The position numbers and the translations under genes are program-made. A DNA stretch of 32,029 bases, taken from IMG/VR virus record IMGVR_UViG_3300025362_000446, positions 1-32,029 of that record; one strand, written 5' to 3'. Below the pieces are notes generated by a model. The model was not told where the DNA came from. It saw only the letters and a list, made by a program, of their open reading frames with translations, and ran no database searches. Position 1 is the first letter of the stretch; every line of letters begins with the position of its first letter. This document shows positions 1 through 32,029 of the stretch, one piece after another. Origin of the DNA: a virus.

Positions 1-3000
1 CCAACTCATCTGTAATTCCATCAAAAGAACCAGCAGCATTTTCAGCTACTTCTCTAATAGTAGCTTTAGATAGTGATGCTAATTCACTCTGAAAAGAGGT
101 TATCATTGCATCAAGTGAGTCTAAATATCCCAATACGTCTTGAAGGTACAATCTAGCTTCATCACTTAGATCTAGGCTGTAATCATTCAACGTATTCTCT
201 ATAGCTGTTCTATAATTTCCAATATAGTCTGAAATTTTATCTAAACCAACCTCCATGTCTGTAATATCCATATCCGGCACATTGTCTGCAAAGTCCTGCA
301 TAGTATTACCTAAAATTTGGGCATATCGGGATAAATGAATAAGTCCTAAACTTTGCAAAATCCTAAATTCTCTTTCCATTTCAGCTGCCGCAGCAGCGAA
401 TGAACCAGATAAACTAAGAGCCATGGCATCAAGGTTTACCCCTTCTTCACCACTCCAGATTCTTTTCAATTTTTCAAAATATGCGATTAGTCCCTCTGCG
501 TTCACGCCATTTTTTGCATCATCTAGTAGACCAGAAATTAATGCGGTTTCTTCAGCAAATGGTTCCATTATAGCTGATATTTCTTCTTGTTTAGAAACTA
601 TTGCAGCTTCTATTTCTTCATATATTTTAACAATACTTGTAGCAGCAATTGCCCTAACGGGATTATCTTTAGCCCATCCAGCTATAATACCAGCAAAAGT
701 GGAATTAAGTCCGCTTACTGTAGTTTCCAACTCACCGATCAAATTAATTGCGGATTCTATCGCATTTTCTAACGCTTCTGTTACAATTTTAATATATTCT
801 TCGGCAGCTTCTTCTAATTTTTTTGCACGTTTGCCTTCCAAATCTTCGATTTTTTCAAGATCAACTCCATATTCTTTAAGTAAATCCAAGTACGCATCAA
901 ATTGACCATTAATAGCTGCAAGGTATTGCTCTAATCCAGAAAGAGTCCCATCAGCATTTAGATCAGTTATTCCATCAGTAATACCTTTAAATATATCTTG
1001 AAATTTGGCGTCTAGTTCCGCTTGTGTTAAAGTCTTACCAAGAGCTTCCATTTGTGCTGCATATCCTTCTAACTCAGAATTAGCTAATATCCCAGCAGCT
1101 TCCAAATTTGTCATACTATCACTTGTGCCATCTAACCAGTTATTGAAATCATTCCAGACAAGTTCTGCCTTAGCCATATTTTTCATAGCAGCACTAAAGT
1201 TATTAAAAAATGCTGTAGGATCATTAATAAACATATCTTTATCTAAAGAATCGAAAGCACCTAAAACTTCATCACTCATTATAGAGAATATATCCTTTCC
1301 TCTAATGTTAGCCAATGCTTCCTCAACATACTCTTCAAAATATCTCCCCATTAAATCGTTAAGTACTTCTGCTGGAGCACCACCTGAACTTCCTGGAATT
1401 CCAGATTGTTTCCTTGCATCAGCAATGCTACTTCTTCTATGTCCCGATGGATCCAAATTGTAGTTAGGACGTACCTTACCGCTAACGTAAAGCTTAGGAG
1501 TAGCATAATCTTGTGCTATTTTTATTAATGTAAATGTAAAATCTTCCCATTTTATAGCGCCCATACCCTCTTTTATTTTTTTCTGGCTCGCTATAGAGAC
1601 ATTCTGGTATATCATTTCGTACATATTAAAGTAATCATATAGCTTCTCAGCCATCTCCCGGCCTTCTTTCTGTGCATCTCCTTGAGAATATCCCCTTGCG
1701 CTAATTCCAGTAATAGCAATATCAAATAATTTGTTCTGAAACTCTGCTATTTTTACATTACCCCTTGCTTGTATGCTGGCATCTGGTTTATCTTGATTTG
1801 CAACTATCATTAGAGCGGCCATATAGGCAGCTACAACTAAAGCAGCCCATCCAGCAGCCGCTGCCGCAGCACCCATACCAGAAGAAGCACCTGCTCCTGC
1901 TCCTGTTCCTGCTCCCTGTGCTCCAAAGTATGCTGCCGCAGATTGACTACCATATACGGCGCTCATTGTCTGTGGAGCTACAGAACCCATTACAGAACCA
2001 TACCCAGCTGCTGAAGCGCCGTAACCCGCCATTGCCCCACTCACCGCACTACTACTTAACATACCTCCCAAAGTGGTAAGAAAACCTTCTCCTGCGTATG
2101 CCTTATACGCTGCTCCAGCTAAACTTAATAATGTACTATAGCTGATACTTCCACCAGATCCTCCACTAACTGAACCAGTTCCAGCAGATATTATTGCATT
2201 ACCTGAACTATCAAAAGATATATCTTTCCCAAGAGCACTAGCTAGTAACTGCAACACACCAGATAGAATCATTTGCTTCATAAGCGAAGCTATCATCTGA
2301 AGAAAGCTTTCTAGCATGTCATCGAGGAAACCAGCCCATACATCTTTTGCTGCATCTGTACCTTCAGTAAATAGTGCTACAAAGCTACCCTCAAAAGCTT
2401 CACCAACACTAGACATAAAGTCATAGCCAAATTGACCTATTTCCTGGTAATAATTTTCCCATGCCGTTCTCATTTCCATGAGATAGGCAATCATGCCACC
2501 TGCCATACCTTTATTCGCTATCATATAGTCTTGGACTAATTCACGTTGTTTTAGTTTCTTCCATTTAATAACGGAATCAAAAAGAGCTTTTTCTTTTCCA
2601 GTATACTGTGCATACAATTCGGCTTTAAGATCAAATGATTTTAGATATTCATTATATTCTGCAGCTATTAGTACCATTTGACCATCAAAATAATTGCCTG
2701 AGATTTCTTCCAAGTCTTCATATAAAGATTTCATTGCCTGAAGTTTATCAGCACGATATGGTGCTTCAAGGGACTCACGTTCAACAATCATTAAGATTTC
2801 TTTTTCTTCTAAAGTTAACAATTTTTCCTTGTCGCTTATTAACGTTTTTAAGTATGCTGCGTATCTCTGCATATGTGATTCAATCGCGGCCATTCCAGTA
2901 GGTGTACCAGACCCACTTTTTGCGATTATTTTCTGAGCCTTTTCGTATCCCTTATTAGCATCAATGATTAATTTAGCTTGACCTGATACACCTTTTTTTG

Positions 3001-5890
3001 CAAAACCTAATCTTGCAGCCCAATGATCTTTCCAGATTTGGCGAATCATTGTTTCGGTTAAATTATCTGCTAAAAGCTTTGCATGAGTAGTATCTAAAGA
3101 TCCCTGTATTTCATTTTTCACTCGTTCTTTAATTGATTCATTAGTAATTTGCAGCATTTGATCTTGGTATTTTTGACTTGCAAGAAGTTCATCACCTTGG
3201 TGTTTTTCCGCCGCTTTTATTAAAGCCTGTTCTTTAGAGATATATTCCTTTGCGATAGCTAATCCTTCAGCTTTTGCTTTTCTGTGTAGTGCTACTGATG
3301 CATCTTCTGTTTCTTCATATCCTTTTAGTGCTATTATAAATCTTTCATTAGATGCGCTTATTTCCGCAGCCGCTTTTTTTCTTAAACCATCATCAGAAAT
3401 TTGGCCAAGATACATGGCTAGTTCTTCACCTTGCGTTCTATTTATAGCATCTATTTTATCTAGATTTGATTGAGCATGTTTTGCGACTTTATCAGATGCA
3501 GCGATTTCATCTGCCGCAGCTTTTACAGTGGCTGCTGCTCTAGCAGCTATTGCTCCTTTGGTATCTTCTTTAAAGTCTTGACCTTCTTTGTCCTTCTGGA
3601 AATATCTAGGATCTTTAAGACGTTCTGCGTAGTGATCCATGGCTTCTTTTAGTGCAGCAAGCTCTTGAAGTTTTTTTGCAAAATACGGATCATCTTTTTC
3701 TTCATTAAACATAGCCATTTTGGTAGCTATAGTCTTGTTGACGGTTTCCATGGCTTTATTGACTGCTTTAAGATCCTCGACAAGTGCTAGATATGGTGCC
3801 GATGACTCCAAGATCATACTATTCAATATACCTTGAAATTCTGTCGATTCAGAGATCGTACCATTCAGCGCACTTTGAGACTCTGCTACCATTTCATTTA
3901 GCTCTGCTTCTATACTTTTTTCTTCATTAATTAGCCTTAGCTTTGGAAGGTATATGTCAAGGATTTGTTTTCCTTGCTCAAACTTTGCAAAATCTTGATC
4001 TTGCGTAAACCTATCTCTTGATTTATAATCAGCAAGTAGCCCAGAAATACCGTTCTCTTCCATTACAGCATTTAGTTCTGAGTAAAAGGCTTTAACTTCA
4101 GGCGTAATTTCTGCTATTGCAGCTTTGTACTCATCATGATATTCACTTGGAAATTCATCAAACACATCAGCAAGACCAAGATCAATCATGCGTAATCCGA
4201 CATTCTCTCCTCCATTAAATAGATCAGCTAGGTGTCTACCATAGTCATCTTTTGCCTTCAAGAATTCAGCTATTAGCTCCTCCCCCTCTTTAAGCCAATC
4301 TTCTAGAAACTTACTGGCAAGTTCGCCAATGAGAGTATTCTCATCAGCACCTTTTTTAGATTCTTGAGTATCTATTCCAGATATTCGTATTGGAATTGTA
4401 ATACCACCAGCCAACGCAGTTATTGTATCACCGTCAATAGTCCTGACTGTCTCTATCAATACGGCAACATCTTTGGTTGCTGAATCTGCAGCTTCTCCAA
4501 TAACATTAAAATAATCATCTATGGCTGTCGATGCTTTGCCAACCCATGTCATAGAATCTTGAACAAGCCAAGCGCCTGGAAGTATCGCCTTAAGAACATC
4601 TTCTTTTGTAACTTTAATGCCGAATTTTTTCAACCAATCTGATTCTGCTCCAGCCTTATCAATTGCTTTTCCAAGTTCAGCAAACAAATTTTTAGCATAA
4701 ATAGCCATTCCTGCAGTAACGCCAACTGTTGGATTTTTAGTCATCCATCCAACCGCCAGCCCACCAGCGATAGCGCTATTAAAGTTAGAGCTAGAGCCTA
4801 CACCGACTATACTTGCAAACTGATTATATGTTTTTAACAAAGAACCGATATGACGCATAGCTTCAAAAGCATTTTGTCCTAAGTTAATAAAAGCAGATCC
4901 AACTTCTAACACAGCATCTCCAAACTGTATCATTTCTGCTTCGTTGTTGCGTATCCATGAACTAGCATTGTCTAGTGCACTTCGCATCTTATCGCCATAT
5001 ATATCAAATATTTTATAATTTAACTCTGTCAAAACATTTATTATTTGGCTAACAGCATCATCAAGAGTTTTTATACTATTACTTGCACTTTTGTTTTTTT
5101 CAAAATTGCTATACAATGAAGAAATTGCCTGACCTACGCTTTTGCCTTTTTCGATCATATTGCTCATTGACTTAAGAGCATCCTTGGTAGACATTGTTGT
5201 TTCGCTTCCAAAACGTCTCGCAACTTTAATCAACATTTCATATTGAGCTGTTGTCATGTTAGTTTTTTGACTTAGGCCAGCCATAGTTTTCTCAAGGCCC
5301 ATTCCAACGCCAATTAAAGAACCAAGCCCACGTGCTATATTCTGGAATACAAAAAGGGAGGCAGCAATACCAGACATGGTAACGCTGAAACGAGCCCACG
5401 AACCATTCATTAATTCGCTAGATTTATTGACAGATCTCATTCTGGTATGAAGTTGACCGTAAGCATTATCAAGGTTTTTAGTATTGTTACGAAGCTTTTG
5501 TAGTTGCTTTATTAAATCGGTTGCATCTTTCTTGCTTAAGTTCCAAGCTTTAGCTGCTTGTTTACCAACCTTTTCTGCAGATTCACCATATTTATCCATA
5601 TACTTAATGGCAATTCTGACTTGATCATCAAGGTTTGCAACTTCACTAGCTGAACCTTTCATAGAGCTTTTTATAGTATCAGAGGCTTTCCTGCTCGCCG
5701 TTTCAACCTGCTTAAAATCATTACTAATTTTATCTATTTCGTTGCCTAGCCCTTTGAAAGCACTATTTTTTAATTTTGCAAATGCCTGATCAATTTGCTT
5801 GGCAACTGCATTTGAACGTTTCTCAAGCGCATCAAGTTGCTCTTCAGCAGCTTTTGTATCAAATATAATGTTTAGAGTTGCAGACGACAT
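1..5890 (-). CDS. Tail tape measure protein (3' end outside window)
   Basis: One minus-strand frame stays open from the ATG at 5890 to the left edge, at least 1963 codons with no stop, so the gene is truncated by the window. It lies directly after the gpG/gpGT chaperone pair, the standard place for a tape measure gene, and an AGAGG sits 9 bases before the start. The protein has the expected character: long charged helical stretches, then a Gly/Ala/Ser-rich hydrophobic part around residues 1215-1370 ending in a membrane-like segment (WAALVVAAYMAALMIV). Tape measure proteins set tail length and can help DNA cross the cell envelope. The oddity is a complete staphylococcal-nuclease-like domain at about residues 472-580, listed separately. 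Identity rests on length, composition and gene order rather than on a family motif. Confidence 0.9.
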   Translation of the reverse strand, partial: MSSATLNIIFDTKAAEEQLDALEKRSNAVAKQIDQAFAKLKNSAFKGLGNEIDKISNDFKQVETASRKASDTIKSSMKGSASEVANLDDQVRIAIKYMDKYGESAEKVGKQAAKAWNLSKKDATDLIKQLQKLRNNTKNLDNAYGQLHTRMRSVNKSSELMNGSWARFSVTMSGIAASLFVFQNIARGLGSLIGVGMGLEKTMAGLSQKTNMTTAQYEMLIKVARRFGSETTMSTKDALKSMSNMIEKGKSVGQAISSLYSNFEKNKSASNSIKTLDDAVSQIINVLTELNYKIFDIYGDKMRSALDNASSWIRNNEAEMIQFGDAVLEVGSAFINLGQNAFEAMRHIGSLLKTYNQFASIVGVGSSSNFNSAIAGGLAVGWMTKNPTVGVTAGMAIYAKNLFAELGKAIDKAGAESDWLKKFGIKVTKEDVLKAILPGAWLVQDSMTWVGKASTAIDDYFNVIGEAADSATKDVAVLIETVRTIDGDTITALAGGITIPIRISGIDTQESKKGADENTLIGELASKFLEDWLKEGEELIAEFLKAKDDYGRHLADLFNGGENVGLRMIDLGLADVFDEFPSEYHDEYKAAIAEITPEVKAFYSELNAVMEENGISGLLADYKSRDRFTQDQDFAKFEQGKQILDIYLPKLRLINEEKSIEAELNEMVAESQSALNGTISESTEFQGILNSMILESSAPYLALVEDLKAVNKAMETVNKTIATKMAMFNEEKDDPYFAKKLQELAALKEAMDHYAERLKDPRYFQKDKEGQDFKEDTKGAIAARAAATVKAAADEIAASDKVAKHAQSNLDKIDAINRTQGEELAMYLGQISDDGLRKKAAAEISASNERFIIALKGYEETEDASVALHRKAKAEGLAIAKEYISKEQALIKAAEKHQGDELLASQKYQDQMLQITNESIKERVKNEIQGSLDTTHAKLLADNLTETMIRQIWKDHWAARLGFAKKGVSGQAKLIIDANKGYEKAQKIIAKSGSGTPTGMAAIESHMQRYAAYLKTLISDKEKLLTLEEKEILMIVERESLEAPYRADKLQAMKSLYEDLEEISGNYFDGQMVLIAAEYNEYLKSFDLKAELYAQYTGKEKALFDSVIKWKKLKQRELVQDYMIANKGMAGGMIAYLMEMRTAWENYYQEIGQFGYDFMSSVGEAFEGSFVALFTEGTDAAKDVWAGFLDDMLESFLQMIASLMKQMILSGVLQLLASALGKDISFDSSGNAIISAGTGSVSGGSGGSISYSTLLSLAGAAYKAYAGEGFLTTLGGMLSSSAVSGAMAGYGASAAGYGSVMGSVAPQTMSAVYGSQSAAAYFGAQGAGTGAGAGASSGMGAAAAAAGWAALVVAAYMAALMIVANQDKPDASIQARGNVKIAEFQNKLFDIAITGISARGYSQGDAQKEGREMAEKLYDYFNMYEMIYQNVSIASQKKIKEGMGAIKWEDFTFTLIKIAQDYATPKLYVSGKVRPNYNLDPSGHRRSSIADARKQSGIPGSSGGAPAEVLNDLMGRYFEEYVEEALANIRGKDIFSIMSDEVLGAFDSLDKDMFINDPTAFFNNFSAAMKNMAKAELVWNDFNNWLDGTSDSMTNLEAAGILANSELEGYAAQMEALGKTLTQAELDAKFQDIFKGITDGITDLNADGTLSGLEQYLAAINGQFDAYLDLLKEYGVDLEKIEDLEGKRAKKLEEAAEEYIKIVTEALENAIESAINLIGELETTVSGLNSTFAGIIAGWAKDNPVRAIAATSIVKIYEEIEAAIVSKQEEISAIMEPFAEETALISGLLDDAKNGVNAEGLIAYFEKLKRIWSGEEGVNLDAMALSLSGSFAAAAAEMEREFRILQSLGLIHLSRYAQILGNTMQDFADNVPDMDITDMEVGLDKISDYIGNYRTAIENTLNDYSLDLSDEARLYLQDVLGYLDSLDAMITSFQSELASLSKATIREVAENAAGSFDGITDEL
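4150..4480 (-). other. Staphylococcal nuclease-like (SNase/TNase) domain inside the tape measure protein
   Basis: Residues about 472-580 of the tape measure protein match the OB-fold of staphylococcal nuclease. The core reads TIDGDT (484-489), then RISGIDTQES (502-511), then DYGRHLADLF. Against S. aureus nuclease numbering, D21 aligns with D488, R35 with R502, D40 with D507, T41 with T508, E43 with E510 and R87 with R552. The spacings D21-R35 (14) and R35-E43 (8) are identical, and E43-R87 is 42 here against 44. All calcium-binding and catalytic residues are therefore present. A C-terminal stretch resembling the family's EALVRQGLA helix follows (GLRMIDLGLADVF). That the domain is active is inferred from residue conservation. 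Confidence 0.85.
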
Positions 5891-5926
5891 CCCGCGGTAC
5901 CTCTCTTTTTAAATCATTTTTTCGTC

Positions 5927-6337
5927 CTACCTCTTCTTTCTAGGCCCCGGGGACGTTTTTCTTTCTTTGCTCTTCTTATTTTTTTTCTGCTTATCGCTTT
6001 GTAGTTTTACAAAAATTCTATCAATAAATTGTATCCATTGTATCCATTCTAGCCTATCTTCATAATTGTAAAGATTCCATTCGTCTAGCAATCCTCGTAT
6101 CTCAGATAGTTTAATGTATCCTATTCCAAAACCAGAATCTCTAGATGTTGATACAGCCTGAAACGCTTGATAATAAATAATAAGATCGCTAAATAGGTCA
6201 GGCTTATTTGCCAGAGCCGGCAATAGCGATGATTCCTTACCTGCTTTTGCTGCTTTTTCGTCTCGACTTTCCTGGAGCTTTAGAAACCATTCGTAATCTT
6301 CCCCGTATTGATTCTGCCACTCCAAGAATTCAGTTAG
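5927..6337 (-). CDS. Tail assembly chaperone, frameshift extension (gpGT-like T part)
   Basis: This open frame is entered by -1 frameshifting at the end of the preceding chaperone gene. After slippage on A AAA AAC the ribosome reads CTA at 6337 and continues for about 136 codons to the stop at 5927. The extension is acidic and aromatic at its start (EWQNQYGEDYEWF) and ends in a very basic Lys/Arg tail. In lambda-like phages the G and GT proteins coat the tape measure protein and recruit tail tube subunits before tail assembly. Position immediately before the tape measure gene fits that role. A TTG at 6325 could in principle start it alone, but no good ribosome binding site precedes it, so the fusion reading is preferred. 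Confidence 0.8.
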   Translation of the reverse strand, partial: LTEFLEWQNQYGEDYEWFLKLQESRDEKAAKAGKESSLLPALANKPDLFSDLIIYYQAFQAVSTSRDSGFGIGYIKLSEIRGLLDEWNLYNYEDRLEWIQWIQFIDRIFVKLQSDKQKKNKKSKERKTSPGPRKKR

Positions 6338-6732
6338 TTTTTTTCAGCATCTTCGTCTTCCTGACTACGATATCCTTCCATTTCATTTGCGATATCGCTT
6401 ACGTAATCGCGCAAATCCTTGTATTCCATCAAAATTCGGATTGCATTTTCTGTTGAATAGGGAACAGGTACACCATCTTCCTCAAGTCCTTCCCAATTAA
6501 GCAAGATAGTCTGCGCCATTGCCTTGACCAGCAGCTTTTCAGCTACTTCATCGTTTAAGGTTCCTCGCCTAATCGCACGCCTATGAGGTTTGCTTATCTT
6601 CTGGAACGCTTTTTGGTATTCGGGATTCCCGATCCTCGCGACTAGAAGCCTGATATCGTCTCCAATATCATTCCACTTACCTTCGATTTCTGCCTGTTTA
6701 TCTGTTCCAAAAATTTTTCTAACGTCACCCAT
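6334..6732 (-). CDS. Tail assembly chaperone (gpG-like)
   Basis: A 132-residue acidic, mostly helical protein encoded between the tail tube and tape measure genes, the usual place of the gpG-type chaperone. AAGGAGA (6741-6747) lies 8 bases before the ATG at 6732. The last codons, GAA AAA AAC followed by TAA, form a canonical slippery heptamer, so a fraction of ribosomes should make a longer G-T fusion from the next frame. The sequence itself is not one I recognise; the call depends on gene order, size and the frameshift signal, which together are characteristic. It acts in the cytoplasm during tail assembly and is expected to be absent from the finished virion. Confidence 0.8.
   Translation of the reverse strand: MGDVRKIFGTDKQAEIEGKWNDIGDDIRLLVARIGNPEYQKAFQKISKPHRRAIRRGTLNDEVAEKLLVKAMAQTILLNWEGLEEDGVPVPYSTENAIRILMEYKDLRDYVSDIANEMEGYRSQEDEDAEKN
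6337..6343 (-). promoter_or_regulatory. Programmed -1 ribosomal frameshift site, A AAA AAC
   Basis: On the minus strand the chaperone gene ends GAA AAA AAC TAA. The heptamer A AAA AAC is in the correct zero-frame phase and touches the stop codon. Slipping back one base leads without a stop into the 136-codon extension that ends at 5927. This matches the G/GT arrangement of long-tailed phages. I did not find an obvious strong hairpin just downstream. Confidence 0.88.
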
Positions 6733-6762
6733 GTTGGCTTTCTCCTTATAAAAAGTTTCCCC

Positions 6763-6837
6763 AAAAAAAGCGAGCTGAACACCGATTACCGGACCGGGGC
6801 AATCCGGACGATCGGTATGCGGAAACGTTCAGCTCGC
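6763..6837 (-). terminator. Large branched hairpin with U-tract upstream of the tail chaperone gene
   Basis: The outer stem is a perfect 11-base pairing, GCGAGCTGAAC (6770-6780) with GTTCAGCTCGC (6827-6837). Inside it, ACCGAT (6781-6786) pairs with ATCGGT (6811-6816), and CCGGA (6789-6793) pairs with TCCGG (6803-6807). Read on the minus strand it ends in seven T residues, as an intrinsic terminator would. It lies only about 30 bases before the chaperone start, with no promoter between, so transcription must read through, or the hairpin serves as a leader structure. Confidence 0.65.
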
Positions 6838-6843
6838 GTATTA

Positions 6844-6891
6844 ACAAAAAAAGCCCGGGCAACTGGAGTTAACCAATTCAACCCGGGCTTT
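6844..6891 (-). terminator. Intrinsic terminator after the tail tube gene
   Basis: A perfect 10-base stem, AAAGCCCGGG (6850-6859) with CCCGGGCTTT (6882-6891), is followed on the minus strand by a run of T residues (6844-6852). The loop can form a further short stem, AATTGG with CCAGTT, with one wobble pair. It sits about 95 bases downstream of the tail tube stop codon and probably ends most transcripts from the highly expressed head and tail tube genes. Confidence 0.8.
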
Positions 6892-6937
6892 CATTGAAGC
6901 TCAATAGGTTTGGCTTTCCGTTTCCTTGTTAGCGCTT

Positions 6938-6967
6938 AGTATCTCACGTTAACAATCGTATTGTCAA
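6938..6967 (-). promoter_or_regulatory. Sigma-70-like promoter between tail tube gene and terminators
   Basis: On the minus strand a perfect TTGACA (6967-6962) is followed after 18 bases by GATACT (6943-6938), four of six matches to TATAAT. Transcription would start near 6931 and meet both terminator-like hairpins before the chaperone gene. The -10 box is imperfect, so this is a candidate only. Confidence 0.45.
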
Positions 6968-6987
6968 TCTAGCACGTTTATGGAAAA

Positions 6988-8154
6988 CTATGCAGCAAAC
7001 TTATCAATCTGAACAGTGCAATCAGTATTCACATCACGGATCGCTTCCCATCCAATATTTTCCATAACATCCTGGTTTTGACCGCTAGTGTTAATAGCAT
7101 CTGTTGAAAATTCAACATTCGGAAATGTGAAAATATACGCATTACCAGATGCATCCTCAACTGCAAAACTTAGCCCACTACCGGTTGACGCAATGAATTT
7201 GTCATACATTAAGTTGTCGATAAAGTAAACATTCATAGTCCCTGAAACATCACAGGCACCAACACCAATGTCTACATTCGCAATATTCGCAATAGCGCGA
7301 AGTCCACGAACATTATTTGTAACCGAAAAACTAATTTCTTGTACATACAGACCATCGTCAATCGTTGCAAGAGATGCAAAAGCACCTTCGAATATATCGC
7401 CAACATTAGAGGAGGCGCTGATAACATCATAGTTGCCGGCTGCCGTATTGTCACCTGTGCCAACGCTAGACTGCACAAGGCTAGAATCTTTACCAATGAA
7501 TTCAAAGCTACCAGTTACAATCGAATCTGCAGATATGCTAAGATTCAGTGTATTGATTACCATCCCAAAAAAATCAAAATATTGCGTTACATCACCATGA
7601 GATCTTTCAAATGTATAGCTAGATTCTGTTGTACCATTGCGGATGTAAGAGCCATTGATAACAATAGTATCGCCAGTGGCAGCAGTAGAAATCGTAGGAA
7701 GAACGGCAATTCCTGTTGAAGCTGTACTTGTGATCCTAAAGTAACCATTATTGGTAGCAGCAGTCGCGCCTGAAATGTTAACCCACTGTCCAGTCGTAAG
7801 CGAAGAGAATGTGCCAACTTCGCGATAAATCCTACCTCCACTATCAAATCCAATGCTACTATCACTTATTGTAGAGGCAGTTGACCAACCTGCTGACCAC
7901 AAAGAACCTTCCATCATTTCGTCGAAATCGCTATATGAAAGTTCAAAGTTAAAACCACCGCTACAATCTGCACCAGTCAAAATAAGATCAGTGTTTTGTC
8001 GATCATCGCGAATTTCTGTGCTTTTTGTTTTAGTTAGATTATAAGAAAACGATTCACCTGTCCATCTAAGATCAACCAATGGAGATGCTGGTGTTGCCCC
8101 CCATGAAGATTCCTTTACATACGCAAGTCCTGTTCTATTACTATCAGCAGCCAT
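6988..8154 (-). CDS. Major tail tube protein
   Basis: A 388-residue protein that polymerises into the tail tube. The N-terminal part, with the AADSNRTGLAYVKESSWGATP opening, the RDDRQ segment near residue 50 and the FNFELSYSDFDEMM stretch, resembles the phage tail tube family whose members start this way. A beta-rich, Thr/Ser/Asn-rich middle (about 90-180) looks like an added surface domain. The last third carries the conserved-looking NNVRGLRAIANIANVDIG stretch. There is only one tube gene and no sheath gene, which supports a non-contractile tail. GGAGG lies 8 bases before the ATG, within a leader shared with the capsid gene. Two terminator-like hairpins follow. It is expected to be among the most abundant proteins of the virion. 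Confidence 0.85.
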   Translation of the reverse strand: MAADSNRTGLAYVKESSWGATPASPLVDLRWTGESFSYNLTKTKSTEIRDDRQNTDLILTGADCSGGFNFELSYSDFDEMMEGSLWSAGWSTASTISDSSIGFDSGGRIYREVGTFSSLTTGQWVNISGATAATNNGYFRITSTASTGIAVLPTISTAATGDTIVINGSYIRNGTTESSYTFERSHGDVTQYFDFFGMVINTLNLSISADSIVTGSFEFIGKDSSLVQSSVGTGDNTAAGNYDVISASSNVGDIFEGAFASLATIDDGLYVQEISFSVTNNVRGLRAIANIANVDIGVGACDVSGTMNVYFIDNLMYDKFIASTGSGLSFAVEDASGNAYIFTFPNVEFSTDAINTSGQNQDVMENIGWEAIRDVNTDCTVQIDKFAA

Positions 8155-8162
8155 AATTCATT

Positions 8163-8197
8163 CCTCCTGTTTACTTAATGTTAGGCCTTCCAGGAGA
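8163..8197 (-). promoter_or_regulatory. Leader hairpin able to cover the tail tube ribosome binding site
   Basis: On the minus strand TCTCCTG (8197-8191) can pair with the ribosome binding site CAGGAGG (8169-8163), seven pairs including one G-U, with a 21-base loop. The upstream block GAGTCTCCTGGAAGGCC recurs with one change before the major capsid gene. Function is inferred; the pairing and the repeat are seen. Confidence 0.55.
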
Positions 8198-8224
8198 CTC
8201 AAAATATTTTTTCATATGTTTTTC

Positions 8225-8638
8225 TTAATATGTTTCATTAATATAGTATGGAATCGTCACCGAATGCCTATACCATTCTTCGTTACTTCCAGACTCAACA
8301 ATCGAAGCCGCCCGACATGTAATGTTGTTACCTTGCCAGCCACCACCTTCTGAATTTCTAAAGATTGCAGCAGCCGTATCTGCCAAGGCACGTCCGGTAT
8401 TTGTTCCACTATTAATGGGTGTAAAAACATTAATCCCAATTATTCCAAAACGTCTCGTCAATTTCTTTGTCCCAAATCCAGCATGTACTCCACCACTTCC
8501 GGAAGAAACATGAAATTCGACAAATGGAGTTTCTGGAGCTGGATCATAATCTATATTAATCCAAGCTACAGGAGATATGCTACCCCATTCATTGTAGAAT
8601 CTATCTTCAAGCGTTTCTCTTTCAGATACAAATGACAT
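8225..8638 (-). CDS. Tail terminator-like protein (DUF4128-type)
   Basis: A 137-residue protein with the form of the DUF4128/tail terminator group: an N-terminal helix (ERETLEDRFYNEWG), a segment around PVAWINIDYDPAPETPFVEFHV, then alternating strands and a helix with the GRALADTAAAIFR pattern, closing with HSVTIPYYINETY. Such proteins cap the growing tail tube and form the interface with the neck. It lies between the gp10-like neck protein and the tail tube gene, which is the standard place. I assign the family by this layout and by the resemblance of the first half; sequence support is moderate. Confidence 0.7.
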   Translation of the reverse strand: MSFVSERETLEDRFYNEWGSISPVAWINIDYDPAPETPFVEFHVSSGSGGVHAGFGTKKLTRRFGIIGINVFTPINSGTNTGRALADTAAAIFRNSEGGGWQGNNITCRAASIVESGSNEEWYRHSVTIPYYINETY

Positions 8639-8651
8639 ATAAAATTCCTAT

Positions 8652-9281
8652 TTAAAAGTGTGCCATTTGAGCCCATCCATATGGACCATTAATATAAGAC
8701 TGAAAAACTTGGCTAATACGACTTGCCGTTTTCTCATACACATGATATGCTGGAGCAGTTGCTCCTTTCCAATTCCAATTTCCGTACTCTACATTCATAG
8801 CGTGAGAATTTTTATTTGTAATATAAACCGTATCATATGCTTCTATTTGTGCAATAACTTTTCCAGCATTTTGTTTTGTTAGGAATTCAGCCATTACTCT
8901 AGCTTTATCTGCCTTAAGATCAATCGATCCAATCTTTTCTCCATCTTTTCCAGTTTTATATGTTACTATTTTTTCAACTGGTGGTTCCATGCTTGGCATA
9001 TTGATACCAATTTTATGACTCAATATATACGCACCAGTACTATACGGAGATCGTCTAGGTTCAAGAACATCACCAGATGCTTTTGGTTTAAATTCTACTG
9101 CTCCAGGATATGGAGAATCTTGCGTTAATGTAGCAAAAGCCATTTCAACAGCTTTCTTTAGTACGAACTTTAGCTCTTTTTCACTATTTTTCTTAAAATC
9201 TTCAATCTGTCTTGCAAATTGAGATAAGTTAGCTCTTGAACGAGCTGCTGCTTCTCCTTTAAAATTAAATTTTATTGCCAT
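8652..9281 (-). CDS. HK97 gp10-like neck/tail-completion protein
   Basis: A 209-residue protein with a basic, helical N-terminus (residues 1-55) and a C-terminal half containing VYITNKNSHAMNVEYGNW followed by a final helix (KTASRISQVFQSYI). The pattern of a strand reading 'N..S.A..VEYG' and then a proline before the last helix is typical of the HK97 gp10-like tail-component family, which joins head and tail. The protein is longer than the typical 120-150 residues because of the central insert around residues 70-140. Its position between the head-closure gene and the tail terminator gene agrees with the role. Confidence 0.7.
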   Translation of the reverse strand: MAIKFNFKGEAAARSRANLSQFARQIEDFKKNSEKELKFVLKKAVEMAFATLTQDSPYPGAVEFKPKASGDVLEPRRSPYSTGAYILSHKIGINMPSMEPPVEKIVTYKTGKDGEKIGSIDLKADKARVMAEFLTKQNAGKVIAQIEAYDTVYITNKNSHAMNVEYGNWNWKGATAPAYHVYEKTASRISQVFQSYINGPYGWAQMAHF

Positions 9282-9285
9282 ATCT

Positions 9286-9498
9286 CTAATCCTTATTGCG
9301 TATCAGTATGATCTTACTACCCATCATTCCCTTAGCTTTTCCGTCTCCGGAACCTTTCAGCCTATTAAGTTTACCGCACCTGGGACATTTAATAACTATG
9401 TTTCCAGGATCACCAACTCCCAACAACTTGTTACACGAATCACATCTATTCTGTTTAGGTACTTTTTTATTTTTCGTTTTAGGTTTAAAAGTATCCAT
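9286..9498 (-). CDS. Com-like zinc-finger protein
   Basis: A 70-residue basic protein with a single zinc-binding module, CDSCNKLLG followed by VIKCPRCGKLNRL (CX2C and CX2C, 17 residues between the pairs). This is close to the zinc finger of phage Mu Com, which binds mom mRNA and switches on its translation. The ATG at 9498 overlaps the stop of the upstream gene (TGATG), so I prefer it to the TTG one codon earlier. Basic tails on both sides (PKTKNKKVPKQ and the C-terminal KGSGDGKAKG region) would suit RNA binding. No mom-like gene is visible in the window, so the target is unknown. Com-like fingers encoded among neck genes might instead be structural. Confidence 0.7.
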   Translation of the reverse strand: MDTFKPKTKNKKVPKQNRCDSCNKLLGVGDPGNIVIKCPRCGKLNRLKGSGDGKAKGMMGSKIILIRNKD

Positions 9499-9866
9499 CA
9501 AGGTTTCCTAATTTGAATAATCCAAAGAGCTTCAGCAGGATCTGTTTCCTTGTTTACAACATTCCATCTAACACCGCTGACCGTAATATAATCATCAATC
9601 CCAGGCTTATAAGAAAGATTATCAACTGGGATCAATGCTTTTTGGTCTGAACGTATTATTTTCGAGCCATCAATTTCAGAAGATTCATATTCGTCAAAGA
9701 TTATCGAAATTGATTCTCCAGCAGTTGCTTTCGTAACGCTTCCAGATCCACCAGGATCATATATTGGATTAGACGTTACGCTTACATATCTAGAATCTAC
9801 TGCGACGTCTCCAAAAGCAGTTAGCGCAGATTGTGCTCCGCTTTTAAAAACAGATCTTAGTCCCAT
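9498..9866 (-). CDS. Putative head-closure (stopper) protein
   Basis: A 122-residue, strand-rich protein encoded after the adaptor and before the gp10-like gene. The second half (YKPGIDDYITVSGVRWNVVNKETDP...WIIQIRKP) has the pattern of head-closure proteins of the gpFII/gp16 type: a 'G..WRV..V...A..L..I.LRK' ending with a short beta strand that packs in the connector. I do not recognise a firm family signature, so the call is by layout plus this C-terminal resemblance. The start overlaps the end of the preceding 58-codon gene by 10 bases, and its stop overlaps the next start, so the four genes are probably translationally coupled. Confidence 0.55.
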   Translation of the reverse strand: MGLRSVFKSGAQSALTAFGDVAVDSRYVSVTSNPIYDPGGSGSVTKATAGESISIIFDEYESSEIDGSKIIRSDQKALIPVDNLSYKPGIDDYITVSGVRWNVVNKETDPAEALWIIQIRKP

Positions 9867-10033
9867 TTATAACCTTCGTCTACTTCTGGCTCATCTTCTT
9901 TCTCAAGAACTATTGTATCTATATCCTCAATCTTATATGGAGCAATAGATGCTTCTCCAAGTTTGATAAGATGATCAGCTTCAGTAGCTCTAACCTTTTT
10001 GTATGTTCCGTCTGGAAAATAGATTGTTACCAT
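9857..10033 (-). CDS. Small hypothetical protein, 58 residues
   Basis: An open frame of 58 codons begins MVTIYFPDGTYKKVRA and ends in an acidic tail (EKEDEPEVDEGYKWD). AGGAGG (10041-10046) sits 7 bases before the ATG, an ideal spacing, and the gene fills the gap between the adaptor and head-closure genes with a 10-base overlap downstream. No known domain is evident. The spacing, ribosome site and lack of alternatives make it a real gene. It may be a minor neck or capsid-associated protein. Confidence 0.75.
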   Translation of the reverse strand: MVTIYFPDGTYKKVRATEADHLIKLGEASIAPYKIEDIDTIVLEKEDEPEVDEGYKWD

Positions 10034-10044
10034 TTTACATCCTC

Positions 10045-10569
10045 CTACATTAATTCAAGAGTTCGCATTTTAGACGTTGCACGATTACCATAAAATCGAA
10101 TCATCTCCCATACCGAGTCTGGAAGTGTTTCCTTTCGATCCCATTTATCTATTTCGAGTTCAAGAGATCCAGCTTTAATTTTCTTAAAACCAATCGTATC
10201 TGGATCAGCGGTTCTATCATCTGTCCGTAAATAACGAGCATATTCAGCTGTTGCTTCGACCAAGAACTTTGGAATCAAATCCTCGTCAATAGCATCACCA
10301 TTTTTATCATAAAGATTTTCTCTTGGAAAACAAAGAGCTTGATTTTCAGAATCAATTCCAAGAGGATCAGATTTTGCGCCAGACCATGTCATTTGATCGC
10401 ATAAAAGTCTTGTTGCCCATACAAGACATGCATTACGATCAGCAGTGGAAGCGCTAGCCCAAGCTGAATATGTATGTATGTTTTGCTCAAGAAACTCATC
10501 TGCTGACGCAAGCGTACAGAAGGTATTAGCAGTTGAAGTTCCAGGAGTCGCAATAAGGCTAATAGTCAT
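10045..10569 (-). CDS. Head-tail adaptor, DnaT-like family protein
   Basis: A 174-residue protein resembling the phage family annotated as putative DnaT-like ssDNA-binding proteins, which behave as head-tail adaptors. Signs are the N-terminal ANTFCTLASADEFLE segment, the WASASTADRNACLVWATRLL helix, DQMTWSGAKSDPL..QALCFPRE and a helical end with FLVEATAEYARYL. In this family the 'R(A)L..A...L....W.G.......Q.L.WPR' pattern is diagnostic. It binds the portal ring and starts the neck. It is encoded between the Lys-rich small protein and the neck genes, as expected. The DNA-binding part of the family name is historical and not supported here. Confidence 0.75.
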   Translation of the reverse strand: MTISLIATPGTSTANTFCTLASADEFLEQNIHTYSAWASASTADRNACLVWATRLLCDQMTWSGAKSDPLGIDSENQALCFPRENLYDKNGDAIDEDLIPKFLVEATAEYARYLRTDDRTADPDTIGFKKIKAGSLELEIDKWDRKETLPDSVWEMIRFYGNRATSKMRTLELM

Positions 10570-10571
10570 TA

Positions 10572-10868
10572 TTATTTCTCATCCTTATCTTTGTTGAATT
10601 TGAACGCAGGTTTCACCTCTTCCTTTTTAGGTCTTCCTGCCTTTTTAGGCTCAATCTTTTCATCTTTTTCAACGTAAGGATTTGCAACTGGTTTATCAGC
10701 TAGTTTTACTTCTGGTTTATCCTCTATCTTTACTTCTGGTTTTGGCGCTTTTTCCTGCTTTTTTTCTTTTTTGATTTCAGTAAAATACCGGCCGGTTTCG
10801 ATCGCTGCTTTAATATCGATTGCGTGTTCGATCTCAATGGTTGTGCCTTCTTTCGTATACAAGAGCAT
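10572..10868 (-). CDS. Small Lys/Glu/Pro-rich protein, 98 residues
   Basis: The frame is open further upstream, but the start is taken as the ATG at 10868. GGAGG stands 8 bases before it, and this start avoids a long overlap with the glycosyltransferase gene that ends at 10885. The first 35 residues look folded (TTIEIEHAIDIKAAIETGRYF). The rest is low complexity: repeats of the type KPEVKIEDKPEVKLADKP and an AT-hook-like AGRPKKEE near the C-terminus. I do not recognise a family. It may be a minor head-associated or DNA-contacting protein; that is inference from composition and position only. Confidence 0.65.
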   Translation of the reverse strand: MLLYTKEGTTIEIEHAIDIKAAIETGRYFTEIKKEKKQEKAPKPEVKIEDKPEVKLADKPVANPYVEKDEKIEPKKAGRPKKEEVKPAFKFNKDKDEK

Positions 10869-10884
10869 CTCTATGTCCTCCCAA

Positions 10885-12141
10885 TTATCTTCCGCCTGCA
10901 ACTGCTGACAACGCGGAAATGTCCGATATGATTCCGGATTCTTTTTCAAATAAGTTACTGATACGATCAAGCTTTGTGGCAGTTATAAGCCTTTGCATAT
11001 CTTTCCTCATGCCTTTTGCGTATTCTATCTTAACAGTATCGAGAATTATTTTCAGGGAATTTAACGAATTTACCGCCTGTGCAATATTAAATGCTGAGAG
11101 ATGAAACAAACAGAATGCCTTACCTTCTGGGGTAAAGCTATATATGAATCTATTCCCTCTTAACATTGAATTCTGTTCATATTTTTCATATAATTCAATG
11201 AACTTATTTGCACCAGAAACAAGATAATCGCCACGCCTTTGCCATGATCCAAATTCAACAAGACCCATGGCTAAATCTAAATCATCAGGCAATGCCTTGA
11301 TTCCTTCAGTTAACCACCATTTTGTTTTTTCAACATCTTCGAGATAGATATAGTTGCGAACCATGCAATAATAAATTGCATCCATAAATAATTTATCATC
11401 GTTTGCAGTGGCTGCAAGACTCATATATTTTTCACCAGACTCAACCGCTTCAGCGTATCTTCTATTATCTGAAAATAATTGCATCATATAGAAATAAGCA
11501 AGATGATCGGTATCATCATTTTCAAGCCTTTTCTCTAATAGCTTAAGAGTTCGCTGAGTCTTCGCTTCTTTTTCTTCAACCGTAAGATCATATCCATAAT
11601 GGTTTATAAAAACATTTTCCATAAAAGCAGCAACTTTTCCGCTACTCATTATGGGTTGATTATGGACGATACCTTCATATTTTACCTTGTCTTTTTTAAA
11701 GAAACGAGTTGTATTGAACTGCATGACAACTTGCCCTTTTTGAATGTCCTTGAACAGAAGCGCTACGCCGTCGATATTTTCTGGAACTTTCTTCAATTGT
11801 TTGCGAAGGTATGCACGAGAAGCGTTATCGAGGATTAGTTCTTCATCAGCATCAATGATTAGTAACCAATCACCTGTTGCATAATCCATACTTTGATTAC
11901 GATGTAAGCTGAAATTGTCTTCCCATGTGTGGTGGAAAATTTTTGCACCATATTTTTCACAAATTTCGACAGTGTTATCGGTAGATCCTGTATCAACAAC
12001 AACTATCTCGTCGACAACGTTTCTGATGGATCTTAGACATCGATCAATATTTACCGATTCATCCTTAACCATCATGCAAGCCGATATCTTGAAAGGCTCA
12101 CCATCTGTTTGTTTTTTAATCTTCCGCATTTTTTTTGACAT
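10885..12141 (-). CDS. Family 2 glycosyltransferase with helical repeat C-terminus
   Basis: A 418-residue enzyme. Residues 18-110 form a GT2 (GT-A) nucleotide-sugar domain: the start ISACMMVKDESVNIDRCL, the EIVVVDTGSTDNT strand-loop (45-56) and the metal-binding DAD motif (D97-D99) in LLIIDADEE. The rest is mostly helical with TPR-like pairs (about 195-330), similar to SunS-type and other protein-glycosylating GT2 enzymes that use such repeats to hold the acceptor. It stands inside the head operon, between the cement-like gene and the adaptor, with a terminator-like hairpin just upstream and its own GGAG site. Glycosylation of a virion protein is an attractive inference; a host surface target is possible too. 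Confidence 0.88.
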   Translation of the reverse strand: MSKKMRKIKKQTDGEPFKISACMMVKDESVNIDRCLRSIRNVVDEIVVVDTGSTDNTVEICEKYGAKIFHHTWEDNFSLHRNQSMDYATGDWLLIIDADEELILDNASRAYLRKQLKKVPENIDGVALLFKDIQKGQVVMQFNTTRFFKKDKVKYEGIVHNQPIMSSGKVAAFMENVFINHYGYDLTVEEKEAKTQRTLKLLEKRLENDDTDHLAYFYMMQLFSDNRRYAEAVESGEKYMSLAATANDDKLFMDAIYYCMVRNYIYLEDVEKTKWWLTEGIKALPDDLDLAMGLVEFGSWQRRGDYLVSGANKFIELYEKYEQNSMLRGNRFIYSFTPEGKAFCLFHLSAFNIAQAVNSLNSLKIILDTVKIEYAKGMRKDMQRLITATKLDRISNLFEKESGIISDISALSAVAGGR

Positions 12142-12156
12142 TTAAAAATACTCCAG

Positions 12157-12191
12157 TAAGAAAATTCCAGGAATGCCCCGAAGCTTCCTGG
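12157..12191 (-). terminator. Hairpin with T-rich tail between cement-like and glycosyltransferase genes
   Basis: On the minus strand CCAGGAA pairs with TTCCTGG (12191-12185 with 12173-12167) around an 11-base GC-rich loop, followed by AATTTTCTT. It can act as a partial terminator that lowers transcription of downstream genes relative to capsid and cement genes. The tail is imperfect. Confidence 0.55.
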
Positions 12192-12211
12192 ATTATATTT
12201 TTAAAAAATGG

Positions 12212-12658
12212 TTACTTGCTCAGGATAGCAGTATACGTAATGCCAACGCCGGGAGTTGCTCCACCGACAGTAGTGTACACACGCAGATACCTGTAAACTG
12301 TATTGCCAAACATGTTGTTCCATTTCAGCTTATACAGGCCAGTTCCAACAGCCCTATCGCCACGAACAACATTCTGGTTTCCAAACTGCATATTTGCAAG
12401 TTCTACGACAGGAGACGCAAAAGTAGCGCTCGCCGAACCTTCAAGCGACACATGATAAAGATTTGTTGCAGAAGTAGAAGGAGTAGAAGCGCCTGTAACA
12501 ACGCTAGCATAAATATCAAGCAATCCTTCCGTATATCCACCGCCTGTATCAAAAATCTTTGCAACACTGTCAACCGACGCAAACGCACTGGCTGCAACAG
12601 CATAGCTATCTTTCATCTCGCAGAGCGCATCCCAAATAACTTTTCTATTTTCCAACAT
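12212..12658 (-). CDS. Putative capsid cement/decoration protein (Bbp16-like)
   Basis: The start is the ATG at 12658, preceded by GAGGTGATC; the frame extends further but without a ribosome site. The 148-residue product is Ala/Ser/Thr/Val-rich and strand-rich. It has an N-terminal helix-containing stretch (VIWDALCEMKDSYAVAASAF), IFDTGGGYTEGLLDIYASVV, and a C-terminal end reading YRYLRVYTTVGGATPGVGITYTAILSK-like strands. That architecture, directly downstream of the major capsid gene, fits the Bbp16 family of cement proteins, which bind the capsid outside at threefold or twofold sites. It could also be another head decoration family with the same fold type. Confidence 0.65.
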   Translation of the reverse strand: MLENRKVIWDALCEMKDSYAVAASAFASVDSVAKIFDTGGGYTEGLLDIYASVVTGASTPSTSATNLYHVSLEGSASATFASPVVELANMQFGNQNVVRGDRAVGTGLYKLKWNNMFGNTVYRYLRVYTTVGGATPGVGITYTAILSK

Positions 12659-12700
12659 AATGATCACCTCACTAAAAAGAGTTCTATTACTACAAATATT

Positions 12701-12725
12701 GTCCGGCTCCACTCTGAAGCCGGAC
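12701..12725. repeat. Perfect inverted repeat between capsid and cement-like genes
   Basis: GTCCGGCT (12701-12708) and AGCCGGAC (12718-12725) form an 8-base stem with a 9-base loop. No T-run follows on the minus strand, so it is more likely an mRNA-stabilising or processing hairpin than a terminator. Confidence 0.5.
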
Positions 12726-12750
12726 TATTTGTTATGGCATAACCAAATCG

Positions 12751-13686
12751 TTAGGCAGTAACCGCAGCATCAAGAATGCTGTACAGTCTAGCCGCTGATT
12801 TTGCTCTCAGGATCGCGAGGGTCACATACCACTCAATCCTTGTTCTCATCACGGGCTTGGTATCAATTTCGCCAAGATCGCGAACATTCATTTCACCATT
12901 CTGCAGACCAATAACACCAGTGTCGTCGAAAGACACGCAGTAAAGAGAAGTTGAATTGGCAGCGCCAGCAGCGCTTGTTTCCGTAAATGGCATAATATCT
13001 GAATTAGTGTTATCCTTATCGACAAGCAGGATTGGTAAATCATTGTATTTCGTAACCCTACGGCCAAACGCATCAATATCGTAAGTGATATACCCACCAA
13101 CACCAGTATTCCTGGCAGCAGCAGTAAGACGCCTACGCATCGTTTTATTCATCACCAAATGAGTCGGATCCTCAACGGCATCAATAAGTTCATCCAGTTT
13201 GACTAAACTTAGCGCAATACCACTAGAAGCAGAAGCAGCAGCACAAATTAGCTGATCACCAGTACAACGAACCTGCAGGCCATCAAAAGATTTTGCATCA
13301 CTGGTAACATCGCCTTTGATAAATTCTTTACTCATAGACAGAGAAAGCGCTTTGATAATCATTGCTTCCTGCACGGAACGCTGATCAACGCCAGTTGTAT
13401 TGACAAGCATAACATCAACATCAAGATCGCCACCTGCAATAGCCAGCGACTCAGTGACTCGTTCGAGCTCGCCAGTTCCTTCTGTATAAGCCTCATTAAG
13501 GCCACGGAACCCAGCATTCGGCAAAGTCTTTTCACGGTTAAAAGAAAGAGCATTACCTGAAATAGTTTCAAATTTCATGTACTGAAGAATGTCAGAGCTT
13601 TTCGCATACAGTTCCATGACAGTAGCCTTCAGAGTTTCATCCCGACCCATTGCTATCTTTGATGCTTCAACAAGTGTAAGAGCCAT
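12751..13686 (-). CDS. Major capsid protein (HK97 fold)
   Basis: A 311-residue protein opening MALTLVEASKIAMGRDETLKA, a start typical of the major capsid family found in many podo- and siphoviruses with separate scaffolds. The segment LSFNREKTLPNAGFRGLNEAY followed by TESLAIAGGDLDVDVML matches the E-loop/N-arm pattern. Later come HLVMNKTMRRRLTAAAR and the P-domain-like MRTRIEWYVTLAILRAKSAARL near the end. It assembles the icosahedral shell. It follows the scaffold gene and precedes the cement-like gene, as expected. GGAGG with good spacing precedes the ATG, in a leader that can pair with it. The protein has no visible N-terminal delta domain, which agrees with a separate scaffold. Confidence 0.88.
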   Translation of the reverse strand: MALTLVEASKIAMGRDETLKATVMELYAKSSDILQYMKFETISGNALSFNREKTLPNAGFRGLNEAYTEGTGELERVTESLAIAGGDLDVDVMLVNTTGVDQRSVQEAMIIKALSLSMSKEFIKGDVTSDAKSFDGLQVRCTGDQLICAAASASSGIALSLVKLDELIDAVEDPTHLVMNKTMRRRLTAAARNTGVGGYITYDIDAFGRRVTKYNDLPILLVDKDNTNSDIMPFTETSAAGAANSTSLYCVSFDDTGVIGLQNGEMNVRDLGEIDTKPVMRTRIEWYVTLAILRAKSAARLYSILDAAVTA

Positions 13687-13696
13687 TTTTAAAATT

Positions 13697-13764
13697 CCTC
13701 CTGTTCAAATAAAAATCGTCGCATAGCGATATGCCATACAATCGGTTTCGGCCTTCCAGGAGGC
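13697..13764 (-). promoter_or_regulatory. Capsid gene leader with anti-ribosome-site element
   Basis: On the minus strand CCTCCTG (13763-13757) is complementary to the ribosome binding site CAGGAGG (13703-13697). The 53 bases between them contain a small hairpin, GCATA-TCGC-TATGC. The block GAGCCTCCTGGAAGGCC recurs with one mismatch before the tail tube gene. Whether it represses or stabilises the mRNA is not known. Confidence 0.5.
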
Positions 13765-13806
13765 TCTTGCATTTATTTACTTTCAGCGCAGGGTCGGTTT
13801 TACTTC

Positions 13807-14634
13807 TTATGCCGCCTTTGCTGTTCCTCTATGAATATACTTCAATCGTTCAGATGCAGGCAGACTTGCTAGAAATTCACGTTGTGATTTCGTATCAGGA
13901 TTTGCATTTCCCTGAGCATTTGATCCGCCAGCACTTGCACGAAGAATCCTATCTTTCATCGGATATGCATCAATAACAACACTAAGTGCTTCCTCAAACT
14001 CAGCTACTTCGCCGGGTCTTTCTTTCGAGAAAACACGTTCATTATTAATATACCCAACAACTTTTGCATCAATTCCTTCGCCTTCAACCCTAAAATTCTT
14101 TGAAAAATAATTTGCTGCAATGTCGGGCGGTAAAGTGGTTTTTTCCAGAATGGTTGGTGAACTCGCAAAACGGCTGTTTACCATCAATTCATAAATGGTT
14201 GTATTTTTTGTTGAAACAAGGTCTTGAACTTTTGTTATTTCCTTGCCCCATGAATTGTTGATCTCATTTTCCTTTTCCTGGAACGCCTTTCTCATCTCAG
14301 CTTTAATAGTGTCAACTTGTCCAGCTTTAATAAGATCACCATCGTCAAGGTTTGCAACGGTCTCCATTGCTTTCCTAGCTTCCTGTATATCAATCTTATC
14401 ATATTCTTTAAGCTTTGCTATAATTTCATCTGGTTCAAGTTCTCCGAAAGCCTCAAGTCTTTCATTCACTGCCTGAAATTTTTTAAAATGGCGATCTTTT
14501 TCTTCAGTCAAGTTAGAGATCTTACTGACAGCTGAATCCGCATCAAACGGAATTTCAGATCCATCATCATGTACATATACAGGTCTACCTTCTTCAACAA
14601 CCACGCTTCCGTTTTCATCGAGTTTCAATTCCAT
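13807..14634 (-). CDS. Capsid scaffolding protein
   Basis: A 275-residue acidic, strongly helical protein directly upstream of the major capsid gene. The N-terminus (ENGSVVVEEGRPVYVHDDG) followed by a long heptad-rich coiled coil (about 30-130: SKISNLTEEKDRHFKKFQAV onward) and a Gly/Asn-rich linker before the C-terminal helix FLASLPASERLKYIHRG is the usual build of phage scaffolds in this type of head operon. The C-terminal helix would bind the inside of the capsid protein. CCAGGAGG lies 9 bases before the ATG. It is the first gene of the minus-strand virion operon. No protease domain is seen, so the scaffold probably leaves or is degraded by other means. Confidence 0.82.
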   Translation of the reverse strand: MELKLDENGSVVVEEGRPVYVHDDGSEIPFDADSAVSKISNLTEEKDRHFKKFQAVNERLEAFGELEPDEIIAKLKEYDKIDIQEARKAMETVANLDDGDLIKAGQVDTIKAEMRKAFQEKENEINNSWGKEITKVQDLVSTKNTTIYELMVNSRFASSPTILEKTTLPPDIAANYFSKNFRVEGEGIDAKVVGYINNERVFSKERPGEVAEFEEALSVVIDAYPMKDRILRASAGGSNAQGNANPDTKSQREFLASLPASERLKYIHRGTAKAA

Positions 14635-14786
14635 GGCATCACGCCTCCTGGTTTAAGCCGACTTCGCGCCGACCGTGTTTACGCATTGCGTGTATTAATA
14701 ATGTTAGCCATCTTTGACTAAGAATTATTGAATGTCTGCAATGCAAAAATAAAAAACAAACACAAATCATGTTAAAACCTACCAAT

Positions 14787-14815
14787 TTGACAATGACAAA
14801 TGTACACCAGATAAT
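14787..14815 (+). promoter_or_regulatory. Strong sigma-70-type promoter for the packaging genes
   Basis: TTGACA (14787-14792), a 17-base spacer and GATAAT (14810-14815) form a near-consensus promoter. Transcription would start near 14822, leaving a leader of about 90 bases before the small terminase ATG. The 14635-14911 gap is the divergent control region for virion genes (minus) and packaging genes (plus). On the minus strand I see only weak promoter candidates, the best being TTGTCA with CATGAT 16 bases away near 14770-14795. Confidence 0.75.
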
Positions 14816-14911
14816 GATCATTAATTATTGCCAAGTATTGATATACGTAAATATGGTTACAGAAAACGCTTGACAAGTCAATTTAGATCATTTTCGGGGA
14901 GAATGACTGCT

Positions 14912-15433
14912 ATGAAACCAAAGAAAACAAATAGGAATGATCGGCGCTTGCTTGCTATCATGGAGAAGAAACGGCTGCAACAACGAAACTTCGCCGGCTG
15001 CTTCGCTAAGACAGGTTTTAACGTAGCGAAGACATGTAGAATTATAGGTATAAGCAGGGGTACATATTTGCGATGGCTCAACACTGAAGAACGTTTTGCT
15101 GCCATGATTGAGAATTCCAAAGAGGAAAGGACTGATCTTGCCGAATCTATACTGTTGGCAAATATGCAGGACAACAATAAATTTGTATCTAATGCTGCGA
15201 CTATCTTTTATCTGAAGACACAAGGCAAGAAAAATGGTTGGAGCGAAAAACAAGAAATTGATATTAACGTTAACCAGAAGAGGTCTAAAGAAGAAATCGA
15301 TGCGATTGTAGCGGCAAGCATGGCTGCTGATAGTATTGTTATCGATGCAAAGGTTATGACACAGAAGAGATTGAGCAGCGGGGATGGTAATGGGGATGGC
15401 AGTAGCGGTGAAGAAAATGAGGTGTTTGAATAA
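14912..15433 (+). CDS. terS: Terminase small subunit
   Basis: A 173-residue protein that recognises phage DNA and loads the packaging motor. The start is the ATG at 14912 with GGGGAG 10 bases upstream. The longer frame begins at a TTG only about six bases after the likely transcription start and has no ribosome site. Residues about 28-65 form a helix-turn-helix of the homeodomain-like kind (FAKTGFNVAKTCRIIGISRGTYLRWL). A helical oligomerisation region follows, and the C-terminus is Gly/Ser/Glu-rich. The stop overlaps the large subunit start (TAATG), so the two are translationally coupled. The position directly before terL confirms the call. Confidence 0.88.
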   Translation: MKPKKTNRNDRRLLAIMEKKRLQQRNFAGCFAKTGFNVAKTCRIIGISRGTYLRWLNTEERFAAMIENSKEERTDLAESILLANMQDNNKFVSNAATIFYLKTQGKKNGWSEKQEIDINVNQKRSKEEIDAIVAASMAADSIVIDAKVMTQKRLSSGDGNGDGSSGEENEVFE

Positions 15434-17925
15434 TGGGGATTGGCAAAAAACCGAAGAAGGAACTATTGAAGGTTGAGGATTATGCTTTTGCCAAGTTACT
15501 ATCTTATGCTACATATCAGTGGCCAGATTATATCATTAGTAAGCATCATGCATATATTGCGAAATGTCTTGAAGCTGTTGAGACTGGTGATATAGAACGA
15601 TTAATCATAACAATCCCGCCAAGATATGGAAAAACCGTTTTAGCCTCAGAATATTTTAGCGCTTGGTTTTTGGGACGTAATCCATCCAAACAAATTATAT
15701 TTTGTACCTACTCACATGATCGAGCAGCCGATATTGGCAGGAAAGTAAGGAACCAGTTGCAAAGTCCGCAGTTTAAGAAAGTATTTCCTGAATGTAAGAT
15801 TTCAAGGGATACTCAAAGCGTTAGCAATGTCGGCACTGAAGCCGGTGGAAATTTCTTTGCAGTAGGACTTGGCGGACCAATCACAGGCCGCGGTGCGCAT
15901 TGCTTACCAGGAGATACAATAATAGAAACAGAAGTTGGAAGTATGAGGCTTGATAAACTGCTTGACAGTAATGAGTGTCCTATGGTACTATCATTGGGAG
16001 ATAACGGATTAGAGTATAATAAAATAATCGCATCCCAATCGAGGTACACAGATGAACTCTACACCATTGAAACAAGTTCAGGACGTAAAATTAGAGCAAC
16101 TGGAGAACACAGATTTTACATTCATGGACAAGGATACACGGCGACCAAAGACATATGCGAAGGCCAAAAACTCGTCTCACTCCCGCAGCAACAAGACATG
16201 CGAAATATGTGGAAAGGAAAAGACAGGACGCGGAGCTATGTGTCGAGCATGCTATACGGAATTAAGGAAAAATCTTGTGGACGTAGAATGTGCGTCTTGC
16301 GGGAAAATTTTTCAAAAGAAAGCTTACGATGTAAGGAAATCAATAAAACGTGGTTTCAAGAATTTTTATTGCAACGGATCGTGCAAAAACAAAAATTATT
16401 ACAAAAACAATCCAAACAAATGTACGATTTGTGGAGAACCGACCCCTCGCAAAACAATGAAAATGTGCTCAGAAGAATGTCGGAAAATAGCCAGAAAATC
16501 AAGAAAAAAATATGTATTAAAAATTTGTCAGAATTGCGAAATCCCTTTTACAACATCAATAACTTTACAAAGATACTGCACACGAAAATGTGCAGATTCA
16601 GCGCATTCATTCAGGATGAAAGGAAATGGGAATGCAAATTATCGACATGGAAGGGAATATCCAGTAGATTTCAAGAAAAAAAGAAAACTAGCAATACTGA
16701 GAGACAACAATCGTTGTGTAGTATGCCAAAAAAAACAAGAATTCCAAGAAATACTCAAAAAAGATGGATCGCTACATCAGATAAGAAACAATTTGTTGGT
16801 TCACCACATAGATCACGATTTGAACAACAACAAGTTAACAAATTTGATAACACTTTGCAAACCATGCCATACGATTCACCACAAATCGAAAGTGACACCG
16901 TTTCCATGGTTAAAAGAGTATGCGGAAAAAATGAGATAGTATACGATATACAGGTTGAAAAGACTGAGAATTTCTTTGCTAACGATATTTTAAGCCACAA
17001 TTGTCTAATTATCGATGATCCTATAAAAGGCCAAGAAGAAGCCAATTCAGACTTATTTAAGAGTAAGATGCAGGATTGGTATCAATCTACCGCATACACA
17101 CGTCTTATGCCAGGAAAATCAGGGATCGTAGTCATTCAAACACGCTGGAGCTGTGATGATCTTGCAGGGTGGCTGATCAAAGAACACGAAGACGAAGAAT
17201 GGTATGTTTTAAATCTTCCAGCAGAAGCTGTCGAAGATGATCCGCTAGGCCGAGAAATCGGCGAACCATTGTGGCCAGAAATGTATGATGCCGAAAGACT
17301 TCAACGCATTAAAAAAGCCGTCGGCGTTCAAACTTGGAATTCGCTGTTCCAAGGTAACCCAGTCGGCCGTGAGGGTAGCATAGTAAAATACGAATGGTTA
17401 AAATACTATGATAGGCCGCCTGAAAAATTCAAACGTATAGTGCAAAGCTGGGATACAGCGTTCAAGGCTAAACAGCTTAATGATCCAAGCGTATGCATTA
17501 CATTCGGCGAAACAGATAATAATTTTTTCGTACTCGATGTATTCTGTCAGCGTCTAGAGTATCCCGATCTACGCAAGGCGGCCATTTCTCTTTTTAATCT
17601 ACACAGCGCTAATACTGTAATCATAGAAGACAAAGGATCCGGACAGAGCCTCATTCAAGATCTCAACCGTAGCACACAAATGCCAATCATACCGATAAAA
17701 GCGGAGCTAGACAAGGTGACTCGATTGTCTTCCGTTACTGGCACAATGGAAGCCGGTAAATTCTGGTTACCAAAACAAGCGTCATGGCTTTCAGATTATG
17801 TAGCTGAATTAACATCTGTACCATATTCAAAACATGATGATATGGCTGATGCGACAAGCCAATATTTGCGATACGCGCAAAAACCAAAATATGTATCTGG
17901 ATTAAATTCAAGATACTGGAAATAA
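15433..17925 (+). CDS. terL: Terminase large subunit with embedded intein
   Basis: An 830-residue precursor. After removal of the 367-residue intein (157-523) a 463-residue terminase remains, a normal size. The N-terminal ATPase has a Walker A segment PPRYGKT (62-68), a downstream IIFCTYS coupling-type strand and Walker B CLIIDDP, whose Cys (524) is the first residue after the intein. The C-terminal RNase H-like nuclease shows the acidic triad in SWDTA, VIIEDKGSG and HDDMADA. The enzyme cuts concatemers and pumps DNA through the portal. The intein sits just upstream of Walker B, so without splicing the motor cannot work. The reading frame runs unbroken through the intein even where the nested HNH gene occupies the +1 frame. 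Confidence 0.93.
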   Translation: MGIGKKPKKELLKVEDYAFAKLLSYATYQWPDYIISKHHAYIAKCLEAVETGDIERLIITIPPRYGKTVLASEYFSAWFLGRNPSKQIIFCTYSHDRAADIGRKVRNQLQSPQFKKVFPECKISRDTQSVSNVGTEAGGNFFAVGLGGPITGRGAHCLPGDTIIETEVGSMRLDKLLDSNECPMVLSLGDNGLEYNKIIASQSRYTDELYTIETSSGRKIRATGEHRFYIHGQGYTATKDICEGQKLVSLPQQQDMRNMWKGKDRTRSYVSSMLYGIKEKSCGRRMCVLRENFSKESLRCKEINKTWFQEFLLQRIVQKQKLLQKQSKQMYDLWRTDPSQNNENVLRRMSENSQKIKKKICIKNLSELRNPFYNINNFTKILHTKMCRFSAFIQDERKWECKLSTWKGISSRFQEKKKTSNTERQQSLCSMPKKTRIPRNTQKRWIATSDKKQFVGSPHRSRFEQQQVNKFDNTLQTMPYDSPQIESDTVSMVKRVCGKNEIVYDIQVEKTENFFANDILSHNCLIIDDPIKGQEEANSDLFKSKMQDWYQSTAYTRLMPGKSGIVVIQTRWSCDDLAGWLIKEHEDEEWYVLNLPAEAVEDDPLGREIGEPLWPEMYDAERLQRIKKAVGVQTWNSLFQGNPVGREGSIVKYEWLKYYDRPPEKFKRIVQSWDTAFKAKQLNDPSVCITFGETDNNFFVLDVFCQRLEYPDLRKAAISLFNLHSANTVIIEDKGSGQSLIQDLNRSTQMPIIPIKAELDKVTRLSSVTGTMEAGKFWLPKQASWLSDYVAELTSVPYSKHDDMADATSQYLRYAQKPKYVSGLNSRYWK
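16041..16054 (+). promoter_or_regulatory. Internal ribosome binding site for the nested HNH gene
   Basis: GAGG (16041-16044), seven bases, then ATG (16052-16054), all inside the intein coding sequence. This gives the nested frame an independent start signal. The only other in-frame start before the first zinc finger is the ATG at 16124, whose nearest GGAG is 18 bases away. Confidence 0.6.
16052..16939 (+). CDS. HNH homing-type endonuclease nested out of frame inside the intein
   Basis: A 295-codon frame, shifted +1 from the terminase and contained entirely in the intein. From about residue 50 it is rich in paired cysteines (CEIC, CRAC, CASC, CTIC, CSEEC, CQNC, CTRKC), a series of zinc-binding ribbons. 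A GNGNANYRHG motif (191-200), common before phage HNH domains, follows. The nuclease core has CVVC (222-225), LVHHIDHDLNNNKLTNLITL (249-268) and CKPCHTIHH (269-277), a textbook HNH fold with zinc cysteines. The first 45 residues overlap the splicing block B and look like shadow coding, so the functional protein may begin later. It presumably cuts intein-free terminase genes and promotes spread of the intein. The stop (16937-16939) lies just before block F. Confidence 0.85.
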   Translation: MNSTPLKQVQDVKLEQLENTDFTFMDKDTRRPKTYAKAKNSSHSRSNKTCEICGKEKTGRGAMCRACYTELRKNLVDVECASCGKIFQKKAYDVRKSIKRGFKNFYCNGSCKNKNYYKNNPNKCTICGEPTPRKTMKMCSEECRKIARKSRKKYVLKICQNCEIPFTTSITLQRYCTRKCADSAHSFRMKGNGNANYRHGREYPVDFKKKRKLAILRDNNRCVVCQKKQEFQEILKKDGSLHQIRNNLLVHHIDHDLNNNKLTNLITLCKPCHTIHHKSKVTPFPWLKEYAEKMR

Positions 17926-17978
17926 GAAATATAAAATAGAAGCATATGTAATTAATATTTTCCTAGGAGATGATTGTT

Positions 17979-19487
17979 ATGACAAAAGATGAATTACTTA
18001 AAAAACATGAAGAGTATAAAGACTATGATGTGGATTGGGAGTTATATGAAACAGCATACGTTGGTGGGCGAAAATTTATAGATTACGCTATAACTAGACA
18101 TCCAAGGGAAACTCAGGCAAATTATTTGCTAAGACGTGAGGAGGCAATCGTATTCAATTACGCCACTAGCATAATAGATCTTCTCAGTTTTTATTTAACA
18201 GAAAAAGACGCTATGCGTGATATGGGATCATTATCCACAGATGCTCAATGGCAAATGTTTAGAAAAGATTGTGATTTAAAGAATACAGACTTCAACGTAT
18301 TTATGAATAACGCGCAAAAAGTTTCATCTATATATGGAAGCGCTGGCGTTTTGATCGATAAGGCAAGCGTAACTGTTGAAAATAAAGCTGATGAGATTGC
18401 GGCCGGCATATATCCTTACTGCAATCTATACACATTGCCAAATATTTTTGATTGGACTGTTGAAAGAAATCCTATTACAAATAGGCCAACGTTAACATAT
18501 TTAAAATTGCAAGATGGCTATAACAAATTTCTTATATGGAGAATAGGATCATGGGAAAGGTGGGAAATTATTACAGAAGAATCTGGAAAACAAGGAGATC
18601 CAATTCTTGTATCATCAGGAGAAAATCCTCTTGGCGAAATTCCATTCTTTTGGTTCATTAATATAAAGAGTCCTATCAATAACTTTTTTGGCATTAGCGA
18701 TCTTACCGAAATAGCACGCATAACAGCATCCATTATTCGTGATATTTCATCGTTGCAGGAAATTATCAAATTTGCTGGATTCCCAATGATGCGTAAGCCA
18801 ATGCAAGATCCAAACAATCCAAGCAATGATGTGGCTGGTGTTAGAAGTATTTTGGAATTTGATCCAGAGAAACCAGATTCGAAATCTGATTGGCTAGAAT
18901 CAGCTGTTCTGGAGCCAATCAAAGGTGGGCTTGAATTTATTGGAACGAAGATTGATCAGATATATGAAACAGCGCATATGGCTGGAGTACACGCACTAGA
19001 AAAAAGCTCAGAGGCTAGAAGCGGCGTTGCGTTACGATATCAATTCAGTCAACTTTCTTCTATCCTCACCGAAAAAACAAGAAATATGGTTGAATCTGAA
19101 TATTCAATCTTAAGACTGTGGCTTATGTGGCAAAATCAAAGTGAAATTTTCAAAAACGTTGAAGTAAGGAGAAGCAAACAGTTTAGTATAGATGATTTAG
19201 CGCAGGATATTCATAACCTCTTACGCGTGCAAGAGACTTCTGTTAGCAAAACACTAATTAGAGAAATCCAGAAAACACTTCAGCGTATTAGTTTGCCAGA
19301 AACATCAGATATCGTGCGTGAACAAATTGATAAAGAAATTGAAGCCGCAGATATTCAAACAGCGGACGAACTTTTAAGAAAAACTCAAGAAGCAACATCT
19401 AACGCAAGAACAAACGCGCAAGGTGTTGAAATAGATAATGAGAGCATTGCACCGACTGAACCAAAGAAAACAGAAGTAGGGGTATAG
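17979..19487 (+). CDS. Portal protein
   Basis: A 502-residue protein directly after the large terminase. The ATG at 17979 is chosen because AGGAG lies 9 bases upstream; the ATG at 17970 directly abuts that site. The N-terminal part has the IVFNYATSIIDLLSFYLTEKD helix. The middle contains a strand-rich region (YLKLQDGYNKFLIWRIGSWERWEI) and NPLGEIPFFWF, a pattern typical of the DUF4055 type of portal. The long stem-forming helices follow (SDLTEIARITASIIRDISSLQ; ARSGVALRYQFSQLSSIL). The portal forms the twelve-subunit ring at one capsid vertex through which DNA enters. It is the last gene of the packaging transcript and is followed by a bidirectional terminator. Confidence 0.85.
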   Translation: MTKDELLKKHEEYKDYDVDWELYETAYVGGRKFIDYAITRHPRETQANYLLRREEAIVFNYATSIIDLLSFYLTEKDAMRDMGSLSTDAQWQMFRKDCDLKNTDFNVFMNNAQKVSSIYGSAGVLIDKASVTVENKADEIAAGIYPYCNLYTLPNIFDWTVERNPITNRPTLTYLKLQDGYNKFLIWRIGSWERWEIITEESGKQGDPILVSSGENPLGEIPFFWFINIKSPINNFFGISDLTEIARITASIIRDISSLQEIIKFAGFPMMRKPMQDPNNPSNDVAGVRSILEFDPEKPDSKSDWLESAVLEPIKGGLEFIGTKIDQIYETAHMAGVHALEKSSEARSGVALRYQFSQLSSILTEKTRNMVESEYSILRLWLMWQNQSEIFKNVEVRRSKQFSIDDLAQDIHNLLRVQETSVSKTLIREIQKTLQRISLPETSDIVREQIDKEIEAADIQTADELLRKTQEATSNARTNAQGVEIDNESIAPTEPKKTEVGV

Positions 19488-19491
19488 TAGA

Positions 19492-19536
19492 AAAAACGAT
19501 AGCGATGCATATCTTCATATAAAACTGCATCGCTAT
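19492..19536. terminator. Bidirectional terminator between portal and dUTPase genes
   Basis: ATAGCGATGCA (19499-19509) pairs perfectly with TGCATCGCTAT (19526-19536). On the minus strand it is followed by C then G and six T residues, good for ending the accessory operon. On the plus strand the tail TGTTCTTTG is weaker. The two genes converge here with only 58 bases between them. Confidence 0.8.
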
Positions 19537-19545
19537 TGTTCTTTG

Positions 19546-20037
19546 CTACACCCCGGTATGACCAAAACCACCAAGACCACGATCTGTATCAATGTTGACA
19601 GCTTCTACTGTTTCTAGCGTTACAACCGGTAACTTGTTAACAACCGCTTGCGCAATTCTCATTCCAGGTTTAATCCTAAATATGCTACAGCATAATCCAC
19701 GATCAACCCATTCGCCTACCATATGTCCTATGATTTTTATCTCTGCCCTAAATCCATAATCAATACTTCCAGGACTATTTGTAATAGTAAATCCACGCTT
19801 TAGAGCTAACCCAGATCTAGGTCTAATTTGAATCTCATAACCAAATGGAATTTCGACGCAAATGCCTGTTGGAATTAACGCACGCCTTCCGTTCGGTCGA
19901 AGAATTAAATCTTCAGGTATCGCAGCACGTAAATCAAAACCAGCATCACCATCCTTTGCATAAGAAAGTTCATCCCAATCTTTATCGTAATGATCTAAGT
20001 ATTGAATCTTTATGATGCAATCAGATTTACTCTGCAC
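19546..20037 (-). CDS. dut: dUTPase (deoxyuridine triphosphate nucleotidohydrolase)
   Basis: A 163-residue trimeric-type dUTPase that converts dUTP to dUMP and pyrophosphate, keeping uracil out of phage DNA. The five motifs are visible in order: GDAGFDLRA, RPRSGLALK, GSIDYGFRAEI with the catalytic Asp, GMRIAQAVV and RGLGGFGHTG for the C-terminal arm. Translation starts at a GTG (20037) with GGAGGAG six bases upstream, overlapping the previous gene by 11 bases. It is the last gene of the minus-strand accessory operon and is not related in function to the glycan genes before it. Confidence 0.93.
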   Translation of the reverse strand: MQSKSDCIIKIQYLDHYDKDWDELSYAKDGDAGFDLRAAIPEDLILRPNGRRALIPTGICVEIPFGYEIQIRPRSGLALKRGFTITNSPGSIDYGFRAEIKIIGHMVGEWVDRGLCCSIFRIKPGMRIAQAVVNKLPVVTLETVEAVNIDTDRGLGGFGHTGV

Positions 20038-20869
20038 CTAAATCTCCTCCGTCAGTATTGCCAAATGTCAACCTACGCATTGATTCATCAAGCCAAATAC
20101 GAGTAACGACAATATTAATAAGCTCTTTGGCTTCTTCGTTTGTTTCCGGTTCAAGCCAAATAATAGCATTATCTTTAAATTCTTTATCCCAAAGCGCAAG
20201 ATAGTCAGTAAATATTGGAGGACTAGATTTAACGTCTTCTAATATAAAGGATGGAAGTTCATTTTTATATGCAATCCTCATCGCACGTTTATTCGGGTTC
20301 TCATGAAGCGGTAGGTATTTCTTCCAATCAAGCATCATAAATGGCATGCAAACCTCAACACCAAAATGTCTATGCAATATATTGTATGTACTTTGTATGT
20401 AAACTATACTATCCGCCCATGCTTCCAGATAGGATTTTTCAGCATATCCACCAAATATTTCATCAGCACCCTCACCAACAAAAATTTTGCTACATCCTTC
20501 CATTTTTGCAACATTCGCCATGAAATATGGCCAAATATTAAATCTTGGTTTCGGAAGAATGCTCATTATTTCTGGAAGTTCATCATAGATACCATCAATA
20601 CGTACAAGAACAATGTCAACATCATAATAATCAGCCATTTTAAGCTGCAATGCACACTCATTATTCCTTAAACCAAAGTCTGCAGCAAATATAATCACAC
20701 GGGTTCCATAAATTCTTGAAAGAAATACGACAGTATCAAGTATAATTGCTGAATCTATTCCGCCAGATAGATATACTCCTACTGTTTCAGTTGTTCCAAG
20801 ACAATTACGCGTATTTGCTATTATTTCATTTCTAATTATCTCTGGTCCATGTTCCTTGAAAATATTCAT
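20027..20869 (-). CDS. Asparagine-synthase-like PP-loop amidotransferase (synthetase domain only)
   Basis: A 280-residue protein with the PP-loop LSGGIDS (34-40) that binds ATP and the asparagine synthetase signature GEGADEIFGGY (132-142). It therefore adenylates a carboxylate and transfers an amino group. The N-terminal glutaminase domain of AsnB is missing: there is no Cys2 nucleophile and the protein begins shortly before the PP-loop. Ammonia must come free or from a partner. Related proteins in O-antigen clusters amidate uronic acids, and the same operon holds uronate-sugar genes, so a sugar carboxylate is the likely substrate (inference). The gene starts 3 bases after the stop of the radical SAM gene, implying coupled translation. 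Amidation of a peptide or tRNA-linked substrate is an alternative. Confidence 0.85.
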   Translation of the reverse strand: MNIFKEHGPEIIRNEIIANTRNCLGTTETVGVYLSGGIDSAIILDTVVFLSRIYGTRVIIFAADFGLRNNECALQLKMADYYDVDIVLVRIDGIYDELPEIMSILPKPRFNIWPYFMANVAKMEGCSKIFVGEGADEIFGGYAEKSYLEAWADSIVYIQSTYNILHRHFGVEVCMPFMMLDWKKYLPLHENPNKRAMRIAYKNELPSFILEDVKSSPPIFTDYLALWDKEFKDNAIIWLEPETNEEAKELINIVVTRIWLDESMRRLTFGNTDGGDLGAE

Positions 20870-20872
20870 AAG

Positions 20873-21667
20873 CTATACGTTCTCCTTGTCCATTTTTTTT
20901 GTACTACCTAAAGTAGCACCAGCCCATTGATCGCATTTTGAGCATATTTCATCTGGGTAATCATCACGAATTTTTTTATACTCAGCACTATTCCAAACTT
21001 CTTCGATTGTGTTATCTCTAACATTCATAGGTTTATCTCCATCCCAGTTGTAACAACACCTCGATACATTACCTTGGTAGTCTATTACGATCTCGTTAAG
21101 CAGCCTATCGCAAAAGACTCTTTTGCCAACTTTAGCATCTGATGCACCGAAAACACCATCAACTGAATGTTTTTTGTATACTCTAATAGTATCAGCATAT
21201 GGTCCGGCTAGCTCATAAATGTCTTCATCATAACGTTCACCTTCGACGACTGATGCTTGTAACACAGGTTTGTTACGACGCCAGTTTCTTCTCGACTGCC
21301 ACATCTCCTCTAAAAATACTAGAGACCTTGGTTCGTGACAGCTAATATTTATAAAATCAGCTTTCAGAAAGCTTCCACCAACACGTGATGCAATAACTCC
21401 GTTAGTTGCAATGTGTATTTCTTTAACCCTTTCTCTTGCATAAGACATCATAGACATAAATCGTGAATGAATAGCGCTTTCACCTCGCCAAAATGGTAAC
21501 AATGTAACATTATGACCAGCTATATCGTCCATAACCTTGTACCACAATTCAATATCCATATCACCTACTGGGTCTGTCATGTAGTATCGTGGACACATCA
21601 AGCATTTTAAATTACAACGATTCGACATTTCTACCGTAACTCGTTTCGGATAACCATTCTCTTTCAT
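20873..21667 (-). CDS. Radical SAM protein with SPASM-like C-terminal cysteines
   Basis: A 264-residue enzyme. The start is the ATG at 21667, with AAGGAG 10 bases upstream; the longer frame overlaps the previous gene by 62 bases. C18, C22 and C25 in RCNLKCLMC form the CX3CX2C site for a [4Fe-4S] cluster that cleaves S-adenosylmethionine. The C-terminal part has further cysteines (VFCDRL, SRCCYNWDG, ICSKCDQW) in a SPASM-like arrangement that would hold an additional cluster. Members modify peptides, sugars or nucleotide cofactors, and the substrate cannot be read from sequence. It stands between the glycosyltransferase and the AsnB-like gene, both overlapping or nearly so, which suggests one pathway. 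Oxygen-sensitive clusters would suit a host living at least partly without oxygen. Confidence 0.85.
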   Translation of the reverse strand: MKENGYPKRVTVEMSNRCNLKCLMCPRYYMTDPVGDMDIELWYKVMDDIAGHNVTLLPFWRGESAIHSRFMSMMSYARERVKEIHIATNGVIASRVGGSFLKADFINISCHEPRSLVFLEEMWQSRRNWRRNKPVLQASVVEGERYDEDIYELAGPYADTIRVYKKHSVDGVFGASDAKVGKRVFCDRLLNEIVIDYQGNVSRCCYNWDGDKPMNVRDNTIEEVWNSAEYKKIRDDYPDEICSKCDQWAGATLGSTKKMDKENV

Positions 21668-21671
21668 GTCT

Positions 21672-22748
21672 TCACATCTCCTTAAGGTTGATAAAAAATT
21701 CATCTGATTCAATAATTCTATTTCCGTTAACAATTAGATCGTAAAGATATGTCCATTGTTGAATGGCTATTTTCGGATCGCAATTTTCAGTAACCCATTT
21801 ACGACCGGCGATACCAATGTCTAATATGCTATCTTTATCTGATAGCAATTTTCGCAGTTTCTCTTCTAACGTATTTTCCGTTACAGAAATTACCGGATGA
21901 CGCGGAAAGACTGATTGAACGATATTACTTACAGAACAAAGAACCGCATGTCCCATTGCCATAGATTCTATCGCGCTTAATGCAAATCGGCCAACGGAAA
22001 TTTGATCGAACAAAATATGACACATCATCTTACGATTAAGACATTCTTTATTGGATAGGCCTTCGAGTAGTACGAGCTCTATCTTGAAATCTTTTTTTAG
22101 CTTATCGATAACGCTAATAAAGAAGTCTGTTTTTTTGAATTCACGGTTAGTTGGGGAGTGAGCAATCCGAATTGTGTCCATTTCCATGCTCATGGCGCTA
22201 TTTTTATACCACGGTGTAATACTATTGACATCAAATATGTCTGGCAAATGGTAATGCATAAATCCGGAACCATCCTGCATTGTCCAATCAACCCATGTGA
22301 CAGCATGGATACCGCTATCGTCATGAAACTTTTTCAGAATACCTTTATTCTGCCTAAGGTGTGAGCCAAAATACTGGAAAACGCAGTTGTTTTTATTGAG
22401 AATTTCATTAAATTTTATATTACCAAAATTGACTGCTAGCCTACCAATGTGGAAAAAATCTGCATTATTGATAATCTTAGACGCTTCATCCATTGATTCT
22501 TTTGATGGTTCACCTCCAGACACAGGCATAATAACAATGTCGCTATCATAATCTAAATAATCACCAACTACAATGATACACCTAGCCTTATGTATAGTGT
22601 ATTTGTTTATTAGCTTGGCAATTAGCGTTAGGTTACCTGCAATGTCATAATCGCCAAATACGCAAATATTCATACCTGTTTTCTTATGAACATCTTCAGG
22701 CAAAACATGTTTAAGAAACGGAAGATCTCTTGCTGTAGTTTTACCCAT
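21672..22748 (-). CDS. Glycosyltransferase, GT-B type (family 4-like)
   Basis: A 358-residue protein. Start at the ATG (22748) that overlaps the stop of the small membrane protein gene (TAATG), with AGGGG nine bases before. The first half is divergent, with a Rossmann-like opening NICVFGDYDIAGNLTLIAKLI. The second half has the GT-B donor-binding pattern: RIAHSPTNREFKKTDFFISVIDKL, a strand IELVLLEGLSN, then the ISVGRFALSAIESMAMGHAVLCS stretch where the conserved Glu (in SAIESMAMG) contacts the nucleotide sugar. It most likely transfers a sugar made or modified by neighbouring enzymes onto a glycan or protein. No membrane segment is present. Confidence 0.78.
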   Translation of the reverse strand: MGKTTARDLPFLKHVLPEDVHKKTGMNICVFGDYDIAGNLTLIAKLINKYTIHKARCIIVVGDYLDYDSDIVIMPVSGGEPSKESMDEASKIINNADFFHIGRLAVNFGNIKFNEILNKNNCVFQYFGSHLRQNKGILKKFHDDSGIHAVTWVDWTMQDGSGFMHYHLPDIFDVNSITPWYKNSAMSMEMDTIRIAHSPTNREFKKTDFFISVIDKLKKDFKIELVLLEGLSNKECLNRKMMCHILFDQISVGRFALSAIESMAMGHAVLCSVSNIVQSVFPRHPVISVTENTLEEKLRKLLSDKDSILDIGIAGRKWVTENCDPKIAIQQWTYLYDLIVNGNRIIESDEFFINLKEM

Positions 22749-22924
22749 TATCCATTACCCCTGTTTTCATTTTTATTTAAACTTAATTTTCTTGCTACTG
22801 CATTTGAAAACTGTGCCAACAAAAATCCACCGATGATTAAGATTAACCCAACAGCATGAATGCCAAACGAAAAAATTTCACCCAACACTAGTGATGAAGA
22901 ATTTATATCTCTATTGTTGCTCAT
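22748..22924 (-). CDS. Small single-span membrane protein, 58 residues
   Basis: An open frame of 58 codons translates to MSNNRDINSSSLVLGEIFSF followed by a clear hydrophobic segment, GIHAVGLILIIGGFLLAQF, and then a basic, Asn-rich tail. It overlaps the acetyltransferase stop by 14 bases upstream and the glycosyltransferase start by one base, so it is part of the operon. No ribosome site stands out, which fits coupled translation. The basic tail after the helix suggests an N-out, C-in orientation. It could anchor the glycosyltransferase at the membrane (inference). A holin-like role is less likely given the surroundings. Confidence 0.7.
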   Translation of the reverse strand: MSNNRDINSSSLVLGEIFSFGIHAVGLILIIGGFLLAQFSNAVARKLSLNKNENRGNG

Positions 22925-23414
22925 CGTTTATCCTTATGACTCGTGCTGGGTTACCATACACAACAGCATTATCTGGAACATCGCTAGTAACTACAGACCC
23001 TGCACCGATGACTGCATTTTTTCCAATTAAGCATGGTGTAATTATAGTTGAATTTGCGCCAATCATTGCACCGCTTCTGACATGGGTTGCTGAAAATTTC
23101 TCTGCTTTCTGCGTTGGCATTGGCAAATGAACGTTAGTAAATACAACAGATGGGCCAACAAAAATGTCATTCTCCATTGTTACACCGTTATAAACACTTA
23201 CATTATTCTGAATACGAACCCTGTTTCCGATGTTAACATCTGAACCAATGTAAACATTCTGGCCTAGCATGCAGTCCTCACCAATGAATGCTCCGGAGCA
23301 TACATGTGAGAAATGCCAGATATGAGTACCCTTTCCAATGAATGTTTTCTTCTTATCTCGCCAGCTTGTGGTGTCATCTATGATGGCTGATCTATGCGTG
23401 AATCTTTTTCTCAT
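22911..23414 (-). CDS. WbpD-like sugar N-acetyltransferase (left-handed beta-helix)
   Basis: A 167-residue acyltransferase made of hexapeptide repeats. The opening GKGTHIWHFSHVCSGAFIGEDCMLGQ and later VSVYNGVTMENDIFVGPSVVFTNVHLPMP are characteristic of WbpD/WlbB enzymes, which acetylate the 3-amino group of UDP-2-acetamido-3-amino-2,3-dideoxyglucuronate with acetyl-CoA. Repeats such as IGANSTI, IGKNAVI and IGAGSVV continue to a C-terminal GNPARVIR. It follows the WbpB-like dehydrogenase gene, its partner in the same pathway. An aminotransferase (WbpE) that acts between them is not in the window and would have to come from the host or elsewhere in the phage. Confidence 0.87.
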   Translation of the reverse strand: MRKRFTHRSAIIDDTTSWRDKKKTFIGKGTHIWHFSHVCSGAFIGEDCMLGQNVYIGSDVNIGNRVRIQNNVSVYNGVTMENDIFVGPSVVFTNVHLPMPTQKAEKFSATHVRSGAMIGANSTIITPCLIGKNAVIGAGSVVTSDVPDNAVVYGNPARVIRINDEQQ

Positions 23415-23434
23415 TTTATAAGCAATCCTCTTAT

Positions 23435-24292
23435 TTACTTAACGCATTGTTTTCGTGCTTCCTCACACACTCTTATAGATTCGCGAACATCTTCGATGCC
23501 AAACGAATCACCGGCTACAATATGCTCATAGCTCTTATCGTGCAAGTCTTTAAAATTTCCGGAGAGTTCGAATTTCTCGTTTCCTATTTGCAAAAGACGC
23601 GTTGGCTCAAATTGTTGAGAAATTGACAAAGTATAGTTAACGGTAATTCTTTTAAAATGAAGATGGCCAGATACCGTATTATCTGTTGATCTGGATACGC
23701 GGATTTCTACGCATGGGCCAAACATCCAGCATAGAGCATCAACTAAATGTATCCCTATGTTTGTTATAAGACCACCGGATTTCTCCATATTCGTTTTCCA
23801 ACTATAATGATACCAATCACCACGAGGCGTATAATATCTTAAGAAAGCATTCTCATCATTGAACAAGCCATGCTCAAAGCGTTCTTTCAATTTAATAAGG
23901 ATAGGATTATAGCGAAGCTGAAGGATTGTGTGTACTTTTTTGCCAGTCGATTCTTCTAATTTTTTAAGCTCAATAAGATTTTTCTCTTTTAGGACTAGCG
24001 GTTTCTCACAAATCGCATCAGCACCAATCCGCATTGAGAATCTGCAATGCGCGTCATGTAGGTAGTTAGGCGAACAAATACTAACATAATCGATATCGCT
24101 TCTCTTCGAACAATAGCGATCAAATCTTTCGAACTCACTGAAATACTGAGCATTTGGGAAGTAACTGTCGATGATACCAACGCTATCGTGTGGATCCATG
24201 ATAGTAATTAAATCACCGCCTACGTTTTTTATAGCTTGTATGTGTCGTGGCGCTACAAACCCAGCTGCTCCAATAAGTGCAAACTTTTTCAT
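23435..24292 (-). CDS. WbpB-like UDP-GlcNAcA 3-dehydrogenase (Gfo/Idh/MocA family)
   Basis: A 285-residue NAD-dependent oxidoreductase. The ATG at 24292 is chosen because GGAGG lies six bases upstream and the protein then starts at the Rossmann strand MKKFALIGAAGFVAPRH. The nucleotide-binding region, the VSICSPNYLH strand and the CEKPL motif (the Lys being catalytic in this family), and NIGIHLVDALCWMFG further on, are all typical of WbpB/WlbA. These oxidise UDP-N-acetylglucosaminuronate at C3 as the first step towards 2,3-diamino sugars. It is the first gene of the minus-strand accessory operon, behind a strong promoter. Its partner acetyltransferase is next. Confidence 0.85.
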   Translation of the reverse strand: MKKFALIGAAGFVAPRHIQAIKNVGGDLITIMDPHDSVGIIDSYFPNAQYFSEFERFDRYCSKRSDIDYVSICSPNYLHDAHCRFSMRIGADAICEKPLVLKEKNLIELKKLEESTGKKVHTILQLRYNPILIKLKERFEHGLFNDENAFLRYYTPRGDWYHYSWKTNMEKSGGLITNIGIHLVDALCWMFGPCVEIRVSRSTDNTVSGHLHFKRITVNYTLSISQQFEPTRLLQIGNEKFELSGNFKDLHDKSYEHIVAGDSFGIEDVRESIRVCEEARKQCVK

Positions 24293-24336
24293 CCAAGGCC
24301 TCCATGCTAATATCAAATTATATTTAAATTGCGCTA

Positions 24337-24364
24337 ATCATACTCTTATTGCGAATTATGTCAA
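24337..24364 (-). promoter_or_regulatory. Promoter for the accessory/glycan operon
   Basis: On the minus strand TTGACA (24364-24359), a 16-base spacer and TATGAT (24342-24337), five of six matches. Transcription would begin near 24330 and the first gene starts at 24292. Confidence 0.72.
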
Positions 24365-24411
24365 GCAAAAAAGAATATTGGAATAAAAAAAGAAATGTTG
24401 TCGCTTTTCGC

Positions 24412-24440
24412 TTGACAGATGTTCTCAAATTGCGTATTAT
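24412..24440 (+). promoter_or_regulatory. Promoter for the early genes
   Basis: TTGACA (24412-24417), a 17-base spacer and TATTAT (24435-24440). It drives the Cro-like regulator and probably the replication genes after it. The divergent accessory promoter lies about 50 bases upstream. Confidence 0.82.
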
Positions 24441-24473
24441 CTGAGTACAAATTAATTCGGAGGAAACATTTTC

Positions 24474-24767
24474 ATGGGTAAAAAACATTTTAGAACTCAG
24501 GGTGAACTTGCGAAAGCCGTCGGAATTTCATCTACATATTACTGCGATATTATTCACGAGCGGCGAACACCAAGATATAGTATAGCAGAAAAGCTAGAAG
24601 AGGTAACAGGCGTAGAAGCACGCGCATGGCTTATGCCTGAAAAGTATTTCAATGCATATATAGCAACTAAATGTGGAGGTGAATATTCATATATCATAAG
24701 GAGGAATCTCGAAAAACAGGGGAAAGAGCTGCCGGAAATAGTAACAGAATTCCCGGCCCTGGAATGA
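24474..24767 (+). CDS. Cro/CI-type helix-turn-helix regulator
   Basis: A 97-residue protein whose first 55 residues form an XRE-type helix-turn-helix: FRTQGELAKAVGISSTYYCDIIHERRTP, followed by the YSIAEKLEEVTGV helix that closes the fold. There is no peptidase or dimerisation domain of the CI kind; the C-terminal 40 residues are short and of no known type, so Cro-like fits better. GGAGG lies eight bases before the ATG. It is the first gene behind the early promoter and its likely operators overlap both divergent promoters, so it may repress the glycan operon and itself. Confidence 0.82.
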   Translation: MGKKHFRTQGELAKAVGISSTYYCDIIHERRTPRYSIAEKLEEVTGVEARAWLMPEKYFNAYIATKCGGEYSYIIRRNLEKQGKELPEIVTEFPALE

Positions 24768-24842
24768 TAACAATTTAAACTAGAGCACTGTTGTATTTAC
24801 ATGAGTAATTGAAATATCAACATTTATGCAAGGAGAGAGCCA

Positions 24843-25904
24843 ATGAGCGCCGATTTATTTGAAATTGCAACACCGAAAGCAAGAAAATACAAACTTTTCT
24901 TTTGGGGTCCAGAAGGATCATTCAAGACAAGAACTGCATTACGTCTTGGTAACGTAGGACCAACCGAAGAACCGGCTTTAGCCATTATTGATACAGAGTC
25001 TGGCAGCGAACACTATAGCGGAGAGTTTCGTTTTCGTCGTAAAAATACAGTAGACCCAGATGAAGTATTTAAGCTAGTCAAAAGCCTAGTCAGAAATCCT
25101 GGAAATATTAAAACACTTGTGATCGATTCGTTTAGCGTTTACTACCAATCGTTGGTTTCAAAATATGCTGATTTGTTTCTGAAACGTGAGTTGACAAGCA
25201 AAGGAAACAAGAGCGACTACTATGTAATTCAACCACGCGATTATCAGGCTATCAATCGTGAAGCATACAACTTTATTAGAATGCTAATCGCCAGTGATTT
25301 AAACGTTATTGCCGTTTGTCATGCAAAGGACAAGTGGAATGAGAACATGCAGATAGATGGCAAAACTCCCGATGCTCCCAAAAAAATGGGATACTACTTC
25401 GATACGGTTATTGAAATAGACATGGGAGTTGATGGCGATTTCCACGGAATAGTGCGTGCAAAAGATCGCACGAACAAGCTTACAGTGCAAGAAGAAATTC
25501 CGTGGACTTCAGATCTTATTGCTGCTGACTATATTTCAAAAGCATTTGGACATACGCTTGCTGAAACAAGTAGCGTAGAGCCGGTTGAGGTTAATCTTTC
25601 CGTTGGCCCTGATTTTGGTGTTAAAGATAAAGTCGAAGAGGAAGCGGCAGCTCCAACGCTTGACGAAGGCGTAGCAGTAGAAGCTGTTATACCTATAGAA
25701 AAGGTCACTCCGCCGAATAACAATAGAACTTCCGACGATTATCTTAAGGAAATTGCAGAGCTTAAGGCTGATGCAAAAATTGTTGATCGTGAAGGGTGGT
25801 TGAAAATTCTTTCGCGTTACGATGTAAAAACTGCTAACCATATGACAGCTGAACAGATGGAGGATCTGATAACACACCTGAAAACACTCGTTGTACCATT
25901 TTAG
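24843..25904 (+). CDS. RecA-fold ATPase of the phage Sak4 type
   Basis: A 353-residue protein with a RecA-like core in the first 230 residues: Walker A GPEGSFKT (22-29), an acidic pair in IIDTESGSEHY, Walker B TLVIDSFSVYY, and a VIAVCHAKDKW sensor strand. This is the layout of Sak4 and AAA_24 proteins, single-domain recombinases or annealing helpers that work with a phage ssDNA-binding protein. A Pro/Glu/Val-rich linker (about 245-290) leads to a C-terminal helical region that may contact the partner. The ssDNA-binding protein gene follows after 59 bases and a nuclease after that, a common recombination set. AAGGAGAG lies before the ATG. Confidence 0.85.
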   Translation: MSADLFEIATPKARKYKLFFWGPEGSFKTRTALRLGNVGPTEEPALAIIDTESGSEHYSGEFRFRRKNTVDPDEVFKLVKSLVRNPGNIKTLVIDSFSVYYQSLVSKYADLFLKRELTSKGNKSDYYVIQPRDYQAINREAYNFIRMLIASDLNVIAVCHAKDKWNENMQIDGKTPDAPKKMGYYFDTVIEIDMGVDGDFHGIVRAKDRTNKLTVQEEIPWTSDLIAADYISKAFGHTLAETSSVEPVEVNLSVGPDFGVKDKVEEEAAAPTLDEGVAVEAVIPIEKVTPPNNNRTSDDYLKEIAELKADAKIVDREGWLKILSRYDVKTANHMTAEQMEDLITHLKTLVVPF

Positions 25905-25963
25905 ACTGAACAAAAACGGTTATAGATTATTTTGAAAAACATTTGATTAAAAGGGGAACAAAT

Positions 25964-26515
25964 ATGGACGATACTGTAAATTGGGATGATTTTGATTTGA
26001 AGACAGAAGCAATCAGCGGCGACGATGTTAAAAATGCGGATTCAAATGGAAGAGCACCGGCAGGAACATACCTCTGTGAATGCATAGATTCAACTCCGAG
26101 ACAGCAGAATGGCAAGGAGTACAGCTATGTACAGGCCAACTTAAAATGGAAAATTCTTGAAGCCAAGAAGATAGGAGATATCGATGTTGAAGATGGTGAG
26201 CATGCAGATCTTCAGGGAAAATTTATTTGGGACAGTATCTCGATGCAACATCCATCAGAGAAACCAGGGACACGTAATAGACGGGTACTTGTCGCAAGCA
26301 AAACCGGGCTTCTGGATAACTCTGCTGAACTGACAGCGGCAAGTTGGAAGACTGATATTATCGGTAGGCAATCGCTAATCACAACATTCGAAGACACCTA
26401 TACCGATAAGTACGGGGCAACCCAAAAGATTGTCAAAGTAAAATTTGACGGATATCAAAAAGTTGCAGACGGTGCTGGTAAAGATACGGCGGTAGACGCT
26501 TTAGCCGATCTGTAG
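25964..26515 (+). CDS. Phage ssDNA-binding protein (DUF669-like)
   Basis: A 183-residue protein beginning MDDTVNWDDFDLKTEAI. The ATG at 25964 has AGGGGAAC upstream at good spacing; the frame opens seven codons earlier without one. The core region, GTYLCECIDSTPRQQNGKEYSYVQANLKWKI and later GRQSLITTFEDTYTDKYGATQKIVKVKFDGYQKV, is a five-strand OB-like pattern seen in phage proteins annotated as DUF669 or single-stranded DNA-binding. An acidic, short C-terminus (DTAVDALADL) resembles the partner-binding tip of SSB proteins. Placement right after the Sak4-like ATPase supports the function. Certainty is moderate because the family is assigned by pattern. Confidence 0.72.
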   Translation: MDDTVNWDDFDLKTEAISGDDVKNADSNGRAPAGTYLCECIDSTPRQQNGKEYSYVQANLKWKILEAKKIGDIDVEDGEHADLQGKFIWDSISMQHPSEKPGTRNRRVLVASKTGLLDNSAELTAASWKTDIIGRQSLITTFEDTYTDKYGATQKIVKVKFDGYQKVADGAGKDTAVDALADL

Positions 26516-26538
26516 AAGTACTTGAATTAACGGCGCTT

Positions 26539-26580
26539 GTGGTTGGCTCTTATGTGGTATGTATGAGTCAACCACATTTT
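26539..26580 (+). terminator. Hairpin with short T-tract after the ssDNA-binding protein gene
   Basis: GTGGTTGGCTC (26539-26549) pairs with GAGTCAACCAC (26565-26575), eleven pairs with one G-U, loop of 15, then ATTTT. It is probably a partial terminator lowering expression of the nuclease genes after it. Confidence 0.6.
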
Positions 26581-26634
26581 AGCTTGTACTTGGTGTTTAT
26601 TCTTTACGGTTTCTATAGACAGAGGATACTTCAA

Positions 26635-27393
26635 TTGAAAGCTCCAGAAGACTTCAAAACGGATATTAATCCTAGTGGTGACACAATAACCTTCCATGAT
26701 AGAGATCATACTTACATTACAGGTAACGGGATTAGACTTACTAGTGTCACTACCTTTATTAGTAGCTACTTTCCTAAGTTTGATTCTCAGCGTATCTCTG
26801 CTATCTATGCCAAAAAACACGACATGACACAGAAAGATGTCCTTAAGATGTGGCACGAAAAAGGCTATCATGCTTCTCGCCTTGGTACAGCTGTGCATAA
26901 TTACTGCGAAGGTATTATGACAGGTACAGATATCCCGTATGAAAAAGAGCATAAAGATAAAGAAAGATTCGAGGCATTACTTAAGACTTCCGATACAGCA
27001 TGTGCTGCGTTAAAGGAAAAGTTCGAGTTAGTTACTGCTGAAAAGATTGTATTCTCTGTCGATCTTGGATTAGCCGGACAGGTTGATCTGATTATGCGAA
27101 ATCCAAAGAATGGTAATATTCTAGTGCTGGACTGGAAAACTAACGAGAAAATAGAAGACAGTAATTTCTGGAGAAATGCCTCCAGCCCACTATGCCATTT
27201 GTCAGATTGCAACAAAGCTAAGTATGATTTGCAATTGTCCGTGTACAAGCATCTGCTAGTTCAAGAGGGATATTTTCCTGATGCTAATAATTACAGCATG
27301 ATGCTGATACATTTAAAGCAAAACAATATTGATTGGTTAAAAGTAGAAAATGTTTATGGTGAAGATGTTATGGCAATGTTGGAATTCTTGTAA
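26635..27393 (+). CDS. PD-(D/E)XK nuclease (RecB/Cas4-like exonuclease)
   Basis: The 252-residue product starts at a TTG (26635) with AGAGGA eight bases upstream. The frame is open to 26539, but that stretch is the hairpin and encodes an unlikely hydrophobic leader. The nuclease core has GTAVHNYCEG with the helix His, LAGQVDLIM with the metal-binding Asp, ILVLDWKTN with Asp-X-Lys, and YDLQLSVYKHLL with the closing Gln-X3-Tyr motif. Together these define the RecB-like family. It probably degrades DNA ends to single strands for the Sak4/SSB recombination pair, or processes concatemers. Its stop overlaps the next start (TAATG). Confidence 0.83.
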   Translation: MKAPEDFKTDINPSGDTITFHDRDHTYITGNGIRLTSVTTFISSYFPKFDSQRISAIYAKKHDMTQKDVLKMWHEKGYHASRLGTAVHNYCEGIMTGTDIPYEKEHKDKERFEALLKTSDTACAALKEKFELVTAEKIVFSVDLGLAGQVDLIMRNPKNGNILVLDWKTNEKIEDSNFWRNASSPLCHLSDCNKAKYDLQLSVYKHLLVQEGYFPDANNYSMMLIHLKQNNIDWLKVENVYGEDVMAMLEFL

Positions 27394-28022
27394 TGGATAT
27401 TGGAATTGTGGATAAAGAATTAACTAAAATATGTTTAAAATGTAAAGAATTAAAACCACTGTTGGAATTCTGCAAAAACAAAGCATCCAAAGATGGGATA
27501 AACGGTACATGCAAAGCGTGTAGCAAAAAACACAGAGAAGAAAACAAAGAAAAAGAAGCTGCTAGATGTAAAAGATATAGAGAAAAAAACAAAGAAAAAG
27601 AAGCTGCTAGACGTAAAAGATATTACAAAGAAAACAAAGAAAAAGAAGCTGCTAACAATAAAAGATATAGAGAAACAGATAGTGGAAAAATCGCTGAGCA
27701 TACCAGCAGAGTAAGACGACGGTTAAGATTATTTGAAGCATCATCAATTCTTGAGAGAATAAATCCAGAAGAAATTCTTAAGCGAGACGGATACAGATGT
27801 CAGCTATGCGGTAAAAAAACTAAAGCAAAATATAAAGATAATAAATATCACGCTTTAAGAAGCAATATTGATCACATCGTACCGCTGGCGTTAGGCGGAG
27901 AACATACCGCTAAAAATTTACAATGCTTATGCGCCAGGTGCAATTTAGAAAAAGGATATACTGGAAAAGGCGACCAATTACTTCTGTTCAGCATTTATGA
28001 AAATAACCAAAGGAACATATAA
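27393..28022 (+). CDS. HNH endonuclease with internal Lys/Glu repeat
   Basis: A 209-residue protein in three parts. Residues 13-48 form a zinc-binding region (CLKCKELKPLLEF, then CKACSKKH). Residues about 51-95 are three charged repeats of 15 residues, NKEKEAAR.KRY. Residues 125-200 are an HNH nuclease with CQLCGKKT, IDHIVPLALGGEHTAKNLQ and CARCNLEKG. It overlaps the nuclease gene before and the methyltransferase after by one base each, so all three are translated together. It might be a homing-type nuclease that inserted cleanly, a packaging-associated nuclease, or the cutting partner of the methyltransferase. The sequence does not decide between these. Confidence 0.83.
   Translation: MDIGIVDKELTKICLKCKELKPLLEFCKNKASKDGINGTCKACSKKHREENKEKEAARCKRYREKNKEKEAARRKRYYKENKEKEAANNKRYRETDSGKIAEHTSRVRRRLRLFEASSILERINPEEILKRDGYRCQLCGKKTKAKYKDNKYHALRSNIDHIVPLALGGEHTAKNLQCLCARCNLEKGYTGKGDQLLLFSIYENNQRNI
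27543..27677 (+). repeat. Three tandem 45-base repeats inside the HNH gene
   Basis: Units begin at 27543, 27588 and 27633, each starting AACAAAGAAAAAGAAGCTGC and ending in a KRY-coding triplet group. The period of 45 is a multiple of three, so copy-number changes would keep the frame. The encoded helix is strongly charged. Confidence 0.85.
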
Positions 28023-29125
28023 TGACTGTAAATAACAACACATCAGCTACATATTTTTCAACAACACTAGGTAATCTTTACCATGGCGATTGCTTAAACA
28101 TAATGAAGGAAATTCCAGACGATACAATCGATAGCATCATTACCGATCCACCATATGCTTTAAATTTCATGGGTAAAGGCTGGGATAAAGTTTTGCCAAC
28201 AATTGAAATATGGAAAGAGTGTCTGAGAATTGCAAAACCTGGTGCAATAATATTAGCATTTGGAGGAACAAGAACTTATCACAGATTATGTTGTGATATC
28301 GAAGACGCAGGATGGAAAATAAAAGATTGCATCATGTGGATATATGGAAGCGGCTTCCCAAAAGGTACAGATATTTCTAAGGCGATCGATAAGCTCTCAG
28401 GAACAAACAGAAAAATAATTGGAAAAGGTAAAGGCAGAACAGGAAAAGCGGCTCAACCAAATGGATCGTCTTTCAGCGATGATAGCTATCAATGGCCAGG
28501 TGTTTACAATATTACAGAACCAAGCACAGACGAAGCAAAGCAATTCAGTGGATATAGCACATGCCTAAAACCAGCGTATGAGCCAATAATTATGGCAATT
28601 AAACCGTCTGATGGTACATACGCAGAAAATGCAATTGAACATAGCGTTGCCGGAATGAATATTGATGGGTGTAGAATTCCGATACTCAATGGAGAAACAC
28701 CGAAAGGAAGTGGTAACAGGAAGGGCGGTGGAAACACTTATGGGCTTAAGGATTGGATCTCTGAAAATGGTGGAAATATAACTCCTGATGAAGGTCGTTT
28801 TCCGACAAATATAATCCACGATGGATCTGATGAAATTGTTAACTTGTTTCCAGACGCAAAAGCAAGATTTTTCTACTGCGCTAAAGCTTCAAAATCTGAA
28901 CGTGGTGCATTCAACAACCATCCAACAGTAAAGCCATTATCTCTTATTAAATATTTATGCACCTTAACCATGCCTCCGAACAAAGGTATCGTATTAGATC
29001 CATTTCTTGGATCTGGAACAACTGCAATGGCATGCGAACAATTAAATCGAAAATGGATAGGAGTAGAACTTGACGTTAAAAATTGCGACATAGCGATTCA
29101 AAGACTATCAATACCTACAGTATAA
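28022..29125 (+). CDS. DNA methyltransferase (N6-adenine/N4-cytosine type)
   Basis: A 367-residue enzyme with catalytic motif IV TDPPY (41-45) near the N-terminus and S-adenosylmethionine motif I VLDPFLGSGTT near the C-terminus, the order of beta-class enzymes. The preceding LYHGDCLNIMKEIP is motif III-like, and HPTVKPLSLIKYL is the usual segment before motif I. DPPY favours adenine as the target, though N4-cytosine cannot be excluded. A central region (130-280) with Gly/Asn-rich loops would carry the recognition domain. It probably protects phage DNA from host restriction. Its ATG overlaps the HNH stop (TAATG). Confidence 0.9.
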   Translation: MTVNNNTSATYFSTTLGNLYHGDCLNIMKEIPDDTIDSIITDPPYALNFMGKGWDKVLPTIEIWKECLRIAKPGAIILAFGGTRTYHRLCCDIEDAGWKIKDCIMWIYGSGFPKGTDISKAIDKLSGTNRKIIGKGKGRTGKAAQPNGSSFSDDSYQWPGVYNITEPSTDEAKQFSGYSTCLKPAYEPIIMAIKPSDGTYAENAIEHSVAGMNIDGCRIPILNGETPKGSGNRKGGGNTYGLKDWISENGGNITPDEGRFPTNIIHDGSDEIVNLFPDAKARFFYCAKASKSERGAFNNHPTVKPLSLIKYLCTLTMPPNKGIVLDPFLGSGTTAMACEQLNRKWIGVELDVKNCDIAIQRLSIPTV

Positions 29126-29174
29126 ACATTGCAAAAATGATATCAATAAATAAAACATAAAAAGGAGATATGTA

Positions 29175-29405
29175 ATGGCAGACGTTAAAACATGTGATAC
29201 ATGCGGTAGAATCATTACAGACAAAGCACAAACTCTCTATGAAGAAAAATCTAACGGTGGAACTATTTCGATAAAATTAGATGATAAAGATTGGTGCAGC
29301 AAATGCGCAGGAAAAACCTTCGCAAAAATATCAATGAATGCCTGGGAAGACAACAAAACAACTAAACAGGAAAAGTTAGATAAAAAATTCTTAATGGCAA
29401 AATGA
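29175..29405 (+). CDS. Small zinc-ribbon protein, 76 residues
   Basis: AAGGAGATATG-type ribosome site seven bases before the ATG. The protein has CDTCGRII near the start and WCSKCAGKTF at 41-50, two CX2C pairs that would bind one zinc. The C-terminus is Lys-rich. No family is recognised. Similar small zinc proteins are common in phage early regions, where some inhibit or redirect host enzymes; no specific role can be given here. Confidence 0.75.
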   Translation: MADVKTCDTCGRIITDKAQTLYEEKSNGGTISIKLDDKDWCSKCAGKTFAKISMNAWEDNKTTKQEKLDKKFLMAK

Positions 29406-29438
29406 AAACACAACAAGGATAAGGATTCAATATAAGCA

Positions 29439-29531
29439 ATGGACATGGAAAACTTTGTTCTTCTAGCTGTCTTTTTTGTGATTATTTTTATTTACCTAAC
29501 TCTATTTTCTAACATTGGAGCCTTCCCATGA
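29439..29531 (+). CDS. Very small membrane protein, 30 residues
   Basis: A frame of 30 codons starts MDMENF and continues VLLAVFFVIIFIYLTLF, a complete membrane helix, ending NIGAFP. Its TGA overlaps the ATG of the next gene (ATGA), a usual sign of coupled translation. AAGGA lies 13 bases before the start, which is rather far, so expression is less sure. Orientation and function are unknown. Confidence 0.5.
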   Translation: MDMENFVLLAVFFVIIFIYLTLFSNIGAFP

Positions 29532-29752
29532 AGCTAGAAATTGCAAAATTATGCAGTGAATGCGATGAAATATTTGTTGGAACATTTTGTCCTAAGTGTG
29601 GATACACTCATTCGATGCCAGTATCGCAATGGATACCAAGTCAAATTGTCAAATCAATGCAACGCTCTCAAGCACTTCAAACTTATCGACCAGCACAAAT
29701 GACAACCGCCGAAATAAATCAACAGGAGATAAATTTTGTCCGCGGCGATTGA
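29528..29752 (+). CDS. Small zinc-ribbon protein, 74 residues
   Basis: The protein has LCSECDEIFVGTFCPKCGYTH, two CX2C pairs 10 residues apart, at the N-terminus. The rest is Gln/Ser/Thr-rich, with RSQALQTYRPAQ and a short acidic end. It overlaps the membrane protein before (ATGA) and the helicase N-terminal gene after (17 bases). The function is not recognised. It may assist the RecD2-like proteins it is coupled to (inference). Confidence 0.7.
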   Translation: MKLEIAKLCSECDEIFVGTFCPKCGYTHSMPVSQWIPSQIVKSMQRSQALQTYRPAQMTTAEINQQEINFVRGD

Positions 29753-30626
29753 GATGCTTGAGTGCGATCTGCACAGAGTGCGATTCCAAGGTGATAGAGG
29801 ATTCCTTATAGGCGTTTTTAAAATTCCAAAAGCAGGAGATGTTGCTGCTCTTGGCGATTTAATAAACCCACAAGTCGGCGCAAGATATAAGCTACACGGC
29901 AAATGGGTACACGACAATAAATGGGGAAGACAGTTTAAATTCAAACGATATGAAAAGATGGAGCCTCAAGATGAAGCCGGTATATACCGCTACATTGTAC
30001 ATACTGCTAAGTGGGTAGGCCCAGCTATTGGTAAACAGCTTATCAAACTGTACAGCGAAGAAACGCTCCAGGTCTTAAGAGAAGACCCAGAACGTGTTGC
30101 CGAAGAAGTACGTGGAATTACAAAGAAACGAGCCGGCGATATACAACGAATGCTACTTGAAAATCAATCAATAGAAACACTATTGGTAGAACTTGAAGCT
30201 CTTGTTGGCGGACTCGGACTAAGAAAATCATTGCCAACGGAAATTGCATTAAAGTGGAAATCTGATGCAATATCCCTTCTCAAGAAAAATCCATACATAC
30301 TTTGTAAGCTTGAAAATGTAGGTTTCCTAACTGCTGACCGAATTGCAATGGAACGATTGAAAATTGAAAAAGACTCATTCAATCGTAAGGTTGCAGCCAT
30401 TCATTATATTATTTCAAAAAATGAAAAGAACGGCAGCGTATGGATTGAAGTGATAGACCTGCGTCAACAAGTTGAACTATTGGTTGGATGTGATGTTCGT
30501 GATGCTATTACAGAACTTGTAAAGAGAGATTTAGCACTTGATAATAGAAATTTTGTTGCAACAAAGTCAGCTGCCAGAGATGAGACCTATATAGCTGATA
30601 AACTTAAAAAGATGATCAGGCGATAG
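29736..30626 (+). CDS. RecD2-like helicase, N-terminal half as a separate protein
   Basis: Starts at a TTG (29736) with AGGAG seven bases upstream. The 296-residue product matches the regions that precede the motor in RecD2. These are a strand-rich OB-like part (CDLHRVRFQGDRGFLIGVF, YKLHGKWVHDNKWGRQFKFKRYE), helix-hairpin-helix DNA-binding segments (YIVHTAKWVGPAIGKQLIKLY; VRGITKKRAGDI) and a NPYILCKLENVGFLTADRIA repeat. It ends with a helix that normally leads into the helicase. The motor is encoded by a second gene 108 bases on, in the same frame but separated by several stops. The two proteins probably work as a complex. Confidence 0.78.
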   Translation: MSAAIEMLECDLHRVRFQGDRGFLIGVFKIPKAGDVAALGDLINPQVGARYKLHGKWVHDNKWGRQFKFKRYEKMEPQDEAGIYRYIVHTAKWVGPAIGKQLIKLYSEETLQVLREDPERVAEEVRGITKKRAGDIQRMLLENQSIETLLVELEALVGGLGLRKSLPTEIALKWKSDAISLLKKNPYILCKLENVGFLTADRIAMERLKIEKDSFNRKVAAIHYIISKNEKNGSVWIEVIDLRQQVELLVGCDVRDAITELVKRDLALDNRNFVATKSAARDETYIADKLKKMIRR

Positions 30627-30629
30627 CAT

Positions 30630-30656
30630 GCTCAATAAAATATTATAAGATTGAGC
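30630..30656 (+). repeat. Inverted repeat just after the RecD2 N-terminal gene
   Basis: GCTCAAT (30630-30636) pairs with ATTGAGC (30650-30656) around 13 AT-rich bases. No T-run follows. It may stabilise the 3' end of the upstream mRNA. Confidence 0.4.
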
Positions 30657-30657
30657 T

Positions 30658-30666
30658 TGCTATAAT
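30658..30666 (+). promoter_or_regulatory. Extended -10 promoter candidate before the helicase gene
   Basis: TGCTATAAT is a perfect -10 box with the TGN extension. No convincing -35 box lies 17 bases upstream (it would be AAATAT). Transcription would start about 60 bases before the helicase ATG. Confidence 0.45.
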
Positions 30667-30734
30667 TATAAAAAGGAAATAGACTGAAAGATCTTGGTCA
30701 ATTTTGAAAAATTACAATTTTACTGGGGCATAAA

Positions 30735-31937
30735 ATGCATACTCTAACGTCGGAACAAGAGCAAGCAGTAGAAATTATAAAGAATAATAATGTTTCGATT
30801 CTTACTGGAGCACCAGGAGTTGGAAAAACATTTCTAGCTAAACGCGTAATAGATCAACACATCAAACGTGGCTACAAGATAGCTTTATGTGCTCCATCTG
30901 GAAAAGCAGCCCGTAGATTATCGCAAAGCACAGGGAGAGGTGCTTCTACAATCCATAGCATGTTGCAGGCAAGAATGGTTAGAGATGAATTTGTATTCAG
31001 CTACTGCGAAAACAATCAGATGGATATTGACATGATTGTGGTAGATGAGTCAAGCATGTTGGACTCCCCTTTGATGGCAAGTCTAATGCATGCCGTAAGT
31101 CCAAAGACTAAACTTCTTTTCATAGGCGACGATTCGCAATTACCACCAGTTGGAATGGGATGTGTATTCAGAGACATGATAGCGTCTGGTGTTATACCAG
31201 TTGCAGAATTAACAGAGATACAGCGTAATTCAGGACAAATAGTACGTGCATGTCATAAAATTAAAGATGGAAAATCATACACTCCATCAAAAATAATAGA
31301 TATTGAAGCAGGAATAAATCTTGTACATGTAGAATGTTCCAGCCCACATAAAATAGTTCAATTTATAGATCGTATTGTAACAGAAAAAATGGTAGAACGT
31401 GGCTATGATCCAATATGGGATGTTCAAGTTTTAAGCCCAACAAACAAACGAACTATCATGAGTTGTGATTCTATTAACAAAGCACTCCAGGCTAAGCTAA
31501 ATCCAAACAAAGTGAATGACGTAACAGGATTTGGAATTGGGGACAAGGTAATAAATACAAAGAATACAACATATAGCGATGGTAATTATGTAGCAAATGG
31601 AGACCTTGGAACAATTATAGGCTACGAAAAAAACGAATTACTTGTAGAATTTACAGACCCTGATCGTGAAATAACAATGAAGGCAACAAATAATAAACTG
31701 CTTCATGCTTACTGTTGTACAACACATCGTTATCAAGGAAGTGAAGTACCTGTTGTTGTAATACCTGTTCATTCATCCTTTAACTTTTTTGTTACTAGAC
31801 CGTGGATATATACTGCCATCTCAAGGGCTCAACATATCTGCATAACAGTCGGTGAATTTTCCGCTATAGAATCTGCAATTGCTAAGGAAGGTTCTGATCA
31901 TAGACTAACGAGGTTACAAGAGCGACTTGTCATCTAA
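30735..31937 (+). CDS. RecD2-like helicase, motor half
   Basis: A 400-residue superfamily 1 helicase motor. Motifs in order: Q-like LTSEQEQAV (4-12), Walker A GAPGVGKT (25-32), motif Ia CAPSGKAARRLS, motif II VVDESSM, motif III GDDSQLPPVG, motif IV-like VQVLSPTN, motif V CCTTHRYQGSE and motif VI YTAISRAQ. The closeness of CAPSGKAA and HRYQGSE to RecD marks it as RecD2 type, a 5' to 3' helicase. The usual N-terminal region is absent and is instead encoded by the preceding gene. ACTGGGG lies seven bases before the ATG. The end overlaps the next frame. Confidence 0.9.
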   Translation: MHTLTSEQEQAVEIIKNNNVSILTGAPGVGKTFLAKRVIDQHIKRGYKIALCAPSGKAARRLSQSTGRGASTIHSMLQARMVRDEFVFSYCENNQMDIDMIVVDESSMLDSPLMASLMHAVSPKTKLLFIGDDSQLPPVGMGCVFRDMIASGVIPVAELTEIQRNSGQIVRACHKIKDGKSYTPSKIIDIEAGINLVHVECSSPHKIVQFIDRIVTEKMVERGYDPIWDVQVLSPTNKRTIMSCDSINKALQAKLNPNKVNDVTGFGIGDKVINTKNTTYSDGNYVANGDLGTIIGYEKNELLVEFTDPDREITMKATNNKLLHAYCCTTHRYQGSEVPVVVIPVHSSFNFFVTRPWIYTAISRAQHICITVGEFSAIESAIAKEGSDHRLTRLQERLVI

Positions 31938-32029
31938 ACAAAACAGCAAACGACGCTGGTTCGATGAACGGATATGCAAAATATGTGGACATTTCTACAC
32001 ACCGGCTAGCGCAAACCAGAAATATTGTT
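31927..32029 (+). CDS. Zinc-finger protein, 5' fragment (runs off window)
   Basis: From a TTG at 31927, overlapping the helicase end, a frame runs open to the window edge. It reads SSKQNSKRRWFDERICKICG, then HFYTPASANQKYC. The CX2C pair and the 'F.P....QKYC' pattern are typical of zinc fingers at the start of phage HNH endonucleases and short phage zinc proteins. The start is uncertain because the nearest GAGG is more than ten bases upstream. Only 34 residues are visible, so no function is assigned. Confidence 0.5.
   Translation, partial: MSSKQNSKRRWFDERICKICGHFYTPASANQKYC

Follow-up and report, generated by a model that had tools for sequence, protein, structure and literature searches.

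A terminase intein that probably carries its homing endonuclease as a separate gene in the +1 frame

Large inteins that carry a homing endonuclease in frame are well described and include TerL inteins of mycobacteriophages (Kelley et al. 2016, PMC5050341). The same study reports that the Walker B intein TerL1-e of Gaia splices. An out-of-frame HNH, the ShiLan domain, is known from phage DNA methylases (Arsenault, Gosselin, Gogarten 2025, PMC11855218); Mantra is one of the ShiLan phages of that study. Fractured genes with split inteins and free-standing endonucleases are reported to exist as well (Dassa et al. 2009). In addition, phage group I introns carry HNH ORFs such as I-HmuI.

The window, a stretch of 32,029 nucleotides (IMG/VR virus record IMGVR_UViG_3300025362_000446), contains a gene for a terminase large subunit on the plus strand (terL, 15433–17925). 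The gene is a single open frame of 830 codons in which matches to Terminase_6N/6C and PHROG 38 flank an insert. This insert, an intein of 367 amino acids in the terL frame (C157–N523, 15901–17001, plus strand), matches PF14890 (Pfam Intein_splicing, E = 5.4e-17) and is located directly upstream of the Walker B motif CLIIDDP of TerL. Its N-terminal splicing half (15901–16185, plus strand) comprises block A (CLPGDT) with Cys1 and block B (TGEH, 16099–16110). The C-terminal splicing half (16939–17001, plus strand) comprises block F (VYDIQVEKTENFFAND) and block G (ILSHN) and is followed by Cys+1 at 17002. The two halves are connected by a linker in the intein frame (16186–16938, plus strand) that is free of stop codons and has no recognizable domain. 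Across 50 homologues Cys1, the TxxH motif and the terminal His-Asn-Cys are invariant in the intein frame, in all sequences or nearly so.

AlphaFold2 predicts a HINT fold for the window intein, with pLDDT values of about 95–98 in the N-terminal half and 91–97 in the C-terminal half. The linker is modeled with low confidence (pLDDT 41–64). The best structural matches of the HINT model are the DnaB, VMA and RecA inteins. Thus, the insert meets the criteria of an intein, namely the splicing blocks and a HINT fold, the latter predicted by the model; protein splicing itself is inferred. The criterion of a canonical homing intein, an endonuclease domain in the intein frame, is not met at this site. 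Alternatively, the insert might be a group I intron that carries a nuclease ORF; phage introns do frequently harbor an HNH ORF in a different frame. However, there is no Rfam match up to E = 1, no stop codon interrupts the terL frame, the complete set of splicing blocks is present and the HINT fold is predicted with high confidence, which leaves practically no room for an intron in place of the intein.

Within the intein, an HNH endonuclease ORF of 295 codons is located in the +1 frame of terL (16052–16939, plus strand; PHROG 1271 HNH endonuclease, E = 6e-29). Its ATG lies in the N-terminal half of the intein, upstream of block B, and is preceded at a distance of 7 nt by a Shine-Dalgarno-like GAGG (16041–16044, plus strand). 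Its stop codon TGA (16937–16939) reaches into the first codon of block F (VYDIQVE, from 16939). The HNH core, R217-N..C-x2-C...VHHIDH...N...L..C-x2-CH...HH, spans 16700–16888 (plus strand); H251, H252, N264, C269, C272, H273 and H277 are invariant among 44 relatives. A putative zinc-binding region with Cys pairs from C50 to C180 (16199–16591, plus strand) shows invariant Cys columns and weak zinc-ribbon matches. In the original prediction, made from the sequence alone, the out-of-frame position of the ORF within an open terminase frame, the GAGG seven bases before the ATG, the stop just before block F and the complete HNH core were all described correctly. The number of Cys pairs was not: about ten C-x2/3-C pairs are present instead of seven.

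Residues 42–295 of the HNH protein are predicted by AlphaFold2 mostly with pLDDT values of 88–98. The first 41 residues, encoded by DNA shared with the block B region, are modeled with low confidence. The Pfam HNH model scores 16.3 bits on the window copy, below the cutoff of 21.4 bits, and two relatives (P0003 and L030) exceed the cutoff. A Foldseek search with the model of the HNH protein gave weak matches to HNH nucleases, the best with E = 0.011. The ORF thus meets the criterion of an HNH protein, an HNH motif together with structural Cys pairs, and DNA cleavage is inferred.

Two more IMG/VR contigs match the terL gene of the window with 0 mismatches. Searching with the HNH protein by tblastn found three annotated phage records, which represent two genomes, Synechococcus phage S-EIVl and Gordonia phage Clown. 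In both phages the match lies inside terL, where an intein occupies the same terminase site and the HNH is in its +1 frame. A sequencing or assembly frameshift is ruled out, since three assemblies are identical over terL and the layout recurs in unrelated phages. Scanning viral contigs with a profile yielded about 80 loci with a G+C content of about 32% to 66%. The closer relatives are nearly all in the +1 frame inside a long open terL frame, whereas in distant free-standing HNH relatives the corresponding frame is full of stops. The +1 layout is also present in metagenome-assembled genome (MAG) contigs of Planctomycetaceae, Armatimonadetes and Polaromonas.

From all sources, 129 distinct inteins were found at the Walker B site of TerL. 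The HNH is in the +1 frame in 121 of these and absent in eight; it is in frame in 0/129 and in the +2 frame in 0/129. The count of 121 refers to recognizable HNH sequence, and some of these copies are remnants only. As a control for search bias, searches were also made in the host frame, first with whole inteins and then with the C-terminal splicing block and terminase only. Of the 126 rows from the scans seeded with the C-terminal block and terminase, 112 have the HNH in +1, none in frame and none in +2, two are truncated and 12 have no HNH. Several of these 12 are same-site mini-inteins and four are another protein. The tally pools two scans, and some contigs are present in both. Neither HNH-seeded, intein-seeded nor C-block-only queries found an in-frame HNH homologue at this site. 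That the search method detects in-frame HNH sequences is shown by the one found in the intein of a radical SAM protein from an Omnitrophota MAG (L093). The query profiles were built from +1 elements and more distant layouts could therefore escape. Compensating indels or homologues with an in-frame HNH would have refuted the original prediction; neither was found. In the same-site inteins of homologues the +1 HNH frame is conserved, with a faster-evolving linker in close pairs.

Escherichia phage BUCT618 (L350:1003–3372) has a TerL intein at the same site with a long in-frame linker and no recognized domain. The linker is unrelated and no HNH match was found in any forward frame of this intein. 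Likewise, the TerL1-e intein of Gaia gave no +1 HNH match. HNH and TerL distances correlate moderately (r = 0.50), which is compatible with some exchange; no tree was built.

The avoidance of stop codons was assessed by shuffling synonymous codons within each HNH region, so that the HNH protein and the codon usage remained fixed. For the HNH ORF of the window there are 0 stops in the intein frame compared with 18.9 expected, and 0 of 2000 shuffles reach 0; the third frame contains 26 stops (20.5 expected). This test replaces an earlier estimate, based on equal codon use, that the frame would be open by chance with a probability of about 1e-5. For 30 non-redundant copies the intein frame contains 0 stops versus 389 expected (minimum of 2000 shuffles, 337), and the third frame shows no depletion. 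Over all 121 HNH regions there is one stop versus about 1165 expected. A chance open frame resulting from A-richness is ruled out by the synonymous-codon shuffles and by the GC-rich copies. In free-standing relatives, the frame equivalent to that of the intein contains 12.8 stops per 100 codons and the other frame 4.9; the corresponding values for nested copies are 0.004 and 5.8. Thus, the nested genes keep clean the very frame that is otherwise richer in stops.

Differences between related pairs pile up at codon position 3 of the HNH frame. In close pairs the identity of the HNH protein exceeds that of the linker (0.93 versus 0.77 and 0.90 versus 0.70). The large majority of differences restricted to position 3 are silent in the HNH frame yet alter a linker residue, although the pairs are not independent. 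These substitution patterns show that the HNH frame is under purifying selection. Together with the invariant residues and the structure models, they lead to the inference that the HNH frame is the selected product and that the linker is probably constrained by little beyond having to remain readable and free of stops. One alternative regards the HNH frame as a relic that is not translated and attributes the double frame to base composition or compensating frameshifts. The presence of decayed family members would be in line with this. On the other hand, the copies span a G+C range of about 32% to 66% with a single intein-frame stop among the HNH regions, HNH-silent substitutions dominate, catalytic residues are invariant and three assemblies agree over terL. 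A relic is therefore very improbable, and a selected HNH product remains the preferred interpretation.

The HNH protein would be translated by internal initiation at the ATG inside the N-terminal half of the intein. An ATG before the first Cys pair is present in 106 of 115 copies (105 of 230 control frames). An ATG preceded by a Shine-Dalgarno sequence is found in 31 of 115 copies (12 of 230 control frames), so that such codons are about five times more common in the HNH frame than in the other two frames across the family. With a clear Shine-Dalgarno sequence before an in-frame ATG in only 31 of 115 copies, initiation is not uniform. Alternatively, the nuclease could be produced by a programmed +1 frameshift, without internal initiation, and would then be fused to the N-terminus of TerL and the N-terminal half of the intein. 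In favor of this, the frame is +1 in every copy, and the open stretch of the HNH frame extends upstream of its start codon by anything from a few codons to some tens. The distribution of ATGs and Shine-Dalgarno sequences argues against it, as does a stop codon in the HNH frame of the window (16025–16027), only eight codons upstream of the ATG. Furthermore, no conserved slippery sequence was noticed on reading by eye, without a systematic search. A frameshift is thus considered unlikely and internal initiation is favored.

TerL alleles without an intein reach 95% amino acid identity to the TerL of S-EIVl. Without its intein, S-EIVl TerL has 509 residues, which is exactly the length of the intein-free alleles and confirms the intein borders in this group. 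The two residues past the insertion site are VC in the closest empty alleles, whereas splicing would leave CL; this difference would be expected of an element that supplies Cys+1 itself. No intein-free close relatives of the terL gene of the window itself were found, and the S-EIVl group was used instead. Intein-free alleles were judged by the length of the uninterrupted match; a count by ORF length (27/80) was too strict. About seventeen copies have short HNH matches, some of them cut by contig ends. In four copies (L062, L064, L174 and L180) most of the HNH is deleted and the frame of terL and intein is still open. Empty alleles, mini-inteins and copies with short HNH matches are consistent with a cycle of gain, decay and loss. 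The criterion of a homing endonuclease, a sporadic distribution with empty and decayed alleles, is met; cutting at the insertion site is inferred.

This distribution also bears on a different function. In some phages, packaging involves an HNH protein whose gene lies close to that of the terminase (HK97 gp74). The location in terL might suggest that the nested HNH is likewise produced and maintained by selection to assist the terminase in packaging, and not for homing. Against this, the distribution is sporadic, with mini-inteins, decayed HNH copies and intein-free terminases closely related to that of S-EIVl, and an HNH of the same family is found out of frame in a methylase. A packaging role is thus unlikely, and homing by the nested nuclease is the probable function, although this is an inference without cutting data.

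Taken together, the window most likely contains a dual-coding mobile intein, with a probability of about 0.82; splicing, internal initiation, translation, cutting and homing are inferred. Dual coding itself is nearly certain on comparative evidence. The analysis shows that both frames exist and are conserved, that stops are avoided in the intein frame and that the HNH frame is under selection; it also documents alleles without the intein and inteins in which the HNH is missing or decayed. In the proposed mechanism, the terminase frame would be read straight through to give a TerL precursor with a HINT intein and a long, probably disordered linker. The intein would excise itself from its position immediately upstream of the Walker B motif and restore the ATPase. 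The homing endonuclease would not be a domain of the intein but a separate HNH/zinc-finger protein, encoded one base ahead. It would cut terL in co-infecting phages that lack the intein, and repair of the break would then place a copy of the entire intein, nested gene included, at the cut site.

The idea that one stretch encodes both a linker to be spliced out and a separate nuclease had been part of the original prediction and is strongly supported by the 121 distinct +1 inteins, the stop avoidance and the purifying selection, while splicing and separate translation remain inferred. The further proposal that a free-standing HNH gene invaded a mini-intein fits the same-site mini-inteins and the free-standing relatives, but the event would be an old one common to the whole family and not specific to this genome, and its direction is not proved. 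In a bolder reading that also appears likely, these phage inteins form a widespread and old family whose homing nuclease is encoded by a gene of its own, which lies in the +1 frame and overlaps the splicing element completely. The endonuclease would be strongly selected and the linker would be held by almost nothing except the absence of stop codons.

Several other loci were observed. A +1 nested HNH is present in a host protein of different appearance (L060:3025–5472 and L061), where the insert precedes the motif CDESAKIS, resembling another Walker B site. These loci may possibly represent a second host lineage of the same element. On a contig of Woesearchaeota (L096:3240–4817), an HNH ORF (3956–4519) lies in the +2 frame inside an open DNA methylase frame of 526 codons. 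This arrangement is ShiLan-like and found outside phages of Mycobacterium. In the window, the stop codon of a free-standing endonuclease VII/HNH gene (27393–28022) overlaps the beginning of a gene for a DNA methylase (28022–29125). A hidden HNH in this methylase, suspected from a gap in the PHROG alignment, is absent. Two adjacent ORFs (29736–30626 and 30735–31937) match residues 39–306 and 330–736 of one PHROG exonuclease V family, and the gene thus seems to be in two pieces. The region 19546–22748 (minus strand) encodes an asparagine-synthase-like protein (recognized by eye), a radical SAM match and ORFs without an assignment. These genes oppose terL and its downstream gene and are unusual cargo for such a position.

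A homing intein is usually one polypeptide that splices and cuts, whereas here two proteins from overlapping frames would share these tasks. Separate proteins would remove the structural coupling of splicing and cutting and put a coding constraint in its place. As a natural experiment on overlapping genes, the family offers over a hundred copies, a wide range of G+C content, free-standing controls and decayed copies, and codon choice in nested copies visibly bends to hold the second frame open. Domain searches in frame miss mobile endonucleases of this kind inside inteins. If the interpretation is correct, inteins scored as lacking an endonuclease may conceal one in another frame, and the ShiLan domain of methylases would be one among several arrangements with a hidden HNH.

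Canonical TerL inteins resemble the element of the window in that a HINT domain interrupts a conserved ATPase motif of TerL and the endonuclease is located between blocks B and F. In canonical large inteins, however, the endonuclease is within the same polypeptide. The radical SAM intein of the Omnitrophota MAG likewise has its HNH between the splicing halves, but in frame. In the split inteins of the Dassa type the endonuclease is a polypeptide separate from the intein, as proposed for the window; there, the endonuclease gene sits between the two parts of a split intein, whereas the intein of the window is continuous and the genes overlap. Introns of the I-HmuI type share the separately translated HNH nested in a self-removing element, but splicing occurs at the RNA level and the host frame does not need to stay open. 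An intein with an out-of-frame endonuclease was not reported in the full-text literature searched, most subscription journals being outside its scope. Most likely, the layout is as yet undescribed for inteins and represents a variant of homing inteins. The closest precedent is ShiLan, a hidden HNH without an intein. As in the window, the HNH is out of frame and lies in an insertion that does not interrupt the reading frame of the host gene. The ShiLan insertion has no splicing domains and is thought to be retained in the protein, its host is a methylase and its HNH uses the third frame; in the family described here, a bona fide intein would provide removal, the host is terL and the HNH is always in +1. 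The HNH of Clown is related to sequence inside the methylases of Mantra and Totinger (35% identity over 125 residues, E = 8e-7). The same nuclease family has thus come to be encoded out of frame within a host gene on at least two occasions and in different frames, one with a splicing element and one without.
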